From: Fimbriimonadaceae bacterium
Lineage (GTDB): Bacteria > Armatimonadota > Fimbriimonadia > Fimbriimonadales > Fimbriimonadaceae
Direction: 5' to 3'
Assembly (NCBI GenBank): GCA_023957775.1
Contig: JAMLGR010000010.1
Location: 1-64,000 of the forward strand
DNA: 64,000 nt
The position numbers were made by a program, and so were the translations under genes. The notes beneath the pieces are model-generated. The model saw nothing but the letters and a program-made list of their open reading frames with translations, ran no database searches and was not told the DNA's origin. How positions within the stretch are numbered: position 1 is the stretch's first letter; each line of letters begins with the position of its first letter. Below, one piece after another: positions 1 to 64,000 of this stretch.

Positions 1-79
1 GGGGCGTGGGGCGTGAGGCGTGAGGCGTGAGGCGGGAGGCGGGAGGCGTGAGGCGTGAGGCGGGGGCGTGAGGCGTGAG
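1..79. repeat. Heptanucleotide tandem repeat (GGCGTGA type)
   Basis: The first 79 bases are almost entirely degenerate copies of the heptamer GGCGTGA, with some units read as GGCGGGA. The G-rich strand is the plus strand, so the tract is C-rich on the coding strand of the neighbouring minus gene at 302-952. The left edge is cut by the window. The stretch from 80 to 301 holds no gene that I can support. It contains only a REP-like palindrome and its flank. Confidence 0.8.
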
Positions 80-106
80 TTCCGTGCTCTAAGCCGAGGG
101 TCTCTA

Positions 107-175
107 CACGCCCGCCAAGCGGGCGTGGCACGCAGGGTCATGCTTACCGCCTTTTCATCGGCGCTTGAGCGCTTC
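107..175. repeat. REP-like palindromic repeat, copy 1, with extended flank
   Basis: CACGCCCG (107-114) and CGGGCGTG (120-127) form a perfect 8-bp stem around the spacer CCAAG. The next ~48 bases (GGCAC, then AGGGT, ending CATCGGCGCTT) recur after the copy at 16562-16582, so the repeated unit is longer than the hairpin. It lies downstream of the minus gene at 302-952. Related palindromes occur at 16513, 18301 and 48629, always between genes. Confidence 0.7.
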
Positions 176-301
176 GTTTCCAACGACCGCGCCGGATGGG
201 CCGAAGCGGCCTTCGCGCTCTCTTGCCCACCAACGGCGGCGGGTCGGTGGAAGTCTGGGGCTGCCTCACGAATGTGCGGCAGCCCCAAAGCTCGGTGGGA
301 A

Positions 302-952
302 TCACCCTCGGACGAACACGTCCTGTTTGCCGTTCGTATCGCCCGAAACGAGGTTCGTGGCCGCCGAGACGAACATCACCGTCTGCCCGTCGTCGCTGAT
401 CGAGGGAACCGTGCTGGCCCCGTTCGACTGCGCGCCCGAGGCAGTCACCGACGCGCGCGCGGTTTTGTTGAGTTGGCGGTCCCGAACGAACACGTCCGAA
501 ACGCCGTTCGTGTCCTTGTTCTTGCCGATCAAGTTGTTGGCCTCGGACTGGAAGGCCACGAATCGGCCTTCCGCACTCATGCTCACGCCCCACCCTCCCG
601 TGTTGCCCAGGCCGCTTGGGCCGGTGCCCTGCTTGCCCGTGGAGTCCACGGACACCCGCTCGGTTGTGTTGCTCTGACAGTCGCGCACGAACACGTCGAG
701 CGTGCCGTTCGTGTCCTTGGACACGAGGTTCGTCGCGTACGAGGCGAACGCGATGTAGCGGCCATCCGCGCTCATGGCGTTGGAGAATCCGTCGCCATTC
801 CCTTGCGCTCCGCTTTGACTCATGGACACTCGGATCGTGGTGTTGGTTTGGAGGTCGCGGCCGGAACACGTCGAACCGTCCGTTGGTGTCCCCAGCAAAG
901 TGGACGCGCGCACGGTGCTCTGGGCGTGTGCGCCGACGACGAGGGTGAGCAT
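302..952 (-). CDS. Secreted TolB/beta-propeller-like repeat protein, short
   Basis: A 216-residue protein built from repeats of about 50-60 residues. Each carries an SxDGRxIAFxS-like strand, then AtNLV and DtNGxxDVFVRD. Such repeats are typical of secreted PD40/WD40-like beta-propeller proteins, which suggests an extracytoplasmic binding role; the ligand is unknown. The ATG at 952 gives only a stub of a signal peptide (MLTLVVGAHAQ). The frame stays open upstream with hydrophobic residues (VTSIATA) but has no ATG, GTG or TTG before a stop. The 5' end may therefore be damaged, or start at a rare codon. Only about three repeats are present, fewer than a closed propeller needs, so it may be a truncated paralogue or may oligomerise. 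Confidence 0.6.
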   Translation of the reverse strand: MLTLVVGAHAQSTVRASTLLGTPTDGSTCSGRDLQTNTTIRVSMSQSGAQGNGDGFSNAMSADGRYIAFASYATNLVSKDTNGTLDVFVRDCQSNTTERVSVDSTGKQGTGPSGLGNTGGWGVSMSAEGRFVAFQSEANNLIGKNKDTNGVSDVFVRDRQLNKTARASVTASGAQSNGASTVPSISDDGQTVMFVSAATNLVSGDTNGKQDVFVRG

Positions 953-981
953 CGCAGTTGCGATTGATGTTACGAGTGGAA

Positions 982-1060
982 ATGTGACGGCGGTGTGACG
1001 GGTTTTGAACCGTCAGAGAGCGCCGCACCCAGGCTCGCTCCCGTGAACAACCCGTGACGG
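982..1060. promoter_or_regulatory. 11-bp-period GTGA-type direct repeats in a divergent promoter region
   Basis: Two pairs of heptamers with a 4-bp spacer lie between the minus gene at 302-952 and the plus gene at 1095. On the minus strand, GTCACAC-CGCC-GTCACAT covers 999-982. On the plus strand, GTGAACA-ACCC-GTGACGG covers 1043-1060. The 11-bp spacing of heptamers is the known geometry of SARP (AfsR/ActII-ORF4-type) operators. Two SARP-like regulators are encoded in this window, and similar pairs occur at 24575 and 30050. Binding is inference. Confidence 0.4.
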
Positions 1061-1094
1061 AGCCTGTCACACCCCAAGTCGCATCCTGTCGGAC

Positions 1095-4000
1095 GTGGAA
1101 CGACAAACCCCGTTCTTCCGTCCCGGCGGGACCCTCGATCCTCGGGCGGAGAGCTATCTCCGGCGATCGGCCGACGCGGTGCTGCTCCGAGCCCTCCTCG
1201 ACCGCGAGTACGTCTACCTCCTGGACTCGCGTCAGAAGGGCAAGTCCTCCATGGTCGCGCGCGCGATCGTGGGCCTCCGCGAGCGGGGCGTCCGCACCGT
1301 CAAGCTCGACCTCCAGCGCGTCGGGGCCAATGTCTCGCCGGAGCAGTGGTACGCCGGCCTGCTCGCAGGCGTCGGCGACGAGTTGGGACTGAGCGCAGAG
1401 GTGTTCGGCCACTGGGCTCAAGCCAGACCCGTAGGGCCGATGGCGCGCTGGATCGGGACGCTGGGCGAGGTCGTGCTTCCCGCGTTCGCCGATCCGATCG
1501 TCGTGTTCGTCGACGAGGTCGACTTTGTGCGGGCCCTGCCCTTCTCCACCGACGAGTTCTTCGCAGGCATCCGCGACTGCTACAACCGGCGCGCCGAGTC
1601 GGAGGCCTTCGGACGGCTCACGTTCTGTCTCGTAGGCGTCGCGACCCCCTCCCAACTCATTCGCCATCCCAAGATCACGCCGTTCAACATCGGCCGACGG
1701 CTCGACCTCACCGATTTCACGCTCGAGGAGACCCGCCCCTTCGCCTACGCCCTCGACGCGCGGGGAGTGGACGGAGCCGCGCTCGTGGAGCGCATCCACT
1801 ACTGGGCAAACGGCCATCCGTACCTCACCCAACTCCTGTGCAGCCTGGTCGCGGACGCGCCGGGGGCCGGGCCGGAAACCGTCGACCGAATCGTCCGCGA
1901 AACCCTGCTCAACGCGGAATCGCGCGCGCGCGAACCCAATCTCGCCGACGTCGAGAGACGTCTGCTCGAACCTGACCTCCCCGCCCCCGACAAAGAGGAG
2001 CAGCGCTGCCAGGTCCTCGACGCGTACGGTCAGGTCCTTCGCGGACGGACGGTCGAAGGGGGAGACGACGACCCCCTGGTCGCGACCTTGCGCTTGTCCG
2101 GCGTGTGCGTGGAGAGACACGGCCGCCTGACCTTGAGGAACCGCCTGTACTCGAAGGCCTTCGACGATGCCTGGCGCAAGGCCAACCTGCCCGAGGCCGA
2201 GTTGAGGCGGCAGCGGAGGGCCGCTTGGAAAGCGGCTCTGAGCACGGGCGCGGTGGCGCTGACGATCGTGGCGTCGATCGGGGCCCTTGCCATCCGGAAC
2301 GCCCAACTCGCCGCCGATCGGGAGCGCCTGCTTCGACGCGCCGAGGCGCTAGGCAACGAAGCCGCGCGACAAGCCTACGTCACCCGGATGAACCTGATGG
2401 ACATGCAAGGGTCCGACGGTCTCCGCCGGGCCGCTTTGCTCGATCTCACCGGTGCGTACCAACGCAAGGGCTGGGAGTGGCACCGTTGGAACCTGCTCCT
2501 CAACGGCCAGCTTTCGACCCTCCGCTTTCTTCCCACCGGCGGCTTGCTCGCGTTCGGCCCCCACGGGCAACTCGTTGCCGAAGTGACCGTCGACCCCTCC
2601 GCCGTCCGGGTCTGCTACTCGGATGGGACAACCTGGACCACTCCTCCCGCCGAGACCCGTTGGATCGTGCGCCTGGGCATGACCCCTCCCCATGCACGGG
2701 CGTACACCGCAAGAGTCGCTCCCCTCTTTCGCCGGCTCAAGGCCGGGAACACGATTGCGGTCGACGCCTCGCCCGACGGCTCCCAAATCGCCTACTACGA
2801 CATCGAAGACCGAGCCTACCGGCTCGTCACGGCCGCAGGCATCACCAAGACCCTAATCTCCCCCACCGACCGACCGAACAACATCCTCGGTGTCTTTTCC
2901 TACGATGGATCGAAGTTCGCCATCCTGACGGCGGACGGGCGTCTCCGCTGCTACGATACGGAGACCGGACGGGCCCTCTGGGACAGTCCCTGCCGGGAAC
3001 CGATCTATCTCTCTTTCTCACCTGATGGTTCGCTCGTGGCCGTCGCCCTCAACGAAGAGGCAATCCCCATCTTCGATGCCGCTGACGGGCGTCAGGTCGC
3101 TTTGCTTGAGGGACACACCGCGCCCGTACGCTCCGTGGAGTTCTCCAAGTCAGGAAAGTTGCTGCTCAGCGCCTCGCAGGACGGTACCGCCCGACTGTGG
3201 TCCGTGCCGCAACGCAAAACGCTTCAGACGTTCACCGGGCACCGCGATCTCCTGATGGGAGCGGCTCTGTCCCCGGACGGACGCCGGGTCGCCACCTGCG
3301 CAAACGACGGAGAGGTCCGCCTCTGGGACGTTCACCCGCCCCCCGCCACCGCGATCGTTGTCCGGGTTTCCGATGAGATGCACCGACTTGTCGAGAGCCC
3401 CCGAAACGAATTGTGGACGGCCGGCTCCAAGGGAGGCTTTGTGGCTTCCTTCGACCCGGACACCGCACAAATCGCCGCCACCTTGCCGCTCGGCACGATC
3501 GCCGACGATTCGGCCATCGCCGCCGATCCGGACGGTCGCAACATCGCCTGTTTCGGCCCAGACGGTACGGTACGGCTGCTGGATGTAAGAACGCTCCGGG
3601 AACGGCAGCGCTGGGACGTGGGTTCGATGCAGCCAGGCCCGCTTCAAATCTCCCAAACCGGCCTCATCGCCGCAGGATTCAAGGATGGAACGCTGTTGCT
3701 GCTCCAACCGGGATCGCCCGACGTCCGCCGTCTGGAAGGACACGCCGAACGGATTCGCTCGCTGGACTTCCAGCCCGGTGGGAAGTTGCTTGCCAGCGCT
3801 TCGATGGACCGCACCGTACGGATATGGGAGGTGGACACGGGCAAGCTCCTCAGGGAATGGGCGCCGGACAGCCCAGGCACCCCCGTTGGGGTCCAATTCT
3901 CGCACGACGGCAGGCTCCTCGCCTGCGCGAACTACGACAACACCGTGGCGGTTCTGAACATGCGGGGTGGCCCTGCGAAGGTCCTGCACGGACACTCCCA

Positions 4001-4340
4001 CCGGGTCTTCGGAGCGCGGTTCTCACCCGACGACACGCGTATTCTCTCCTACGGGTACGACGGCACCGCGAGGCTGTGGGACACTCGCAAGGGCACCGAA
4101 ATCGCCGTGCTGCGCCACGACAGTTGGGTGTCCTCGGCGCGCTTCTCTCCAGACGGCGAACGCATCGTCACGGCATCGGCGGACAAGACCATCCGCATAT
4201 GGGACGGCCGCTTCGGCGACGAGTACATGGTGCTCCGCGACCATACCGAGGCCGTGTTCGACGCCGCCTTCACCGCCGATGGCAAATCCATCGTCTCGGC
4301 GGCCAACGACGGCACCGTGCGCGTGTGGAGGTCGAAGTGA
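1095..4340 (+). CDS. Membrane-anchored AAA-like ATPase with WD40 C-terminus (copy 1)
   Basis: A 1081-residue protein starting at GTG; this start matches the N-terminus of its paralogue at 4402 (both continue with PFFRPGGT). Residues 1-370 form an AAA-like (PF14516-type, STAND-related) ATPase. It has a Walker A loop DSRQKGKSS at about 44-52, a Walker B strand IVVFVDEVD at about 135-143, and a TPFNIGRRLDLTDFT motif near 195. One membrane helix follows at about 380-400. A short helical segment ends in GWEWHRW (about 459-465), a motif also seen in planctomycete WD40 proteins. Residues from about 480 to the end are WD40 repeats with repeated SPDG, ARLW and VRIW strands. It is probably a sensor or scaffold whose ATPase is triggered by partner binding, but no ligand can be read from the sequence. 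The paralogue follows 61 bp downstream. Confidence 0.85.
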   Translation: MERQTPFFRPGGTLDPRAESYLRRSADAVLLRALLDREYVYLLDSRQKGKSSMVARAIVGLRERGVRTVKLDLQRVGANVSPEQWYAGLLAGVGDELGLSAEVFGHWAQARPVGPMARWIGTLGEVVLPAFADPIVVFVDEVDFVRALPFSTDEFFAGIRDCYNRRAESEAFGRLTFCLVGVATPSQLIRHPKITPFNIGRRLDLTDFTLEETRPFAYALDARGVDGAALVERIHYWANGHPYLTQLLCSLVADAPGAGPETVDRIVRETLLNAESRAREPNLADVERRLLEPDLPAPDKEEQRCQVLDAYGQVLRGRTVEGGDDDPLVATLRLSGVCVERHGRLTLRNRLYSKAFDDAWRKANLPEAELRRQRRAAWKAALSTGAVALTIVASIGALAIRNAQLAADRERLLRRAEALGNEAARQAYVTRMNLMDMQGSDGLRRAALLDLTGAYQRKGWEWHRWNLLLNGQLSTLRFLPTGGLLAFGPHGQLVAEVTVDPSAVRVCYSDGTTWTTPPAETRWIVRLGMTPPHARAYTARVAPLFRRLKAGNTIAVDASPDGSQIAYYDIEDRAYRLVTAAGITKTLISPTDRPNNILGVFSYDGSKFAILTADGRLRCYDTETGRALWDSPCREPIYLSFSPDGSLVAVALNEEAIPIFDAADGRQVALLEGHTAPVRSVEFSKSGKLLLSASQDGTARLWSVPQRKTLQTFTGHRDLLMGAALSPDGRRVATCANDGEVRLWDVHPPPATAIVVRVSDEMHRLVESPRNELWTAGSKGGFVASFDPDTAQIAATLPLGTIADDSAIAADPDGRNIACFGPDGTVRLLDVRTLRERQRWDVGSMQPGPLQISQTGLIAAGFKDGTLLLLQPGSPDVRRLEGHAERIRSLDFQPGGKLLASASMDRTVRIWEVDTGKLLREWAPDSPGTPVGVQFSHDGRLLACANYDNTVAVLNMRGGPAKVLHGHSHRVFGARFSPDDTRILSYGYDGTARLWDTRKGTEIAVLRHDSWVSSARFSPDGERIVTASADKTIRIWDGRFGDEYMVLRDHTEAVFDAAFTADGKSIVSAANDGTVRVWRSK

Positions 4341-4401
4341 CCGGCATTTTCCGACGAATGCGGTCTAGTAACGACCCGATGGACTCCGTATGCTGTTAGG
4401 C

Positions 4402-7400
4402 ATGGATCGTGAGTCGCCGTTCTTTCGTCCGGGCGGGACGATGGATCCCAGTGCGCAGAGCTACATCGAGCGCGCCGCGGACGCACGCCTGCTCGAGGCT
4501 CTGCTGGCCGGCGAGTACGTGTTCGTCCTCGACTCGCGCCAGAAGGGCAAGTCGTCGATGGTTGCCCGCACGATCGTCAAACTCAAAGAGCACGGCGTAC
4601 GCACCGTCAAGCTCGACCTCCAACGCATCGGCGCGAACGTCACGCCCGAACAGTGGTACGCGGGGCTTCTGGCTGGCATCGGGCAAGAGCTGGATCTCAC
4701 CAAAGAGCTGTTCGCGTACTGGGGCGAGCGACAGGCGGTGGGACCGCTCGCACGCTGGCTCGGAGCCCTGGAGTCCGTCGTGTTGCCCGCCTTGCAGCAA
4801 CCCCTTGTCGTTTTCGTCGACGAAGTCGATTTCGTTCGCGCGCTTCCCTTTCCCACGGACGAGTTCTTCGGCGGCGTCCGCGACTGCTACAACCGGCGCA
4901 CGAATGGTGCCGGTTTCGACAAGCTCGCGTTCTGCCTTGTCGGCGTGGCCACTCCTGCCCAACTCGTGCGAAACCCCGAGATCACGCCGTTCAACATTGG
5001 TCGTCGCCTCGAACTCTCCGACTTCACGCTCGATGAGACGCGGGGGTTCGCCCAAGTGTTGGATGCTCCCACCCGCAGCGGAGAGGCCCTGCTCGGCCGG
5101 GTCCACCATTGGGTCAACGGCCACCCTTACCTCACGCAGCTGCTTTGTAGCCACCTTGCTGCAGACCAAGCGCTCGCCAACCCGAAGGACGTGGACCGGC
5201 TCGTCCAGACGCTCTTCCTTTCTCCCGAAGCGCGCCAAAGCGAGCCGAACTTCACCGACGTCGAACGGCGGATGCTGGAGCCCGACATCCCCGGCATGAC
5301 GCCCGAGGAGCGGAAGATCCAAGTGCTCGAGCTCTATGGCCGCATGCTCAGGGGCAAGCCGGTGGAGGGGCCTGAGGAGAATCCCGTCGTGGCCACTCTG
5401 CGACTCTCCGGCATCGGCCACGAGGAGGGTGGAACGCTCCGCGTGCGCAATCGCACCTACCAACGCGTCTTCGACGAGAACTGGCGTAAGCAACGCCTTC
5501 CCGACGCCGAACTGAGGCGCCAACAAGGTGCTGCTCGCGTCGCCGTCCTCCGCACCGCGGTCGTCGCGGCAGCCGTCGTGCTGGCGGTCTCGACCGCCGC
5601 GGTCGGCATGTGGCGGCTCTCCAACGATCGCCAGCGGTCGTTCACGGCGCTGCAGCAGCGCACGAACGAACTGAACAAGGTCTCGAATGACCGCCAGACC
5701 GCGCTCTCGGCTCTCGAAGAACGCACGAAGGAGCTCGACGCGTCGGCAGCAGCCCGCGAGCTGTCGCTCACGGCCCTCCAGAAGCAATCCCGCGAGTTGA
5801 AGGAGCTCGCCGAGCAGAAGAGCCGAGCCCTTGCAGACCTCCAGGCGCGCACCGACGAACTGATTGACCGCACCTACGACGCGCGCATCAACGTCATGCA
5901 GGGCGACCTTGCCGCAAACCGGTGGACACGGATGACGCGGCTGGTCGAAGCCACGGCCGACAATCCGAACCGCGGGTGGGAGTGGGGACACTACGCGCTT
6001 TCCATCGACTACGGAAGCCCGCGGGCCGCCTTCCGCAAATGGAGCCGGCTCGAGGAGCAGCCCGACGGCCGCATCCTCGTTTCCACGTTCGACGGGCTCT
6101 ACGACTTCGACTCCATCCCCCCTAAGCGCGTCCAGAAGATCTCTTCGACCCCGGGCTTCACTCCCGGAATCCGTCGGGGCGCGTTTCGGGTCCAAATGAT
6201 CGACTCGACCCGCGGAGACGCGATTCGCGATGCCGAGACCGGCAAGCTCCTGGTCAAGGCGCGCAACTACTCGATAATCTACGACGTGGATCCCAAGCGC
6301 CGTCGCTACCTCCTCTTCGTCGGGCAGGCCGACGACAAGTCGATCGAACTACGCCGAATCGACGACGACGCCCTTCTCGCCTCGTTCCAGGGCCCCGACC
6401 AGGCGAACGCCGGCCGGTTTCTGCCCGATGGCACGTTCCTGGGCATCTTCGCCACCCCGAAGGAGGGGGTGGCAGAAGTCTGGCACTGTGCGCCGGACGG
6501 CCGGGTCCTCACCAAAGCGCCGTCGGATCAGTGGTACGCGTCAGGCATCGCGACCGACGCCCAAGGCACGCTCTACGCCGCCTATGGGGACAACGCCAAA
6601 CTCGAAATCCGGCGGGTGAAGGACCATCAGGTGATCGCGACGCTTCCGGACCACCCGAAGCCGCTCACCGACGTCGTGTTCTCGCGCGACGGCAAGCAGT
6701 TGCTGACGGGCTGCGAGGACGGCGTGGTCCGCCTCTTCGCCGCGGACTCCGGCGCGCAAATCCGAGTCCTTCCGGGGCTCACCTATGCGATCCGGACCGT
6801 CGTGTTTCTTCCTGACGGAAAGGGATGGTGCGCCATCGACCAGGAAGGCCACTTTCAGGTGTGGCGACGCTCGACCCCCCTCGCGCTCGAGGAGTTCCGC
6901 GACCAGGTGGGGAGAATTGGCGTCGCGTTTGTGACGCAGGACAACCGGCGGCTCGTTTCCACATCGTCCCACGGGGCGGTCATCAGCCGCGACCTCGTCA
7001 CGGGAATGGTGGTGCAGAGGCAGTTGCTCGAGCGGGGAAAGACGCCCCACGTCGGCGGCATGCGCTCAAGACATCTCTACTGGATACGCCCCGACGGCGG
7101 GCTCGAGCGGTTGGCGACCGACACCCTGCAGACCCTGAGCGCGACCGAGGCCTTCCTGCCAAGACCCATCGTTTTCGTGTCGGTGATCGACAGGGGCCGC
7201 CACCTGTTCGTCTGCGGCGCCGACCGCATCTACGCTGTGCTCGACGCGCGCACCCTCAAGGTCATCCGTCGCTTTGAACCCAAGGCCACGCAATCGGGGT
7301 TGGACGCCCTGGGGGTTCGAATCCTCGACGCCTTCGCCATGAACCCCGACGCGCCCGTCTTCGCCATCTTCCAAGGCGACGTCGGCAAAATCATGGTCTT

Positions 7401-7965
7401 CTCCGCGAGCGACGGGCGGCTGGTCACCCAGTGGGCGCCCCAACAGAAGGTGCTGGCCATGGTGCTTGCGAAGAACGGCTCCGAACTCGTGGCCAGCGAA
7501 GGGGTCCTCTCCCAAGCCCACGATGGCCGCACCCTGATCTACGACGCCGCAACGGGCCGGCAAGTCGGCGAGCTCAGGCACCCGGGATTGGCGATGCTGT
7601 GGCCCCAGTACTCGGAGAAAACCGGCATCTTGGCCACCCTCGGAGGGGGCAACAGCAACATCGTGTTCCTGTGGGACGTCGCCGCAAGGAAGAAGATCGG
7701 GGAGTTCAGGCCCGATCCCCGCACGATGATGTTCTACTTCTCGCCGGACGGCAGACGCATCGTCACGAATTCGCCGGACGGAACCGTGGCGGTATGGAAC
7801 AGCCGGACTGGAGAGCAGTACTTCCAAATGCCCTACCCCGGCAAGATCACCTACCAGCCCTACGGGCGGGGCGCCGGGGCGCAATTCTCGCCCGACGGCC
7901 GCCGCCTCGTGCTGTTGTCAGAGAACGGGTGGGTGCGACTCTGGAACAGCCTGGCATGGAATTGA
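4402..7965 (+). CDS. Membrane-anchored AAA-like ATPase with coiled coil and WD40-like C-terminus (copy 2)
   Basis: An 1187-residue paralogue of the preceding gene. The ATG at 4402 (MDRESPFFRPGG) is preferred over the ATG at 4390 because it aligns with copy 1. The ATPase core is nearly the same: DSRQKGKSS, VVFVDEVDFV, TPFNIGRRLELSDFT. A membrane helix lies near residues 380-400. Copy 1 then lacks an insert of about 75 residues: a coiled coil of roughly 3.5 units of 21 residues (LxALxxRTxEL pattern). The GWEWGHY motif follows. The C-terminal ~650 residues are a divergent beta-propeller with fewer canonical WD dipeptides than copy 1. The coiled coil suggests oligomerisation. The 3' end overlaps the convergent PEP-CTERM gene by 48 bp. 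Confidence 0.85.
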   Translation: MDRESPFFRPGGTMDPSAQSYIERAADARLLEALLAGEYVFVLDSRQKGKSSMVARTIVKLKEHGVRTVKLDLQRIGANVTPEQWYAGLLAGIGQELDLTKELFAYWGERQAVGPLARWLGALESVVLPALQQPLVVFVDEVDFVRALPFPTDEFFGGVRDCYNRRTNGAGFDKLAFCLVGVATPAQLVRNPEITPFNIGRRLELSDFTLDETRGFAQVLDAPTRSGEALLGRVHHWVNGHPYLTQLLCSHLAADQALANPKDVDRLVQTLFLSPEARQSEPNFTDVERRMLEPDIPGMTPEERKIQVLELYGRMLRGKPVEGPEENPVVATLRLSGIGHEEGGTLRVRNRTYQRVFDENWRKQRLPDAELRRQQGAARVAVLRTAVVAAAVVLAVSTAAVGMWRLSNDRQRSFTALQQRTNELNKVSNDRQTALSALEERTKELDASAAARELSLTALQKQSRELKELAEQKSRALADLQARTDELIDRTYDARINVMQGDLAANRWTRMTRLVEATADNPNRGWEWGHYALSIDYGSPRAAFRKWSRLEEQPDGRILVSTFDGLYDFDSIPPKRVQKISSTPGFTPGIRRGAFRVQMIDSTRGDAIRDAETGKLLVKARNYSIIYDVDPKRRRYLLFVGQADDKSIELRRIDDDALLASFQGPDQANAGRFLPDGTFLGIFATPKEGVAEVWHCAPDGRVLTKAPSDQWYASGIATDAQGTLYAAYGDNAKLEIRRVKDHQVIATLPDHPKPLTDVVFSRDGKQLLTGCEDGVVRLFAADSGAQIRVLPGLTYAIRTVVFLPDGKGWCAIDQEGHFQVWRRSTPLALEEFRDQVGRIGVAFVTQDNRRLVSTSSHGAVISRDLVTGMVVQRQLLERGKTPHVGGMRSRHLYWIRPDGGLERLATDTLQTLSATEAFLPRPIVFVSVIDRGRHLFVCGADRIYAVLDARTLKVIRRFEPKATQSGLDALGVRILDAFAMNPDAPVFAIFQGDVGKIMVFSASDGRLVTQWAPQQKVLAMVLAKNGSELVASEGVLSQAHDGRTLIYDAATGRQVGELRHPGLAMLWPQYSEKTGILATLGGGNSNIVFLWDVAARKKIGEFRPDPRTMMFYFSPDGRRIVTNSPDGTVAVWNSRTGEQYFQMPYPGKITYQPYGRGAGAQFSPDGRRLVLLSENGWVRLWNSLAWN

Positions 7966-8928
7966 CGCGGGGCGGTTCACGCGCCGGCGCCGGCCCACGG
8001 CCAATGCCCCCAAGCCCAACACGACAATCGTCGCAGGCTCGGGAACCGGGTCGTAACGAAAGAACGCGTTGGTGTTGTTCTCGCGCCAGTAGCTGTAACG
8101 CGATCCGTCGTAGACCGCTCGGGCGTAGTGAAACACCGTTGGCGTATCGTCGACCCTTGTCCAACTGTTGGAAGCGATGGTGTACTCGTACAACCCGAGC
8201 GGGTCGGAAGAGTTCACACCGGTGTTGAGGAGGAGCTTCCCCCCGCCCACATCGAGCAGTTGGTGTTGGTAGGTGGTGACGGGGATGTCCGCGAGGCGCT
8301 GCCAACTGATCGTCGACGGATCGAACGCATAGAAGTGCGAGGATGGGCTCAACCCATCCTTCTTTCCCACGGTCAGATAGAACTTCCCGTCGGCGCGCGC
8401 CATCGAATTGTAAGCCATCGGCTCGGGGTTGTCGGCGATCGGCAAGAAGTCGGAGGCGCCCTGCCTTCGGAACATTCGCTGATCCCACATGCCCCCGGTG
8501 TAGTAGAAATCCACGCCGTCCGTCGAGCCGGCCCCGTACGGCGCGGGGCCCCAGGTCGGGCGCTGCCAGGCGTCCGCGGCGATTTCATACCGGTAGAACT
8601 CGTTTGCCCAGTTCCCGCGGTTCATGTAAATCCACCCGTCGTGGATCGTCACCGCGACGTTGTGTTCCATCGGCGCCAGCGCATCCGCCAACCTCGTCCA
8701 GGTGTCGCTTCCGATGTTGTACCGGTAGAACTCGGGAGAGACCCGAAAGCTTCCTCCCCCGAGTGAAACGTAACCCACCGTGGCATAGATGGAGTCGCCC
8801 CCCTCGTACACCATCGTGTTCGCCGAGCAGTTGCCTTCGGGAACAGGAATCGATGCCAACTGATGCCAGGTGCCGGCCAACGAACTTTCGGCCAGCACGG
8901 TCGCGGCAACCACGATCAAGAACCTCAT
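7918..8928 (-). CDS. Kelch-like PEP-CTERM secreted protein
   Basis: A 336-residue exported protein. The ATG at 8928 follows a Shine-Dalgarno GGAGAGG and opens a signal peptide (MRFLIVVAATVLAESSLA). The body has Kelch-like repeats with FYRY/WxRLAD and strand pairs such as YRYNIGSDTWTRLAD and YEYTIASNSWTRVDD, typical of a beta-propeller. Near the C-terminus is a PEP-CTERM signal: VPEP, a hydrophobic helix, then GRRRR. Such tails direct proteins to exosortase for cleavage at the cell surface; no exosortase is in this window. Unusually, the frame continues 18 residues past the Arg cluster, into the convergent ATPase gene (overlap 7918-7965). A lost stop codon could explain both oddities. Confidence 0.85.
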   Translation of the reverse strand: MRFLIVVAATVLAESSLAGTWHQLASIPVPEGNCSANTMVYEGGDSIYATVGYVSLGGGSFRVSPEFYRYNIGSDTWTRLADALAPMEHNVAVTIHDGWIYMNRGNWANEFYRYEIAADAWQRPTWGPAPYGAGSTDGVDFYYTGGMWDQRMFRRQGASDFLPIADNPEPMAYNSMARADGKFYLTVGKKDGLSPSSHFYAFDPSTISWQRLADIPVTTYQHQLLDVGGGKLLLNTGVNSSDPLGLYEYTIASNSWTRVDDTPTVFHYARAVYDGSRYSYWRENNTNAFFRYDPVPEPATIVVLGLGALAVGRRRRVNRPASIPCQAVPESHPPVL

Positions 8929-9011
8929 ATCAAGAACCTCTCCAATCAGCGAAGTCTGCAAAGGGCGTCCTGCGCGAAGCGCCTGAAACGCTCCATTGTG
9001 AGCGGGGAAAG

Positions 9012-10793
9012 TCAACAAAGCGCACGTCTCAGGTACGCCTCGTACGCCGGAACCCGGAACCCGGCCTCCTGCCCCGCGCTCGCCAACACCCCGGCGGCCC
9101 AAAGCCGCTGCCGTGTCGAGTTGTGCTCCAAAGGCTCCCTGGCCAACAAGCGCCGCACTTCCGCGGCGGTTTCGGGATCTCGCCGGATCGCCTCCCAGAG
9201 ATGCCGAAGGTGCTCGCCAAACGGACCCTCGTCGTCCGCCACCTTGGCGGCCAACTCCTCCGTCGTTCCGCCACGGGCAAGGAAGGCGAAGGCGCGCTGC
9301 GAGAGGTAGGGATGTCCGCACGCAGCCTTCCACACCGCCGCCGAATGAAGCGGATCTCCAACCCCGTATCGCGCGCCCAACTCCGCCACCTCTGACTCCG
9401 TGAAGTCGCGGAGACTCACGCGCACGCCCACGTTGAATGGCGATTGGTTCAGATCGGCGATGAAGAGATGCGCCTCGGTCGCGTAGCTGATCAGGAGGCA
9501 CAACCTCTTCCAAGGGCCGTCCGGGTCAAGAGCCCGGCGGTTGTGCCAACTCCTTACGAGGCCGAAGAAGTCGTCTGCATACTCCGTTCCGAAGACGCGG
9601 TCCACCTCGTCCATCGCCCAGCACACCGGCCCTTCCACCTGGCGCAGCAACGACTCCACCAGCGCGTCGAGATTGGAGTTGGGACCGATCCACTCGTTCC
9701 ACGAGGGTTCGTAAGTTAGCCCGAGCTGAGTAGCGAGACTGTGGACCAGAGCCCGATACAGCGTCGCGGAACGCTCGATCTCGGAACGACTGAGAGCCTG
9801 GAAGTCCGTGACCGCCACCGCGTGACCCGCTCCGCGGGCCCGCCCCGCCGCGCGGGCGACAAGCGAGGTCTTGCCGGTTTGGCGCGGGCCGAACACCAGC
9901 ACCACGGCCTCCTGCTCACCCATCGCCTCCTCGACGCGCCGGTCGGCGGCGCGCTCGATGTACAGCCGGGATCCCGCAGGAACGGCGCCGCCGGAAGCGG
10001 CTGCTTCCGGTTCAACACCCTCTTGGTTGGCCGGATGTCCTTCCCGCGCCGAAGCTTCCCAGTCGAGTGCGCCAGGGACGCGCCACTCCGGAGCGTCCAA
10101 GGCCGCTGCGGCGGCGGCGCCCGGCGTTTGGCCGTACTCGTCCGCCAGCATCGTCTCGAGCGCCTCGTACTGCTGGAGCGCCATCGTGTGATTCCCCATC
10201 GATGCGTAACCCAGGATCGACGCGACGTAGGGCTCTTCCCGCAGCGGCGCGAGCAAGGTCGCCGCATGGGCGAGCCGGACGGCCTCCCTTCCTTGTCCGC
10301 GGCCGACCAGCGTTCGGCACAACTCGTCCACCGCCCGGCAGTACATCTCCTCGTACTGCCTGCGGTAAGCGAACACCCAGTCGTCGTCCAGCGGGGCCAG
10401 CAACGGCCCGCCGTAGAGCACCAAGGCATCGGCCATCGCCCCGTCGTCGTCTCCCTGCGCAGCCGCGAGCAACGATTCGAACTCCTCCACGTCGGACTTC
10501 ACGGCCTCGACCGCCAACATCGTCTTGCCGTGGTCGGTTCGCACCCACTTGCCACGCTCTCCCTCGTCCTCGAGAGCATCGCGCAGGTCGGCGATCGCAC
10601 GCCGAAGGCTTTGGGCCTGACGGTCTCCGTCGGAGTCCGGCCACAAAAGGTCTTGCAGCGTGTGGTTCGCAATGGGTCTACCCTTGTTCAGGGCCAAGAA
10701 CGCGAGCAGAGCCCCCACCCTTCTGGAACGGAAGCTCGCCGCCGTGCCCGACGACACGACCTCGAATCGTCCCAACATACGAATCTGCCACAT
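9012..10793 (-). CDS. SARP-family regulator (BTAD) fused to AAA-like ATPase
   Basis: A 593-residue protein. Residues 1-95 are an OmpR-type winged helix as in SARP activators (MLGRFEV start, RRVGALLAFLAL helix, LLWPDS, QSLRRAIADLRDAL recognition region). Residues ~98-235 are the helical bacterial transcriptional activation domain (BTAD). After a linker, residues ~275-593 form an AAA-like ATPase with Walker A FGPRQTGKTS (301-310), Walker B CWAMDEVD (391-398), and SPFNVGVRVSLRDFT and GHPYLSQ motifs. These match the ATPase motifs of the two large proteins at 1095 and 4402 closely. It lacks the NB-ARC plus TPR tail of AfsR-like proteins. It is probably a DNA-binding activator switched by nucleotide state. 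The trio in 10 kb hints at one regulatory circuit. Confidence 0.8.
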   Translation of the reverse strand: MWQIRMLGRFEVVSSGTAASFRSRRVGALLAFLALNKGRPIANHTLQDLLWPDSDGDRQAQSLRRAIADLRDALEDEGERGKWVRTDHGKTMLAVEAVKSDVEEFESLLAAAQGDDDGAMADALVLYGGPLLAPLDDDWVFAYRRQYEEMYCRAVDELCRTLVGRGQGREAVRLAHAATLLAPLREEPYVASILGYASMGNHTMALQQYEALETMLADEYGQTPGAAAAAALDAPEWRVPGALDWEASAREGHPANQEGVEPEAAASGGAVPAGSRLYIERAADRRVEEAMGEQEAVVLVFGPRQTGKTSLVARAAGRARGAGHAVAVTDFQALSRSEIERSATLYRALVHSLATQLGLTYEPSWNEWIGPNSNLDALVESLLRQVEGPVCWAMDEVDRVFGTEYADDFFGLVRSWHNRRALDPDGPWKRLCLLISYATEAHLFIADLNQSPFNVGVRVSLRDFTESEVAELGARYGVGDPLHSAAVWKAACGHPYLSQRAFAFLARGGTTEELAAKVADDEGPFGEHLRHLWEAIRRDPETAAEVRRLLAREPLEHNSTRQRLWAAGVLASAGQEAGFRVPAYEAYLRRALC

Positions 10794-10817
10794 GGTTCAA
10801 GGGGCCGTCGCAACCCA

Positions 10818-10834
10818 GTGGAATGAGATTCCAC
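10818..10834. promoter_or_regulatory. Inverted repeat upstream of the SARP-ATPase gene
   Basis: GTGGAAT, spacer GAG, ATTCCAC: a perfect 7-bp inverted repeat 25 bp upstream of the ATG at 10793. Position and symmetry fit an operator for a dimeric regulator, possibly autoregulation. A short hairpin in the 5' leader is the alternative. The rest of the 10794-10966 gap holds nothing I recognise. Confidence 0.3.
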
Positions 10835-10966
10835 GAACCTTGCGCCGCATCCTGCATGCCGCAACCCTGCACGTTTCCCAGACATAAGGCCGGGTTTCGC
10901 CCCGGGGCGCCGATATCACTGGAGCCGCGAGAACCGCCGACTCTCTCCCCCTGCGGATCGTCGGGT

Positions 10967-11281
10967 TCAGTCCCTCGGGTGCTTCTCCATCACCTCGCGC
11001 TCGAGCGCCTCGACGCGCTGTTGCGCCTCGCGATCGCTGAGAACGCGCATGTACTGGACCGCTAGAACATTCACCCAGAAGATCCCATCGTGGTCGTGCA
11101 CCCCGTCCTTCTTGCGGTACACGAGTTCCAGGCACAACATGTCGTTCTCGTGCCCGCGCACGAGGTAGACGCACTGGTCCGCACGGTGCTCGGCTAGGGG
11201 TCCCGGCGTCCAGCGCACTTCGACGAACTGTCCCACCAGCTCCATCCGGCTCCGATCGCGGTCGAGAACGTTGATGTCCAT
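10967..11281 (-). CDS. Hypothetical protein
   Basis: A 104-residue soluble protein that I do not recognise. The N-terminal part is beta-rich (GQFVEVRW, CVYLVRGHENDMLCLELVYRK). The C-terminus is an acidic and basic helix (REAQQRVEALEREVMEK) that may form a coiled coil. No signal peptide, membrane helix or catalytic motif is visible. The ATG at 11281 is chosen; an in-frame ATG at 11317 would add MHGKPVHDYAES and has a GGGGAC element close to it, so the start is uncertain. It lies between the SARP gene and a divergent PEP-CTERM gene. Confidence 0.55.
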   Translation of the reverse strand: MDINVLDRDRSRMELVGQFVEVRWTPGPLAEHRADQCVYLVRGHENDMLCLELVYRKKDGVHDHDGIFWVNVLAVQYMRVLSDREAQQRVEALEREVMEKHPRD

Positions 11282-11400
11282 GGATTCAGCATAGTCGTGA
11301 ACCGGTTTGCCGTGCATGTCCCCGAATCCGGCGACACCTTGCCGACCCGTAATTTTGCCGGGTTCTTAGGAATCTTCTTCCCTTCGTTCGACGAGACTAG

Positions 11401-11406
11401 TACAAT
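11401..11406 (+). promoter_or_regulatory. Candidate -10 element for the PEP-CTERM gene
   Basis: TACAAT resembles a sigma-70 -10 box and lies 34 bp upstream of the ATG at 11440. No good -35 hexamer is present at 16-18 bp spacing (the best is TTCCCT), so this is a weak call. A strong ribosome site (AAGGAG, 11429-11434) follows. Confidence 0.3.
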
Positions 11407-11439
11407 GATCGTGTCTGGTTGTTTGTTGAAGGAGATGTG

Positions 11440-12099
11440 ATGAATTTTCAACGCCCGCTCTTGATCGCCGCCCTCGCCTTGGGGACCACTTCGGCATTTG
11501 CCGCCCCGTACTCGTGGGTGAACTGGACGTCGTGGACGAACGGTGTCACTGCTTCTGGAACTATCAGCACCAGCAATGGCCTCGTCGGCGTGACGGTGAC
11601 CGGCGGCTTCACCGACCTGCTCACGAACTACCCCGCATGGACGCCGACCACCAGTTGGGCCGACGGGTCCATCGTCGACAATGCTCCGGACAATACGTCC
11701 ATTGTCAAACTCATCAGTCCGACCACCATCACGGTGACGTTTGATCGCGCTGTCTCGGACCTTGCGTTTGCCGTGTGGAGCGTCGGGCAGAATGGCAATG
11801 CCGTCACATACTCCTTCGACCACAACCTGTCGTTGGTGACCGGTGGCCCGAGCACCGAATACGGTGGCCAAACCATCACGACGACGGCAACGACGCTCAC
11901 CGGCGAGGAAGGCAACGGGACCGTTCTCTTCGCCGGCCCGCTGACGTCGCTCACCTTCACCACCAACCCCGCCGAAAACTGGCACGGGTTCAACCTCGGC
12001 CTGAAGACCGCACAGCCCGTCCCCGAGCCCTTCACGATGGTGCTCGGCGCAGCCGCACTCGCGGTTGGTGCCAACCGACGGCGGGCCAAGAAAGCGTAA
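11440..12099 (+). CDS. PEP-CTERM secreted protein
   Basis: A 219-residue exported protein. The ATG at 11440 sits 5 bp after AAGGAG; an in-frame TTG-type start at 11419 would only prepend residues before the signal peptide. The signal peptide runs to about residue 22 (LLIAALALGTTSAFAA). The body is Thr/Ser/Gly/Asn-rich and beta-stranded, as in surface-layer or matrix proteins. The tail is VPEP-FTMVL, a short hydrophobic helix, then NRRRAKKA, a classical PEP-CTERM exosortase sorting signal. The binding partner is unknown. A strong terminator follows. Confidence 0.85.
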   Translation: MNFQRPLLIAALALGTTSAFAAPYSWVNWTSWTNGVTASGTISTSNGLVGVTVTGGFTDLLTNYPAWTPTTSWADGSIVDNAPDNTSIVKLISPTTITVTFDRAVSDLAFAVWSVGQNGNAVTYSFDHNLSLVTGGPSTEYGGQTITTTATTLTGEEGNGTVLFAGPLTSLTFTTNPAENWHGFNLGLKTAQPVPEPFTMVLGAAALAVGANRRRAKKA

Positions 12100-12123
12100 C
12101 TCCTTTCCTTAACATCCAAACTT

Positions 12124-12153
12124 CGCCCCAGGTCCTCGACCTGGGGCGCTTTT
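12124..12153 (+). terminator. Rho-independent terminator
   Basis: A perfect 11-bp stem CGCCCCAGGTC / GACCTGGGGCG with loop CTC (12124-12148), followed by CTTTTCGTTT. It ends the PEP-CTERM transcript and separates it from the convergent permease gene. Confidence 0.85.
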
Positions 12154-12162
12154 CGTTTGCCC

Positions 12163-13119
12163 CTACGCCTTGAACGCGCCGCTCGTCACCCCTGCCATGA
12201 ACGGCTTCGTGGCATAGAGGAAGAGCACCAGGAGCGGGATGCTCGCCAGCATGTACGCGGCGAACATCGTCGCGTAGTTCGCCGAGAGGTTGCTCTGCCC
12301 CATCAGGAACAAACCCGACGCCACCACGTGGTACTTCGCGTCCGAGTTCGTGATGAACGGCCAGAGGAAGTTGTTCCACGTGCCCAGGATGTTCACGATC
12401 GCCACCACCGCGATCACCGACTTCGACAAGGGCAGCACCAGCCTCCAGTACAAGGTGAAATGCCCCGCCCCGTCCATGCGCGCGGACTCGAACAGCTCGC
12501 CCGGCAACCCGTCGAAGAACCCCTTGAACAAGAAGATCGCGAAGATCTGGCCGCCCGCGATGTACGGCAGGATCAGCACCCAGTGCGAGTTCAACAACCC
12601 CAACTGCTTCACCCACATGAAGCTGGGAACGAGGGTCAGCACCCCCGGAATCATCATGAAACCCAACACCGCCAAAAACAGCGTCTCCCGCCCCCGGAAC
12701 CGGCACCGCGAGAACACGTAACCCGATACCGTGCCCACGAGCACGACCCCGATCACCGTCACCAAACACACGAAGATCGTGTTGAGCGTGTAAGGACGCA
12801 ACACCTCCCAAGCGTACGCGTAACCCTGCCCCAGTTGGCTCGCGACCACCCGCATCGCCTCCCAGTAACCGACACGGCGCACCGCAGCCCCCTTCTCCGT
12901 CGACGCGGCGACTTTGAACCCCTCGGTGCGCCCGGAAAGACGCTCGCGCGTATACTCCGCTCCCGCAACCGCGGCCTTGGGCCAGCCGAAGAACGAGTGG
13001 TTCATCTCCGAGTTCGTGCGCAACGAGTTGTTCAGCACGAACGCGAATGGCAGCAGGGTGAGCCCCAAGATCGCGAGCAGCGCCGCGTGAAGCCAGATCT
13101 GGCCGCCTCGACGCCTCAT
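12163..13119 (-). CDS. Sugar ABC transporter permease (MalG-like)
   Basis: A 318-residue inner-membrane permease of the carbohydrate-uptake MalG family, with six predicted membrane helices. The EAA loop that docks the ATPase is present near the C-terminal third (GELFESARMDGAGHF, consensus EAAxxDGA). A soluble insert of about 70 residues follows the first helix (NSLRTNSEMNHSFFGW), longer than in E. coli MalG. The ATG at 13119 overlaps the stop of the upstream permease (ATGA), pointing to coupled translation. A longer frame to 13218 would lie wholly inside that gene and is rejected. No ATPase gene is in the cluster, so a shared MsmK/MalK-type ATPase elsewhere is likely. Confidence 0.9.
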   Translation of the reverse strand: MRRRGGQIWLHAALLAILGLTLLPFAFVLNNSLRTNSEMNHSFFGWPKAAVAGAEYTRERLSGRTEGFKVAASTEKGAAVRRVGYWEAMRVVASQLGQGYAYAWEVLRPYTLNTIFVCLVTVIGVVLVGTVSGYVFSRCRFRGRETLFLAVLGFMMIPGVLTLVPSFMWVKQLGLLNSHWVLILPYIAGGQIFAIFLFKGFFDGLPGELFESARMDGAGHFTLYWRLVLPLSKSVIAVVAIVNILGTWNNFLWPFITNSDAKYHVVASGLFLMGQSNLSANYATMFAAYMLASIPLLVLFLYATKPFMAGVTSGAFKA

Positions 13120-14009
13120 CCGGTCTCCCCCGCGAGCTCCTCCGAAGACCGGAAGTAGCGCATGTTCAGGATCGTCATCCCGAGGATCAGCAGAAACAGG
13201 ATCACGCCGATCGCGCACGCGTAACCCATGCGCTGGAACGTGAACGCGTTCATGTACATCCAGAGACCCGGCACCATCGTCCGGAACCCGGGCCCGCCCC
13301 GAGTGAGGATGAACATCCCTTCGAACCCCTGCACGCTCCCGATCACCGTCAAGATCGTCAGCAGCTTGACCTGGCTCATCACCAGGGGGACGTCGACCTT
13401 CCAGAACTTGCGGATACCCCGGGCTCCATCAAGCTCAGCCGCCTCGTGGACGCTCTCCGAGATCCCCGCCAACCCCGCGTAGTAGATCAGGATGTTGATC
13501 CCGCCGGCGAACGGAAAGCCGATAAACAGGATCGCCCAAAGGGCCGTGCGCGGGTCGGTGAGCCAACCGCGCGTGAGGTCGTCGCGTCCCGCAAGGCGCA
13601 GCAGCTCGTTGAGGAAGCCCATGTCGTTGTAGACCATGCCCTGCCAGATCATCAGCCCCGCCACCCCGGGCACGACGATCGGGATCAGGAACATCACGCG
13701 GTAAAGGTAGCGCGCGCGCTCTGATTGGAGCGAGAAGATCAGGCGGGCGACGATCAGCGGCGCCGTCACGACCACCGCCAGCCCGAAGAGCGTGAGAATC
13801 CCCAGATTCAGGAAGCTGATCGCGAGGGTGGGGTCGTGGAGATACTCCACGTAGTTGGCAAACCCAACGTACCGCGACGCGCCCCCCACCTCGTACTCGT
13901 AGAACGAGGTCGCGAACGCCCAGACGAACGGCACCAGGCTGAACACGGCCAGCAGCAAGAAGGTCGGCGCCAACATGGCGTAGGGCGTGAGCGAGGGACG
14001 GGGCTTCAA
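13116..14009 (-). CDS. Sugar ABC transporter permease (MalF/UgpA-like)
   Basis: A 297-residue inner-membrane permease with about six helices and an EAA loop (SVHEAAELDGARGIRKFW) for contact with the ATPase. It pairs with the MalG-like permease. I choose TTG at 14009 because it forms a TTGA overlap with the stop of the binding-protein gene and follows GAGGGAG by about 9 bases. The N-terminus then reads LKPRPSLTPYAMLAP just before the first helix, as is usual in this family. The longer frame to 14057 would lie inside the upstream gene. The substrate is not readable from the sequence; the nearby oxidoreductases suggest a plant or matrix saccharide. Confidence 0.88.
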   Translation of the reverse strand: MKPRPSLTPYAMLAPTFLLLAVFSLVPFVWAFATSFYEYEVGGASRYVGFANYVEYLHDPTLAISFLNLGILTLFGLAVVVTAPLIVARLIFSLQSERARYLYRVMFLIPIVVPGVAGLMIWQGMVYNDMGFLNELLRLAGRDDLTRGWLTDPRTALWAILFIGFPFAGGINILIYYAGLAGISESVHEAAELDGARGIRKFWKVDVPLVMSQVKLLTILTVIGSVQGFEGMFILTRGGPGFRTMVPGLWMYMNAFTFQRMGYACAIGVILFLLILGMTILNMRYFRSSEELAGETG

Positions 14010-15547
14010 CGGGGCAACTCCCTCATGCCGGCTCGAATCGGCGCGAGTTCGCGCCACTTCGGTTCGAACTTCGAAAGGTCGATCCCCTTCCGCCGCACCA
14101 CGGTTTCAGACGCGGTGCGCACGTTCGACTCCATCCACTTCATGAACTCGTCTTCGCCGATCCCGTCGTCCAGGTACAGATCCAGCATCCTGCGGAAGAT
14201 CTCGTTGAAGCGCAGGTCGAACGCGTACAGCCATTTGGTGGTGGTGTAGTTGCGCTGCAGAATCTCGTGGAAAGGCATCAGCTCGGGGCGGGGCTCGACC
14301 CCCACGATGTTCGGCAACAGCGCAAGAACTTCGTTCACCACGAGGTCCGTGTTCTTCGGCACGGTCAGGAACTGGAGAAACGCGATGGCCCGCTGGAGCT
14401 TCACCGAGGTGGCGGCGTCGCCCGTATCGTTGATCGCGCTGTTGGTGATTTCAAACTGCGTCCCCGCCCCACCGACCACCACCATCGGGTGTCCGTCCGC
14501 GAAGCGGCTCGTGGAGCGTGGGATGGGCGGCAAGTAGAACACCCCCCACTCGAACGCCATGTCCGGGTCTCCGTTCAGCCGGTACACCATCGGGCTCGCG
14601 TCCCAAAGCATCGCGCCCTGCTGCGTCACGAACAGCCGGAAGATCTCCGACGCCATGTTTTTCTGGAAGTACTTGCGCCAGTTCTTGAGGAAGCGGAAGA
14701 TCTCGACGTACCGGGGATCCCTTCGGGTGAAGAACCCCTTGCTGTTGAGGAACGCCAGTTCGTCCCAATCGAGGTAGCCCTTCATGTACTCCTCGCGCAC
14801 GGGGTCCTTGGCGAGGTCGATGCCCGGCAGGATCTCCCCGTAGAACTGGTCGAACACGAGGTCCATCCCCCAGTCGGCCACCGAGGTCGATCCCACGAGG
14901 AACGGGATGAGCCCCGCGGCCTTGATCTTCTCCTCCGCTCGCACGAACTCGGGCCAGGTCGTGGGCACGCTCAGGCCCAGGCGCCGGAAGATGTTCTTGT
15001 TGTAGAACACGCCGGTTTCGATCATGTCGTAGGTGAGGCAGTACATCTTCCCATCGGGCGCTGCCTTGCCCCGGCTGATCGCTTGGTACTTGAACTGGTC
15101 CCACCACTGTACGCTGCCCGGCTCGCCCTTCGGAATGAACGGGTTGGGTCGCTCGAGGTAGCGGTCGAGCGGGATGTACCACCCCTTCTGCACGTCCTGC
15201 CACACGTCCTCGACGTTGACGTTGAGGATCTCCGGGGCCTGCTCGGCGGCGAGTTGCGTGACCAGGTACTCGCGCTGCCCCACGGGCGCCTCGGTGAACT
15301 CGATGCGCGTGTCGGGATAGAGCCGCTCGAACTCCTCGGCGACGTGCTTGAGCCCCTCGATCGGCTTCCCGACGTCCATCGGACGCCGATCCGGCATGTA
15401 GATGCCCGGCGCGAATCGCAGCGTGTACGGGCGCGACGCCGAGGATTGCTGCGAAGCGCCCTCCACACCGTCGGAGGCTTCCCCGCGCGGCCAGAGGGCC
15501 CACGTGGCGAATCCCAGGATCAGCACGAGAGAGAGATTGCGCAGCAA
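14006..15547 (-). CDS. Sugar ABC transporter substrate-binding protein
   Basis: A 513-residue periplasmic binding protein of the extracellular solute-binding family 1. An N-terminal helix (LSLVLILGFATWALW) serves as signal anchor; there is no lipobox cysteine, so it is probably a tethered or soluble periplasmic protein. Family features are the EEFERLYPDTRIEF strand, GKMYCLTYD, GVFYNKNIFRRLGL and TTWPEFVRAEEKIKAAG, which forms one lobe of the sugar cleft. It is about 80-100 residues longer than typical members. It opens the operon with the two permeases. The 103-bp gap to the divergent PhyH gene would hold both promoters; I see no convincing operator there. Confidence 0.88.
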   Translation of the reverse strand: MLRNLSLVLILGFATWALWPRGEASDGVEGASQQSSASRPYTLRFAPGIYMPDRRPMDVGKPIEGLKHVAEEFERLYPDTRIEFTEAPVGQREYLVTQLAAEQAPEILNVNVEDVWQDVQKGWYIPLDRYLERPNPFIPKGEPGSVQWWDQFKYQAISRGKAAPDGKMYCLTYDMIETGVFYNKNIFRRLGLSVPTTWPEFVRAEEKIKAAGLIPFLVGSTSVADWGMDLVFDQFYGEILPGIDLAKDPVREEYMKGYLDWDELAFLNSKGFFTRRDPRYVEIFRFLKNWRKYFQKNMASEIFRLFVTQQGAMLWDASPMVYRLNGDPDMAFEWGVFYLPPIPRSTSRFADGHPMVVVGGAGTQFEITNSAINDTGDAATSVKLQRAIAFLQFLTVPKNTDLVVNEVLALLPNIVGVEPRPELMPFHEILQRNYTTTKWLYAFDLRFNEIFRRMLDLYLDDGIGEDEFMKWMESNVRTASETVVRRKGIDLSKFEPKWRELAPIRAGMRELPR

Positions 15548-15650
15548 GCTGATCTCAGTCTACAACTCGCGCAAAAAGAGAACTTGCGGACAACTCCTAG
15601 AAAACCGGCCTCCCACTGACTAGAATGGGCAAGGGTTCGACGCAATCGCC

Positions 15651-16457
15651 ATGGTGACACAAGCACAGATCGACGCGTTCCACAAGGACGGCTTCCTCAA
15701 TTACGGGGCGCTGCTCACGCCGGAGGAGACTCGGGAGTTGCGCGAAGCCCTCCAGCGCGTGCTCGATGGGAGCAGCGAGGCGAAACCCGAATCCACCACC
15801 AATCTCTCGGGCGGCAGCGAAGAGGTGGTCGTCCAAGTCGTCAACGTCTGGGAAGCCGAGCCCGCGTTCCGACGCCACCTTTTCCACCCGAAGCTCGTTG
15901 CGATCGTCGCCGCGCTCATGGGAACCGACACCGTGCGCGTGTGGCACGACCAGGCGCAGATCAAACCGCCCCGCATCGGCGGCCCGACCGTGTGGCACCA
16001 AGACTATCCCTATTGGCCCGTGATCGCTCCCGCAGACCTGGTGAGCGCATGGGTCGCCCTCGAGGATGCCGACCCCGACAACGGGTGCATGAGCATGGTC
16101 CCGCGCAGCCACAGGTGGGGGATCTACGGAAGGGGCACGGTCGGAAACACGGAGGAGCACGCGCCCGCGTACGACCCCGAGTTCCCACCCGAAGGCGAGG
16201 AGGTGGAGGTCGTTCCCTGCCCCGTTCGAGCCGGCAGCGTGATGTTCCACCACTGTCTCACCTGGCATGGGGCGCCCCCCAACCGCTCCGACCGCAACCG
16301 GCCCGCGATCGCGGTGCACTACATGCCCGGCCATACCCGCTACGAGCCGAGCGGAGAGCACCTGATCGGGCACCACATCGAAGTGGCGCCCGGCGAGATC
16401 CTGAAGGGCAGGGCGTTCCCGACGGTGATGGAAGGCGAAACGGTTCTGGAGGGATGA
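15651..16457 (+). CDS. Phytanoyl-CoA dioxygenase (PhyH) family protein
   Basis: A 268-residue Fe(II)/2-oxoglutarate-dependent oxygenase-like protein. The metal triad is visible as HQD in TVWHQDYPYW (near residue 120) and a distal His in HHCLTWHGAPPN (near residue 205). An Arg in the segment NRPAIAVHYMP would bind 2-oxoglutarate. The N-terminal FHKDGFLNYGALLTPEE segment is typical of PhyH. Bacterial members hydroxylate diverse small molecules, so the substrate cannot be named. It is divergent from the sugar importer and lies upstream of a second PhyH and an SDR. Confidence 0.88.
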   Translation: MVTQAQIDAFHKDGFLNYGALLTPEETRELREALQRVLDGSSEAKPESTTNLSGGSEEVVVQVVNVWEAEPAFRRHLFHPKLVAIVAALMGTDTVRVWHDQAQIKPPRIGGPTVWHQDYPYWPVIAPADLVSAWVALEDADPDNGCMSMVPRSHRWGIYGRGTVGNTEEHAPAYDPEFPPEGEEVEVVPCPVRAGSVMFHHCLTWHGAPPNRSDRNRPAIAVHYMPGHTRYEPSGEHLIGHHIEVAPGEILKGRAFPTVMEGETVLEG

Positions 16458-16512
16458 TGGGAGTGCGCCGATTCAGAGACTGTCGCAAACCGCAGTGAAG
16501 GGCTCCGGGTGC

Positions 16513-16625
16513 CACGCCCGCTGGACGGGCGTGAGTACAAGGTTGTAGCTGAAAGCCCCCGCACGCCCGCCAAGCGGGCGTGGCACCCAGGGTTTTGCAA
16601 CAGTCTCTTCATCGGCGCTTTCGTT
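16513..16625. repeat. REP-like palindromic repeats, copies 2 and 3
   Basis: Two palindromes lie 42 bp apart in the gap between the PhyH genes. Copy 2 is CACGCCCG-CTGGA-CGGGCGTG (16513-16533). Copy 3 is CACGCCCG-CCAAG-CGGGCGTG (16562-16582). Copy 3 and its right flank, up to CATCGGCGCTT, resemble copy 1 at 107-175. Paired palindromes recall BIME-type REP arrangements. No transposase is nearby. Confidence 0.7.
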
Positions 16626-16710
16626 CTTCCGCGAATTCATTCGCGGGATCCCGGTCCAAGCCCTTGCCCCAGACTCGGCCTGAGGCGCAGAATGGACGCA
16701 AGGTCATTCC

Positions 16711-17505
16711 ATGCAAACCACCGAACCCTTCAAGTACCTCCAGAAGACATACCGCCCCGACGAGGTGGAAGCCATGGCGGAAGCGATCCACGAGGACGGA
16801 TTCGCCCTGATTCCCGGCGTGCTGGACGCCGGGTTGGTCGAAGCCGCGCGCGCGAAGATCGACGCCCTCGAACCGTTCGGCTTCGACAGCCAGGGAGTGA
16901 ACGACCATTACAAGTGCGTATTCAACCGCGACCCCTTCTGGCTCCAATTCCTGGACCAACCAGGGGTGATCGACCTTGCCGAGGCCACGATGGGCTCCGA
17001 GTGCCACATCATCGGTGAGACGGCGTGGCGAAGCCATCCCGGCCACAACGGATGGTCGCCGCACACCGACCGCGTGTTCTTCGAACTGCCCGAAGAGGTG
17101 GCCCCTCACGTCAAGCTGCCGGTGTATCTGTGCACGGCGCACTTCTACCTCAGCGACATTCCCGAGGAGCTATGCCCGACCTACGTGATTCCAGGCAGCC
17201 ACAAGTCGGGCCGATCGCTCGATTGGGGCAAGAACCCCGAACCCAAGTGGGAGGGGCGAGGGTTGGAGCCCGTGCTGTGCAAGGCGGGCGACGTGCTGTT
17301 CTTCCGCAGCGAAATCTGGCACACCGGGAGCCTCAACCGGTCCGAACAGACGCGCTACCTCCTTCAGGTGCACTACTCGCACCGTTTTATCGCCCAGCAG
17401 TTTTCGCCCTACCTGGAGTGGCGGTTCAACCCCGAGGTGCTGGCGGCGGCCAACCCGAGGCAACTCCGCCTCCTGGGCAACCACCGGCAAGGGGCGTATG
17501 ACTAG
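16711..17505 (+). CDS. Phytanoyl-CoA dioxygenase (PhyH) family protein (second)
   Basis: A 264-residue Fe(II)/2-oxoglutarate oxygenase-like protein, only distantly similar to the PhyH at 15651. The metal site is HTD in GWSPHTDRVFF (near residue 117) plus a distal His in SEIWHTGSLNRS (near 212). RYLLQVHYSHR supplies the likely 2-oxoglutarate Arg. HEDGFALIPGVLD is the usual N-terminal signature. It overlaps the following SDR by 8 bp, so oxygenase and dehydrogenase are probably co-translated. They may act in sequence: hydroxylation, then oxidation of the new alcohol. That order is inference. Confidence 0.88.
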   Translation: MQTTEPFKYLQKTYRPDEVEAMAEAIHEDGFALIPGVLDAGLVEAARAKIDALEPFGFDSQGVNDHYKCVFNRDPFWLQFLDQPGVIDLAEATMGSECHIIGETAWRSHPGHNGWSPHTDRVFFELPEEVAPHVKLPVYLCTAHFYLSDIPEELCPTYVIPGSHKSGRSLDWGKNPEPKWEGRGLEPVLCKAGDVLFFRSEIWHTGSLNRSEQTRYLLQVHYSHRFIAQQFSPYLEWRFNPEVLAAANPRQLRLLGNHRQGAYD

Positions 17506-18268
17506 AGGCCTTCTCGACCTCTCCGATCGGCACATCCTCGTCGTCGGGGGCAGCCGAGGGATCGGTGCGGCCGCCGCGCGCATGGCCGCCCGCGCCGGGG
17601 CGGCGGTCTCGCTGACCTACCGTGCGGACGGGAGCGCAGCCGATGCGTTGGTCGCGGAAATCGTTGGCCATGGGGGCCGTGCGGCGGCGTTTCAAGCCGA
17701 AGTGGCCGAGGAGGGGCCGATCGACGCCGCGGTGGACGATGCCGTACGCACGCTCGGGCCCTTGCGGGGCGTCGTCGTCTCCGCCGGCATCTTCGAGGGA
17801 AGCTACCTGGAGGACATGACTCCCGAGTTCTGGGACCGGACGATGGCCGTCAACGTCCGAGGGACGTTTCTGGCCGTCCGGGCGGCAGCCCGCGCCATGC
17901 GTGCGGCGGCCGAGGGCGGCAGCATCGTGATCATCACATCCACGGCGGGGCAGCGGGGTTCGGCCGAGTACTCGGCCTATGCGACGTCGAAGGGAGCGCA
18001 ACTCCTGTTCATGCGCTCCATGGCGAAAGAGCTCGCCCCCGATGGAATCCGAGTCAACTGCGTGGCGCCCGCGTGGACCGAGACCGACCTGGCGGCCCCA
18101 AGCCTCGACGCGCTTGGACGCGAGGAGGTCGCCGCGGGCTTTCCTTTGGGGAGGATCGGGCTTCCAGAGGACGTGGCGGGCGCGACGACCTTTCTGCTTT
18201 CCGATCTGGCCGGGTTCATCACCGGCAGCACGATCACCGTCGATGGCGGGATGGATATGCGCGGCTGA
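17498..18268 (+). CDS. Short-chain dehydrogenase/reductase
   Basis: A 256-residue classical SDR. It has the nucleotide-binding GGSRGIG loop near residue 18, the catalytic Ser in IIITSTAG, the YATSK motif (Tyr and Lys of the active site) and an RVNCVAPAWTETD segment after the active site. It ends with TGSTITVDGGMDMRG, as in FabG-like enzymes. The residue after the second beta strand (TYRADGS) resembles NADP-preferring members. It overlaps the upstream PhyH gene by 8 bp. The substrate is not determinable, although a hydroxylated product of the PhyH partner is plausible. Confidence 0.88.
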   Translation: MTRGLLDLSDRHILVVGGSRGIGAAAARMAARAGAAVSLTYRADGSAADALVAEIVGHGGRAAAFQAEVAEEGPIDAAVDDAVRTLGPLRGVVVSAGIFEGSYLEDMTPEFWDRTMAVNVRGTFLAVRAAARAMRAAAEGGSIVIITSTAGQRGSAEYSAYATSKGAQLLFMRSMAKELAPDGIRVNCVAPAWTETDLAAPSLDALGREEVAAGFPLGRIGLPEDVAGATTFLLSDLAGFITGSTITVDGGMDMRG

Positions 18269-18300
18269 GCAAACTGATCGCAAACGGGGGGGGGGCTCAG

Positions 18301-18350
18301 CACGCCCGTCGAGCGGGCGTGGCACCATGGGGCACCATGGAGCACCATGG
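18301..18350. repeat. REP-like palindrome (copy 4) and 10-bp triplicate
   Basis: CACGCCCG-TCGAG-CGGGCGTG (18301-18321) is the same palindrome family as copies 1-3. It runs straight into three direct copies of a 10-bp unit, GGCACCATGG or close variants (18321-18350). Both lie between the convergent SDR and PEP-CTERM genes. Confidence 0.65.
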
Positions 18351-18373
18351 GGCTCGCCCCGGCTACAAAAGAA

Positions 18374-18398
18374 GAGGAGGGTGCATGGCACCCCCCTC
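18374..18398 (-). terminator. Intrinsic terminator between convergent genes
   Basis: GAGGAGGGTGC-ATG-GCACCCCCCTC pairs with one mismatch. On the minus strand it is followed by TTCTTTTG, suiting the PEP-CTERM gene at 18424. The plus side has a weaker ATTTTC tail, so it may act in both directions. Confidence 0.6.
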
Positions 18399-18423
18399 TC
18401 ATTTTCACCGAGGTGAGACGGGA

Positions 18424-19050
18424 TTAGGAACGGCGGCGGCGACGGAGCAGCGCGCCAGCGCCGAGGGCGAGAGCGGCGATCGAGGCCGGCTCAGGCACCG
18501 GAGCGTCGGTGCGGAAGTTGACCAGCGCGGTGTTCGCCGCACCGGTACTGGTGCTGGAGACGTCCCAGTTCGAGGCGCCGAACGTCGTGTTCCACAAGCC
18601 CACCGCCAGCCAGTATCGGCCGGGGCCGATGTTGCCGTCCCGGCCGTTCGCGGCGAGACCGCCGATTGCGCCGTTGGGATCCGAAGGCATCGTCCGGGAC
18701 GTGGTGTTGCCAAAGGACAAGGCGCTCATGAAGCCGTGTCCGTCGTCATCATCGCTGCTGATCAAAGCGCCGGTGTTGCTATAGAGGCCAATCTCCGTAT
18801 CCGGAATGGCCGTGTTCGTCGAAAAGACGTCGATGTCGAAGTAGAAACCCGAGGCCGAGGTCACGTTCGGAAAATCGAAACGCAGCCAGACAATGCTGGT
18901 CCCCGCCAAATCGACGCCCACGCTCCGGTCCGCAACGCTGTACGGCGTCGCGCTGCTGGTGATCGTTCCCAAGTCGAAAAACGTGACCGGCTGCGCCTGG
19001 ACGGCGGCCACCGCCCCGATCGCGAGTGCTGCAAACAGTAGCTTCTTCAT
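18424..19050 (-). CDS. PEP-CTERM secreted protein
   Basis: A 208-residue exported protein. The ATG at 19050 follows GGGAGAGGG and opens a signal peptide (KKLLFAALAIGAVAAVQA). Longer frames only add non-signal residues. The body is a beta-rich domain with SDDDDGHGFMSALSFG, an acidic patch that may bind calcium, then a GRYWLAVGLWNTTFG strand pair. This resembles the pre-peptidase-like or DVUA0089-type domains found with PEP-CTERM tails. The tail is VPEPASIAALALGAGALLRRRRRS, a textbook exosortase signal. It is monocistronic, flanked by a terminator. Confidence 0.87.
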   Translation of the reverse strand: MKKLLFAALAIGAVAAVQAQPVTFFDLGTITSSATPYSVADRSVGVDLAGTSIVWLRFDFPNVTSASGFYFDIDVFSTNTAIPDTEIGLYSNTGALISSDDDDGHGFMSALSFGNTTSRTMPSDPNGAIGGLAANGRDGNIGPGRYWLAVGLWNTTFGASNWDVSSTSTGAANTALVNFRTDAPVPEPASIAALALGAGALLRRRRRS

Positions 19051-19165
19051 GCGGAATCCCTCTCCCTTCTGAGGCCAAGGCATCACGAACGCGCCCAGGT
19101 CCAGACCCATGGTAACGCCTTTCCGTCTCTTCGGCAACCCGATTGGCCCACTTCCGGTAGTTATG

Positions 19166-20491
19166 CTAGGTACCCGCCCGGACTCCTTCGCGCTCAAGGG
19201 CCTTGACCAAGTTGGCCTCGTTTCCCGATCCCACGAGGGCGTCCTTCACCTTCCCGTCCCGCCCGATCACGTACATTGTCGGGATGCCCGACACGTTGTA
19301 CTTCGACGTCGGAATGCTCTCCTTGCCCCTGCCCGCCGGGTCGAAGGCAAACGTGAAGGTGTAGGTCGTCCCCCCGTTCTTCGCGATCCACGCGTCGAAC
19401 GGCGCCTTGGCGTCCAGCACGTTGAGACTGAGCACCACGACCCCCTGATCGCGAACCCGATCGTAGATCTTCTGAAGACCCGGCATCGACTCCTTGCATG
19501 GTCCGCACCACGTCGCCCAGAAGTCGAGGATCACGACCTTTCCCTTGAAGTCGCTGAGCCGGATCGGCTTGCCATCCGGGGTCTGGGCCACGAAGTCGGG
19601 CGCGACGGTGCCGGCGGCGAGAAGCGACTTCTCTTCGACCGGGGCCTGGGGCGCCTCCGATCCCGCGCCGGGAGGCGCCGATGGAACCAACGTCAACTGC
19701 GCTCCGCTGATCGACGGCATGGCGTCCCACCACTGGCCGTCGAGTTCGAAGGGCCGATCGATCGAGAACCGCTCCCGGACGCGCATCGTCTTGCCATCCC
19801 GAGTCTCGGCATAGCCGGTGAAAAGGCCGTCGTCGTTCAAATCCACCATCAGCTCGATGGGACGACGCGTGCGGTCCCCCTGTTTGGGGACCGTGAAGAT
19901 GCCGTCGCTCCCGTTCTCCACCAGAAGGAGCCGGTGAGGCTTGCCGTGGAGGGTCAACCGCCCCTCGCGCGCGCTGAACTTCGTCCACCCCACACGAGGG
20001 TCGCCGTCGCGCTTGTAAAGAAAGAGCGTGTAGGTGCCTGACTCCTCTTCGGAAATGGGAGATCCCCACGAGGCATGGACCTCGACCGCCTTGGAATAAG
20101 AGACGATCCCGTCGATCTCCTTCGCCTCGTCCCACGTCGGCGGGCCATCGTCGGTCAGGTCCCCGTTTTGATTGAGGTCCACAAAGAGACGCCCGGTTTG
20201 CCCAGGCGCCTCGTCGACGGCGAAGTAGGTGACGCATCGCGGTCCGTTGCCCACCTGGAACGCCCCGTACAGCGGTTTGCCGTTGTACGGCGGTTCCTTG
20301 GCGATCCCTTTGGGCTTCTCATCGACCAGGGCCTGCCCCGAAGGCATGTAGCCCATCATGTTCTTCTGCAGCGCCTCCATATCGAGGGCGCGTTGGGAGA
20401 GCGCAAGCTCCAGCGTGATCGCCGCTTGGCCGGCAGCCGTGTGCTGCTGCCCGCAGGCGCAGGCGACCACGCCGAGGGCCAGGACCAGCAT
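19166..20491 (-). CDS. TlpA-like thioredoxin-domain secreted protein (distal)
   Basis: A 441-residue exported protein. After a signal peptide (MLVLALGVVACACG, with a possible lipobox cysteine) comes a beta-rich N-terminal domain of about 280 residues. It carries two EF-hand-like loops, DLNQNGDLTDD and DLNDDGLF. The C-terminal ~150 residues are a TlpA/ResA-type thioredoxin fold with active site FWATWCGPCK and cis-Pro in SGIPTMYVI. It would reduce disulfides, or transfer electrons, outside the cytoplasmic membrane. It starts 3 bp after the stop of a paralogous upstream gene, so the two form one operon. Confidence 0.87.
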   Translation of the reverse strand: MLVLALGVVACACGQQHTAAGQAAITLELALSQRALDMEALQKNMMGYMPSGQALVDEKPKGIAKEPPYNGKPLYGAFQVGNGPRCVTYFAVDEAPGQTGRLFVDLNQNGDLTDDGPPTWDEAKEIDGIVSYSKAVEVHASWGSPISEEESGTYTLFLYKRDGDPRVGWTKFSAREGRLTLHGKPHRLLLVENGSDGIFTVPKQGDRTRRPIELMVDLNDDGLFTGYAETRDGKTMRVRERFSIDRPFELDGQWWDAMPSISGAQLTLVPSAPPGAGSEAPQAPVEEKSLLAAGTVAPDFVAQTPDGKPIRLSDFKGKVVILDFWATWCGPCKESMPGLQKIYDRVRDQGVVVLSLNVLDAKAPFDAWIAKNGGTTYTFTFAFDPAGRGKESIPTSKYNVSGIPTMYVIGRDGKVKDALVGSGNEANLVKALEREGVRAGT

Positions 20492-20494
20492 GGG

Positions 20495-21652
20495 CTAGCC
20501 TCCGCCTTTCCGGTTCGCAAGGGCGGCTTCGATCGCCTTCTCGAGCGCTGCGCCGCGGATCGCGTTCCCGCTGGCCAGGACCTTCCCCGTGTCGCCATCG
20601 ACGAGCAGGCCAAAGGGAATGCCCTCCACGCCGAACTGCTTCCCAATGGTGGTGTCCCAGTACTTGCCCTCGTACACCTGCTTCCACGGCATCGAGTGCT
20701 CTTTTGTGAACGCCGCCACCTTTTCGGCAGCATTGGCCTGGTCGAAGCTGATCCCGAGGATCTCAAAGCCCTTGTCGTGGTACTTCTCGTACGCCTTGAT
20801 CACATTGGGCATCTCCTGGATGCACGGGCCGCACCACGTCGCCCAGAAGTCCACCATGACGATCTTGCCGGCGTAGCTCTTGGGGAAGCTGACCTTCGTG
20901 CCGTCCGTCGCAGTGGCTTGGAACGTGGGCACCATCGCGCCGACGCTGAGGTCGGGCGGCAGCGGGAACTCCTCCACGCTCTTGCTCGAGGTGACGGCCT
21001 GGAACGCTCCGTCGACGATCTTCAACTCGTAGGTCGTCCCGCCGAAGTTGAACGGCTTGTCGGCAGAAATGCTCTCCGCACGGCCGTCGCTCTTGCCGTT
21101 TCCGTTGCGATCCACCCAGAGACGGGTCGTCGGCTCGACACCCCCGGCAAAAGCGATGGGATAGGTCTTTCCGCCGACCGTCAGCTTGCCCTGATAACCG
21201 AAGTCGGTGTAGTAGAGCAGTGTGTTCTTCAGCGCCGCGCGCTGCGGGTCGTTCTTGTCGAACTTGTAGACCACGACCGACGCCAGGTCCCCGTGGACGA
21301 GCACTTGGGCTCCGCCGAAGTACATCGTCATCTCCCCCTGCTTGCGGGGCGCCCACGTCGTGGCGGGATCGTTGGTCAAGTCGCCGTCCGCGTTGCTGTC
21401 CACGTACAGCTGCGCGGTGCCGCCGTCCGGATCGTCGAGGATGAACGCGTAGCGCTTCCCTTCGATCGCGAAGGACCCGAACATCGGCGCCTGAAGGCCG
21501 CCCGGCCTCTTGGCGACGCCCGTGGCGTCGGCGCTCATTTCAGCGCGGATTGGAATGTAGCCGCCCATCTTGGCCGTCATGCCGCTGGGGACGAATGTGA
21601 GGCCCCCGCCTTGGGAGGCAAGGAGGGCGCCGGTTAGGAGCAAGGTCACCAT
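20495..21652 (-). CDS. TlpA-like thioredoxin-domain secreted protein (proximal)
   Basis: A 385-residue paralogue of the gene downstream. The ATG at 21652 gives a signal peptide (VTLLLTGALLASQGGG); a longer frame to 21769 only prepends Arg-rich residues. The N-terminal domain has calcium-type loops (DSNADGDLTND and DRNGNGKSDG). The C-terminal thioredoxin domain has FWATWCGPCIQEMP and the cis-Pro motif EGIPFGLLVDG. The CxxC is intact. No Shine-Dalgarno is evident before the ATG, so translation may be leaderless. The paralogues probably act on separate targets. Confidence 0.86.
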   Translation of the reverse strand: MVTLLLTGALLASQGGGLTFVPSGMTAKMGGYIPIRAEMSADATGVAKRPGGLQAPMFGSFAIEGKRYAFILDDPDGGTAQLYVDSNADGDLTNDPATTWAPRKQGEMTMYFGGAQVLVHGDLASVVVYKFDKNDPQRAALKNTLLYYTDFGYQGKLTVGGKTYPIAFAGGVEPTTRLWVDRNGNGKSDGRAESISADKPFNFGGTTYELKIVDGAFQAVTSSKSVEEFPLPPDLSVGAMVPTFQATATDGTKVSFPKSYAGKIVMVDFWATWCGPCIQEMPNVIKAYEKYHDKGFEILGISFDQANAAEKVAAFTKEHSMPWKQVYEGKYWDTTIGKQFGVEGIPFGLLVDGDTGKVLASGNAIRGAALEKAIEAALANRKGGG

Positions 21653-21681
21653 GCGCGCAGTGTACCAAGATGGGTCGAGCA

Positions 21682-24532
21682 CTACCCTGCGCCGACCACG
21701 GAATGCATGACGCTCAACCAATCCGCCGCCTGACCGGCCGAAGGCAGCGAGCGCAGGCGATCGACGCACCGCGCGAGATGATCCCGCACCTCGCGCTCCC
21801 CCGCTATCGCAACCTTCAGCTTCGGTGGCTGCGTGAACGTCCTCTTCTCGAGCCGCTCGAACAGACGCTGGTTGGGCGCATAGAGCGGCGCGGCGCCCAA
21901 GCGATCGATCAAGGTTCGCGTCGTCCGGGCCTCCTCATCGAATCCCAACTCGAAAAGACTTGCGCACAGGGTGACCATCGACGACTTGGCCAGGCGCCGA
22001 AACTCCTCGCTGTATCCAAAGTCGAGCAAGAGCAACGTGCCCACGACCTCCGAGAGGGCGGCCTTCGCGTACAGCTTTCGCTCAAATGCGATCTGGCCCA
22101 GATTTTGGAGGATCTCGCCGGTGGCGCGCAGGTCGTTGCGTTCCCGCGCGTGCGCCAGGGTCGCCTCGAGGATCAGCCCGGCGGAGTCCAAATCGGCATC
22201 CAGTCGATAACGCAGGCGCCCGATACATGTGTTCACAAGGCTCTCCACCCCGGGGATCGGTCGCCGCCGTGAAGTGATCCGAGGCGGCCTCTTGGGCGGC
22301 CAAAGCCTCGTCCAACCGCTCCTGCGACTCGAGGAGGGTTCCCAGGTTGTAGTAACACTTGACGAGCGTCGACTCGTCGACTTCTTCGTCGGCTTCCGCG
22401 AGCGCCTGGCGGTACCTCTCGATGGCCGCCTCGGGGTGGCCGAGCGCGCGTTCGGCGAGCCCCGACTGCATCGTCAGTTGACACCTTTGATCGCTTGCCG
22501 CGGCCCGCTCCGGGGTCATCTCGAGGGCGATCTGGACGAGCTCCCTCATGCGCTCGAACGCGCCTGCGTGAAAGTAGGCGGCGGACAGGGAGAGCACCGC
22601 GGGCAACCACCCGGGAGCTTCGACACGCGGGTCCACGAGAAGGAATCGGTCGACGGCTTGAAGCTGCGATGTGCCCAAGGCGCTGGATCCGAGCCAAGGT
22701 CGGATCGACGCGAACAAGAGGGTCGCGTGGTCGCCCGCACCTTCACCGATCAACTGGCCCACGATCTCGAGGGCCACGGGAAGGGAGTCCGCGATCTGGA
22801 GGTCGAGCGGCGTCTCCTCGCCACGCCGCGCAAACCAATCGACGCTCCTTTCTCGAAAGCGCCGAAACAGGTCGGCGCTCCTTCCCCCCTCGGAGACCGA
22901 TGTCAGCGCGGCCGCAGTCGAACGCAAAACGCGAACGTACGAGGATGTTCCATCGCGAGAGATCAACCCGGAGAGCAGCCCTTCTTCCAGATCGCACGGC
23001 ATCGCTCCGGAGCACTCGAGCAGGTGATCGATGTGGCAACGACCGCCCAATCCCGCAACCAGGGTCACCACGCCTTGCGCCTGCGGACCCAGATTGCGAT
23101 AGCTGCTTTCGATCGCGTTCCGGAGGGAGGAGCGACGATTCGCACTGCCCCGGTCGCTTGTCAGTGCATCGAGGTTGCGGCGCAGGCTGCCGATCGTGGC
23201 GGCCACGCCGATCGATCCTCCGAGGCGGCCGGCGATCTCGAGGGCCATCGGAATGCCATCGCAGAGTTCGGCCATTTCGAAGAGCTGCGCATCGGGAGAT
23301 CCCGTTGCCTTCGGGTCGACCACCCGCTCAAGGTTGCGCACGAGAAGCTCGATGGCGGGGCCGGGGGTGCACGGATCTCCCAGTTCCAACGGCCCCAAGG
23401 TCATCATTCCCTCGCCAGGCAGCCCCAGACGGGTGTGGCTGGCGCACACGAAGCGGGCCTCCGGATGGGTCCGGAGAAGTTGCTCGACCGTATGCCGATG
23501 CTCCGCCTCGACATGGTCGAGCAACACGACCTCGCACGTGCTCTCGGTCAGCAGCCGCGCGACGAGATCCGGTGGCTGCAATTCGAAGTCGAAGTGGGCG
23601 GTCTCCATCAGAGGGGAAACCCGCCAGAAGAGGACACGCAGAAGATGCGACTTACCGATGCCCGATTGCCCGGTCAGCGTCGTCAAGCGCCTCCCGCGAT
23701 CGTCTCGCACCAAGTCCATGAGGGCCGCCAGATGCTCCCGGCGACCGACCATCGGCGCCGATTCGGGAGCGATGCCCCAGCGGCGACCCTGGGGCCGATC
23801 CATCCCCGAGAGCAGCGACTCGAACAGGCTCGACACCGCGCTCGGAACCTGTTCGCCGCAATCGTCGTCGAGTTGGGCCTCGTACGAGGAGAACGTCTGG
23901 ACCACTTCCTCCTTCAACCCCAGGGCCGCGTAGATGCGCATCAACGCTTGGACGCGGTGCGACGAAGGCGTCCGCTGGAAACCAAACTCCGCGAGCCGCT
24001 CCAGAATCAACGGCGCGTGCTTCTGGCCCAAGGGCCCCGTGGCAAGACACTCCAGAGCTTCGAGCACCATGCCTTGGAGCTGCGATCGGATCGGGCTCAG
24101 CAACGGGTGCTCGAGGTCGCTGAAAGGCGTCGCGCGGGCAACATCCAACGCTTCCTGCCAGAACGCACAGGCAGCCAACGAATCGCGTTCGTGGCGCGCG
24201 CGCTGGGTGGCCTCGGCAAACGCCTTGACGTCGCACAGAAAACTCGACGCGCAAAGCCCGACTTCATCGGGAGTCACATAGAGCAAGGAGAGCTCGGAGT
24301 GGGCCGCCAAGGCCGTTTGAGCGCGGGTTAGGAGCAGGGCGAAATTGGGACTCCAAGCGAGGTCGTCTTCGTCGAACAGGGCGTGGGCGAGGGCCCGACG
24401 GTCCGCGTACAACGATGGTTGCGACGCCAAATAGGCGATCATCGCCTTGAGTCGCTTGCTCCTGGTTCGGAAGAGCCTGCCGTCAGGCCCCACCAAACTG
24501 AACGGCCCAAACAGGCACGCTTTCCACTTCAT
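21682..24532 (-). CDS. SARP/BTAD regulator with NTPase and TPR domains, split by a frameshift
   Basis: Read as one gene of about 949 codons. The ATG at 24532 follows GAGGCGG. An N-terminal SARP winged-helix-like region (CLFGPFSLVGPDG, RSKRLKAMIAYLA) leads into a BTAD. Next comes an NB-ARC/STAND-type NTPase with Walker A LTGQSGIGKSHLL at about 286-298 and CEVVLLDHVEA as Walker B, then TPR helices. The frame breaks at CCCCGGGG (22248-22255): upstream TPR residues end ...FTAATDP, and the TPR pattern resumes in the next frame as VESLVNTCIGRLRY and runs to the stop at 21682. Without a shift, the first frame ends in Arg-rich residues at 22082. One extra base in the run, a sequencing error or a +1 programmed shift would all explain it. 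Confidence 0.75.
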
Positions 24533-24574
24533 TCGCGAACCGCCTCGCCCTCCGATCATAACACGGAGCTGAAA

Positions 24575-24592
24575 GTGAAATGCAAGTGAAAT
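24575..24592. promoter_or_regulatory. 11-bp-period GTGAAAT direct repeat upstream of the SARP gene
   Basis: GTGAAAT-GCAA-GTGAAAT on the plus strand: two identical heptamers with a 4-bp spacer. They lie between the divergent SARP gene (ATG 24532) and the secreted-protein gene at 24627. The geometry equals that at 982-1060 and 30050-30067, and fits SARP operators. Autoregulation is an inference. Confidence 0.45.
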
Positions 24593-24626
24593 GGTTGGTC
24601 GCGAATCCTAGGTGATCGGAGGCCAC

Positions 24627-25022
24627 ATGAACACTCTGCTTGCCGTTTTCATCGTCACCGCGATCGGCCAAGGCCCGATCCCGACCACGCCAACCGTCAA
24701 TCGACCAGCCGCACACGCGTCGATGGCCACTCCCTGGGACGCCGTCCACGCGTACCTTGCCGAACACGCAACCCGCATCGACTCCCGGACCGAGGACCTG
24801 CTCAAGGCGGAAGCGTATTCGGGCACATGCACCTGGACTCTGGTGGGATGTGCCGATCGAAACTCCGCGCCGCCGGTGCTGGACGGACCGGGATTGGGGT
24901 GGCCCGCAGCCGATCGCGTGGTCTTCTTCGCTTCGGACTCGGAGGCGCTCATCGCCGCCTCCATGATCCTGGACATCACGGCCAACCCGCCGCCCGACTC
25001 CGGCGACTTGGACCAAGACTAG
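24627..25022 (+). CDS. Small exported hypothetical protein
   Basis: A 131-residue protein that I do not recognise. The ATG at 24627 follows GGAGG (24619-24623) at good spacing, so it is preferred over GTG at 24612. A short hydrophobic N-terminus (MNTLLAVFIVTAIGQGP) looks like a signal peptide. The mature part has two close cysteines (SGTCTWTLVGCADR) that could form a disulfide, and an acidic C-terminus (DSGDLDQD). It is divergent from the SARP gene across the direct repeat at 24575-24592, so it may be a target of that regulator. Confidence 0.6.
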   Translation: MNTLLAVFIVTAIGQGPIPTTPTVNRPAAHASMATPWDAVHAYLAEHATRIDSRTEDLLKAEAYSGTCTWTLVGCADRNSAPPVLDGPGLGWPAADRVVFFASDSEALIAASMILDITANPPPDSGDLDQD

Positions 25023-25045
25023 GTTCGCTGGCTGCCTAATCACCG

Positions 25046-25969
25046 ATGTCGACATTTGAACCACGGCCGTCGAACGAGAGCACCGCGGAAGAGCACGCCC
25101 GCCTGCAACTGCTCTTCCGCAGGGCTTCCTCGCTCCCGCAACTGCCTCAAACGGCCCTCCGGCTGATCCAGTTGATCGATGAGGGTGAGTCCGGGGCGCG
25201 CCAACTGGAGCAGGTGATTCTAGAGGACCCCGGTCTCGCCGCCGAACTCCTGCGCCACGCCTCGCTGTCGGCCCATGATCGGGAACCGCCCGTCTCGATC
25301 CGCCAGGTGATCATGCGCCTTGGACAGAACACCGTCCGGTCCATCTCCAGTTCGATGCTGGTGAGCCTTGCCATTCGCCGTGGGGAGATCGTCGGGCCGT
25401 TCAACCCTCGGCGCTCCGCGATGCGCTCGACGGCGACCGCGATCATCGCGAGATTCCTCTATGCGCGCGCCAAACAATCGAAGCCGTTCGAGTCGGCTTG
25501 GAGCGCAGACGATCTCTACGCGGCAGGGCTCCTCCTGAGCCTGCCGGTGGCTCTGCTCGCCAAGGTGGCCCACGAGGTGTTCCGAAGGACGTTTCACAGC
25601 GCCCTTCGAACCCAGACCAGTGTCGAGAGCGCGTATCGAGCCCTCTATGGAGAGTCCCTCTTCCAACTGGGCGCAGACGCAGCCAGTTCCTGGAACATGG
25701 CGTCGGTGTTTACGACCGCGCTTCGGTGCTTCGAGGAGCCGTCGTCCTTCGAACAAGAGTACGTACCGCTCTGTTGTCTGAACTACGCCAACCAGATCGT
25801 CGTCGGTAGCGACACCGGACTTGAGCCATGGCCCGTCGCCCGGACCATCTCTCCCGAAGTGGAAGAAGAGGTGGGCATGCAGGACGAGGAGATCGCCGCC
25901 CTCCTCCAGTCCGTCCAAGCCCACCTCCGCGTTTCCGGGTACGTGGATTCCCAGTCGCCTTCGCCGTAG
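25046..25969 (+). CDS. HDOD domain protein
   Basis: A 307-residue soluble protein with an HDOD domain over roughly residues 27-230. Typical elements are SLPQLPQTALRLIQLIDEG, the QVILEDPGLAAELLRHA helix and SIRQVIMRLGQNTVRSI. HDOD proteins are HD-GYP relatives that lack the metal-binding His-Asp residues; here too no HD pair is evident. They act in signalling, often in surface behaviour or stress control, rather than as phosphodiesterases. It is 23 bp downstream of the small exported protein and may share its transcript. Confidence 0.85.
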   Translation: MSTFEPRPSNESTAEEHARLQLLFRRASSLPQLPQTALRLIQLIDEGESGARQLEQVILEDPGLAAELLRHASLSAHDREPPVSIRQVIMRLGQNTVRSISSSMLVSLAIRRGEIVGPFNPRRSAMRSTATAIIARFLYARAKQSKPFESAWSADDLYAAGLLLSLPVALLAKVAHEVFRRTFHSALRTQTSVESAYRALYGESLFQLGADAASSWNMASVFTTALRCFEEPSSFEQEYVPLCCLNYANQIVVGSDTGLEPWPVARTISPEVEEEVGMQDEEIAALLQSVQAHLRVSGYVDSQSPSP

Positions 25970-26034
25970 GAGCGACTGCGGCGACACGCTTCGGCGCGCA
26001 TCGCCTTCGGGTTCAATGGAACGGAGGTGTGAAC

Positions 26035-26529
26035 ATGTCGCCGGTGCGCTTCCTTGTCGCCGTCGTTGCGGCCACCGCGATCTTCGGGATCGCGCTCGAT
26101 CTCGTCACAGCCCACGTCGCCGTCGAGTACTTCACGGTCCACCACCCCCACGTGATCGACAGCGACTCTCCGATCGCGATGGCGCTGATCTGGGGCGTGG
26201 GCGCATCCTGGTGGTTCGGCCTTGGCGCCGGATTCCTCCTCTGGTGGGTGAACCGCCGTCGCCCGCAACCAGTGGCTTGGTCCCAGATTTTCGGCTGGAT
26301 CGTCCGCGCGCTGGCTTGGCTCTGGGCTCTGATGATGGGGATCCTGCTGGCGGTCTACGGTCTCGCAGGGCTCGTACCGATGCACCAGCGAGGGCCGACC
26401 TTCGAGCACGATCGAAGGCTCATGGCCGTTGCGTTGACCCACGCTACGGAGTACGTGTTGGGGGGCGTCATCGTCGTGATCCTCCTCGTGAAGATCGTCC
26501 GGGCCTCGAAGGTCCGCACCGCCCCGTGA
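26035..26529 (+). CDS. Hypothetical membrane protein
   Basis: A 164-residue inner-membrane protein with four predicted helices (about 4-26, 45-70, 80-108 and 135-155). A long in-frame extension to 25828 overlaps the HDOD gene and is rejected, because GGAGGTG sits 6 bp before the ATG at 26035. Loops contain VEYFTVHHPHVIDSDSP and RGPTFEHDRRLM. I do not recognise the family. It may be co-transcribed with the HDOD gene 65 bp upstream. Confidence 0.7.
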   Translation: MSPVRFLVAVVAATAIFGIALDLVTAHVAVEYFTVHHPHVIDSDSPIAMALIWGVGASWWFGLGAGFLLWWVNRRRPQPVAWSQIFGWIVRALAWLWALMMGILLAVYGLAGLVPMHQRGPTFEHDRRLMAVALTHATEYVLGGVIVVILLVKIVRASKVRTAP

Positions 26530-26556
26530 CAGATCACACGGACGGCCCTCTGACAC

Positions 26557-28185
26557 TCAGGTGCCTGCGTAGTACAGGGGCTCCTGCCGCCAGTCCTTCT
26601 CGCGATCGTGCGCCATCGCCTGCACGCGCGGGCGCCGCTCCCGCAGCCGCACGGACTCGATCATGAGCGCGCCGCCGCCCGAAAGATGGTTCTTCCCCAC
26701 GCACTCGAGCCGGACCACATAGCGACCGGGCGCGGGCCAGAAGTCCAAGAAGTGGAACTCCCTCGCACCGACCTCCGGCGCGTAAAGGTCCATCGGCTCC
26801 CCAAGCCGGATGCCGTCCAGCGAGAGCACGAAAATGCCCAGATCCGGACCGAGACCCATCGTGACGAGAAGCCGCAACGGCTCCTTCACGCTCACATCGA
26901 ACGGAATCTCCACTGCGCACGCACCGTCCGGCGCGGGAACGACCAGCACCGGATGCTCGAAGTGCTCCGGCAACGAGCGGACGGCCCGCTCTCTCCCGAC
27001 CGGCTTCGGTCTCCCCGTGTACTCCAACCGTGGCAGCTCTTCAGGCTCTTGCGAGGGCGGCTCGAGCGAAGCCGCTAGGGCGACGATCCGATCGATGCTG
27101 GGGAGCGCGCGCTCGCGCGCGTGGGGGGCCCGGGCTGCGAACGTCGGCGCCCCCGTCTGGTACCAGAAGGCCACGCTGGCATAGTCGTCCTCGCGCGGGT
27201 TCCAGCTCATCGCCCGGTACTCGGGGTTCTCGTCCGGCGACATCCACCCAAACGTCTCGAACTGAACTCGAATCGACGTGTTGAACACGATCGGGTCGTT
27301 CACGTGCCAACGGTAGGCGCTCGTATGACCGCCCACGATGCCCCACTGGTCGAAATAAGGCACCCCGAAGTAGGGAGTCAGGGTCTTTTCCAAACCCCAC
27401 GCGCACAGGAAGTAGTCCTCGGTGCCCGTGCCCCAAATCGACGGAATCGCTTCGCCGTCGATCGCGATCATCTCGTCCCCTTCGCCGAACCAGTACGGGC
27501 TGCGCGTGCGCACGCAGAACACGGTCCCCACGTAGTGGCCCTTCCCATCGGTTTCGAGCACGGTGTAAGGCTCGCCGTTGCCGGTCGGATAGCGCTGCGT
27601 GTACTGCGCATAGAAGTAGGGCGTGTCCTCGGGCAGCGAGTCGCGCTGGACCCAGTCGATGTTGTAGTACAAGAGGCTGAGGGGCTTGTCGCTCTCGTTT
27701 ACGATCTCGACGCGAGCCGACTTGCGGAACGGCATGTGCCAGAAGCAGTTGTACGAGTCGCCGCCCTGGGTGGTCACGGGCACGCTGATCACCTCGCTGC
27801 GCTTGCCGAAGCAACCGCCGAAGAAATCGCCCAAAGGCGCCTCGACGCCCGGCCGGTCGCTGCCATCCCACGTGATGCGCAGCAGCAGCTCCTGGTGGTT
27901 GGCGGACCCATCCTTCGCCCACGGATGAGGCTCGGGCCCGAGAAACGTGATCCACATGTGGGTGATCACGCCCGGGCCTTCGACATCCATCAGCACATGG
28001 GTCTGCCCCGGGGGGATTCGAAAGTTGTCGCGATTGCTCTTCTCCTCGAGGTCGCTCTTAGGGGGTGCCGTGGGGTCGTAGTTGCCGTCCGGCCCCTCCC
28101 GAAAGGTGGAGGTGGCGCGCCGGCTGCGTCCGCTCTGCGGCGCGGCAAGCGATCCCATGGGGCCTGGACCGAACGGAGAGTTCAC
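26557..28185 (-). CDS. DUF2961 family protein
   Basis: A 542-residue protein. Residues ~40-380 match DUF2961 in layout: PPGQTHVLMDVEGPGVITHMW, the WDGSDRPGVEAPLGDFFG core, YNCFWHMPF and WGTGTEDYFLCAWG. The last ~140 residues form a second beta-sandwich that looks carbohydrate-binding (HFLDFWPAPGRYVVRLECVG). Some DUF2961 proteins have been characterised as difructose-anhydride-hydrolase-like glycoside hydrolases, so a sugar role is possible here. The GTG at 28185 forms a GTGA overlap with the upstream stop; ATG at 28158 is the alternative. No signal peptide is seen. The site is translationally coupled to the 606-residue protein. Confidence 0.8.
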   Translation of the reverse strand: MNSPFGPGPMGSLAAPQSGRSRRATSTFREGPDGNYDPTAPPKSDLEEKSNRDNFRIPPGQTHVLMDVEGPGVITHMWITFLGPEPHPWAKDGSANHQELLLRITWDGSDRPGVEAPLGDFFGGCFGKRSEVISVPVTTQGGDSYNCFWHMPFRKSARVEIVNESDKPLSLLYYNIDWVQRDSLPEDTPYFYAQYTQRYPTGNGEPYTVLETDGKGHYVGTVFCVRTRSPYWFGEGDEMIAIDGEAIPSIWGTGTEDYFLCAWGLEKTLTPYFGVPYFDQWGIVGGHTSAYRWHVNDPIVFNTSIRVQFETFGWMSPDENPEYRAMSWNPREDDYASVAFWYQTGAPTFAARAPHARERALPSIDRIVALAASLEPPSQEPEELPRLEYTGRPKPVGRERAVRSLPEHFEHPVLVVPAPDGACAVEIPFDVSVKEPLRLLVTMGLGPDLGIFVLSLDGIRLGEPMDLYAPEVGAREFHFLDFWPAPGRYVVRLECVGKNHLSGGGALMIESVRLRERRPRVQAMAHDREKDWRQEPLYYAGT

Positions 28186-30002
28186 TGCCTGAGGAGCTCC
28201 CGAGCCCGGTCCCTCGCCTTTCCGGAGCCACTGGCGGCCAACACCTCGATCCACGGCTTGGCGGAATCGATGCCGTAACGGGCGAACACGTCGAGCCAGC
28301 TTAGGACTTCGGGCTCGTCGCTCGAGAAGAGGCGTGTGACGACGAGATCGAGTATCGGGGATCGGCCCATGGCGTCGCGGAGAGAATCGGGCACCTCGTG
28401 GAGCAGCATCGCGGCCGCAGCAAGATGGGCCTCGGGAGATTCCGAGTCGATCATCTGCCACAGCACGGTCGCCAGGTACCTGGCTCCCGTCTCCGGCTCG
28501 CGCAACCACTCGGCGACCTTTCCCCGGGTCGCCGCAACCACCGCCTTCGGGTCTGCTGCCAGCGCCGTCCGCAGCGCCCAGTTCGCCGAGGGGTCGTCGG
28601 GGATGGGCTCTGCCAGGAACTCGGGCTTGAGCAGGCCCCTCAGCTTGTTGGCCTTGGCCTCGGGGAGCGATCCGCCCAACACGTCGTGCAGCACGCGCAC
28701 GTAAGAGCTTTTGGTGATTGGTGGATCGAGGCGGTCGAGGATCGTGTCGTAGCTGGCGTCGTCGGTGTAGATCCAGAGGCGCGCCTGGTCCCAAGGGCCT
28801 CGCGAGCGGGACGCCGCCGCGATGCCGGCGAGTCGTCGGAACGTGGGATCCTTGGGGTAGGCGACCGCGTAACGGGTCTTCGCCGTGGGCGCCTCCTTCT
28901 TCATCTGGGCGCACAGCACGCGCACGCGCTGGGGCTCCGCATCCGAAATGGCGGTGACTCCGAAAGTCGAGCGGAGCAGCTCGGCGTTCTCGGCCACCAC
29001 GAGTTCCTGGGCGCTGGAGTCGTCCGGCACGAGCCGGGTGCCGGCGGGGAGGAACAGTCCGCGGGCATCGCTCCCCGAGAAGGAGACCTGCACGGCATTC
29101 ATGCTCTCGCCGACGATGGAGTAGCGACCCGCCTTGGCAAAGGATTCCCGCTGCAGGCTCGCGTACCCCGCCGTTCGCGTTTGGGTCGGCAGGATCTTGA
29201 AGTCGCTCCCGAACATCGTTTTGGGGGGGTCGGAGCCCGTGGAGGCGTGTTGGGTCTTCTCGCACGCGCAATCCAGACCGCGCGGTGCCACCGTCGGTCC
29301 AGGATCGACCAAGGTCGCACCCGCAATGCGGATCTTCTTGTGGTCGAACAACCTCCCCGCTTCCGTCGCAGGCCGTCCACCCTTTGAACTCATCAGGGTG
29401 ACGGTGACCGTGAGGACGACGTCGTACGGCCGCTCGTAGAGGAGGTACTCCTGGTATGCGCACGGCTCGTCAGGTGTCACGATATGCGGCCGCTCGAACT
29501 TCACCGTCCGCTTGGCGAACGCCTTCTTGAACTGGTTCACCGCGTCCAGCACCGGCGCAAAGCTCGCCCATGGAAGTCCTCGTGCGGCGGAGGCGCGCAT
29601 GACATCGCCGTATTCGAACCGCCACGAATCCACCCGGCCCTGGGGAAGAAAATCGATCGGCGTTCGCCAGTAACCAGCACCATCACCCTCGAAGCTGTGG
29701 CTCTCGGAACAGGGCCGGTCGCACAGGCGGTTGCAGGCGGCGTGCGTGGCGTGGTTGGGCGGCGGACCTTGGCATGCGTTGATGCACATCGATCGCCAAA
29801 CGATTTTGGGTTCGCCCTCATGCGCCGGTTCGAGGTCCACCGACACGTCGAAGCGCGCGAACTCGCTGTCCCCGCCGCCCGTGTCCTGCTTGGGTCCATC
29901 GATCCGGCGCACGATGGTGAGCGAGAGGTCCTGGGCGTTGCCCGTATTGAGCGGAGTGCCCTGACCCGCGGTGATCAGGAGCGCAACGAGTGCGGCGACC
30001 AT
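28182..30002 (-). CDS. Exported protein of unknown function
   Basis: A 606-residue protein with a signal peptide (MVAALVALLITAGQG). I do not recognise the family. Residues 70-100 are Cys-rich (CINACQGPPPNHATHAACNR, then CDRPC), which suggests a disulfide knot or metal site. The middle is beta-rich. The last ~200 residues look like HEAT/ARM-type helices (ADPKAVVAATRGKVAEWLRE, AHLAAAAMLLHEV). It precedes the DUF2961 gene with a 4-bp overlap. The 119-bp gap to the divergent gene at 30122 contains a GTCAC direct repeat (30050-30067). Confidence 0.7.
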   Translation of the reverse strand: MVAALVALLITAGQGTPLNTGNAQDLSLTIVRRIDGPKQDTGGGDSEFARFDVSVDLEPAHEGEPKIVWRSMCINACQGPPPNHATHAACNRLCDRPCSESHSFEGDGAGYWRTPIDFLPQGRVDSWRFEYGDVMRASAARGLPWASFAPVLDAVNQFKKAFAKRTVKFERPHIVTPDEPCAYQEYLLYERPYDVVLTVTVTLMSSKGGRPATEAGRLFDHKKIRIAGATLVDPGPTVAPRGLDCACEKTQHASTGSDPPKTMFGSDFKILPTQTRTAGYASLQRESFAKAGRYSIVGESMNAVQVSFSGSDARGLFLPAGTRLVPDDSSAQELVVAENAELLRSTFGVTAISDAEPQRVRVLCAQMKKEAPTAKTRYAVAYPKDPTFRRLAGIAAASRSRGPWDQARLWIYTDDASYDTILDRLDPPITKSSYVRVLHDVLGGSLPEAKANKLRGLLKPEFLAEPIPDDPSANWALRTALAADPKAVVAATRGKVAEWLREPETGARYLATVLWQMIDSESPEAHLAAAAMLLHEVPDSLRDAMGRSPILDLVVTRLFSSDEPEVLSWLDVFARYGIDSAKPWIEVLAASGSGKARDRARELLRQ

Positions 30003-30049
30003 GCGAGGAGTATAGGACTCGGTGCTAGGGTTGGCAAGGGGGTGAGGCT

Positions 30050-30067
30050 GTCACGGATTCGTCACAC
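30050..30067. promoter_or_regulatory. 11-bp-period GTCAC direct repeat
   Basis: GTCACGG-ATTC-GTCACAC on the plus strand: two heptamers with a 4-bp spacer, 47 bp upstream of the minus gene start at 30002 and 55 bp upstream of the plus gene at 30122. It is the reverse-complement form of the GTGA-type pairs at 982-1060 and 24575-24592. Confidence 0.4.
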
Positions 30068-30121
30068 CGTGGGTCATAGGCTCTGGCCGTGGTTCACGCA
30101 TCGTGAACGAGGAGACAATGG

Positions 30122-30997
30122 ATGGATAAGTACGCACGCATATCGACGATCTTGATGACGGCCGCTGCGGTTTCGACGGGCATGTTTGTGTTCGTCAACG
30201 CCCGAGCTGGAGAAGGGGCCGGCTCTGCAGCGGTTGACGTCGGATGTTGCCTCCTACAGGCTCCGGGCCCGGACGGCGGATACGATCAACATTGGGAATT
30301 TGATTCGGACAATGCGATCCCGACCTGGAGTTGCTACCCCGGTGGACCGGTGAACTGCGTGCCCGGTTCCAAACCGCCGAACTGGTGGCCGATAAAGCTT
30401 GGCCTTCCCACTTCGGTCGCCCTAGGTAATGGGATTCGACAGTTGGAGTCGCTCACTGGTGACCTCAAGCCACAGGGACCAACGCTTTATCCTGGGTTCG
30501 TTGTGATCAACTCTCAACTGATGCTGGTCTACAAGGGACCAGCGAAGGAGGGGCACCGAGGCGCTGGGGCCGCTCAAATCACAATCGACAACTTGATCGA
30601 TAAGATGTCCCTTGATCCCAAATCGATTGTAATCCCCATTCGAAAGGGTGCTCCCGTAGGTTCGGGTCCCCAGATGTGTTGGGGGGCAGATTCCGGTGGC
30701 AACCTCTACCAGGTTCCTTCAAAATCTAACTGCGTCTTCCCAGCACAGCTCCTATCCTGCACGCGACCCTCACGGTCCCACGACGAGAAGTTGATGCAGG
30801 TCACGTCCCGGGCAAACGCGATCCTCAAAAAGATCGCCGATTCGAATCGGGACCGAAACGTCAGGCTCGCGATTCTCATGGTGCGTGGCAGGCCTGCCCT
30901 TGCCTGGGTCCGCACGGAGCGACCCAAGGCAGCACTCCCCATAGGGCCCAACAGCAAGTGGGAGGAAATTCAGGCCGCGCTGAACATCGGGGGCTAG
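30122..30997 (+). CDS. Exported protein of unknown function, lower G+C
   Basis: A 291-residue protein. The ATG at 30122 follows GAGGAGA; an ATG at 30118 is out of frame and stops at once. A signal peptide or anchor (ISTILMTAAAVSTGMFVF) precedes a Cys-containing body (VDVGCCLLQAP, WSCYPGGPVNC, MCWGAD, CVFPAQLLSC). The C-terminal third has the alternating pattern NAILKKIADSNRDRNVRLAI. Eight cysteines suggest several disulfides. I do not recognise it. Base use is lower in G+C than its neighbours (57% in the line 30421-30480 by count), which may indicate transfer. Confidence 0.65.
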   Translation: MDKYARISTILMTAAAVSTGMFVFVNARAGEGAGSAAVDVGCCLLQAPGPDGGYDQHWEFDSDNAIPTWSCYPGGPVNCVPGSKPPNWWPIKLGLPTSVALGNGIRQLESLTGDLKPQGPTLYPGFVVINSQLMLVYKGPAKEGHRGAGAAQITIDNLIDKMSLDPKSIVIPIRKGAPVGSGPQMCWGADSGGNLYQVPSKSNCVFPAQLLSCTRPSRSHDEKLMQVTSRANAILKKIADSNRDRNVRLAILMVRGRPALAWVRTERPKAALPIGPNSKWEEIQAALNIGG

Positions 30998-31003
30998 CTG
31001 ACC

Positions 31004-31041
31004 CGAGGTGAGCCCCCCGTTGGGACGTGGAGCTCACCTCG
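31004..31041 (+). terminator. Inverted repeat between convergent genes
   Basis: CGAGGTGAGC (31004-31013) and GCTCACCTCG (31032-31041) form a perfect 10-bp stem with an 18-nt loop. It lies between the convergent genes ending at 30997 and 31066. No good T-run follows on either strand, so efficient termination is uncertain. Confidence 0.45.
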
Positions 31042-31065
31042 CCGAAAACCAACTCGTTGTCGACA

Positions 31066-32274
31066 CTATTCGGCGATCACCCACGCGCTGGCGTTGTCGT
31101 GCAACAGGGCGCGCACGTCGCGCCCGATCTCTTCGTCCGAGATCGTCCGTCCCGCCCGCTCGATCGCCTCGTAACGGGTGACCAGCGCGTCCGCGATCTC
31201 CCGGCGCGAGTGCTTCCACTTGTAGACGACCTGATCGAGCACGCGGGCGTCCGAGTGCTGCGGAACGAAGCTCGCGCCCAACAGCTCGAGGCGGAGCAGC
31301 GTGGTCTCGCGCACCAGCGAGGGGTTGTTCATGAACCACCAGCACCCGAACGGCAACAGGTTCGAGAACTTGCGGGCCGCCACGCACAAACCCTGCTGGT
31401 TCTCCCGCGCCAGCGCGGAGACCAGGAACCGGTTGTCCGGAAACGCCTCGCACAAGCGCTCGACCGCTCCCATGTCGGCCAGCCCGAGACTGTCTCCCGC
31501 GTCGCCCAAGCGGGGATGGACGCGCTTGCGGACTCCGATCATCATCGCAAAAGGCAGTCCGTGTTCCTTGCATACGGGCAAGATCGCCTCGGCCACCACC
31601 CGCGCGCGATGCGAGTCCTCGGGGAAGGCGAACGTCGGCGGCAGGGACGCGGCCATGTAAAGGGGCCGCATCTTGGCGACCCAGCCTTCGAGGAACGTCC
31701 GTATGGCGCCGATTTCGGTGGGAACCTTCGCCGCGGCGCCGCTCGAACCCACCGAAATGCCGCCGAGCAGGGGGTCGATCCTCAGGGCGGCATGGAAACG
31801 GGGATCTCGCTTGGGAGCCTCCCAGAGCGGCGCCTCCCGCCCGTCGAACGGGTCGTTCGTCATGACGAGAGAACGCACCCCGCTGAGGTCGAGCACCCGG
31901 TCGAGATGCTCGTCGAACGCCACCGTGTCGAAGTACTCGCGCACCTCTCGGAGGTCCCGCGCGTTCGGGTCGAAACCAAACTCCGACAACGTCGTCACCA
32001 CGCCGGTCGTGGCTTCGGAGATCGGCGAGTGGCGAACGAACAACGTGTCCCAAACCACGTCCGCCTGCTCGCGCTTCGGCATCGCCAGAAACACCTCCGG
32101 CGCGATCGGGGAGAACCGCAGCGTCTCCGCAACGAGGTAGTGGTACGTGAGAAGCTCGTCGATCCCCCAGAGCGTCAACCCGAACGACGGCAGGTACAGG
32201 TGCGTGTGGATGTCGAAGACCGGCGACCGGTCGACGGCGTCCCTGACGGACCGGGCCAAAGACTCGCGTGCCAT
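31066..32274 (-). CDS. uxaC: Glucuronate/galacturonate isomerase (UxaC)-like amidohydrolase
   Basis: A 402-residue amidohydrolase-superfamily protein. The metal motif DIHTHLY is near the N-terminus (residues 21-27), as in UxaC-type uronate isomerases. Family traits follow: SGVRSLVMTNDPFDG, the AALRIDPLL strand and LPFGCWWFMNNPSLVRETTLLRLELLG. It is somewhat shorter than E. coli UxaC (470 residues) and belongs to a divergent branch. The expected step is glucuronate to fructuronate or galacturonate to tagaturonate. It is the last gene of the hexuronate operon, 9 bp after the aldolase. The neighbours strongly support the role; the exact sugar is uncertain. Confidence 0.75.
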   Translation of the reverse strand: MARESLARSVRDAVDRSPVFDIHTHLYLPSFGLTLWGIDELLTYHYLVAETLRFSPIAPEVFLAMPKREQADVVWDTLFVRHSPISEATTGVVTTLSEFGFDPNARDLREVREYFDTVAFDEHLDRVLDLSGVRSLVMTNDPFDGREAPLWEAPKRDPRFHAALRIDPLLGGISVGSSGAAAKVPTEIGAIRTFLEGWVAKMRPLYMAASLPPTFAFPEDSHRARVVAEAILPVCKEHGLPFAMMIGVRKRVHPRLGDAGDSLGLADMGAVERLCEAFPDNRFLVSALARENQQGLCVAARKFSNLLPFGCWWFMNNPSLVRETTLLRLELLGASFVPQHSDARVLDQVVYKWKHSRREIADALVTRYEAIERAGRTISDEEIGRDVRALLHDNASAWVIAE

Positions 32275-32283
32275 GGCCGGATT

Positions 32284-32919
32284 CTACCGGCGGCACGCCT
32301 CGACGAAAGCCCTGGCTCTGCGGGTGAGCTCCTCCCAGTCCCCTTGGGCGAGAATCTTCTCCGACACGAGGCTTCCACCCGCGCCGAGCGCCACGCACCC
32401 CGCATCCAGGAACGCCTTGCAGGTCTCGAGCGACACGCCCCCGGTCGGGATGATCTTCAGGTGCGGCAAGGGCCCCAGGATCGACTTGATGTACGCGGGC
32501 CCGCCGACCTCGGCCGGGAAGATCTTGATCGCGTCCGCACCCGCCTCGTACGCGAGTTGCGCCTCGGTGGGAGTGAACGCTCCGCACGCCACGGGCACGT
32601 CCCGCTCCCGGCAGAAGGCGACCACGTCCAGCCGCATCACGGGCGTGACCATGAACTGGTATCCCGCGGCAAGCGCGTTGCGCGCGTCCTCCACGCCGAG
32701 CACCGTGCCCATGCCGAAGGCGATACGGTCGCGCAATCGTTCGGGTACCGAATGAATGGCTTCCAGTGCACCGGGAGTGGTCATCGTCACCTCGATCGCC
32801 CGGATACCCCCCGCGTCGAGCGCCTCGCACAGAGGCGCGAACGCCACGGGCGACTTGGATCGCACGATCGCGACGATGCCCGGGTGGTGAATTCGGTCGA
32901 GAATCTTCTCTCGGGTCAT
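32284..32919 (-). CDS. eda: KDPG/KHG aldolase
   Basis: A 211-residue class I aldolase that cleaves 2-keto-3-deoxy-6-phosphogluconate to pyruvate and glyceraldehyde 3-phosphate. The Schiff-base lysine is in GADAIKIFPAE (near residue 133) and the catalytic Glu is in GIRAIEVTMTTPG (near residue 44). MGTVLGVEDARNALAAGYQF and IIPTGGVSLETCKAFLDAG are conserved phosphate- and substrate-binding segments. Length is normal for the family. It starts 4 bp after the KDG kinase stop. Together they form the lower Entner-Doudoroff branch for uronates. Confidence 0.93.
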   Translation of the reverse strand: MTREKILDRIHHPGIVAIVRSKSPVAFAPLCEALDAGGIRAIEVTMTTPGALEAIHSVPERLRDRIAFGMGTVLGVEDARNALAAGYQFMVTPVMRLDVVAFCRERDVPVACGAFTPTEAQLAYEAGADAIKIFPAEVGGPAYIKSILGPLPHLKIIPTGGVSLETCKAFLDAGCVALGAGGSLVSEKILAQGDWEELTRRARAFVEACRR

Positions 32920-32923
32920 CGGC

Positions 32924-33943
32924 CTACCTCCTCACGCGCCCGGAACCCCCGCCCTTCACCAGCGACTCGACCTCTTCGCGGCTGAACACGCCGAAGTCGC
33001 CGGGCACCGAGTGCGCGAGACACCCCGCGGCGGCGGCGAACTCGACCGCCTCCCGCGGGTCCATGCCCTGCAGGAACCCGAAGATCAGCCCCGCAGCAAA
33101 ACTGTCGCCCGAGCCGACCCGGTCCACCACATCGATGACGTACCACCGGCCGAATGTCGCCGCGCCGTCGGTGAACACCACCCCCGACCAGCCGTTCCGC
33201 GAGGCCGAGTGGCTCAGCCGCAAGGTGATTGCCGCCGCCTTCAGCCCGAATCGCTCGACGAGTTGGCGGGCCACCTCCTCGTACTGCGGTGCGTCGAGGG
33301 TGCCCGCCTCGGGGTCGGAACCTTGGGCCTCGATGCCGAACACCGACGCGGCGTCCTCCTCGTTCGCGATGCAGACGTCCACGTGCTCCATCAGCTCGGT
33401 CATCGCGGCCCGCGCCTGCTCTCGGGTCCAGAGTTTCTTGCGATAGTTGAGATCGCAGCTCACCGTCAGGCCCCGCTCTTTGGCGGTGCGCGCCGCCTCG
33501 GCCACGGCCGTCCGCGCGCTTTCGGAAAGCGCGGGGGTGATGCCCGAGAAGTGGAACCATGTGGCGCCCTCGAAGATCGCGTCCCAGTCGAGCGACGCGG
33601 GGTCCAGTTGGGAAATCGCGCTTTCGGCCCGGTCGTAGATCACGTTCGACGGCCGCTGGCTCGCGCCGTGCTCCAGGAAGTAGATGCCCAGCCGGCCCGC
33701 TCCCCTTTGGACGAACGCCGTCTCCACGCCCCATCCGCGCAACGTGTTGAGGCACGCCTGGCCGAGGTCGTTGTCCGGCACCGCGGACACGAACGCAGAG
33801 GACACGCCCCACTGCGCAAGGGCGACCGCGACGTTCGCTTCAGCCCCGCCGAAGTGGGCGTCGAAGGAGCGCGCCTGCAGAAACCGCTCGTTACCGGGCG
33901 GGCTGAGGCGAAGCATGATCTCCCCGAAGGTCACGACTTTCAT
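32924..33943 (-). CDS. kdgK: 2-keto-3-deoxygluconate kinase (PfkB family)
   Basis: A 339-residue ribokinase-fold sugar kinase. The N-terminal TFGEIMLRLSPPGNERFLQA and FGGAEANVAVALAQWG segments are characteristic of KDG kinases. The PfkB C-terminal signature is VDRVGSGDSFAAGLIFGFLQ, with the catalytic Asp. CDLNYRKKLW matches the substrate-binding loop of KdgK. It phosphorylates KDG to KDPG with ATP in the cytoplasm. It lies 3 bp after the SDR and 4 bp before the aldolase, in line with the pathway. Confidence 0.92.
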   Translation of the reverse strand: MKVVTFGEIMLRLSPPGNERFLQARSFDAHFGGAEANVAVALAQWGVSSAFVSAVPDNDLGQACLNTLRGWGVETAFVQRGAGRLGIYFLEHGASQRPSNVIYDRAESAISQLDPASLDWDAIFEGATWFHFSGITPALSESARTAVAEAARTAKERGLTVSCDLNYRKKLWTREQARAAMTELMEHVDVCIANEEDAASVFGIEAQGSDPEAGTLDAPQYEEVARQLVERFGLKAAAITLRLSHSASRNGWSGVVFTDGAATFGRWYVIDVVDRVGSGDSFAAGLIFGFLQGMDPREAVEFAAAAGCLAHSVPGDFGVFSREEVESLVKGGGSGRVRR

Positions 33944-33946
33944 GGC

Positions 33947-34690
33947 TTAGAACCCGATGCTCGCCCCCCCATCGATGGGCAGACACACGCCCGTCACGAA
34001 CTTCGCCGCGTCGGAGCACAGGTAGACGGCGCCCCACCCGATGTCGTCGGGGTCGCCGAGGCGACCCATCGGGGTGCGCGAGAGCACCTTCTGCTTGCGC
34101 GCCGGGTCCGCGTCGAGCGCCTTGCGCGTCATCGCGGACTCGATCCACCCCGGAGCGATCGCGTTGACGCGCACGCCGTGCTCGGCCACCTCCGTGCAAA
34201 GCCCTCGCACCATCCCCAAGTACGCGCTCTTCGCCGCCGAGTACGCGATCACGAGCGGCATCCCGATCAAGGAGGTCATCGACGCGGTGAACAAGATGCT
34301 GCCGTGCTTGCGCGCGATCATCCCCGGCAGGACCGCGGCCGACAGCGCGTGGGCGGCCAACACGTGGGTCCGCAAGACGCCTTCGAACTCTTCCACGGTC
34401 GTTTCCACGGCGCGCTTCTTGAGGTGGATGCCCGCGTTGTTGACGAGGATCGACACCTCACCCACTCGCTCCACGAGGCGAGGGATCTGGTCGAATTCCG
34501 TGATGTCCTGGGCGAGGTACGTCGCCTCGGATCCGAGGTCGTCGCACGCCGCGCGCAACTCTGCCTCACGCCTGCCGACCAGCACGACCCGCGCGCCGGA
34601 CGCAACGAAGCACCTGGCGATGCCGAGGCCGATCCCAGTGCCGCCGCCAGTGATCAGCGCGGTCTCCCCCTCCAGCAAGAACGGGTTCAT
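33947..34690 (-). CDS. SDR-family dehydrogenase (KduD/uronate reductase-like)
   Basis: A 247-residue SDR. It has the GGGTGIG loop, NNAG in [13 protein letters not shown], the catalytic SYSAAK-type motif ([16 protein letters not shown]) and [13 protein letters not shown], ending [14 protein letters not shown]. In a hexuronate operon that lacks the usual UxaB/UxuB polyol dehydrogenase, it is the only candidate to reduce tagaturonate or fructuronate. It could instead act as KduD-like 2-deoxygluconate dehydrogenase. ATG at 34690 is chosen; two GTG codons just upstream are alternatives. Confidence 0.85.
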
Positions 34691-34703
34691 GCTCACCACG
34701 ATA

Positions 34704-35777
34704 CTAGCCCGCCTCCACCAAGTGCTCGTCTAGAAACCGGAAACCCCAACCGGGCCCCTCGTGCGCGCGCGCAAACCCTCCCTCCATGCGAATTGGGGAG
34801 TCGATCAAGGGGTCCACCCAGTCGAACGACTCCGCGCCCCGCACGTTTGCCACCGTGGAGAGCAGCGGCACGTCGTACTCCTTGTAGAAGTGCGGCAGCA
34901 CGGGCAGTCCCCGCTCCTGCGCAAGCGAGGCGGAGGCCATCCAACCCGTGACGCCCCCGAGGCGCAGAATATCGGGCTGCCACAGGTCAAGGGCCTTGCG
35001 CGGTCCCGACAGTTCGCGCAAAGCCGTGAGGTCGAACTCGCGCTCGCCCATGGCCAGTGGGATGTCGGTCTCGCCGTTCAGAGCGGCGTAGCCGTCGAAG
35101 TCCGTGTGCTCAAGGGGCTCCTCGAACCACCCGATATCCAGCCCGCGCGCCCGCTTGGCGAGCTGGATCGCCCCGTCCAGGTCGAGACCTTGATTGGCGT
35201 CCATCAACAGCTCGACGTGCGGCCCCACCGCCTCCCGGACCCGACGAAGCCGCTCCAGGTCGTTCTCCAAACTCGATCCGACTTTCACCTTCACCGCCCG
35301 GAACCCGCGCCCCACGTAACCCCGAGCCTCGTCGATCAGCTCCTCCACCGAGTAGGAGAGCCATCCGCCGCTCCCGTAGAGGGGCACTGGAGCGGGATTG
35401 CCGCCCAGCAGCTTCCACACCGGCACTCCCTGGGCGCGCGCGAGCACGTCCCACATCGCGATCTCAATAGATCCGAGCGCCCACCGATTGAGGCCGGGAT
35501 TTCCGAAGTACTCCGAAGCCCGCTCCCACTCCTGAACCAGGCCCTGAACGTCCGCGGGGTCCCACCCCTCGGCCATCGCGGCGGCGTCTCTCAGGGCGCC
35601 GCGAATGGCGTTGGGCGAGTAGTGGAACGCGAGCAGGTACGCCTCTCCCACCACGCCGGTGTCGGTGGTGAGCCGCGTGACGAGGAACCCGATCTCCGGG
35701 ATCGCGTGCGTGCTGTCGGCGATGGGCCTCGATAGGGGAGAGAGCGCCTTGAAGAACCGGACCTCGCGGATCTTCAC
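34704..35777 (-). CDS. Enolase-superfamily sugar acid dehydratase
   Basis: A 357-residue mandelate racemase/muconate lactonizing-type protein. The N-terminal capping domain covers about residues 1-120. The barrel has the base motif KVKVG (KxK, near residue 162), the metal ligands in [15 protein letters not shown] and MGERE, and a late His in LPHFYKEYD. Members of this subgroup dehydrate acid sugars such as galactarate, gluconate or fuconate. The GTG start at 35777 overlaps the stop of altronate dehydratase as GTGA. It would feed keto-deoxy acids into the same KDG pool. The exact substrate is unknown. Confidence 0.83.
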
Positions 35778-36976
35778 GCCCGGCAGCCCTCGTCGAGGCT
35801 GGGCGCGTCTTGGTGTTTGTACATCACGAAGTACTCGCGGTGCCCCAGGGCCTCGGGTTTGGAGGGCGTGCCGGCGGCCACCTGGACAACCAGGGACTCC
35901 AACTCCTTCCCCGCTTCTTCCAGGGTCACGGACCCTCCGAGCACCCGCCCTGCGTCGAAGTCCATGTCCTCCTCCATGCGGCGGAACGTCTCGCTGTTCC
36001 CCGTCACCTTAACGAGCGGAGCGATCGGAGAACCGATCACGCTACCCCGACCCGTGACGAACAACACGATTTGGGACCCTGCGGCGATGAGATCCATGAT
36101 CCCTTCCGTGTCGTTCGGGTTCGTGTAGCCGAACTGCATGAAGTGCCCGTCCGGCACGCTGTCGAGCAGCCACAAACCAGGACCCGGGGGCTGTTGCGCG
36201 ACCTTGATCACTCCCTCGATGGGTCGCGAGCCGCTTTTGGCGAACGCGCCCATGCTCTTCTCCTCGATCGTGGTGAGGCCGCCCGCAAAATTGCCGGGCG
36301 AGACGCTGTACTGGCGCACGTCCCGGCAGTAACGCTCGGCCTTGTCGTACGCCGCGGCGATCTGGGTTGCGGCCGAAGGATTCGCGGCGCGGGCGACCAT
36401 GATGGCGCGCAGCCCGATCATCTCCACGGTCTCCTCGAAAATCGCGGTGCCTCCCGTATCGACCAGGCGGTCGAAGAACTTGCCGACCACGGGATTGCCC
36501 GCCAGCCCGCTCGTGCCGTCGCTTCCGCCGCACTCGCATCCCACCACGAGGTCGGCCAGGGTCATGGCCACCCGCGGGGTCTCCTCTCGGATTCTCTGGC
36601 GCATGGCATGCACGATGCCCTTGCCCTTGGCGATGCCGCTGCGCGTGCCACCCGCGTCTTGGATCGAAAAGGCTTCGGTCGGCCGCCCCGTGGCCGCCAC
36701 GGCTTCGGCGATCTTTGCGGGCTGGGTCCACTCGCACCCGAGCCCCACGGCCAGCACGGCGCCCACATTGGGGTGGCGCGCCAGGGCCAGCATGAGCCGA
36801 ATCGCGTAGGGGTTGTCGTAGCACCCGGGAAAGCCCACGACGTGCACGTCCTCCTCCCCCTCCCCGATCGCGTGGGCCACGAACTTCGCGCACTCGACGG
36901 TGTAGATGACGAGCACGAGGTTGCGCACGCCCTTACGCCCATCGGGCCGCAGATAGCCTTGCCACGTCTCACACAT
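35774..36976 (-). CDS. uxaA: Altronate dehydratase, large (C-terminal) subunit
   Basis: A 400-residue UxaA/GarD-type dehydratase catalytic subunit. Typical segments are [12 protein letters not shown] at the N-terminus, [13 protein letters not shown] and [16 protein letters not shown], whose cysteines probably bind the Fe/Zn centre. [23 protein letters not shown] is also conserved. It converts altronate to KDG. The ATG at 36976 overlaps the small subunit by 8 bp. E. coli UxaA is one polypeptide of about 495 residues; here the SAF domain is a separate gene, a common split arrangement. Confidence 0.9.
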
Positions 36977-37289
36977 AGGGAGTGTCCGTCGCGGCTCCGG
37001 TGTGCAGGTCGAGCGTCTGGCTGCGGGCATCGAGCGCGCTGACGAGGTTGTGCAGGTGCACCCACTGCCCCGGTTCGATGTCGGCGCCCGCCACGCCGAT
37101 GGGCACCCCGAACTTGACCACCGGTCGCCCTCTTGGGATGGGTGCCAAGGCGACCTTGTGCCCGAGCTTTACGGCCTCGAGCAGTTGCAGGGTCCCATTC
37201 CCCACCACCTCGACCGCACCGGGCTCCGCATCGTCGAGCAGCGTCGCCACATTGTCGTCCGGGTGCACGCGGAAGGCGCGGGGGATCAC
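36969..37289 (-). CDS. Altronate dehydratase, small SAF-domain subunit
   Basis: A 106-residue SAF-domain protein equal to the N-terminal part of UxaA. Recognisable segments are [29 protein letters not shown] and [25 protein letters not shown]. It pairs with the large subunit encoded immediately downstream. The GTG at 37289 overlaps the stop of the transporter as GTGA, the same coupling used elsewhere on this strand. The much longer frame to 38525 lies inside the transporter and is not real. Confidence 0.88.
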
Positions 37290-38581
37290 GCCGCGGCTCC
37301 CTGCTCCTTCTTCGCCGGCAGCAGCAGGTGGATGATCGCGAGGGCCGCCAGGTACGCGACCGGCGCGAGGACCATGATCGTCGAGTAGCTGTGGGTCTCC
37401 TGCAGGACCTTGCCGACGTAGAGCGAGAAGAACATGCCCATCGCCGAGCCCGCCAAGCCACCCATGCCGACCACCGAGCTGACCGAGTGGCGCGGCAGCG
37501 TATCGGAAACCAGGGTGTACAGGTTGCACGACCAGCCTTGGTGGGCCGCCGCGGCCAAGCCGATCAGCCCGACGGCGCCCCAAGCCGTGGGGACGTTCGC
37601 GGCGAGGGTCACCGGCACGACGCAGAGCGCGCATCCCAACATGACGATCTTGCGGGCGCGCACCGGATCCCAGCCGCGTTTGATGATCGAGGAGGAGAGC
37701 CAGCCGGCGCCCACGCTTCCGACGTCCGCCAGCAGGTAGATGGCGATCAGCGGCAAGCCGATGTTCTTGAGATCGAGGCCGAACCGCTTGTCGAAGAAGT
37801 CGGGCGCCCAGAAGAGCCAGAACCACCAGATGGGCGAACCAAAGGCCGTGCCGACGATGAACGCCCACGCGCCTTTGACCTTGAGCAGGGACGCCCACGA
37901 CGCGCGCGTATCGGGATCCGGCGGGTCGCTCTGGATGTGCGCGAGTTCCGCGGGCGAGACGCTCGGGTGCTCTTCGGGCCGCTTGTACACGAGGAGCCAA
38001 GCGATCACGAACACGAGCCCGAACGAGCCCGTCACGTAGAACGCCGAACGCCACCCGTAGCTGAGCGTGAGCCATGCGACCAAGGGGGGCGTGAGGACGG
38101 GGCCGAAGTTCGAGCCCGCGTTGAAGATGCCCGTGGCCAGTGCGCGCTCCTTCTTCGGGAACCACTCGGTGACGGCCTTGACCGCCGCCGGGAAGTTGCC
38201 GCCCTCCGCAAGACCGAGCGCGCCTCGGACGAAGCAGAACCCGAATACGGAGCTGACCATGCCGCCCGCGGCCGCCGCCAAGCTCCAAAGCGTGACGCTG
38301 AGCGTGTACCCGCGGCGCAACCCGATGACGTCCATCAGCCGACCGCCAAAGAGGTAGCCCATGGCGTAGAGGGCTTGGAAGGTCGCGGCGATCCAGCTGT
38401 AGTACTCCTCGGCGTGGTCCGGGCTCCACGCCAACTCGGTCGTCAGCGTGCCTTTGAGCAGGGCGATGACCTGGCGGTCGATGTAGTTGATCGTTGTGGC
38501 GAAGAACAGGAGGACGACGATCCACCAGCGGAATCGGCCGATGATCGCGGCGGGACCCGGCGAGCCAGAGGTTTCGGGCAT
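37286..38581 (-). CDS. MFS transporter, hexuronate (ExuT)-like
   Basis: A 431-residue major facilitator with 12 predicted membrane helices, of the anion:cation symporter/ExuT type. Seen motifs are TINYIDRQVIALL in helix 1, GGRLMDVIGLRRGY for the A-motif loop, RGALGLAEGGNFPAA and EWFPKKERALATGIFNAG. These match proton-coupled hexuronate or sugar-acid importers. It is the first gene of the operon and would bring glucuronate or galacturonate into the cytoplasm. ATG at 38581 is taken; ATG at 38614 would add 11 residues. No clear operator is seen in the 54-bp gap to the GT2 gene. Confidence 0.87.
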   Translation of the reverse strand: MPETSGSPGPAAIIGRFRWWIVVLLFFATTINYIDRQVIALLKGTLTTELAWSPDHAEEYYSWIAATFQALYAMGYLFGGRLMDVIGLRRGYTLSVTLWSLAAAAGGMVSSVFGFCFVRGALGLAEGGNFPAAVKAVTEWFPKKERALATGIFNAGSNFGPVLTPPLVAWLTLSYGWRSAFYVTGSFGLVFVIAWLLVYKRPEEHPSVSPAELAHIQSDPPDPDTRASWASLLKVKGAWAFIVGTAFGSPIWWFWLFWAPDFFDKRFGLDLKNIGLPLIAIYLLADVGSVGAGWLSSSIIKRGWDPVRARKIVMLGCALCVVPVTLAANVPTAWGAVGLIGLAAAAHQGWSCNLYTLVSDTLPRHSVSSVVGMGGLAGSAMGMFFSLYVGKVLQETHSYSTIMVLAPVAYLAALAIIHLLLPAKKEQGAAA

Positions 38582-38635
38582 GTCGTCGTAGGTTACACCG
38601 ATTGCCCTAGGCATGGGAACCTATGCGGGCGCTCG

Positions 38636-39586
38636 TCAACCCGCGCGCATGCGCGCCCGCTTGCGAACCTCGGACCAAGTGACCAGAGGGCGGACGACGG
38701 GGTCCAAGACCCGCATCCGTCCCAACGCCGCGAGGCGGTGCCGCCGCAGCCACCGGGCCTGGCCCTTCAGCCCCGGGTGCCTCTCGACGTTCCACTTCTC
38801 GGCAAACCGATCCAGGCTGCGGTCGTTCCACTCGGGCGACCAGCGAAGGAGGTGGTAGGCGAAGTCCGCCCGGCTTTCGGGCCTGGCGGGCGAATACGTG
38901 ACCTTGGCGGACGGTTCCAAGTAGACCGAGCCCCCCTGCTTCTGGGCCAGCATGCAGAGATCCGCATGCTCGGCGGCGCTCAGCAGCTCCTCGTCCAACG
39001 GCCCAAGGGCCTTCAGCGCGCTCGAGCGCACGAGCATCGTGTGGAACTCCACCATGTCGACGGCCTCGCGGCGCAGCGCGCCCGCGTGGTCTCCAAGCCT
39101 CTGGTTCGCAAGCCGATGCGCCTCGTGAAACACGCGGCGGCCATCGACCTCTTGGATTTCCAGATCCCCACCCGCCATGTGGATCACGTCGGTGCCGGGG
39201 GGGCCGATCATGTAGAGGGGGCCCACGATCCACGCTCCGGTCTCGTCCGCGCACGCGACCAGTTTCTCGAGCCACCCCGGATCCACGGTCACATCGTTGT
39301 CGACGAAGGCGACGAACTCGGTTTCGAGCCGCGCCGCCGCGAGGTTTCGCGCCTCGTTGGGGCTCAGGAAGTGCTCGGTCCGGATCAGTTCGAAGTGCTG
39401 AGCCGCCGACTGTGCCCGAAGGTAGTCCCTCACTTCGGGAGGCGATCCCCCGTCGACGTACACGAGCTTGTGGGGAAACGTGGTGTTCGACAGCACGCTC
39501 TCGAGCGACTGCCGCGTGAAGCTGAACCGTTCTCGAGGCACGATCGCGACGGTGACCCGCGGTTCGGGGCCCTTCGTTTCTAACAC
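38636..39586 (-). CDS. Glycosyltransferase family 2
   Basis: A 316-residue GT-A fold glycosyltransferase. The nucleotide-sugar site includes VTVAIVPRERF and KLVYVDGGSPPEV. The DxD-type metal motif is FVDNDVTVDPGWLE, and the acceptor region is EELLSAAEHADLCMLAQKQG. No membrane helix is seen, so it acts at the cytoplasmic face. GTG at 39586 is chosen because AAGGAG lies 7 bases before it; the frame to 39664 would add a non-family Arg-rich leader. It is probably not part of the uronate operon, and there is no acceptor clue. Confidence 0.85.
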   Translation of the reverse strand: MLETKGPEPRVTVAIVPRERFSFTRQSLESVLSNTTFPHKLVYVDGGSPPEVRDYLRAQSAAQHFELIRTEHFLSPNEARNLAAARLETEFVAFVDNDVTVDPGWLEKLVACADETGAWIVGPLYMIGPPGTDVIHMAGGDLEIQEVDGRRVFHEAHRLANQRLGDHAGALRREAVDMVEFHTMLVRSSALKALGPLDEELLSAAEHADLCMLAQKQGGSVYLEPSAKVTYSPARPESRADFAYHLLRWSPEWNDRSLDRFAEKWNVERHPGLKGQARWLRRHRLAALGRMRVLDPVVRPLVTWSEVRKRARMRAG

Positions 39587-39780
39587 GGGTCGGCTCCTTG
39601 GCCGGCCCGGGGAGGCACCCGTCCCGCCACGGACCTCCCAAGCAACCACCTTTCGGCTCGCCACGTGACCTTTCGCATCGCTTCCACCCCTCCTGCTCCC
39701 ACCATTCTAAAGGAGTGTCCTATCGAGCCGCAAGGCAGTCCGGGGGCGGGTCGTGTCTGGGCCGGAGGTAACGTGGGGCC

Positions 39781-40737
39781 ATGGGGCCGATCGTCGTCGA
39801 AACGGCCGCGCGCTGGCGCGACTACGCACCCCTTGTCGAGGCGCTTGAGCCCGGCGTTCCGGGTCCCGAGGCGCTGGCGCGGCGGGTGCTTCTGGACCCG
39901 AATTTCGAGCCGGGCGGTGCGCTGGTGGTCCGCCGAGGCGGCGAGGCCGTCGGCGGCGCCGTCGCGATCGCGCGGAGGGTCCCGTTGGAGAACGCCCCGC
40001 CCGACGCGGAGCGCGGCTATGTCACGTTGCTCGCGGTCGATCCACGGCATCGCCGCCAAGGGATCGGGGGCGCCCTCGTCGAGGCGGCCGAGGCTTACCT
40101 CGCCGTGCGGGGATGCACCTCGGTGTGGGTGTCGCCCTATGCGCCGGGCTACTTTGTGCCCGGCGTGGACGTCGAGGCGCACGCGGAGGCCCTTCGCCTG
40201 CTCGCCCGCCACGGCTACGGCGAGGTGTACCGGCCCTTGGCGATGCGGACTTCGCTCCCGGCGCTCGCCTCGCCATCCTGGGTGGACGACCGGGAGCGGG
40301 CCTTGGCGCCCGAGTACGGGGTCCGTACCTTCAGTCCCGACCTGGCGTTTCCACTCCTCGAGTTCGTCCAACGGGTGTTTCCCGGCGACTGGGTGCGGGT
40401 GGTGCGCGAGACGGGCGCGCGCATCCTGCAGGGCGAACCGCCGACGCGCCTCTTCGTCGCGGTCCGAGCGGACGGGCGGGTCGTCGGCTTCTCGCACCAC
40501 GAGGCCGACCGGTTCGGACCGATCGGGACGGACCCCGAAGTGCGGGGCCTCGGGCTCGGCCAGGTCCTGATGTTCCGCACGCTCCACGCCCAGCGCGCGG
40601 AGGGTCATGCCGAGGCGTACTTCCTTTGGTCGGACGACCGAACGGCGCGCCGCCTGTACGACGCCGCCCGCTTTCGGGAGTGGAGGCGTTTCGCGGTCCT
40701 CAAGAAGTCGATTTCGCCGCGTCCGAGCCTCGTCTGA
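39781..40737 (+). CDS. Tandem GNAT acetyltransferase
   Basis: A 318-residue protein with two GNAT domains. The first (about 1-155) has an acetyl-CoA loop in VTLLAVDPRHRRQGIGGALV. The second (about 165-310) has the weaker HHEADRFGPIGTDPEVRGLGLGQVLMF. Two-domain GNATs include mycothiol synthase-like and antibiotic acetyltransferases, but nothing here fixes the acceptor. The 194-bp gap before it holds no gene. It lies 45 bp upstream of the PIG-L gene, so an operon is likely. Confidence 0.82.
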   Translation: MGPIVVETAARWRDYAPLVEALEPGVPGPEALARRVLLDPNFEPGGALVVRRGGEAVGGAVAIARRVPLENAPPDAERGYVTLLAVDPRHRRQGIGGALVEAAEAYLAVRGCTSVWVSPYAPGYFVPGVDVEAHAEALRLLARHGYGEVYRPLAMRTSLPALASPSWVDDRERALAPEYGVRTFSPDLAFPLLEFVQRVFPGDWVRVVRETGARILQGEPPTRLFVAVRADGRVVGFSHHEADRFGPIGTDPEVRGLGLGQVLMFRTLHAQRAEGHAEAYFLWSDDRTARRLYDAARFREWRRFAVLKKSISPRPSLV

Positions 40738-40782
40738 TGGCGTTCGGCAGGAGGGTGCGGCCCGCATCGTGAACCTCGGACT

Positions 40783-41484
40783 ATGCCGGAGATCGACATC
40801 CTTGCGATCGGGGCCCACATGGGCGACGAAGTCGCCTGGGGCGCGGCGTTGGCGGCGCACGCGAGGCAGGGCCTCTCAATCGGTCTTCTGCACCTCACTC
40901 CCGGCGAGAAGGGACACCCGACGCTGCCTCCCGAGGCGTACGCGGCGCAGAAGCGGGAGGAGGCCGCCGCGTGCGCGGCGCGGCTGGGCGCATCGATCTG
41001 GGCGCTGGACCACCGAGACGGGGAGTTGCGGGACGACGACGCGCTGAAATTCGAGGTGGCCGACGTGTTGCGCGAGGCCCGTCCCAAGGCGGTGGTGACG
41101 CACTGGGCGGGCAGCATGCACAAGGACCACGCCGCGGCGCACCGGCTTCTGGCGGATGCGATCTTCTACGCGGCCCTTCCGGGGTTCCAGCGCGCGCTGC
41201 CGCCCACACCGGGCCCGCGGGTCTTCTACGGAGAGAACTGGGAGGACCTGGAGGGTTACGAGCCAGAGGTGTTCGTCGAACTGCTCGACGAGGACCTGGA
41301 GCGGTGGGAGGAGGCCATGCGGTCCTACGCGCTGTTTCGGGGTGGCGTGTCGAAGTTCGAGTACCTGGACTACTACCGCGCCCTTGCGCGCGCCCGCGGT
41401 TGCGAAACGGGCTTTCGGTACGCGGCGACGTTCGCCGTTCCGCCCCGGGCCAGGCGCCGACGCGTCCCCTCGCTGCTGGGTTAG
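40783..41484 (+). CDS. PIG-L (LmbE-like) deacetylase family protein with altered motif
   Basis: A 233-residue PIG-L-fold protein. This family removes N-acetyl groups from sugars with a zinc-bound His-Pro-Asp-Asp site. Here the motif reads GAHMGDE rather than AHPDDE: the metal His and second Asp are present, but the first Asp, usually the general base, is Gly. The second metal motif is MHKDHAAAHRLLADAIF, complete. The protein may therefore use another base or be catalytically altered. It follows the tandem GNAT gene, so an acetyl-transfer and deacetylation link is conceivable. Confidence 0.8.
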   Translation: MPEIDILAIGAHMGDEVAWGAALAAHARQGLSIGLLHLTPGEKGHPTLPPEAYAAQKREEAAACAARLGASIWALDHRDGELRDDDALKFEVADVLREARPKAVVTHWAGSMHKDHAAAHRLLADAIFYAALPGFQRALPPTPGPRVFYGENWEDLEGYEPEVFVELLDEDLERWEEAMRSYALFRGGVSKFEYLDYYRALARARGCETGFRYAATFAVPPRARRRRVPSLLG

Positions 41485-41518
41485 GCCCGGGAGTGACGGA
41501 CACGCGCGCGGCGCCCTT

Positions 41519-42586
41519 CTAACGACGGGTGGTGGTGGCGCTCCAGGCCGAGGCGACGGCTTGCGCCAGCTCGTGGATGGGGTGGTTGCCCCCGGTGTTG
41601 GTCATCACCGCCACGACGCGACCGGCCTTGCGGTCGATTGCCAGGTACGAGCGGCACCCTTGCTGGGCGCCGCCGTGCACGGGGTTGCCCTTGGCATCCA
41701 GCGCCCAGCCGAGGCCGCGCCCGGTGTCCAGCCCGTCGATGATTTGCCGCTGGAACATGAAGTCGGTCGTTTGGGGGCGCAAGAGGCGGTTTTCGAGCAC
41801 CGCCATCGCAAACCGCGCGAGGTCGGGCGCGCTCGCCTCCATCCCTCCGCCCCCGCTCTTCCACGAGATGTTCTCCTCGCGGGTCTGCCTCAGGGCGACG
41901 TTCAGGGCGCTTAGTTCATAGAGCGCCGAGCGCGCGGGGTCCGGCTTGGAGCGGTCCTCCAGGCGCAGGCTCTGCGCCCCGGCGGGCGCGGCGACGCGCC
42001 GCCGCACGATCTCGGCGAAGTTCCCTCCTCCCGCGATCTCGACGAGCCGGGCCACGAGGCTGAACGCGTGGGTGGAGTAGGAGACCTTTGCGCCGGGCTG
42101 GAACAGGAGCGGATCGTCCTTGAACACGTCGAGCGAGCTTTTGACGGTGAACGGCTCGAAGAACACGTCGGACTTCCCCGCCGCGTAGTGGCGGATCCCC
42201 GACGTGTGCGTGAGCAGGTGCCGAAGGGTGATCCCCGCCTCCTTGTGCGGCCACTCGGGAACGAGCGCGGCGACCGGCGCGAACAGCGAGAGCTTGCCCG
42301 ACTCCACGAGCTGCATCGCCGCGACGGCCGTGACGGGCTTGCTGATCGAGCCCAGCCGGTACACCGTTCGCGCCGACGCCCTCGTCTTCGCCTCGCGGTC
42401 TTGGAATCCGGAGCCCGTTTCGAAGTGGGTGCCGTCCCGTTCGAGCACGGCCGCGGACGCTCCCACGAGGTGGTGCTCGGCCACGTAGGCGTCGAGCGCC
42501 TTCTGGACGGCGGCCTCGCGGCTTTGCGGGAAGGCCGCGGCGGCGGTGAGGGCGGCGAGGCAGGCGAAACCAGAGCGAAGTCGCAT
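41519..42586 (-). CDS. Serine hydrolase, class C beta-lactamase/DD-peptidase family
   Basis: A 355-residue exported serine hydrolase. The signal peptide is RLRSGFACLAALTAAAAFPQS. The active-site SxxK motif is SISK in RLGSISKPVTAVAAMQ (near residue 81). The YxN-type motif is YSTHAFSLVARL, and a HGG triad-like motif (NPVHGGAQQG) takes the place of KTG. Members cleave beta-lactams, D-amino peptides or esters; the target is unknown. ATG at 42586 sits after GGGGAGGTG. A short minus-strand frame (42599-42757) ends 12 bp upstream. Confidence 0.87.
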   Translation of the reverse strand: MRLRSGFACLAALTAAAAFPQSREAAVQKALDAYVAEHHLVGASAAVLERDGTHFETGSGFQDREAKTRASARTVYRLGSISKPVTAVAAMQLVESGKLSLFAPVAALVPEWPHKEAGITLRHLLTHTSGIRHYAAGKSDVFFEPFTVKSSLDVFKDDPLLFQPGAKVSYSTHAFSLVARLVEIAGGGNFAEIVRRRVAAPAGAQSLRLEDRSKPDPARSALYELSALNVALRQTREENISWKSGGGGMEASAPDLARFAMAVLENRLLRPQTTDFMFQRQIIDGLDTGRGLGWALDAKGNPVHGGAQQGCRSYLAIDRKAGRVVAVMTNTGGNHPIHELAQAVASAWSATTTRR

Positions 42587-42598
42587 CACCTCCCCGTT

Positions 42599-42757
42599 CT
42601 ACCTTCGCGCCGCGCCTCCCCGGCCAAAGGCCTCGCGCACCAGGTCCATGCGTTTGAGCAAATCTGGCGGCAGCGCCTCGCGTTCATGTACGATGGCCCG
42701 CTGTTCTTGGGACGCGTCTTGACGAACGGCGCCATCGATTGGCGGTCCCAGTTCCAA
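42599..42757 (-). CDS. Short hypothetical ORF upstream of the serine hydrolase
   Basis: A frame of about 52 codons closing with TAG 12 bp before the serine hydrolase ATG. The predicted peptide is protein-like: RQDASQEQRAIVHEREALPP then DLLKRMDLVREAFGRGG. No ATG or GTG opens it; only a TTG at 42757 just after a stop. It may be the tail of a gene whose 5' part has decayed, or a small real gene. It continues a run of broken coding fragments up to 42987. Confidence 0.3.
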   Translation of the reverse strand: MELGPPIDGAVRQDASQEQRAIVHEREALPPDLLKRMDLVREAFGRGGAARR

Positions 42758-42850
42758 CGACCGAGTTCAGCATCCAGGAAGCGACGCGGATAAGGCGTGG
42801 GAAACGCAAACGCCGCTCACTGCTCTCCCGCCTGTCGCCGCTAGCTGGAG

Positions 42851-42987
42851 CTCTGCCGCTTCGAATGATGTCGACCAGATAGAGGTCATCCAGCCGCATA
42901 GACAACGCGGGCCTCCTGGATCACGCGGTCGCGGATCACCCATTTGAGCTGTTCCGGCTCGGCGAAGATCGACCTTTCGGCGCATAA
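42851..42987 (-). pseudogene. Relic resembling a MNT/HepT toxin-antitoxin pair
   Basis: Two fragments overlap on the minus strand, as real MNT/HepT pairs often do. The first (42886-42987) ends with WVIRDRVIQEARVVYAAG and a stop, like the C-terminus of a minimal nucleotidyltransferase antitoxin. The second starts at ATG 42899 with MRLDDLYLVDIIRSGRA, like the N-terminus of a HepT/DUF86 toxin, but loses the family pattern after about 16 residues. The 5' part of the first gene is missing. The rest of the 42590-43152 gap holds nothing else I can name. Confidence 0.35.
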
Positions 42988-43152
42988 TGGGATTAGGCTG
43001 GCCCAAGCCACAGTGGTTCGGCCAAGGCAGGGATGATCCTACCAGGGGCACTGTCCGCCTATCGGCAGGCCAAGGGCGCTTGCGGTGCCTCGACCACTTA
43101 TTGACGCAACGAGGTTCGGTGCCCTTTTGGGATTGCGGGTGCTGAGGAGCTT

Positions 43153-44304
43153 ATGAGACAATTCGTCATCGCCGCTGCGCTACTGGCAGGCGCCGCCGCG
43201 GCACGTGCGCAGTGGACGGTTGAGATCCTTCATCCAGCGGGAGCGAGCGAGTCGCACTTAAGCGCCGCCGGAGTTGGGCAGCAGGCGGGATATGCCCTGG
43301 TTTCCGGGAACAACCGGGCGAGCCTGTGGACAGGGATGTCTTCCTCATGGGTGGACTTGACCCCTGTTGACGCGGACAACGCGACCATCGGAGGCGTCGC
43401 CGGAGGCCAACAGGCGGGTGGCGTGAGCGTGGGTCGCCGCGGCCACGCAAGCATTTGGACCGGCACCGCTGCCTCGTGGGTGGACCTGCACCCTGCCGGC
43501 GCGCGCTCTTCGGCAGCACACGGAACCGACGGTGCCCGGCAGGCGGGTGAGATCCGACCCGGCATCGGACCTGAGCTTCATGCCGGACTCTGGAGCGGGA
43601 CGGCATCGTCGTTTGTGGATTTGAACCCAGCGGGTGCGAGTTCATCGATTGCCTACGGCATCGAGGGAGGCCAGCAGGCGGGGTATGCGGTCGTGACCAC
43701 CGAGATCGCGCACGATCACGCGAGCCTATGGACAGGTACGGCGGCCTCTTGGGTGGATCTCAACCCGGCGGGGGCGTACGACTCGAGGGCCCTCGACGTA
43801 CAAGGGGGCCGGCAGGTTGGTTGGGCTTTCACCGGCGTGGGGAACCACGCGAGCCTATGGAGCTCAACCGCGGCCTCTTGGGTGGACTTGCACCCCGTGG
43901 AGGCCCTCAGCGGCAGCTCCTTCGCGACGTCGGTGTTCGGGGAGTTGCAGGCTGGCTACGCCTACTTCCCCGGGATCACGAAGGCTGGCATCTGGAGCGG
44001 AACGGCGGCCTCATGGGAGAGCTTGAACGGTTATTTGCCAGCGGAGTACACGAGCACGCAAGCGAATGATATTTGGAGCGATGGAGCCTCCATCTACGTA
44101 GTCGGGGAGGCCTACAACAGTGCGCAAGGCCGGATCGAGGCAGTGATGTGGCAGCGTCCCGTGCCCGAGCCCGCGAGCCTTCTGGTTTTGGAGGCAGGTC
44201 TAGCCGCGCTCGCTGCCCGCCGAAAGCGTCATGGCAACAACCAGCGTCCGAGGTCCGTCCGTCGGCCAACCGGGTTGGGAACCATGCTGAGCAAGAAGTG
44301 GTAG
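43153..44304 (+). CDS. Repeat-built PEP-CTERM secreted protein
   Basis: A 383-residue exported protein. AGGAGC precedes the ATG at 43153; the signal peptide is QFVIAAALLAGAAAARAQ. Residues ~25-320 are about seven repeats of 40-45 residues. The core of each is ASLWTGTAASWVDLNPAGA, then a small-residue stretch ending GGQQAGYA. The DNA units are also similar, pointing to recent duplication. The pattern resembles HAF-type extracellular repeats. A PEP-CTERM tail follows (VPEPASLLVL), but with a Glu in its hydrophobic helix. The frame runs on about 27 residues past the RRKRH cluster, so sorting may be impaired. Confidence 0.83.
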   Translation: MRQFVIAAALLAGAAAARAQWTVEILHPAGASESHLSAAGVGQQAGYALVSGNNRASLWTGMSSSWVDLTPVDADNATIGGVAGGQQAGGVSVGRRGHASIWTGTAASWVDLHPAGARSSAAHGTDGARQAGEIRPGIGPELHAGLWSGTASSFVDLNPAGASSSIAYGIEGGQQAGYAVVTTEIAHDHASLWTGTAASWVDLNPAGAYDSRALDVQGGRQVGWAFTGVGNHASLWSSTAASWVDLHPVEALSGSSFATSVFGELQAGYAYFPGITKAGIWSGTAASWESLNGYLPAEYTSTQANDIWSDGASIYVVGEAYNSAQGRIEAVMWQRPVPEPASLLVLEAGLAALAARRKRHGNNQRPRSVRRPTGLGTMLSKKW

Positions 44305-44438
44305 GCAGGATCGCAAGGCGTCATCCAGGTGAGGGCAGAACTGGCTGAACCACAGCCAACGTGCGCGACGTCGATCGCGCATCCGCCAATTTCAAGCTTG
44401 GCGACAAGAGACTTGGACGATAAGCTGCGAAAATGAAA

Positions 44439-44463
44439 ACGCCCTCCGAGTGCTGGAGGGCGT
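44439..44463 (-). terminator. Rho-independent terminator of tRNA-Lys
   Basis: ACGCCCTCC and GGAGGGCGT form a 9-bp stem with a 7-nt loop. On the minus strand the hairpin is followed by TTTTCATTTTC. It lies 27 bp after the 3' end of the tRNA gene. The rest of 44305-44490 shows no gene. Confidence 0.8.
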
Positions 44464-44490
44464 ATTCATCGTTCTTGAACCTGAAAGGAG

Positions 44491-44566
<76 letters not shown>

Positions 44567-44625
44567 ACGCTTCGAAAACGCATTTTACCCGACCACGTCC
44601 CGACGTCTTGGAGCACACTGGACAC

Positions 44626-45546
44626 GTGGACGATGGGCGACTCGCACGGTGGGCCGGAGCGTACCGGGCCGTCGGGTGCCGGCCCCTCGACCCCGAAGAG
44701 CGCGCCGCGATCGAAGCGCTCTTGCGCCGAAGCGAACGGTCCCGACGACTGGCCGTTCAGATCCCAACCACCGTCGTCGCCGGGGCGCTCGGGCTCACCG
44801 CCCTCGGCTATGGCATGCAGTGGTGGGGACTGGTGATGTGGGTCCTCGCGTTCTTCTCGATCGTCATTGGCCCCCCCGTTTGGCTCGATGGGGTCAAAGC
44901 GGTGAAACTCCATAGCGCCGAACTCGAGGACGGCCGCGTTGAAGCGTTCGCAACCGAACCAGGAGCTCCCCCTCAGCCCCCCTTCGAGGCCCTTCGCGGC
45001 TCCGGGCGCGTCCTGAGCTGGAACGGCGTGCCCGCTCGGAAACGCCAGTTCGTCCACGCCGTGTCGGTCGCGTCGCCACCCAAGACGCGGCGCAGCGCCT
45101 CCATGCCGATGCGCATCGCCGCGATCCATCCCTCAGCCGCAGGCGCACTGGCCGAGCGCACCCTCTCCGACGACGAACACCGCGAACTCGCATCGATCGT
45201 CCATGGGCTCTCGCCCCTTCGCAACCCCCTCGCTCTCGTCGGTTGGGTCTACGTCGGAGCGCTTGCCGCCAACGGACTCTCAAGAACCGCCGAGGACCCC
45301 TCCCACCTCGTAGTCGGGGCGATCTTCTCCGCCCTCTGGATCTTCATCTCCACCCTCCTCTCCCGACGCTTCAGCCTCTATCGACGGCTGTCTCGCGACC
45401 TTGTCCAAGGCGTCACCTACGCGTCCACGTCCTCCGGCGTGACCCTCCGCACAGGGCGGGGCGAACTCGTCGACGCCGAGTTTCTTCCCCACTCCCGGGC
45501 CCTCTGGACCGTCGAAGGCGAACCCGCGACCTGGCGACGCGGGTAG
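44626..45546 (+). CDS. Hypothetical membrane protein
   Basis: A 306-residue inner-membrane protein with two pairs of predicted helices. The first pair follows an N-terminal cytoplasmic helix (ERAAIEALLRRSERSRRLAV). The second pair lies near residues 205-255 (LVGWVYVGALAAN, LVVGAIFSALWIFISTLL). A soluble loop of about 100 residues between the pairs contains VLSWNGVPARKRQFVHAVSV. The C-terminus is beta-rich. I do not recognise the family. GTG at 44626 is taken; a TTG at 44608 is possible. It begins 60 bp from the divergent tRNA. Confidence 0.65.
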   Translation: MDDGRLARWAGAYRAVGCRPLDPEERAAIEALLRRSERSRRLAVQIPTTVVAGALGLTALGYGMQWWGLVMWVLAFFSIVIGPPVWLDGVKAVKLHSAELEDGRVEAFATEPGAPPQPPFEALRGSGRVLSWNGVPARKRQFVHAVSVASPPKTRRSASMPMRIAAIHPSAAGALAERTLSDDEHRELASIVHGLSPLRNPLALVGWVYVGALAANGLSRTAEDPSHLVVGAIFSALWIFISTLLSRRFSLYRRLSRDLVQGVTYASTSSGVTLRTGRGELVDAEFLPHSRALWTVEGEPATWRRG

Positions 45547-45610
45547 GTGGTTGGTTGTGGTTCACGCAACGAACGCAAGGAACGCAAAGGGGTTGGGCTA
45601 TCCTTCCACC

Positions 45611-46090
45611 ATGAGCACGCCCACCGTGAAAGAACTCCTTCGGGACTCGCTGCAGAAATCGAAAACCATGTACCTTCAGGATCTGGAGGCCATGTCCCAC
45701 GAGCATCTGTCCAAGTCGCCGGGCGGCAGCGCGCGAACGCCCTACGACTTCACCTACGAAACGGCCGTGGTGAACCGAAGGATCGCCAAGCGGCTGCGCG
45801 GCGAAGACCCCGGTCCTCCGCCGTTCGGAGAGTGGCCCGTCGCCCCTCCCGAATTCCAGGACAAGGACACCGCGATGAAAGAGTTGGAAGCCTCCGCGAA
45901 CGACGTGATCGCAGGGTGGGACGCGACGCCCGAGCACAAACTCACCGAGAAGATCCCGCTGCCGAAGGGCGAGACCTCCCCGCTCGACATGGCGAAGCTC
46001 GCCGCCGTGCATATGAGCTACCACGACGCGCAACTGAACAACCACCAGGCCATCTGCGGAGACGACCAGGTGCACTGGAAGCAGGACTAG
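45611..46090 (+). CDS. DinB-like four-helix protein
   Basis: A 159-residue protein of the DinB/YfiT helical-bundle superfamily. The layout is four long helices with likely metal-binding His residues in AAVHMSYHDAQLNNHQAICG. Other family traits are VKELLRDSLQKS at the start and YETAVVNRRIAKRL where DinB proteins carry their first His. That first His is not present here, so the metal site may be incomplete. Such proteins include thiol-dependent transferases. The frame extends to 45551, but ATG at 45611 starts the bundle properly. Confidence 0.75.
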   Translation: MSTPTVKELLRDSLQKSKTMYLQDLEAMSHEHLSKSPGGSARTPYDFTYETAVVNRRIAKRLRGEDPGPPPFGEWPVAPPEFQDKDTAMKELEASANDVIAGWDATPEHKLTEKIPLPKGETSPLDMAKLAAVHMSYHDAQLNNHQAICGDDQVHWKQD

Positions 46091-46297
46091 CCGCCGCCAG
46101 ACGGGGGGTCGCACAGAGAAGAGCGCGACGCCAGAGGGCATCCGCCGCCGCAAGCCCCGACTCCGGGTGGACAGACGAACTCCCCCAAATGAATCCAAGG
46201 GGTGCGAGCGAGTGTTTGGGGCCGGCTTCATCGCCGAGCAAAGCGTGGCCCTGGAATTGAGGCAAGAACCCTTCGTTCCCAAGGTATCGTGCCTTGC

Positions 46298-46822
46298 GTG
46301 CCTACGATTCGGCGAGCGACCGCTGCGGACAGCCCCGACGTCGTTCGTGTGATTCGCGCCGTGTACGACGAGTTTGGCTTTTCGTGGGATCCCGAGGCGT
46401 ATCATGCGGACCTTTACGACCTTGAGGGCCACTACTTCGCCAAGGGGTACCCCTTCTGGGTCGCCGAAGCGGACGGCCAGGTGATCGGCACCTCGGCTCT
46501 CGCGCTCTTTCCCACGGTGCCCGGCAGCCCCGGTTCGGTCGTGCAGGACGGCAGCGCCCGGCGGCTCGCAGGTACCGACTGCGCCTTGGAGCGCCTGTAC
46601 GTGCACCCCACCGCGCGCCGGGCAGGAGCGGGCACTGCCCTCCTCACGGCAACGATCGCCGCCGCGCGCGAACGGCGTTGCGCGGCGATGGAGATTTGGA
46701 GCGACAAGCGATTCGAAGACGCCCACCGGCTCTACGGACGCCTGGGCGCAGAAACGGTCGGCGACCGGATTTGCCACGACCCCGACCAGAGTCCCGAGTG
46801 GGGCCTCATCCTCCCCCTCTAA
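46298..46822 (+). CDS. GNAT-family N-acetyltransferase
   Basis: A 174-residue GNAT protein. The start TIRRATAADSPDVVRVIRAV is typical. The acetyl-CoA loop is in LERLYVHPTARRAGAGTALL, with the A in the RxxGxGxxL pattern shifted to RAGAGTAL. WSDKRFEDAHRLYGRLGAE is the usual C-terminal helix. The acceptor is unknown. GTG at 46298 is chosen; GTG at 46289 is nearly as good and lies after AAGG. The 207-bp gap upstream holds no gene that I can support. Confidence 0.82.
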   Translation: MPTIRRATAADSPDVVRVIRAVYDEFGFSWDPEAYHADLYDLEGHYFAKGYPFWVAEADGQVIGTSALALFPTVPGSPGSVVQDGSARRLAGTDCALERLYVHPTARRAGAGTALLTATIAAARERRCAAMEIWSDKRFEDAHRLYGRLGAETVGDRICHDPDQSPEWGLILPL

Positions 46823-46825
46823 GGG

Positions 46826-46873
46826 CCCCCCGATTCCCGATTCCCGTTTCCCGTTTCCCGATTCCCGTTCCCC
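46826..46873. repeat. CCCGATT/CCCGTTT heptad tract A
   Basis: Seven C-runs spaced by ATTC/TTTC-like 4-nt gaps. The complementary minus strand reads GGG-N4-GGG repeats, a G-quadruplex-capable motif. It lies between the GNAT gene and the PEP-CTERM gene, C-rich on their coding strand. Confidence 0.85.
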
Positions 46874-46890
46874 AGCATTTCCCCTATACT
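46862..46890 (+). promoter_or_regulatory. Candidate promoter of the PEP-CTERM gene
   Basis: TATACT at 46885-46890 is a good sigma-70 -10 box. At 17-bp spacing, TTCCCG (46862-46867) is a poor -35 match and lies inside the last heptads of repeat tract A. The start would give a leader of about 47 nt with AGGAGG before the GTG at 46944. Confidence 0.4.
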
Positions 46891-46943
46891 GAGTGCGTTA
46901 AGGTTGCTTTGAGGCACCTTGTGCGAATGAAGAGGAGGACCCT

Positions 46944-47738
46944 GTGCGAATCACACGAATCACGCTTTTCGTCACCCTAACCGCCGGAGCCGTCTTGGCT
47001 CCCGCCCAGGGACGCTTGATCGCGGTCGACAGCAGCCGCGCTCTCTACGACATCGATATGACCTCGGGGGCGAAGACCCAGTTCGGAACCGTAAGCTCCA
47101 ACGCCAGCACCACCGCGGGACTGGCCTACGATGCCGCTTCCGGCACGATGTATCTCACGTCGTCGGGCAACGACTCGCTTTTCACACTCGACTTGGGGAC
47201 CGGCAACGCGACTCTCGTGGGAGCGTACGGTGATTCCTCGATCGTGATGCATGGTCTTGAGTGGGACAGCAGCACCGGCACGCTCTATGGAGTCTCGGGC
47301 GCGACTACCAACCAGAACACGTACCGCATCAGCACCACCACGGGCGTTGCGACGGCGTTCGGCAATACGGGCCTTACGTCGTTCAACAACCTGGGCTACA
47401 ACAGCGATACCGACACGATGTACATGACCAACAGCGGCACGGACAGCTTCTACCTGTTCAACCGCACGACTGGCGTACCCACCCTGATCGGGGCCCTGGG
47501 CGGCCCGACCAATCCAAACGGTCTCGCCTACAACCCGGACAACGGTTTGATGTACATGGTGGACAACAGTACGGACAATCTGTACACGATCGACATGTCC
47601 ACCGGCGCGGCAACCTTGATCGGCTCGACCGGCACCGGCAACCTGCTGGGCCTTGCCTACGTGCCCGTGCCCGAGCCGACCACGATGCTCGCCCTCGGCC
47701 TCGGCGCCGCTGCCCTTTTGCGACGCCGCAAACGATAA
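46944..47738 (+). CDS. PEP-CTERM secreted beta-propeller-like protein
   Basis: A 264-residue exported protein. GTG at 46944 follows AGAGGAGG. The signal peptide is RITRITLFVTLTAGAVLA. The body is repeated strands of the type LYDIDMTSGAKTQFG, LFTLDLGTGNATLVG and LYTIDMSTGAATLIG, spaced by GLAYDxxSGTMYLTSSG. These are NHL/YVTN-like propeller blades of about 45 residues, which bind ligands or matrix. The tail VPEPTTMLALGLGAAALLRR then RKR is a clean PEP-CTERM signal. It sits between heptad tracts A and B. Confidence 0.87.
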   Translation: MRITRITLFVTLTAGAVLAPAQGRLIAVDSSRALYDIDMTSGAKTQFGTVSSNASTTAGLAYDAASGTMYLTSSGNDSLFTLDLGTGNATLVGAYGDSSIVMHGLEWDSSTGTLYGVSGATTNQNTYRISTTTGVATAFGNTGLTSFNNLGYNSDTDTMYMTNSGTDSFYLFNRTTGVPTLIGALGGPTNPNGLAYNPDNGLMYMVDNSTDNLYTIDMSTGAATLIGSTGTGNLLGLAYVPVPEPTTMLALGLGAAALLRRRKR

Positions 47739-47744
47739 GGAAAC

Positions 47745-47780
47745 CGGGAATCGGGCTTCGATGGTTTTGCCCGATTCCCG
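47745..47780 (+). terminator. Hairpin after the PEP-CTERM gene
   Basis: CGGGAATCGGGC and GCCCGATTCCCG form a perfect 12-bp stem with a 12-nt loop, starting 7 bp after the stop codon. It is made from one inverted heptad unit facing tract B. It lacks a T-run, so it may slow or end transcription only weakly. Confidence 0.5.
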
Positions 47781-47829
47781 ATTCCCGTTTCCCGATTCCC
47801 GTTTCCCGATTCCCGTTTCCCGTTTCCCG
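47770..47829. repeat. CCCGATT/CCCGTTT heptad tract B
   Basis: The longest of the five tracts: nine C3 runs at a strict 7-bp period, with ATT or TTT spacers after CCCG. It is G-rich on the minus strand and C-rich on the coding strand of the YccA gene that follows. Confidence 0.87.
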
Positions 47830-47891
47830 TCACAAGCAACCTTCCCCATGCCTGCGGCGTCTTCAGAGGAAGGAGACTTCTGACCAAAACC

Positions 47892-48629
47892 ATGTTTCGA
47901 ACTGCCAACCCCTCGATGAAGGAGCAGGTCTACACCGACCGCGCCGGGGCTTTCGAAGCTCCCATGACCGTGACCGGGACCGTGGGCAAAACGGGCATTC
48001 TGCTCGCGATCCTCGTCGCCACCGCCGCCTTTGGCTGGACCCAGGCGTCGATGCCGCTGATGCTGGCAGGGCTTGTGGTGGGGCTGATCCTCGCGATCGC
48101 GACGATCGTGAAGCCGCAGTGGGCGCCTATCACCGCGCCCTTCTACGCGGCCGCGGAGGGCCTGCTCGTCGGAACGATTTCCGTGATCTACGCCACGATG
48201 TTCGCCGACTCGAAGTGGTCGAACATCGTCCCGCTGGCCGTGCTCAGCACCTTCGTGGTGTTGGCGGTGATGCTGGGGCTCTACCTGACCCGGATCATCC
48301 GCGTCACGGAGACATTCCGCATGGTCGTCATCGGTGCGACGGCGGGCATCATGCTCACCTACCTCGCGACGCTGGGTTTGAGCTTCTTCTTCCCGGGCGT
48401 TTGGAACCTGGCCATCTACCAGGCAGGCCCGATCGGAATCGTCTTTTCCGTGGGTGTGATCGTGATCGCCGCGCTCAATCTCGCGCTGGATTTCGACATC
48501 ATCGAGACGGGCGTGGAGGCCAAAGCCCCCAAGTACATGGAGTGGTACGCCGGCTTTTCGCTGCTGGTGACCCTCGTGTGGCTCTACCTGGAAATCCTCC
48601 GGCTCTTCTCGAAGCTGGCCAGACGGTAA
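47892..48629 (+). CDS. Bax inhibitor-1/YccA family membrane protein
   Basis: A 245-residue inner-membrane protein with seven predicted helices starting near residue 32. It matches the BI-1/YccA family in AFYAAAEGLLVGTISVIYA-type helix content and in the later FFFPGVWNLAIY and LALDFDIIETGVEAKAPKYMEW segments; conserved acidic residues Asp and Glu in that loop act in pH-dependent Ca leak in studied members. The N-terminal ~30 residues are cytoplasmic. Family roles include modulation of FtsH proteolysis. AGGAG lies about 17 bp before the ATG, farther than usual. Confidence 0.88.
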   Translation: MFRTANPSMKEQVYTDRAGAFEAPMTVTGTVGKTGILLAILVATAAFGWTQASMPLMLAGLVVGLILAIATIVKPQWAPITAPFYAAAEGLLVGTISVIYATMFADSKWSNIVPLAVLSTFVVLAVMLGLYLTRIIRVTETFRMVVIGATAGIMLTYLATLGLSFFFPGVWNLAIYQAGPIGIVFSVGVIVIAALNLALDFDIIETGVEAKAPKYMEWYAGFSLLVTLVWLYLEILRLFSKLARR

Positions 48630-48655
48630 GGCACGCCCGTCGAGCGGGCGTGCCT
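48629..48655. repeat. REP-like palindrome (copy 5) between convergent genes
   Basis: AGGCACGCCCG-TCGAG-CGGGCGTGCCT: a perfect 11-bp stem, the longest of the family. It starts at the last base of the YccA stop codon and lies between convergent genes, so it could block read-through although there is no T-run. Confidence 0.75.
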
Positions 48656-48672
48656 CCCGCACTCCCGCCTGG

Positions 48673-49200
48673 CTAGCCGCCCCCGCCGCCGCCACCGGCC
48701 CTTCCGGCTTTGCCGCCCTTGCCCGCGCGATCGGTCTTGCGATCCGTAGCCCCGCCGCCGTCCTTTCGCAGCTTCTCAAGCGCGGCGCGCATGAGCTCCT
48801 GGTACTTCTTCAACTGCTGCTCGGTGAGCGTCGTCTTCACCGTCTCGCGATACTCGGTCTGCAGTTTCTGGGCTTCTTCGCGGAATGCGGCGCGGTCCTT
48901 GGTCTCGCGCGCCTTCTCCATGAGCTCCTTGAGCCCGTCCTGCAGCTTCTTCTGAGCGGCTTCGAGCTTGGACTGCTGGCGCTTGTTCAGATTCAGCTTG
49001 GCCAGCACCTCTTGGTTGATCTTCTGCATCTGCCCAGCCCGCGCCCGGTTCTGCAACTGTTGGCCCTGACCTTGACGCTGACCCTGGCCGAGTCCCTGGC
49101 CCTGGCCGCCGTTCTTGGGCCCGGCGGCTTGCGCAAAGGCGGCCGTGACGAGGCTTCCCGCAAGCGCTGCGGTGGTGATGAGTGTGATAACTATCTTCAT
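48673..49200 (-). CDS. Spy/CpxP-like periplasmic helical protein
   Basis: A 175-residue exported protein. ATG at 49200 opens a signal peptide (KIVITLITTAALAGSLVTAAFA). A Gly/Gln-rich linker follows (GQGQGLGQGQRQGQGQQ). Residues ~55-150 are charged helices (LNLNKRQQSKLEAAQKKLQD, LTEQQLKKYQELMRAALEKL). The LTEQQ helix recalls the LTxxQ repeats of Spy/CpxP-type chaperones and sensors of the envelope. The C-terminus is a Gly/Lys/Arg tail. The overlap with larger frames is not meaningful. The assignment is by pattern, not by close similarity. Confidence 0.65.
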   Translation of the reverse strand: MKIVITLITTAALAGSLVTAAFAQAAGPKNGGQGQGLGQGQRQGQGQQLQNRARAGQMQKINQEVLAKLNLNKRQQSKLEAAQKKLQDGLKELMEKARETKDRAAFREEAQKLQTEYRETVKTTLTEQQLKKYQELMRAALEKLRKDGGGATDRKTDRAGKGGKAGRAGGGGGGG

Positions 49201-49270
49201 TCCTGTTGACTCCCGATGGGATACCGGCAATGACGCTCGCCAAAAGGCACGGTTCACCGAGACCCAGGAC

Positions 49271-49308
49271 CGTCTCCCGATTCCCGTCTCCCGATTCCCG
49301 TCTCCCGG
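49271..49308. repeat. CCCGATT/CCCGTCT heptad tract C
   Basis: Five C3 runs at a 7-bp period, alternating ATT and TCT spacers. It lies between the divergent Spy-like and ABC ATPase genes and is C-rich on the coding strand of the ATPase gene that follows. Confidence 0.85.
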
Positions 49309-49327
49309 CACCGAGTATCCTCTCGAA

Positions 49328-50056
49328 ATGATTCGGGTGTCGGACCTCACGCACGCGTTCGGCGAGCGCGTGGTCCTGCGCGACCTCGACCTCGATATCG
49401 AAAAGGGCGAAATCGTCGCGATCATGGGGACCAGCGGCGGGGGCAAAACCACGCTCCTCAAGTGCATCACCGGGCTTCTCACCCCGACCCAGGGCACCGT
49501 CGAAGTCGCCGGCATCGACGTCCGAAAGGACCCCGAGGCGGCCCGCCGGAAGATGGGCATGGTCTTCCAATCCGCGGCGTTGTTCGACTATCTCGACGTG
49601 GCGGGCAACGTGCTCTTCGGCGTTCGCCGTTGGCTCCACCTCGATCGGGACGCCGAGCAGAAGCTGATGCGGGAGACGCTGGCGACCGTGGGGCTGGAAG
49701 GCGTCGAGACCCTCATGCCGAGCGAGCTGAGCGGCGGCATGCGCAAGCGGGTGGGCGTCGCGCGCGCGCTCGCGCTCAACCCCGACGTCATGCTCTACGA
49801 CGAGCCCACGACAGGCCTCGATCCCATCACCACTTACACCATCGACGCGCTGATCGTCCAGGTGAGGAAGACCTTTGGAGCCACAAGCGTCGTCGTGAGC
49901 CACGACGTCTCCTCGGTGTTTCGCGTGGCCGACAAGATCGCGTTCCTCGAGGGGGGCGAGTTGTCGTTCACCGGCTCGCCCCAGGCTTTCGCGGCATCGG
50001 AACGACCCGCCATTCGCGAGATGGTCGAGAAGGCGCGCGCCGAGACGTTCGGGTAG
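49328..50056 (+). CDS. MlaF-like ABC transporter ATPase
   Basis: A 242-residue ABC ATPase. It has Walker A GTSGGGKTTLL, Q-loop VFQSAALFDYLDV, signature LSGGMRKRVGVARALAL, Walker B VMLYDEPTTGLDP and the switch His in VVSHDVSSVF. The VFQSAALFDSLTV-type and KRVxxARA features fit the Mla/Mce phospholipid-transport branch. The MlaE-like permease and MCE-domain partners are not adjacent, which is unusual. ATG at 49328 starts the domain; no Shine-Dalgarno is evident. It stands alone between tract C and a convergent AraC gene. Confidence 0.83.
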   Translation: MIRVSDLTHAFGERVVLRDLDLDIEKGEIVAIMGTSGGGKTTLLKCITGLLTPTQGTVEVAGIDVRKDPEAARRKMGMVFQSAALFDYLDVAGNVLFGVRRWLHLDRDAEQKLMRETLATVGLEGVETLMPSELSGGMRKRVGVARALALNPDVMLYDEPTTGLDPITTYTIDALIVQVRKTFGATSVVVSHDVSSVFRVADKIAFLEGGELSFTGSPQAFAASERPAIREMVEKARAETFG

Positions 50057-50066
50057 CGAGGAGGCG

Positions 50067-51305
50067 TCAGCGCGCCCGGCGGACGGTGGAAGGGCTCGTG
50101 TGGAACCGCGCGGCGAACGCTCGCGAAAAGTGCGAGAGACCCGCGAATCCCACCGCTTCGGCCACCTCGGAAACCGACAGGTCCTCCTCAACCAACATCT
50201 GGCGCGCGCGCTCCAGTCGGATGGCGACGAGATACTTGTGGAACGGTTGCCCGGTCGCCTGCTTGAACAGGTGGCGGAAGTGCGACGTGCTGAGGCCGAG
50301 CTGCTTGGCCACGGCCGCGTCGGTGAGGCTCTTGGCAAAATGCCGATCCACGATCGCGAGCGCGCGGTCCACGAGACGCCCCGAGGGCCCGTCCGATCCG
50401 TTCACCATGGGCGCAACAACGCGCTCCACCCACTCGTGCGCCGCAGCGGCGACCGCCTCGCACGACGACTCCGCATCCAAGGCCCGCGCGGCCTCCAACT
50501 GGACGCGGTGCAGCGATCGCGGGCCGCCGGCCTCCAGCATCGCGGCCGTCACGACGGCGAGAAACGTCAGCGCTTGACCCCGCGCCTCGTCGAGATCTTC
50601 GGCCTCCAGGAGCCCCTCCTCGAGCTGCGCGAGCGCGTCCTGCAGGCGGATCCGGTTCCCCGAGCGCACGATGCCGCCCAGCTCCTCGAGTGCGATCCGC
50701 CCGCGGGCCGAGTGGAAGGGACACCCGCGGGCCGGACGGTATTCGAACAGCACGTCGAACAGGAGGAAGGACGCGGGGCTCCCGAGGTCCTTGAAGCGCA
50801 GATGCGTTCCGCGCAGGCCGGGTGGGATGTCGATGGTCAGGGCATCGACGCGGCAGCGCTCGCCCTCGACCGAGCAATCCCCCAACGTCTCGACGCTCGC
50901 CCCGTCGCCGCTCAGTCGGACCCGGTCGGAAAGTTCTCGCGCGTCGCTATAGTGCCTTCCGTTGATCAGATTGCACCGAAGCAGGACTTCGCCGTTGGCC
51001 ATCAGATGCACGGTCGCGCCCAAGGTCCCTTGGCTCTCGAACTCGACTCCGGCCCATCGAGCAAACACCCCGACCAGATACACGCGGCACAGATCGCCCA
51101 CGTCGGAGGGGAGCGGCACGTCCAGCGTGTAGGCGCACGCCCGGGCCGGATGGCGGCGCGAGGGCCCCCCATTGCTCTGCCAAGCGGGCTCCCCTCCCAA
51201 CTGGAGATCGCGCAACGCCCCGGGCGGGTCGAAGCGCAGGCCCGTGTCCGAGCGTGCGAATCGTCCGCGAACCAGTTGCGTCGTGGGCTCCGGACCGAAC
51301 TTCAA
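50067..51305 (-). CDS. AraC-family transcriptional regulator
   Basis: A 412-residue regulator. The last ~100 residues are a two-helix-turn-helix AraC domain (HFAKSLTDAAVAKQLGLSTS, then the FRHLFKQATGQPFHKYL and VSEVAEAVGFAGLSHFSRAF helices). The N-terminal ~280 residues contain beta-rich and helical parts (LGATVHLMANGEVLLRCNLI, GTHLRFKDLGSPASFLLFDV) that probably bind a ligand. TTG at 51305 is taken: it follows GAGG at 6 bp and comes 7 bp after the stop of the binding-protein gene. The shared operon suggests it senses or controls a peptide- or sugar-uptake function. Confidence 0.83.
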   Translation of the reverse strand: MKFGPEPTTQLVRGRFARSDTGLRFDPPGALRDLQLGGEPAWQSNGGPSRRHPARACAYTLDVPLPSDVGDLCRVYLVGVFARWAGVEFESQGTLGATVHLMANGEVLLRCNLINGRHYSDARELSDRVRLSGDGASVETLGDCSVEGERCRVDALTIDIPPGLRGTHLRFKDLGSPASFLLFDVLFEYRPARGCPFHSARGRIALEELGGIVRSGNRIRLQDALAQLEEGLLEAEDLDEARGQALTFLAVVTAAMLEAGGPRSLHRVQLEAARALDAESSCEAVAAAAHEWVERVVAPMVNGSDGPSGRLVDRALAIVDRHFAKSLTDAAVAKQLGLSTSHFRHLFKQATGQPFHKYLVAIRLERARQMLVEEDLSVSEVAEAVGFAGLSHFSRAFAARFHTSPSTVRRAR

Positions 51306-51312
51306 ACGAGCC

Positions 51313-52914
51313 TCAGTTGGAGAGCTGGACCGTCGTATGCGGCAGGTGTCCGAAGAGGGACTCCCGAAGGCCCTTCACCCGAGGCGAGATCAGCTCCGCA
51401 TCCCGCTGGAAGTAGATGGGCACCCAAGCGGCGTCCTGCAGCGCAATGTCCTCGGCCTCCGCATAGAGGTCCAGGCGCCGCTGCTCGTCCATGGTGCTGT
51501 CGGCCTCCTTGCAGAGCGCGTCGAACCTTGGGTTCGAGTAGCCGATCCGGTTCTCCGGCCCATACGGGTACGTGCCGAGCATAAAGCTGAGGAAGTTCTC
51601 GGGGTCGAGATAGTCCGCCGCCCAGCGCATGTGCACGGCTTGGTGCTCGAACCGGTTTCGCGCCTCGAGGAACGCCCGCCACTCCATCGTCCGGAGGGTG
51701 ACCTTCACATTGAGGTTCTTGTCGAGCTGACTGGCCACCGCCTCGGCCACGATGCGGATGTCGGGCCGCACTTCGCGGAACGTCAGCTCGAAGGGGGGCA
51801 AGCCCCGCCCTTCCGGATAGCCCGCGTCCGCCAGGAGCTTCTTCGCGCCCGCCACGTCGTAGGGCAGCCCTTTGGCGTTCTCTCGGTGCCCGAGCACACC
51901 GGGCGGCACGATGCAGTTCGCCACCTGGTTGATGCCGCCCATGATCTTGTTGACGATCGTCTCCTTGTCGATCGCCATGGCGATGGCCTGCTTCACGCGT
52001 CGGTCCTTGAACGGCGGGTACTTCAGCTCGTTCATCGCGATGTACCAGACGGCGGGGCGTGGGAAGAATTTGAGCTGATCTTTGAACTGCGGGTCCTTGC
52101 GCAACCCGTCCACGTCCTGCCGCTCGAGCATGACCAGGTCGATCTCGCCGGCCTTGAACTTGTTGAGCCGCGTCGCGGCGTCCTTGATCACGGGCCGTTC
52201 GATCTTCTCGATGAGCGGCGCGCCTCCGTGATACTCCTTATTCGCGGCAAGCACGATGATCTGGTCGGGCACGTACTGGTCTGCCTTGAACGGGCCGGTT
52301 CCGATCATCTCCTTGGCGTTCTTGATCTCCTCCATCGGCACATCGCCCTTGGGCAGGACGGCGTTGACGATGTAGGTGAGCTTGCCGATGAAGTAGGGGC
52401 GCGGCTTGTCGATGCGGATCGAGAGCGTCAGGGGATCGACCACCTGGATCCCGGAAATGTCCTTGGCGGTCCCGGCGATCTTCTCTTTGACTCCGACGAT
52501 CTCGCCGAGGTAGTTGGGTGCGGTGGAGCTCATGAGGGCGGGACTGCACGCGCGCTCGTACGTCCACTTGAAGTCCTCGGCCGTCAGGGCCTTGCCGTTG
52601 TGGAACTTGACTCCCGGCTTGATCTTGAACGTGTAGAGCGTGCCGTCGTCGGAGATCGTCCACGATTCGGCGAGCAGGCCGACCGGATGGTTGTCCTCGG
52701 ACCAGTTGACGAGGCCCTCGTAGACCTGTTGCAGGAGGTCGATCGTGTCGCCGTCCTCCACCTTCCCGGGGTCGAGGGACGTGGGGTTGGTGACGATCGG
52801 GTACCGGAAGACGTTTTCCTTGCCGGCTTGGGTGCGTTCGGAGAAGTCGCCTTTGCCGCAGCCGGCGACCACGAGGGCCAGCGACGCGAGCAGGAAGAGA
52901 GAGGCCTGTCTCAT
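51313..52914 (-). CDS. Peptide/oligopeptide ABC transporter substrate-binding lipoprotein
   Basis: A 533-residue periplasmic lipoprotein of the SBP_bac_5 (OppA/DppA) family. The lipobox is LVVAGC at residues 14-19. Typical segments are NPTSLDPGKVEDGDTIDLLQ, HNGKALTAEDFKWTYERA, GTGPFKADQYVPDQ, RRVKQAIAMAIDKETIV and TYPYGPENRIGYSNP. It captures peptides or related molecules for import. No permease or ATPase genes lie beside it. The AraC regulator follows 7 bp later. Heptad tract D lies just upstream. Confidence 0.9.
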   Translation of the reverse strand: MRQASLFLLASLALVVAGCGKGDFSERTQAGKENVFRYPIVTNPTSLDPGKVEDGDTIDLLQQVYEGLVNWSEDNHPVGLLAESWTISDDGTLYTFKIKPGVKFHNGKALTAEDFKWTYERACSPALMSSTAPNYLGEIVGVKEKIAGTAKDISGIQVVDPLTLSIRIDKPRPYFIGKLTYIVNAVLPKGDVPMEEIKNAKEMIGTGPFKADQYVPDQIIVLAANKEYHGGAPLIEKIERPVIKDAATRLNKFKAGEIDLVMLERQDVDGLRKDPQFKDQLKFFPRPAVWYIAMNELKYPPFKDRRVKQAIAMAIDKETIVNKIMGGINQVANCIVPPGVLGHRENAKGLPYDVAGAKKLLADAGYPEGRGLPPFELTFREVRPDIRIVAEAVASQLDKNLNVKVTLRTMEWRAFLEARNRFEHQAVHMRWAADYLDPENFLSFMLGTYPYGPENRIGYSNPRFDALCKEADSTMDEQRRLDLYAEAEDIALQDAAWVPIYFQRDAELISPRVKGLRESLFGHLPHTTVQLSN

Positions 52915-52929
52915 CCTTTTAGTTTACTC

Positions 52930-52968
52930 GGGGGGACGGGAATCGGGAATCGGGAATCGGGAGTCGGG
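52930..52968. repeat. GGGAATC heptad tract D
   Basis: Five G3+ runs at a 7-bp period on the plus strand, that is C-rich on the coding strand of the flanking minus genes. Same family as tracts A-C and E. Confidence 0.85.
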
Positions 52969-52973
52969 TCAGC

Positions 52974-53978
52974 TCACCCCGGGGGCGGCTGAGGAGGGCC
53001 CCACCTCCCGGTTCTCAGAAACTGCTCGATCACGGCCTTTCGCAGCTTCGGAGGGTTCTTGTCGAGTTGGAGGTAGCGCCTCAAGTACTGACCCGCCTCC
53101 TTAGGCGATTCGACTACACAGGCCCAGCCCGCAAAGTACTGTGCCTCCGCCCAGTCCGGTTCGAGACGTGCGGCCTCAATTGCATATTTGCGGGCAAGCG
53201 GCAAATCAGCCCGGTCCTCGGCTGGCACCGGCAGTTCCTTCCCGTGTCCGTCCACCATCCGCTCGACCCCACTGCTATAGGCTTCCGCCAACATCAGCCG
53301 GCCCCTGGCCTCTTTTGGGTGCCCGTCCACCCAAATTCGAAGTGACTTGCGCGACTTCGCGATCTCGTTCATCGCGTACATGGCGCCTGAGTAGAGGACG
53401 ATCATCTCTCGCCGGTCCTCCCCGGGGGGAAGTGGCTGCAAGAATAGAGAGCCGTACCAGCGGTCCGCTTTCGGCGAGAGAGCGTTCCGTGTTCCGGTGT
53501 CACCCATGATAGCCATGACTAGGTTGTAAGCAACCACGTGACGGGCGGTGCCCTTATGGGGAACGCGTCCACCTCCACGGTCAATCTCCTGTTTCCGTAG
53601 TGCTGTCACTTTGACCGCGACTTCATCTGCCGCCGATGACAGGGTGCCGACCATCTTGGCTGTGATCGCCATGCCCCAGATGTGAAACGGTGAATCGTCG
53701 TCCTGTCGGTAGAGGCCGCGAAACCCTTTCCAGGCTTCCTCATAGCGGCCTGCCTCAAGGGCAGCGATCACCTTTCTTTGGAACGCAGACGGCTTCTTCG
53801 GGTATGCGTCCGACGCCGGCACGCAACCACAGGGATCCAAACTGGATACGGACCAGTCCCCTTTGCCTCCAGCGCTGGAAACTGCAATGAGGCACCAAAA
53901 GGCTAAGGCGAAGCATAGCCTTCCGGCGCGAAGTCTATTAGGGGTACGGTAGCCAATGGAGACGGTATCTGTGATCAT
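52974..53978 (-). CDS. Exported TPR-like protein, lower G+C
   Basis: A 334-residue protein. A membrane or signal helix lies at about residues 22-40 (LCFALAFWCLIAVSSAGG). The body is helical with TPR-like pairs (FQRKVIAALEAGRYEEAWKG, LARKYAIEAARLEPDWAEAQ). A CGC motif follows the signal region. Start choice is poor: ATG at 53978 or 53990 both overlap the upstream gene by about 40-50 bp. G+C is visibly lower here (50% in 53941-54000). I do not recognise the family. Confidence 0.65.
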   Translation of the reverse strand: MITDTVSIGYRTPNRLRAGRLCFALAFWCLIAVSSAGGKGDWSVSSLDPCGCVPASDAYPKKPSAFQRKVIAALEAGRYEEAWKGFRGLYRQDDDSPFHIWGMAITAKMVGTLSSAADEVAVKVTALRKQEIDRGGGRVPHKGTARHVVAYNLVMAIMGDTGTRNALSPKADRWYGSLFLQPLPPGEDRREMIVLYSGAMYAMNEIAKSRKSLRIWVDGHPKEARGRLMLAEAYSSGVERMVDGHGKELPVPAEDRADLPLARKYAIEAARLEPDWAEAQYFAGWACVVESPKEAGQYLRRYLQLDKNPPKLRKAVIEQFLRTGRWGPPQPPPG

Positions 53979-55446
53979 TACGTTCTGCATCCTCTTTGGT
54001 CGCACTTGCCCATCTATCCATCTGCATATCCCGAATACCCAAGAATCCGTTGTCTCCGTATGCTAAGAAGAACCCGGTTTTATGCCGCCAGAAGTTCTGT
54101 TTCTCTATGCAGAACTGAAGGTTGTTTGGTCCGGGGTTGACAGTCATGGAGTAGCTTTGCGTTCTAGTCACCGAAGCGGTTTGGCCGTACTCCCCCGAAA
54201 TGCTCAGCGCGCGAAGCAGAGGGTGGGCTTTGGCTAACGCTTCCCCGCTCAGTCCCACCTTCACGGCCCAAGTGATCGACGTCTCATACCCCGAGGATTC
54301 TGTAATGGTGACCGGCCCATACGGATTTCGAACCACCCATCCGCTCACACAGCCGAAGTCGCTGCTCTTCTCCACATCCGAGGTCCAGACGGGAAACTCC
54401 CACGGCGCGTGGATCCTCACCTCGACGCTTCCCGACTCGGGAATCTGATCCTGATCGATCATGTGGAATGCGTTGTTCAACGTGATCGGCCCGGAACGAA
54501 TCATCTGGACCACCTCGTCCCCGCTGTAATGCCGGTAGACCTGCCCGACGGTCCAGTGCGACATCTCGACGTCCGTCCAATCCCAGGCACCCGTGGGCCC
54601 GTTCCAAGCGCCCCAGGGCGCGGCGATGAAGACCGCTCGTGCCATCCCGTAGGGCGCGGAGGACCCCGGCGGTGGAATCTCCACCCCGTTGCCCGGACAG
54701 ATGAGGCCGATGTCCATCTTCAGAATCCGGGGATCGATCTGCTCGTTGGGCACCGGGGCGTCGTGAAACCCGATCGTGAAGGTCGGATCGGGAACCCCCA
54801 CCACCTCGAGGGTCCGATCCGCCACCATCTGCTCCGTCGTCCGCGCGTCGGCGTAGGCATGGGCGACCAGGTCGGTGGCCGAGGCCTGCGCGAACTTCGG
54901 GATCCGGATCTCGGCGTGCCCGTTCGCATCCAACGGAATGCGCCTCAAGACCGATCCGAACTGCTTGAGAACGATGTCGAAGAGTTCGGGGTCCGGTGTG
55001 TCGACATCCGTCGGCGTGTCCAACCCGTTGTTGATGCTGATCGTGCCCAGCGGCTTGGTGCCCGCCCACGCAAAGGAGGTGATTCGGATCAGCACGCTCG
55101 GAGGCGGATCCCCCACGCCGATCCACCGAACGTCCAACACGGACTCTCCTTCGCTCGTCATCGACACGTCGCGGGGCACGCCCGTCTGGTTGGTCGCACC
55201 CGGAAGGGGGAAGAACTGGTGGCTCTGCCAAGGAATGCGATCGACCCGATTGACCGGTTGGCCACCCTCCATGACCCAGGAGGAGACCGTGTCCGTTCCC
55301 ACCGAGTTCACGGTCAACGCCCAGTTCGCCGGATTCCACGGCCGGTCGTCCCGCTCAAATCCAGTCCCGACGCCGCCCTGGGCAAGGGCCGCTCCGAAGG
55401 TCGCGGCGAACGCGGCGACAACGCTAACTTCTCTCAACATGGACAT
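53938..55446 (-). CDS. Exported protein of unknown function
   Basis: A 502-residue exported protein. ATG at 55446 follows GAGGAAAG; the signal peptide is LREVSVVAAFAATFGAALAQ. It is beta-rich, with segments such as DVRWIGVGDPPPSVLIRITS and SGSVEVRIHAPWEFPVWTSD. No catalytic motif or anchor is evident. The 3' third is lower in G+C (45% in 54061-54120 by count) than the 5' part, suggesting a mosaic origin. The palindrome at 55473-55507 lies 27 bp before the ATG and may control it. Confidence 0.65.
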   Translation of the reverse strand: MSMLREVSVVAAFAATFGAALAQGGVGTGFERDDRPWNPANWALTVNSVGTDTVSSWVMEGGQPVNRVDRIPWQSHQFFPLPGATNQTGVPRDVSMTSEGESVLDVRWIGVGDPPPSVLIRITSFAWAGTKPLGTISINNGLDTPTDVDTPDPELFDIVLKQFGSVLRRIPLDANGHAEIRIPKFAQASATDLVAHAYADARTTEQMVADRTLEVVGVPDPTFTIGFHDAPVPNEQIDPRILKMDIGLICPGNGVEIPPPGSSAPYGMARAVFIAAPWGAWNGPTGAWDWTDVEMSHWTVGQVYRHYSGDEVVQMIRSGPITLNNAFHMIDQDQIPESGSVEVRIHAPWEFPVWTSDVEKSSDFGCVSGWVVRNPYGPVTITESSGYETSITWAVKVGLSGEALAKAHPLLRALSISGEYGQTASVTRTQSYSMTVNPGPNNLQFCIEKQNFWRHKTGFFLAYGDNGFLGIRDMQMDRWASATKEDAERNDHRYRLHWLPYP

Positions 55447-55472
55447 GACTTCTTTCCTCGCAAAAGAGGATA

Positions 55473-55507
55473 TCACAAAAATACTTGAGGCGCAAGTATT
55501 TTTGTGA
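55473..55507. promoter_or_regulatory. Perfect 15-bp AT-rich palindrome
   Basis: TCACAAAAATACTTG and its exact reverse complement CAAGTATTTTTGTGA flank the 5-nt spacer AGGCG. This is striking in G+C-rich surroundings. Placed 27 bp before the ATG at 55446 and 33 bp after the recO stop, it could be an operator, or an A/T-flanked bidirectional terminator for recO. Confidence 0.7.
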
Positions 55508-55508
55508 C

Positions 55509-55539
55509 GGGAATCGGGAGTCGGGAATCGGGAGTCGGG
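55509..55539. repeat. GGGAATC heptad tract E
   Basis: Five G3 runs at a 7-bp period on the plus strand, directly abutting the recO stop codon (55540-55542). C-rich on the coding strand of recO and the following minus gene. Confidence 0.85.
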
Positions 55540-56271
55540 CTACAAAGTGGCTTCGTACGCCTGCGTGGCCGCGGGCAAGGGGCGCTCCAGCACGTGCCGC
55601 CATGTCGCGAGCAGCACGCGCAGGCACTCCTCCACGAACTTCAGGTTCCCCGGCGGCGCGTCCAGCTCCGCGATCCGATCGAGACCCATCAGCGCTTCGG
55701 CCCGGGTCTGGAACGCGTCCTGGTACTCGTGCGCCTGGCCGTCCGAAACCAACCCGCCCGCCTGCGGCGAAAACCAGGGCTTCCCCGAAACCAGTGCGCT
55801 TCCGTTCGACGCGCACCGCGCGAACGACGGCTGGAAACCCGCCTCGCGCAGCAGCGCGACCTGCGCCCACACCAGCGCCACCGCGGGCTTCTCGTGCCGC
55901 TCCAAGGCCTGCAGCACCCGCAGCAGCAGCTCGTACGCCCCGGGATCGCCCTCCTCCCAGGGAATCACCGCCTCGAACAGCTCCGCCATCGCAAGCGCCA
56001 TCGCCAGGCGGTCGTAATCCGCGCGCAAGCCCGGAAACGAGCTGGAGGGCTGCGCCTGCGTCACGAACCGGTTCACCTTCCCCACCGCGACCTGCAGCAC
56101 GACCGCCACGAGCGGCTCCGACGAGCCCGCCAGCCGCGATCCGCCCTTGCGCGCGCCCTTGGCCACCACGTCGAGCTTCCCGTGCTCGCGGCTCAAAACC
56201 GTGAGGCGCCGGTCGCTCTCTCCAGCGTCCCGGCGCCTCAGCACGATCGCGTGCAGGGTCAGCTCGTGCAG
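55540..56271 (-). CDS. recO: DNA repair protein RecO, probable CTG start
   Basis: A 243-residue RecO (OB-fold recombination mediator that loads RecA with RecR/RecF). Family traits: LRRRDAGESDRRLTVLSREH, DVVAKGARKGGSRLAGS, SSFPGLRADYDRLAMALAMA and the last ~100 helical residues. The usual N-terminus (xxxAIVLR) is only complete if translation starts upstream of the GTG at 56244. The frame has no ATG, GTG or TTG there, but CTG at 56271 lies 8 bases after GGAGG and gives LHELTLHAIVLRRRD. A zinc-binding Cys set is absent. It is the last gene of the glmU-prs operon. Confidence 0.85.
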   Translation of the reverse strand: MHELTLHAIVLRRRDAGESDRRLTVLSREHGKLDVVAKGARKGGSRLAGSSEPLVAVVLQVAVGKVNRFVTQAQPSSSFPGLRADYDRLAMALAMAELFEAVIPWEEGDPGAYELLLRVLQALERHEKPAVALVWAQVALLREAGFQPSFARCASNGSALVSGKPWFSPQAGGLVSDGQAHEYQDAFQTRAEALMGLDRIAELDAPPGNLKFVEECLRVLLATWRHVLERPLPAATQAYEATL

Positions 56272-56275
56272 CGCG

Positions 56276-57019
56276 TCATCCTCCGATGCGCAAGACCGTG
56301 TCGCGCAGCCACTCGATCCACACGAAGTACATCCGGTCGATCAGCAGCGTGAAGCGCATCATGACCGTCGATCCGAAGATCGCGCCGAAACCGACCATCA
56401 GCAGCCAGCGGCCCGACGTGGTCATCCCGCGCATGAACCGGTTCTTGAAGTCGAACGAGAACAAGAAGTACGAGATCACGCACAAGACCGTGATCACCAT
56501 GATCAGGTTCGTGAGCGCCTGCGAGACGTACACGTTCCCCGCCACCGCCGCCGCCTGGTCGGGCGTCATCCCCTCGGTCGAAGGAACGAACGGCGGGCTC
56601 CACGTCGTGGGCACGATCGGCCGCAGGGCCGTGTTGATCTGCGCCCCGTACCGGTTGAACCACACCTGGACCTGCTGACCCGACCACAGGCCGATGATGA
56701 TTCCGATCGGAATCCGGCTGAGCCAGTTGTGCTTCTTCGAGAACACGGTATAGCCCGCCAATCCGATCGGAAGCAAGAACGCGTACGCCCAAAATCCCGG
56801 CGTGTCGGGTCCGCCGCTCTCCGAGAGCGAACCGACCATCTTGTCCCACCACACGTCTTTGAGCGTCTCGGTCCAGAGGATCACCAGCGCCCAGCCCGCA
56901 GCCAAGCCGAGGAACAGGTGCTCGAAGAACCGGTAGAACTTGTTCTCCTTCCAGAGCACGCTGTAGAGTCCGATGGTGGCGATCACACCCACCGTCAACT
57001 TGATGAGTTTGTAGTCCAT
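56276..57019 (-). CDS. Uncharacterised membrane protein of the glmU-recO operon
   Basis: A 247-residue inner-membrane protein with about six helices (LIKLTVGVIATIGLYSVLW, FEHLFLGLAAGWALVILW, LLPIGLAGYTVF, IPIGIIIGLWSG, LIMVITVLCVISYFLFSF, WLLMVGFGAIFGSTVMM). A loop of about 45 residues contains VPTTWSPPFVPSTEGM. I do not recognise it. It starts 1 bp after the stop of the gene before it; recO follows within 5 bp. Position suggests a shared membrane complex with the next three proteins. Confidence 0.7.
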   Translation of the reverse strand: MDYKLIKLTVGVIATIGLYSVLWKENKFYRFFEHLFLGLAAGWALVILWTETLKDVWWDKMVGSLSESGGPDTPGFWAYAFLLPIGLAGYTVFSKKHNWLSRIPIGIIIGLWSGQQVQVWFNRYGAQINTALRPIVPTTWSPPFVPSTEGMTPDQAAAVAGNVYVSQALTNLIMVITVLCVISYFLFSFDFKNRFMRGMTTSGRWLLMVGFGAIFGSTVMMRFTLLIDRMYFVWIEWLRDTVLRIGG

Positions 57020-57020
57020 C

Positions 57021-57998
57021 CTATTTCGGCTCCTTGCGGCTCAGGTACATGCCGATGTTTCCGACGACGATCGCCAGGATCATCAGGGTGAGCGCCACGT
57101 GGAGAGTCGGGTAGTACGCCTTTCCCTTGCCGGCGTTCGCCATGCCGGGGAACCCCGGGACCGGCTCCTTGTGCTTCTCGTCCACCACCTTGGGCTTGCC
57201 CGGAGGGGTGTTGATCCCGTCCTCCATCATCGTCTCGATGTCGTAGACGCCCTTCAGCCCCACGCAGATGCCCTGCATCTGGCCGGACGAGTAGTACACG
57301 ATGCTCTCCGGTCCCATCACGCCCGTGACCATCGCCCCGAGGGTGACCTTTCCGTAGAGCCGCTCCACGATGATGTCGAAGGTCTTCGACGCCGTGACCA
57401 CCAGCAGGAGCGGGACGTCGCCGACCTTGGACACGTTCTTCAGCACCGGCGATTGGAACACATCGGTCTGCGGCTGGCCCGGCCCGGGAGACTCGGTGCG
57501 GCCGGCGAACGCCTTCCGAAGGTCCGTGGCGATCGCGTTGTTCATGCCCTCCGAGTTCGGGAAAAAGCCCAGGCTCACCCAGTCGTTCCACCGCTCGTAC
57601 GGGCGCCCTCCCGCCGCCGCCTGCTCCTTGCTCACCTTCTCGATCGTGTCCCGCGCGACTTGGGGCGCCTGCGGGTCGGCGGTCGCGTACACCGCGAACT
57701 TGATGTTGCGGCGCATGAGGATCCGAAGCAACGCCTCCATCTCGCCCATGCTTTCGCCGCGCGTCGACTTCGTCCAGTCGCTCTCGATGAGGATCGTGCT
57801 CCCCTCGGGAATCGACATCACCATCCGGTAGAAGTCCATCGACGCCTGCACCGGCTTGTTGGGTACGGGCACCGAAACGAACGCCGGAATCGTCGTGCAG
57901 ACGATCAGCAGCAGGTAAAGCCACTGTCGCTTGACCGACATCATCTTCGCGCCGAGCGACGCTTCCTTCGGGGGAGGAGTGGGATCTGGAATAGCCAT
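57021..57998 (-). CDS. Uncharacterised protein with two membrane anchors
   Basis: A 325-residue protein. A first helix (WLYLLLIVCTTIPAFVSV) lies near residues 26-44, and a last helix (LHVALTLMILAIVVGNIGMY) near 300-320. The ~250-residue domain between them, probably periplasmic or cytoplasmic, has alternating strands and helices (STILIESDWTKST, IKFAVYATADPQAPQVARDT, VPLLLVVTASKTFDIIVERL). The pattern resembles a Rossmann-like domain, but no catalytic motif is clear. It starts at the last base of the preceding stop (TGATG). Confidence 0.68.
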   Translation of the reverse strand: MAIPDPTPPPKEASLGAKMMSVKRQWLYLLLIVCTTIPAFVSVPVPNKPVQASMDFYRMVMSIPEGSTILIESDWTKSTRGESMGEMEALLRILMRRNIKFAVYATADPQAPQVARDTIEKVSKEQAAAGGRPYERWNDWVSLGFFPNSEGMNNAIATDLRKAFAGRTESPGPGQPQTDVFQSPVLKNVSKVGDVPLLLVVTASKTFDIIVERLYGKVTLGAMVTGVMGPESIVYYSSGQMQGICVGLKGVYDIETMMEDGINTPPGKPKVVDEKHKEPVPGFPGMANAGKGKAYYPTLHVALTLMILAIVVGNIGMYLSRKEPK

Positions 57999-58906
57999 CA
58001 GCTGCTCACCGCCGTTTTCTCAAGGCTCAGCCAGAGCCGCAGGCCCATCGCCAGCGCTCCGATACCGATGCCGAAGTCGATTCCCCGCAGACTCGGCGTC
58101 TGCAAGGTGTTGCTGATCCATTTCACGATCTCCGTCAACTTGAAGTTGTCGGCGAACCCGGGAGCGGTCGTGCCCTTCATCGAGTCGATCGCTCCGTTCC
58201 ACGCGTACTCGAGAGCCCCCATCAGGCCGAGCATGATGATGAACGCCGTCGCCAGCATCAAGGTGGCTTCGATCGACCGGATGCGGAACGCCCGGTACGC
58301 CGCGGAAAGCACGTAGAACGCGATCAGCGAGAACATGCCCGCGTCCATCTCCTGCAGCAGACCGTCGAACAGCAGGTCCTTGAAGCGCGCCGCCCCCCAC
58401 CCGGCCTCGACCGTGACCGCGGTGCTGTTCGGATTCTGGCTGAGAATCCAGTCCCAGTAGCCCGCGGCCGCCATGGCGAAGATGCTCACCAGAAGCACGG
58501 CGCTGAAGAACGCGTCCTTGTGGCCCTTGAACACCCGCTGGCCGTGGATGCGGAGCAGCGAGTAGATGCCGAGTCCCAATAGGAACGCGGTCAACACGTT
58601 CGAGAAGTTGCTGACCACCGTGTTGGCGTCTTCAAGCCAGAACCCGACGCCGTCGACCAGCCCCAGCGGCAGATCGCCCGGCTGCCGGTTCACGGGCTTG
58701 GGCCAGAGGTAGAAGAGGACCCAGTAGAGGCCCGCGACGAACGTGACCGTCGCGACGACCGGCTTGCGGACCCGCGACGGCGCGGCCATCAGCACGGCCA
58801 GTCCTGCAAAGCCGAGGACCAGCGCGATGCCGATCTTGGTCCAAAGCTCGGCCGAACCGTTCGGCGCGTTGAAGAAGGAGTCCGGAATCGCCTGGGCGAA
58901 CATCAT
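57998..58906 (-). CDS. Uncharacterised polytopic membrane protein
   Basis: A 302-residue protein with about seven membrane helices (IGIALVLGFAGLAVLMA, VVATVTFVAGLYWVLFYLW, SNVLTAFLLGLGIYSLL, FFSAVLLVSIFAMAAAGYW, MFSLIAFYVLSAAY, MLATAFIIMLGLMGALEYAW, FGIGIGALAMGLRLWL). I do not recognise it. It overlaps the DUF6754-like gene by 4 bp (ATGA) and the following gene by 1 bp, so stoichiometric production in one complex is likely. Confidence 0.68.
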   Translation of the reverse strand: MMFAQAIPDSFFNAPNGSAELWTKIGIALVLGFAGLAVLMAAPSRVRKPVVATVTFVAGLYWVLFYLWPKPVNRQPGDLPLGLVDGVGFWLEDANTVVSNFSNVLTAFLLGLGIYSLLRIHGQRVFKGHKDAFFSAVLLVSIFAMAAAGYWDWILSQNPNSTAVTVEAGWGAARFKDLLFDGLLQEMDAGMFSLIAFYVLSAAYRAFRIRSIEATLMLATAFIIMLGLMGALEYAWNGAIDSMKGTTAPGFADNFKLTEIVKWISNTLQTPSLRGIDFGIGIGALAMGLRLWLSLEKTAVSS

Positions 58907-59835
58907 TGGCCTTCACCCTCGTCGCCACCCGGCGCCGGCACGAAGTTCGGGTCCTTCTCGCGCACGATCTGCTTGTCCGCCTCGGCATCGCGCTGCGGGT
59001 TGAACATGCGGGAGAAGAACGTGTCGGAGATCTTCATCGGCCGCTCCGGAACGTCCACCAATTTGCCATCCTTCATCTCCTTCGAAGTCATCCCCAACAG
59101 CTGCATGCTGTTGAAGAGGGTGCCGATCACGATGGCCACCATCACCAGCACCTTGCTCCAGTCCTGGCCCACGAGGCTGCCCACCAGCACGGGCTCGCGG
59201 CTCAGGTACGCGCTGGCCGCGTAGAACTCGTCGCCGATCAGCACGTAGTCGCAAGCGGCGATGAAGAAGGGCGTCTGCGTCTTCTCGGTCGAGCCGGCCA
59301 CCTGGATCGCGCCGACCGAGTTGGCCGTCTCAGCGAAAATCATCGATTCGGCGAAGAACTCGCCGAGGAAGAACGCCGCCGCGGTCTGCTCGCGGAGGAT
59401 GATGCCGGACACGCCGGCCGCCATCGCGAACTGGCGGTCCGAGATGAACCGGACCGAGTCCATGTCGTACCGGTCGGCAAGCCCTTCGGAGGCGTACACG
59501 TCGCGAATGATCTCCTGCGCGACCGTGTAGACCGCCGCATCGGCGCAGCACAGGCGGATGGGGTTCGCAAACTTCGCCGCGGTGCGCGTCACGTGCGCGA
59601 AGATCTGCAGCGCCTGCATCGAAATCGCGTTCAACGTCCCCAAGCCCGGCACCATCAGCACGGGCCGTCCCATCTCCGTCGCACGCCCGATCGCTTCGTC
59701 GATCGCGTTCAAACCCGCGATGCGCCGAATGTAGAGGTCCTTCCCTCCCTTCGCGCGAAAGATGTTGAATAGGATGAAGAACACGAGGGTCAGGGTGACC
59801 GCGATGCTCACCCATCCTGTGTCGCCGTATTGCAT
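58903..59835 (-). CDS. DUF6754-like membrane protein
   Basis: A 310-residue protein. An N-terminal helix (TGWVSIAVTLTLVFFILFN) precedes KDLYIRRIAGLNAIDEAIGR and MGRPVLMVPGLGTLNAISMQ. A SDRQFAMAAGVSGIILREQT and AESMIFAETANSVGAIQVAG core follows. A second helix lies near residue 235 (KVLVMVAIVIGTLFNSMQ). The conserved start IRRIxGLxAIDEAIGRATEMGRP recalls the DUF6754 family; that name is from memory and unconfirmed. Function is unknown. It is the likely core of the four membrane proteins in this operon. Confidence 0.7.
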   Translation of the reverse strand: MQYGDTGWVSIAVTLTLVFFILFNIFRAKGGKDLYIRRIAGLNAIDEAIGRATEMGRPVLMVPGLGTLNAISMQALQIFAHVTRTAAKFANPIRLCCADAAVYTVAQEIIRDVYASEGLADRYDMDSVRFISDRQFAMAAGVSGIILREQTAAAFFLGEFFAESMIFAETANSVGAIQVAGSTEKTQTPFFIAACDYVLIGDEFYAASAYLSREPVLVGSLVGQDWSKVLVMVAIVIGTLFNSMQLLGMTSKEMKDGKLVDVPERPMKISDTFFSRMFNPQRDAEADKQIVREKDPNFVPAPGGDEGEGQ

Positions 59836-60131
59836 GATTCCTCCGTCTCGTCCGTCCTCCCCTGCGCGATCTGATCGAGCAGACGATCAATCAGCTCGCG
59901 CTTGGAAAGAAGCCGAGAATAGTTGTTCACAAAATCGAACCCTAAGAAGGGGACGGTGAATGGCGCGAAAACGATTGCCGCGTGTCCGCCAACGTTGGCC
60001 AGGGGTTTGTGCATCTCCAACATCACGGTTGCGGGCACCTCAAGCTTCCGCCTGCGGATCTCCTTCACTGCTTTCTGGATCAGCGCCTCGGATTCCTCCT
60101 CCGTCAGCTCGTTCTCCCACAGATTGAACAT
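59808..60131 (-). CDS. Small conserved-looking protein of the operon
   Basis: A 107-residue protein. It has an N-terminal charged helix (ELTEEESEALIQKAVKEIRR), then LEVPATVMLEMHKPLANVGG with a hydrophobic stretch (AAIVFAPFTVPFLGFDFV) and a C-terminal helix. I recall similar small proteins in related bacteria but cannot name a function. Its first 92 bp overlap the previous gene in another frame, and its last 28 bp overlap the DUF6754-like gene. Because its N-terminus looks authentic, the previous gene's tail may be the unusual part. Confidence 0.6.
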   Translation of the reverse strand: MFNLWENELTEEESEALIQKAVKEIRRRKLEVPATVMLEMHKPLANVGGHAAIVFAPFTVPFLGFDFVNNYSRLLSKRELIDRLLDQIAQGRTDETEESCNTATQDG

Positions 60132-60549
60132 CTTTGCCCCAGTACGCGCTTATCTTAGCGAGAACCGCCTCTCGATGCGCGCCGAACCGCACAAATACGC
60201 CGCGAAAGGGCGCCATTCGCCCCGATTCCGCGAGCGGCGAGAGCTTCACGCCCTCGTCGTCGAGGATCGCGCGCCTCACCTGCTCCCACTCCAAAGACGT
60301 CGTGCTGAGCCCCACGGTCACATGCGCGCCCTTCGCGTCCAGCCGGTTTCGGATCGGCATCCAGTACTCGGCGGTCGAAGCCATCACCGCCACGAAGCCG
60401 ATCAGCGCGAACAGCGCCTGCCCCATCCAGAACCAACCCGCCGCCGCGGCCACCATCGCCGCAGCCCAAACCACGTAACGCTTCCATGGCTCCTTGTCCG
60501 ACAAACGTACGACCCATCGAAACGGTTCGTCCTCTTTAGCGCCAGTCAT
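60040..60549 (-). CDS. Hypothetical protein with two membrane helices
   Basis: A 169-residue protein. A helix hairpin lies near residues 25-60 (YVVWAAAMVAAAAGWFWMGQ and LFALIGFVAVMASTAEYW). A soluble PH-like strand-rich region follows (VTVGLSTTSLEWEQVRRAIL, FRGVFVRFGAHREAVLAKI). It starts inside prs (14-bp overlap). The last ~30 residues overlap the next gene and are Gly/Asp/Glu-rich, so they could be non-functional. The family is not recognised. Confidence 0.6.
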   Translation of the reverse strand: MTGAKEDEPFRWVVRLSDKEPWKRYVVWAAAMVAAAAGWFWMGQALFALIGFVAVMASTAEYWMPIRNRLDAKGAHVTVGLSTTSLEWEQVRRAILDDEGVKLSPLAESGRMAPFRGVFVRFGAHREAVLAKISAYWGKDVQSVGERADGGGIRGADPESSEGDPQAEA

Positions 60550-61477
60550 CGAACAACGTGCTGACCGATTGGTTCAGGTAGATGCGGCGGATCGCCTCGC
60601 CGACGAGCGGCGCGGACGGCAGGACCGTGAGCTTCGGAATCATCTTCTCGTTGCCGATGGGAATCGTGTCCATGGTGATGATCCGCGAGACGACGCTCTC
60701 TTGCAGCCGCTGGGGCGCGTTGCCGCTGAACACGGGGTGCGTGCAGCTCGCGATCACCTCGGTCGCGCCGCGTTTGAGCAACGCCTCCGCACCCTGGATG
60801 ATCGAGCCTCCGGTGTCGATCATGTCGTCGATCATCACGCACTTCTTGCCGTCCACGTCGCCGATGATCTCGACGATGTCCACCTTGTTCGGCTCGGGAC
60901 GGCGCTTGGCGATGATCGCAATGGGCGCCTTCAGCATCTCCGCCAGCGCCCGGGCCCGGCCGACCCCCGCAACGTCGGGGCTCACCACCACCACGTCCTC
61001 CTCCGCGTAGCCCTGCTCGAGCATGTAGCGTCCGATGATCGGCCCCGCATAAAGATGGTCCACCGGCACGTGGAAGAAGCCCATGATCTGCTCGGCGTGC
61101 AGGTCCACGGCCACCACGCGTCCCGCGCCGGCCTGCTGGATGAGATCCGCCACGAGCCGCGCCGTCACGGGCTCGCGCGGCTTGATCTTCTTGTCTTGGC
61201 GCGCGTAGCCGAAGTAGGGCATCACCACCGTGATGCGGCGCGCCGAGGCCCGCCGGAACGCGTCAAGCATGATCAGCAGCTCCATCAGGGTGTCGTTCGC
61301 CGGGAAGCACGTCGGCTGCAGCAGGAACACGTCGTTCCCACGGGCGCTCTCGTCGACCATGATCCGGATCTCGCCGTCGCTGAACTTCGTCGACGTCAAG
61401 CGTCCCAACGGAATGTTGAGGTAATCGGCCACGCGCACGGCGAGCTCGCGGTTCGCGTTGCCCGCGAACAGCTTCAT
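60536..61477 (-). CDS. prs: Ribose-phosphate pyrophosphokinase
   Basis: A 313-residue enzyme that makes PRPP from ribose 5-phosphate and ATP, feeding nucleotide, His and Trp synthesis. It has KLFAGNANRELAVRVADYLN at the start, the ATP loop VMPYFGYARQDKK, the DLHAEQIMGFF metal segment and the PRPP-binding CVMIDDMIDTGGSI motif. ATG at 61477 matches usual family N-termini; a TTG at 61483 is possible. It follows glmU by 17 bp, an arrangement also found in Firmicutes. It is the second gene of the long minus operon. Confidence 0.95.
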   Translation of the reverse strand: MKLFAGNANRELAVRVADYLNIPLGRLTSTKFSDGEIRIMVDESARGNDVFLLQPTCFPANDTLMELLIMLDAFRRASARRITVVMPYFGYARQDKKIKPREPVTARLVADLIQQAGAGRVVAVDLHAEQIMGFFHVPVDHLYAGPIIGRYMLEQGYAEEDVVVVSPDVAGVGRARALAEMLKAPIAIIAKRRPEPNKVDIVEIIGDVDGKKCVMIDDMIDTGGSIIQGAEALLKRGATEVIASCTHPVFSGNAPQRLQESVVSRIITMDTIPIGNEKMIPKLTVLPSAPLVGEAIRRIYLNQSVSTLFDDWR

Positions 61478-61494
61478 GCCGGTCAAGCCGCCGT

Positions 61495-62877
61495 TTACGT
61501 GTTCTTCGCCTTCTTCTCTCGCCAATGTGCTGCCCACTCTTCCCGTACCTCTTGCCTGGATCGCCCCACGGCCAGCGCGTTGGCCGGCACCTCTTTGTTG
61601 ATCACGCTCCCTGCGGCCACGAACGCCCCGTCGCCGATCTTCAGCGGCGCGATGAGCGTGGTGTTGGAGCCGATGAATGCGTCTTCGCCAATCACCGTTC
61701 GGTGCTTAGCGAAACCGTCGTAGTTGCAGGTGATCGTGCCCGCGCCGACGTTGGTGCGCGCCCCGACCTCCGCGTCCCCGATGTACGTGAGATGCGACAC
61801 GCTCGACTTCGGCCCGAGCGTGGCGTTCTTGATCTCGACGAAGTTGCCGACCTTCACGTCCTCGCCGAGCACGGCGCCGGGACGCAGGTTCGCGTACGGG
61901 CCGCAGCGGGCGCGGTCCTTCAGCACCGCGCGGGCCAGATGGCTCATCAGTACCGTGCAGCCGCGTCCGATCGTCGAATCCTCCACGCGCGTGTTGGGCC
62001 CGATCTCGCACCCCTCCCCGATGACCGTGCTCCCCTCGATGTTCGTCATCGGCTGGATCGTCGTGTCGGTGCCGATCTCCACGTCGAACCCGATGTAGGT
62101 GTTCGTGGGGTCCACGATCGTGACCCCGTTGAGGGCGTGCTTGCGCAGGATGCGGCTTCGAAGGATCGCAGAAGCCTGGGCGAGCTGCCACCGGTCGTTG
62201 ACCCCCAGCATGGTCTCCGCTTCCTCGAAGGCGTGCGTGGCCACACGTCCGCCGTCCTTGTACACGGCCCCGATCATGTCGGTGAGGTAGTACTCGCCCT
62301 GCGCGTTGTCCGTGCTCAGCGTGGGCAGCAGCCGAAACAGGGTCGGACCCGAGAAGCAGTAGACGCTGACGCACACCTCCTTGAGCCGCCGCTGCTCGGG
62401 TGTCGCGTCCTTCTCCTCGACGATCTGGCACGCCACGCCGTCGGAGTCGCGAAGGACGCGCCCGTATCCGGTGGGGTCCTCGAACGTGACGGTGGCCATG
62501 GTGCACTCCGCGCCCTCGCGCAGGTGCGTCTCGATCAGGCCGTTCAAGGCCTCCGCCGTCAGCAGCGGCGTGTCGCCGGGCGTGACCACCACGGGGCCCA
62601 CGTGGTGGGCCAAAACGTCCCGCGCCATCATCGCCGCGTGGCCGGTGCCCATCTGTTGCTCTTGGACCGCGTACTCGTAACGGTCGCCGAAGGCCTCGCG
62701 AAGCAGTTCCCCGCGGTGACCCGTGATCACCACGGGACGGTCGATCCCCGCGCCGCGCATGGCCCGCCCGATCAGCTCGACCATCGGCACGCCGCAAGCC
62801 GCGAACAGCCCCTTGGGCAAATCCGATTTCATGCGGGTGCCCTTGCCCGCGGCGAGGATGATTCCGGCGACTTTCAT
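61495..62877 (-). CDS. glmU: Bifunctional UDP-GlcNAc pyrophosphorylase / GlcN-1-P acetyltransferase
   Basis: A 460-residue GlmU, the cytoplasmic enzyme that acetylates glucosamine 1-phosphate and uridylylates it to UDP-GlcNAc for peptidoglycan and LPS. The uridyltransferase domain (about 1-230) has LAAGKGTRMKSDLPKGLFAA and VTPGDTPLL. The left-handed beta-helix domain (about 250-450) has repeated hexapeptides such as IGPNTRVEDSTIG, KVGNFVEIKNATLG and the YIGDAEVGARTNVGAGTITC active-site region. Length is normal. It starts the operon; 100 bp separate it from the protease gene. Confidence 0.95.
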   Translation of the reverse strand: MKVAGIILAAGKGTRMKSDLPKGLFAACGVPMVELIGRAMRGAGIDRPVVITGHRGELLREAFGDRYEYAVQEQQMGTGHAAMMARDVLAHHVGPVVVTPGDTPLLTAEALNGLIETHLREGAECTMATVTFEDPTGYGRVLRDSDGVACQIVEEKDATPEQRRLKEVCVSVYCFSGPTLFRLLPTLSTDNAQGEYYLTDMIGAVYKDGGRVATHAFEEAETMLGVNDRWQLAQASAILRSRILRKHALNGVTIVDPTNTYIGFDVEIGTDTTIQPMTNIEGSTVIGEGCEIGPNTRVEDSTIGRGCTVLMSHLARAVLKDRARCGPYANLRPGAVLGEDVKVGNFVEIKNATLGPKSSVSHLTYIGDAEVGARTNVGAGTITCNYDGFAKHRTVIGEDAFIGSNTTLIAPLKIGDGAFVAAGSVINKEVPANALAVGRSRQEVREEWAAHWREKKAKNT

Positions 62878-62977
62878 GGCGAGAGAGAACGAAACCCCCA
62901 GCAACCCCGGGGCGCACTCATTCTGCCAGTTTTGGCGCACCCGGGGCAACCACCCTCAACACTCAGCACTCAACGCA

Positions 62978-64000
62978 CTACTTGATCTTCCCGAGGAGGA
63001 CCTCGATGGCTTTGTCGATCTGCGGGTCCTTCCCTGCGAAGAACTCCTCTGGCGTGATGTCCACCTTGAAGTCGGGCTCTTGCCCCATGTCCTCGAGCGG
63101 AGTCCCGTCCATCCGGTAGACGCCCGAGCCCGGCATGCGGGCGCTGGTGCCGTCCACCAGGCGGAAACCACCCGTCCAGATCACGTACCCGGGCGTGGGC
63201 ATGCCGACGAGCGTCGCGAGCCCGCGCGACTTCATCGCGTACGGGAACATCTCGGCGTTGCTGTAGCTCGTCTCCGCCGCCATCACGACCGTGGGTTTGC
63301 CCCACGTCTGGCCGGGCGCCAACTGAGGTTGCTCGTCGCGCGGCACGTAGTAGCTGTGGGGCCGGCGTTCGATGATGTCGATCAACTGGTCGCTGATGTT
63401 CCCGCCGCCGTTGTCGCGCACGTCGATGATCACCCCGTCCTTGCCCTGCGTGAGCTGCCAGAACTCGCGCTGGAACTGGTCGAAGTTTCCGCCGCCCATG
63501 CCGGCGATGTGCACGTACGTCAGCTTGCCGTTCGATTTCTCCTCGACGTACTTGCGGCGGGCCTCCAGCAGGTTGCGGCGCACGATGCCCGCGAACTCGC
63601 CGCCCGACAGGGCGCGGTACTTCACCGTCCGGGCATTGGTCTTGTTGGGAGTCGAATTCACCAGCAGCGTCAGGTCGCGGCCGGTCTGGTTGTTGAGCAC
63701 ATCGCGGAACAGGCTCTCGTCGGGACGCACGTCCACGCCGTTCACCTGAAGCACGTACTCGCCGGGGCGGATCCGGGTCTTCTCGTAAGACCCCGGGGCA
63801 CCGTCCGGCACGTCCTTGACCTTGATTCCCAATCCGCGATGGCTGTAGTCGATCGTGAAGCCCGGGTGCGCGGTGGTTTCGCCGCTGGGGTTCCCCGGCC
63901 CCGGACCCACCTCGGAGTGGCTGGACTCGAGTTCGCCCACCATCATGTTCAGCACGGTGGCCATCTCGTTGCGGTGGGCGACGCCGTCCAAAAGCGGCGC
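62978..64000 (-). CDS. Tricorn-like S41 protease, C-terminal part (runs off window)
   Basis: At least 340 residues of the C-terminus of a large protein that starts beyond the window end. A PDZ domain is visible (GLGIKVKDVPDGAPGSYEKT, PGEYVLQVNGVDV), then an S41 core with GKDGVIIDVRDNGGGNISDQ and the nucleophile region ETSYSNAEMFPYAMKSRGLA. The end is a helical segment with FKVDITPEEFFAGKDPQIDK. Full-length homologues also carry N-terminal WD40-like propellers; that part is not seen here. It probably degrades peptides in the cytoplasm or periplasm. Confidence 0.88.
   Translation of the reverse strand, partial: APLLDGVAHRNEMATVLNMMVGELESSHSEVGPGPGNPSGETTAHPGFTIDYSHRGLGIKVKDVPDGAPGSYEKTRIRPGEYVLQVNGVDVRPDESLFRDVLNNQTGRDLTLLVNSTPNKTNARTVKYRALSGGEFAGIVRRNLLEARRKYVEEKSNGKLTYVHIAGMGGGNFDQFQREFWQLTQGKDGVIIDVRDNGGGNISDQLIDIIERRPHSYYVPRDEQPQLAPGQTWGKPTVVMAAETSYSNAEMFPYAMKSRGLATLVGMPTPGYVIWTGGFRLVDGTSARMPGSGVYRMDGTPLEDMGQEPDFKVDITPEEFFAGKDPQIDKAIEVLLGKIK

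Follow-up and report, generated by a model that had tools for sequence, protein, structure and literature searches.

A probable two-gene AAA_35 STAND receptor/effector module with a SARP effector in a Fimbriimonadaceae genome

AAA_35 proteins of the locus

The window (the whole 64 kb stretch of DNA analyzed) carries two genes for membrane WD40 proteins, here called receptors, and a convergent minus-strand gene for a SARP regulator, here called the effector (Table 1). The original prediction held that the three proteins share four ATPase motifs, placed before a membrane helix and WD40 repeats in the first two and behind a SARP winged helix and BTAD in the third. All four motifs were found in each protein at the places predicted: the Walker A sequences listed in Table 1, DEVD, the S/TPFNxGxRxxLxDFT motif (TPFNIGRRLDLTDFT, TPFNIGRRLELSDFT and SPFNVGVRVSLRDFT in receptor 1, receptor 2 and the effector, respectively) and GHPYLxQ (GHPYLTQ, GHPYLTQ and GHPYLSQ). 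Pfam and helix prediction placed the AAA_35 module ahead of a membrane helix and WD40 repeats in both receptors, and Pfam placed Trans_reg_C and BTAD ahead of it in the effector. Neither RQxGK[ST]S nor PFNxGxRxxLxDFT recurred in the remaining frames of the window. Pfam assigned the three proteins to AAA_35 (PF14516) with E-values of 5e-22, 4e-31 and 1.5e-56 and scores of 78.6, 108.6 and 192 bits against a gathering threshold of 27, and exactly three PF14516 matches, all at this locus, were found in the whole 3.5 Mb genome. The motif set had been considered unusual, but the same motifs are hallmarks of PF14516. Nor were the three modules equally alike, as the WD40 pair was 68% identical versus 27–28% to the SARP module, and instead of one switch joined to two outputs the locus contains two AAA_35 subfamilies, one for receptors and one for effectors.

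Table 1. Coordinates of genes, motifs and candidate regulatory sites in the window
Feature	Position	Strand	Basis
Distal SARP box GTGACGGCGGTGTGAC, exact, 11 bp repeat	984..999	+	
Proximal SARP box GTGAACAACCCGTGAC (9/10), position conserved in other receptor promoters	1043..1058	+	
Inverted GTCAC near proximal SARP box	1066-1070		
Receptor gene 1 (1081 aa): receptor-type AAA_35 STAND, membrane helix, WD40 propellers	1095..4340	+	Pfam, receptor clade, helix and charge pattern
Walker A of receptor 1 (LDSRQKGKSS)	1221..1250	+	
Receptor gene 2 (1187 aa): receptor-type AAA_35 STAND, membrane helix, coiled coil, weaker WD40-like propeller	4402..7965	+	Pfam (4e-31), AF2
Walker A of receptor 2 (LDSRQKGKSS)	4528..4557	+	
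Kelch/PEP-CTERM secreted protein gene, directly downstream of SARP gene	7918..8928	-	Pfam Kelch and PEP-CTERM; sequence
Effector gene (593 aa): SARP winged helix, BTAD, effector-type AAA_35 STAND	9012..10793	-	Pfam, AF2
Effector-type AAA_35 domain	9027..9992	-	
Walker A of effector (FGPRQTGKTS)	9864..9893	-	
Exported 606-aa protein gene	28182-30002	-	
Candidate further SARP site GTGACGAATCCGTGAC, upstream of exported 606-aa protein gene	30050..30065	-	

The membrane helix lay approximately 127 residues past the ATPase in both WD40 proteins of the window, and the same spacing (127.5 residues) was found in 72 of 78 receptors, with a positive-inside charge pattern by 62 to 3. The AF2 model of receptor 2 (pLDDT 90.8) matched STAND, NLR and ORC structures, the receptor fold matches being 2qen (Z 19.5), ORC2 (17.8), NRC4 (16.0) and CED-4 (15.6). 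An alternative start for this gene is present in the same frame at position 4390. The effector AAA_35 ended at residue 589 of 593, with no C-terminal sensor, and its AF2 model (pLDDT 90.5) had an AfsR/EmbR-like front and a STAND-like back. The predicted OmpR-type winged helix with BTAD matched AfsR (8k60, Z 18.6) and EmbR (Z 18.9), which places it among the SARPs, and the STAND part matched 2qen (Z 21.1) and CED-4 (17.9). The NBD-HD-winged-helix arrangement of a STAND fold was predicted for receptor and effector models alike, and a GHP or GQP sequence, the winged-helix GxP of STAND proteins, was conserved in both subfamilies. Sequence searches against solved structures returned only short P-loop matches.

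The Kelch gene separates the receptor and effector genes of the window, an arrangement unusual among relatives; the resulting 1053 bp gap was the largest among 71 pairs. This gene is probably a local addition outside the core pair.

Receptor and effector subfamilies and their pairing

Sequence comparison indicates that AAA_35 is divided into two ancient subfamilies. In the receptor type AAA_35 is N-terminal, with one membrane helix and then a sensor behind it; in the effector type it is C-terminal and follows a variable domain. Identities were 46% within effectors and 49% within receptors versus 26% between types. In the tree the receptors formed one clade (support 100, branch 1.56), and the WD40 modules and SARP module of the window fell in different, fully supported clades. 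Separate placement of the SARP ATPase had been named beforehand as grounds against a circuit; however, the same split was also found in Cyanobacteriota, Chloroflexota and Abditibacteriota, with margins mostly >90 bits, and as the mark of a matched pair recurring across phyla it does not speak against the circuit. GK[ST] was kept in 97–100% and DE in about 90–100% of both types, and 113 of 114 effectors were predicted to be soluble. Replacement of the first Gly of the receptor Walker A by D, T or N was considered as a possible loss of function, and this was rejected since cyanobacterial effectors (KAPRQMGKTS) also lack that Gly. Receptor sensors diverge faster than their ATPases.

SARP is only one of many swappable effectors in AAA_35 pairs. 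The effector front domains comprised SARP, TIR, class III cyclase, Ser/Thr kinase, CHAT and HTH, with at least 27 front-end changes on the tree, and catalytic residues were kept (the conserved glutamate of TIR, HRD/DFG of the kinase and the metal aspartates of the cyclase).

The module was patchily distributed (57 of 291 genomes), with both types found in 54 genomes, a receptor only in 1, an effector only in 2 and neither in 234. Of the 57 Armatimonadota genomes with at least one type, 54 thus had both (Fisher 3e-55), the opposite of the rare co-occurrence of homologues that had been named as the other ground for giving up the circuit. In one effector-only case a contig edge fell inside a WD40 tail abutting the effector. 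Most of the 71 non-redundant receptor/effector pairs touch or overlap, and in one genome the two genes are approximately 1.1 Mb apart. When effectors alone were searched for, an AAA_35 partner was present beside 28 of the 39 having at least 4 kb on each side and the other 11 had no AAA_35 neighbour. Adjacent pairs were also found in Acidobacteriota, Verrucomicrobiota, Cyanobacteriota, Chloroflexota, Abditibacteriota and Beggiatoa, and some copies are carried on plasmids, beside transposases. Partner distances were correlated (r 0.75; 0 of 5000 permutations), although the loci are related by descent, so that pair counts are not independent, and this co-divergence may in part be species history. 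As no neighbours of the SARP pairs were conserved beyond close relatives, the receptor/effector pair itself is the unit.

SARP boxes in receptor promoters

The SARP operator is formed by direct repeats spaced 11 bp apart (PMC10936776, PMC5930380). Two such boxes lie upstream of receptor gene 1, and GTGAC repeats 11 bp apart were found in the receptor promoter of 15 of 17 convergent SARP pairs (14 of 16 with the window excluded, as the box was first spotted there and then tested elsewhere), while none of the same 17 had a box before the SARP gene and only 1 of 40 non-SARP pairs had one. There were 11 boxes observed versus 0.03 expected. The second repeat of the receptor-promoter boxes coincides in part with the -35 region, and an inverted GTCAC is situated between this repeat and the -10; by sequence these promoters have the 11-bp direct repeats near -35 of a SARP operator. 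These boxes, which did not figure in the original prediction, are the best evidence for a putative functional wiring of the SARP to the receptors.

The candidate site further along the window is followed by a TTGCCA-N17-TATACT promoter located between the box and the 606-aa protein gene, and the candidate SARP target genes are hydrolases and exported proteins. Further SARP-like regulators are encoded in this genome and could read the boxes. Some relatives without any observed SARP-AAA_35 also had the box, and genome-wide box counts in relatives are only mildly informative because other SARPs may share the motif.

Proposed circuit, related systems and alternatives

We consider it likely that the locus is one case of a two-component AAA_35 STAND module in which a SARP effector feeds back on the receptor operon. 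By sequence, the receptor, duplicated here, crosses the membrane with one helix, its ATPase lying in the cytosol and its WD40 sensor outside, and a stimulus at the sensor would change the state of its ATPase, which would then contact the matching ATPase of the effector and release the effector front domain. Once freed, the SARP activator would bind over the -35 region of the receptor promoter, where the two GTGAC repeats are spaced 11 bp apart, and raise receptor expression; a small number of further promoters, belonging to exported-protein genes, are probably also its targets. Relatives carry this receptor/effector core with TIR, cyclase, kinase, CHAT or HTH effectors. The original proposal of a STAND circuit linking membrane sensors to a transcription activator gained strong comparative support, although without a single shared switch and without the SARP as a fixed effector. 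Proteins loosely annotated as "AAA-like domain" can now be treated as a two-gene system open to testing, its receptor and effector defined and its DNA target named. The SARP versions offer a simple readout for signals which drive TIR, cyclase and kinase effectors elsewhere and thereby a route to identifying the stimuli of the membrane sensors.

The module also bears on the separation of sensing from output in bacterial STAND proteins, for which paired plant immune receptors offer a comparison. Like MalT and plant sensor-helper NLR pairs it has a STAND switch with separable sensing and output, and the genes are paired in plants as well. However, MalT is a single chain, and the plant NLR pairs lie in the cytosol and sense through LRRs. 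As in AfsR and other large SARPs, a SARP-BTAD front is followed by a STAND NOD and the operator has 11-bp direct repeats (PMC10936776), in keeping with the structural match noted above, but AfsR carries a TPR sensor on its own chain while the effector chain here ends at AAA_35, the sensor being carried by a second STAND protein in the membrane. The nSTAND2 operon (Kaur et al. 2021, PMC8195603) resembles the AAA_35 pairs in having two adjacent STAND NTPase genes, one with variable effectors, and is predicted to form a hetero-multimer. By its description (PMC8195603) it belongs to another STAND family, in the CR-ATPase/DAP3-like branch, and one nSTAND2 NTPase is eroded whereas both AAA_35 NTPases keep their Walker motifs. 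Its effectors are mostly GT4 or HEPN, in contrast to SARP, TIR, cyclase, kinase and HTH, and neither a membrane helix nor a WD40 sensor is mentioned for nSTAND2 in the text of PMC8195603. The conflict systems of Kaur et al. 2020 (PMC7159879) draw on the same effector pool (TIR, cyclase, kinase, HTH) on an NTPase core, but this core is MoxR-vWA or another, with no AAA_35 pair.

The Npun2340/2341 family of the MNS clade of STAND NTPases, its name citing two consecutive Nostoc genes (PMC8195603), is probably the published name for AAA_35-like proteins. We found no literature on PF14516 as such and no description of a receptor/effector pair for AAA_35 or for the Npun2340/2341 family; in one paper AAA_35 is reported to accompany cyanobacterial sigma factors as an accessory domain. 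The two-gene module is widespread and apparently undescribed. The chances seem even to us that it is an independent type of signalling or immune architecture, in which a STAND receptor spanning the membrane and a STAND effector on its own chain pair through two co-evolved ATPase subfamilies. Such pairs would extend over at least seven phyla, their interchangeable outputs ranging from NAD-cleaving TIR to transcription factors, and in the transcriptional versions receptor expression would be wired to the effector.

An immune purpose is compatible with the receptor-effector wiring proposed above. The module would be a bacterial analogue of paired NLRs, with a receptor that recognises, at the envelope, a phage or other attacker and an effector that kills or reprograms the cell, the SARP form switching on a defence regulon. 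The intact catalytic residues of the TIR, kinase and cyclase effectors, the patchy distribution with plasmid copies beside transposases, the fast divergence of the sensors and closest folds that include Avs and plant NLRs point in this direction. However, the whole architecture matched no anti-phage system listed in PADLOC-DB 2.0.0, no PADLOC family covering it and the kinase, CHAT and TIR parts matching generic models only, and the SARP or HTH output, receptor autoregulation and the candidate targets fit ordinary signalling, so that we hold an immune role to be a real but somewhat less than even prospect.

It is quite improbable that the genes are co-inherited neighbours whose products act independently, each AAA_35 protein being a self-contained STAND switch with its own homo-oligomer. 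The GK[ST] and DE motifs kept in each protein and the effectors lacking a neighbour would agree with this, but the types co-occur almost without exception even if unlinked, the subfamilies match one-to-one in complete pairs, the effectors have no sensor of their own and SARP boxes lie on receptor promoters. The sign of the feedback could also be negative, the SARP repressing the receptor genes in a homeostatic manner, as the overlap of the second repeat with -35 and the position of the inverted GTCAC would allow. This we regard as unlikely, since characterised SARPs activate from sites overlapping or near -35 (PMC10936776, PMC5930380).

Two types of AAA_35 protein in matched pairs

All of the ATPase motifs listed by the original prediction were found on checking the genes at 1095, 4402 and 9012; however, these motifs are the signature of PF14516 (AAA_35), not an unusual set. 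A search of the whole 3.5 Mb genome, in which the window is the opening 64 kb of contig C10, found no fourth PF14516 copy. Nor is one module used three times, as had been proposed: the WD40 modules are 68–69% identical to each other and 27–28% identical to the SARP module. AAA_35 domains from approximately 110 loci fell into two types: in receptors the domain is N-terminal within a long protein, and in effectors it is C-terminal. Receptors formed a single clade in the domain tree (support 100, branch of 1.56 changes per site), and identity was 46% among effectors, 49% among receptors and 26% across types. The type signatures differ in many columns (effector YATEAHLF..NQSPFNVG, receptor GVATP.xLIR...TPFNIG).

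Receptor- and effector-specific profiles, set apart by a bit-score gap at ~150, were run on 291 Armatimonadota genomes. Both types were present in 54 genomes, receptor alone in 1, effector alone in 2 and neither in 234 (Fisher 3e-55); rare co-occurrence of homologues, one of the two conditions that the original prediction gave as refuting it, is therefore not what is seen. In one effector-only genome a contig edge cuts a WD40-like reading frame abutting the effector, and the other genome is 72% complete. Among the 71 non-redundant pairs, whose counts are not independent as the loci are related, 35 were tandem with the effector first and 13 tandem with the receptor first; 22 were convergent and 1 was divergent, and partner genes mostly touched or overlapped. 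The largest gap, 1053 bp, was that of the window and is filled by a Kelch/PEP-CTERM gene, found in such a place only in the window among the pairs examined; this gene and the SARP gene may share a transcript. One genome carried a single receptor and a single effector unlinked, ~1.1 Mb apart. An AAA_35 neighbour was present in 28 of 39 effector loci fetched by effector domain alone (at least 4 kb each side). Pairwise identities of partners were correlated (Mantel r 0.75, 0/5000 permutations), to which species history contributes. By sequence comparison, receptor and effector are matched pairs. Contact between the receptor and effector ATPases is somewhat more likely than not.

The effector query returned 531 related places from 84,980 species genomes, of which 80 loci were kept, chiefly from Armatimonadota, Acidobacteriota and Verrucomicrobiota, with one from Beggiatoa. 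Tandem 'AAA-like' genes were also observed on plasmids of Cyanobacteria, Chloroflexota and Abditibacteriota, and each complete pair there consisted of one effector-scoring and one receptor-scoring gene, with margins mostly >90 bits.

Features of the window and of other loci (L, locus; G, genome; C, contig)
Feature	Position	Strand	Remark
WD40 protein, receptor 1	1095-4340	+	PF14516 domain match
WD40 protein, receptor 2	4402-7965	+	PF14516 domain match
SARP-BTAD protein, effector	9012-10793	-	PF14516 domain match
Kelch/PEP-CTERM secreted protein gene	7918-8928	-	Directly downstream of SARP gene, overlaps receptor 2 end
Short WD40-like (PD40) propeller protein	302-952	-	By contig edge, upstream of receptor promoter on other strand
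TGTGACGG, two copies	983, 994		11 bp apart, upstream of gene 1095
CCCGTGA, two copies	1040, 1051		11 bp apart, upstream of gene 1095
Proximal box	1043-1058
Exported 606-residue protein gene	28182-30002		With exact box, then TTGCCA-N17-TATACT: 28182-30065
Two SARP effector/receptor pairs	L113 2244-12745		Complete, one directly after the other on one contig
TIR effector, then two differing receptor-type genes	L166 5217-10866; L133 4340-9222		Verrucomicrobia; resembles the window's double receptor
Receptor/effector pair	G145:C117:3084-4192		Effector frame with three stops; apparently decaying
Nostoc receptor-type AAA_35 protein	L204 4219-6249		HisKA and HATPase replace WD40; partner a short-fronted effector
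Effectors with 400-residue front domain	L078 7717-10035; L079 5273-7543		L078 front domain: no Pfam, PADLOC or NCBIfam match
Exact box between GH115 glycosidase gene and divergent PEP-CTERM lactonase-like propeller gene	L215 4719 (G000 C16:83718)
Two ~450-residue genes	L214 4408-8790 (G000 C16:46407-50789)		Starts SARP-like by eye; GTGAC box at start of first

Receptor topology and effector front ends

A hydrophobic helix was located 127.5 residues after the ATPase (10–90% range 123–134) in 72 of 78 receptors, while 113 of 114 effectors were without such a helix. Since the ATPase side carried more positive charge in 62 receptors and less in 3, the predicted topology has a cytosolic ATPase and an external sensor. 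Sensors were of WD40, TPR, PEGA or MORN/RHS kind, other phyla also having PAS-GAF or histidine kinase sensors, and diverge faster than the ATPase (28% versus 68–69% identity between the window's two receptors; 64% versus 84% in a same-genus pair).

Effector front ends included SARP-BTAD, TIR, class III cyclase with TIR, kinase, kinase with TIR, SARP with TIR, and a 400-residue domain for which scanning of L078 gave no Pfam, PADLOC or NCBIfam match. Cyanobacteria and Chloroflexota added CHAT-TIR, Cro/C1-type HTH, HTH-TIR and kinase forms, and AAA_35-bearing sigma factors have been described in cyanobacteria (PMC11119718). The tree required 27 front-end changes, indicating that front ends have been swapped. 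The TIR glutamate and cyclase metal aspartates were retained, as were HRD and DFG in most kinases.

SARP boxes in receptor promoters

SARPs bind direct repeats spaced by 11 bp (PMC10936776, PMC5930380). The pattern GTGAC-N6-GTGAC occurred 23 times in 516 kb of SARP-effector loci, compared with ~1 for other spacings, and once in 928 kb of loci without a SARP effector. Upstream regions of receptors in SARP pairs contained 11 sites where 0.03 were expected (maximum 2 in 2000 shuffles). At a threshold of 9/10 matches, 15 of 17 convergent SARP pairs had a box ahead of the receptor, versus 1 of 40 among the non-SARP pairs (Fisher 3e-9); the window is where the box was originally spotted, before it was tested elsewhere, and the count without the window is 14/16. 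No box preceded the SARP gene in the 17 convergent pairs, and 5 of 13 tandem SARP-first pairs had one before the shared operon. Eight genome loci of two families shared a receptor promoter of roughly TGTGA[CA]-N6-GTGACG-N6-GTCACA-N10-TA[TC][CA]AT, followed within a few bases by the start codon, so that the box lies over the -35 region; the proximal box of the window occupies the same place. These alignments and counts identify a predicted SARP operator in the receptor promoter, on which the SARP effector of the pair very likely acts, probably as an activator.

The exact box was found five times in the whole genome, in each case intergenic or at a gene start, and the reversed control pattern was not found there. 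The 606-residue exported protein gene is a possible second target; together with the GH115/PEP-CTERM pair, a subtilase gene near another exact box and the SARP-like gene of L214, it makes up four candidate targets. Neither ~450-residue gene of L214 had a Pfam match, and the box may also serve other SARP-like proteins encoded in this genome.

Purpose and predicted structures

The TIR and kinase versions may have a role in immunity. The patchy spread, the plasmid-borne copies and the TIR domains themselves favour such a role, whereas receptor autoregulation and the candidate targets point instead to ordinary signalling. No earlier description of the receptor/effector pair was found in the open-access literature, although one is possible in the original 2004 STAND survey.

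Sequence searches found no homologue of known structure. Structure comparison of the predicted models (receptor 2 residues 1–434, pLDDT 90.8; effector, pLDDT 90.5) revealed resemblance to archaeal STAND ATPases, ORC, CED-4 and plant resistosomes. The front half of the effector model matched AfsR (Z 18.6) and EmbR (Z 18.9).

Follow-up and report, generated by a model that had tools for sequence, protein, structure and literature searches.

The minus-strand regulator gene considered here is encoded in two frames that meet at CCCCGGGG within the window, meaning the whole 64,000-nucleotide stretch of DNA that was analyzed. The frame break is real in the assembly but most likely not in the organism, where the regulator gene is most likely intact and codes for one protein of about 949 residues. 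From the rate of such shifts alone, we infer that the break is probably a consensus error of the draft assembly in which a single base was inserted, so that one surplus base at CCCCGGGG would split an otherwise whole gene. The frameshift itself is therefore of low interest, while the regulator and a putative operator ahead of its gene are of modest interest; the lasting result is a subfamily of regulators whose gene is preceded, in four genera, by a paired 11-bp repeat.

A regulator gene read in two frames

The gene can be followed as a single long gene from ATG 24532 to TAG 21682 (Table 1). Frame 0 reads through TDPR to 22250 and then degenerates into Arg-rich residues until a stop at 22082, whereas the second frame takes over at 22248 with VESLVNTC and stops at 21682. 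Comparison of the frames with those of two orthologues, in genomes G011 and G022, showed that the CCCCGGGG run holds one base more than a continuous frame permits. A frameshift-aware codon Viterbi model, trained on this genome and using no homology, also called a one-base excess, at 22258. Both halves of the gene look coding: GC by codon position is 0.68/0.49/0.79 ahead of the run and 0.67/0.45/0.80 in the part after it, while the out-of-frame tail (0.78/0.71/0.42) is unlike a gene. The preliminary description had proposed just this, a single SARP-NTPase-TPR gene whose frame slips by one base at CCCCGGGG, and the frames, the orthologues and the codon model all bear it out. Its size for the restored protein, about 949 residues, also agrees with the continuous-frame product (761 + 188 = 949 residues). 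Its 825 residues for the assembled product hold if counting begins at ATG 24559; the G011 orthologue shares the start at ATG 24532 (MKWK), from which the assembled frame-0 product has 816 residues.

Table 1. Coordinates of the features discussed (window positions unless a genome, contig or locus is given; G000 is this genome).
Feature	Position	Strand	Basis
N-terminal part, frame 0, 761 codons: predicted SARP DNA-binding + BTAD, STAND-like NTPase, first TPRs	22250..24532	-	Pfam; alignment with G011
CCCCGGGG run, one base too long	22248..22255	-	Frame comparison with G011/G022; codon model shift at 22258
C-terminal part, other frame, 188 residues + stop, TPR region continued	21682..22248	-	Homology to G011/G022
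Arg-rich tail with which the assembled frame-0 ORF runs on out of frame; no genuine coding stretch	22082..22249	-	GC by codon position
Direct repeat TTTCACTT-GCA-TTTCACTT, 11-bp period, putative SARP operator	24573..24591	-	Exact-pattern counts; placement
TATGAT, possible -10 element	24556..24561	-	Read by eye; CATGAT at equal distance in G011
Exact paired-repeat sites	24573-24591 (minus); G011:C13:109854; G022:C195:9218; G107:C97:63375; G000:C19:40218		
Further one-base frame breaks (upp, jag, tryptophan 2,3-dioxygenase)	L041:16183, L056:6821, L057:4961 (G000 contigs C1, C16, C17)		

We looked for homologues in 61 genomes and searched the second half alone against the 85 genomes of the family. 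Two orthologues were found. The second half matched 5 of the 85 genomes, namely the window's own, G011 (E 3.7e-63), G022 (E 3.1e-51) and, through weak TPR-region matches that were left out of the comparison, G074 and G094. A contig search with the window protein as query gave no match, and one with the protein alignment as query returned only the already known orthologue genomes, G011 and G022. In the alignment with G011, 375 of 762 aligned residues of the N-terminal part are identical (49%, with this part counted from 24559), as are 116 of 185 in the C-terminal part (63%). The G011 orthologue is a single open frame through TDPR-VESLVSTC, and that of G022, although the gene is split over two contigs, reads TDPR-VETLVNTS in one frame on the contig that spans the join. 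The CCCCGGGG run is missing from both, the DNA there being CCTAGAGTG and CCTCGAGTT. G107 (22% over 864 residues) and G018 (24% over 906 residues) each contain a more distant homologue of full length that also crosses the join in one frame, and all four genomes belong to genera other than the window's. According to the preliminary description, homologues ending naturally near 22082 would have told against a split gene; these four all run past that point, so the second half belongs to the regulator protein. We also noticed that the record with the G011 orthologue (JADZEW010000013.1) is titled Methanoregulaceae archaeon, yet the genome falls in the window's family, so it is evidently a mislabelled bin.

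The surroundings of the gene were also inspected. About 30 bp behind the regulator stop, on the same strand, lie two adjacent thioredoxin-like genes (19166-21652; WATWCGPC read by eye). As this pair adjoins the regulator in neither G011 nor G022, the neighbours give no function. Farther along, a ten-G run between predicted genes (18286-18295) is the longest homopolymer in the window.

We considered how a ribosome could still use both frames. Reinitiation at GTG 22248 was ruled out, as no ribosome-binding sequence is visible by eye ahead of it and the orthologues are continuous. In a programmed +1 frameshift, a tRNA on CCC would slip to the overlapping CCC at CCCCGGGG and yield truncated and full-length products; the CCC-C phase suits such slippage and each frame is coding on its own side. 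We nevertheless regard it as very improbable, considering that the site is not conserved, that the orthologues have neither shift nor run, and that no stop or rare codon stands at the site (CCC is used 24.0 and the next codon, CGG, 20.4 times per thousand). Shuffled sequences fold slightly better than the 88 nt downstream of the run (z +0.94). Moreover, predicted genes in 464 kb of this genome, excluding those with other called shifts, contain 23 CCCCGGGG runs, 7 of them in this phase, and the 6 other same-phase runs all lie in unbroken genes.

Phase variation through slipped-strand mispairing at CCCCGGGG would agree with a one-base change in a homopolymer context within a regulator gene. Phase-variable homopolymer genes typically carry tracts of about seven or more bases, whereas the tracts here are merely 4 C and 4 G, exact-four tracts abound in the window (268 of C and 191 of G), and no tract is retained at this site in the orthologues, making this reading scarcely credible. 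It is likewise very doubtful that the longer run is both real and used as a switch, in which +1 slippage or a reversible change of length at CCCCGGGG would set the ratio between a TPR-truncated, self-activating form and a full-length, signal-gated one, both acting on the gene's own TTTCACTT repeat.

The half after the shift is conserved, normal in codon composition and without a stop, and any lesion is thus recent or absent. A real, recent frameshift mutation, by which the strain lost the last ~190 residues of its TPR sensor, fits all the sequence facts, and the gene carries no other lesion, as a recent event would leave it. AfsR that lacks its TPR domain is reported to retain both DNA binding and activation in vitro (PMC10936776). 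If such a mutation were true, the truncated regulator would be inactive, or else locked in the active state, should the TPR part hold back the SARP domain the way it does in AfsR. We consider it rather unlikely, as other genes of the same assembly point to a technical cause.

One-base shifts elsewhere in the assembly

The codon model was run over 464,000 bases, that is, the window and 20 stretches of 20 kb with 430 predicted genes in total, and called 11 shifts. Inspection and homology divided these calls into 4 supported shifts, 3 gene boundaries, 1 overlapping pair, 1 unconvincing call and 2 unsettled ones. The supported shifts, each of a single base and together of both signs, fall in unrelated genes: this regulator, upp, jag and tryptophan 2,3-dioxygenase. 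Both pieces of upp match UPRTase (profile positions 1-182 and 180-206), and in jag the match to Jag_N lies in a different frame from those to KH and R3H. For the dioxygenase, the two relatives whose N-terminus was compared are continuous in frame at the shift, these being the 2 of 5 relative loci that matched the motif used.

The other calls were set apart for different reasons. Those at 56284, L060:19630 and L048:18425 are gene boundaries, the last between genes that we take to be murA and mreB, and L060:13356 lies at a gene end and is unconvincing. No Pfam support for a shift was obtained at L058:3380 or L056:11061. The call at 60135 was rejected because it falls in an overlapping gene pair, the relatives of whose first gene extend past that point in many genomes: two genes at 59841-60504 share about 90 bases in different frames, the first being present in 36 of 37 genomes, and this looks like a conserved overlap rather than a frameshift.

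With the window set aside, since its shift was the reason for choosing it, 3 supported shifts are left in 400 kb, and these are suggestive of residual indel errors. Single-base shifts that are of both signs and fall in unrelated genes without other damage are the pattern of an imperfect consensus, and we therefore favor an indel error at CCCCGGGG as well. With three more supported one-base shifts in the 464 kb, in genes that are normally intact, a common technical cause is likelier than a recent mutation of the regulator. On the other side, 3 in 400 kb are too few for firm separation from the controls (none in G007, 1 plausible in G011). It is usually not at runs of four that sequencing does worst, and some frameshifted genes also occur in real strains. 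In the one-contig genome G007 (400,000 bases, 363 genes), the model made 2 calls, neither a convincing broken conserved gene by eye. In G011 (229,568 bases, 199 genes), it made 6 calls, of which L063:11477 looks by eye like a true shift, but with a 29-residue tail that has no same-family match; L062 is a gene boundary by eye, and those in L070 and L072 and the two in L073 are unsettled.

Therefore, of the four readings that the preliminary description had left side by side, a programmed shift and phase variation are disfavored and a sequencing or assembly indel is favored, with a recent mutation as a possible but unlikely alternative. Given the scattered one-base indels, apparent pseudogenes and split genes in this assembly should not be taken as biology without the reads.

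An AfsR-type regulator and a paired repeat ahead of its gene

By its sequence, the regulator is an AfsR-type large SARP with a predicted SARP DNA-binding and BTAD part, a STAND-like NTPase and a TPR sensor. In the window protein, Pfam scored BTAD at 23.9 bits, over the gathering score of 22.1, AAA_16 at 31.8 bits, just under the cut-off of 32.6, and TPR_12 at 26.3 bits, under the cut-off of 30.1, all TPR models remaining below their cut-offs; a Walker A candidate, GQSGIGKS, can be read. The G011 orthologue scored above the cut-offs for AAA_16 (33.0), TPR_1, TPR_2 and TPR_12. Pfam detected no winged helix in the window protein, and in the G107 homologue Trans_reg_C reached 22.3, below the cut-off of 26.2. 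The BTAD had no Pfam match at E 0.01 in the proteins of G011, G022 and G107, which counts against the SARP label. We kept the AfsR-type label since this is offset by a profile of five N-terminal parts, for which the top three PDB matches were AfsR chains (E 0.0008 to 0.003), the alignment covering both the DNA-binding and the BTAD parts of AfsR. By sequence, the features that define the AfsR type are thus present in order, with a BTAD after a predicted N-terminal winged helix, a STAND/NOD NTPase with Walker A and a C-terminal TPR region.

The direct repeat TTTCACTT-GCA-TTTCACTT lies 40 bp upstream of ATG 24532. We counted the exact pattern TTTCACTTNNNTTTCACTT (TTTCACTT-N3-TTTCACTT) in 113 genomes of the class and obtained 5 copies in 4 genomes, against 0 copies of the reversed-letter control. 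The number expected from base composition is about 0.01 to 0.04 over 85 genomes; an expectation of 0.85, calculated on 8 kb of AT-rich G107 sequence, was set aside. Four of the five exact sites are followed, 39-48 bp on, by the start of this gene or of a homologue (window 40, G011 39, G022 48 and G107 41 bp, the G107 start codon being uncertain). The fifth, also in this genome, lies 87 bp before a gene for a P-type ATPase, a family named by eye. The paired repeat is absent before the distant homologue in G018.

Relaxed patterns were also tried. One-mismatch hits were not used, as the reversed control gave hits too, at least some of which probably represent these sites in a register shifted by one base; two one-mismatch sites in G011 (contig C24) are followed by no clear gene. 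A regulon search with a looser pattern gave mostly chance-like matches and was not used, its control being void because TTCACTT is the same backwards. No biosynthetic cluster linked to the regulator was identified, this without a systematic search.

Considering that its geometry and placement match those of the afs box, the paired TTTCACTT repeat is probably an autoregulatory SARP operator. The paired repeat ahead of the regulator's own gene would be bound by the SARP part, on which the NTPase and TPR parts would act as a restraint until a signal arrives.

Comparison with known systems

The scattered one-base shifts of both signs in otherwise intact, unrelated genes resemble the residual indel errors of draft and long-read assemblies. 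As in the programmed +1 frameshift of prfB, one shift of +1 would be enough to give a single protein. In prfB, however, the site and its signals are conserved, whereas here the relatives lack the shift, and no rare codon, stop or structure is found at the site.

The closest likeness in architecture is with AfsR of Streptomyces coelicolor (SARP-NOD-TPR; PMC10936776), which has the same domain order. The two differ in that their sequence similarity is very low, that the present protein comes from another phylum, that its half-site is TTTCACTT and that its frame is broken in this assembly. The afs box is reported to be a pair of 11-bp direct repeats, each contacted over its first 8 bp but not over its last 3 (PMC10936776), and in the PimR paper the classical SARP unit is put at 11 bp (PMC5930380). 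The putative operator ahead of the regulator gene, two 11-bp direct repeats with 8 conserved and 3 free bp near the promoter, resembles the afs box as set out there, a likeness read from sequence only. If the binding is true, the operator logic of the AfsR type, known from Streptomyces, would extend to Armatimonadota and provide a handle on the regulon.
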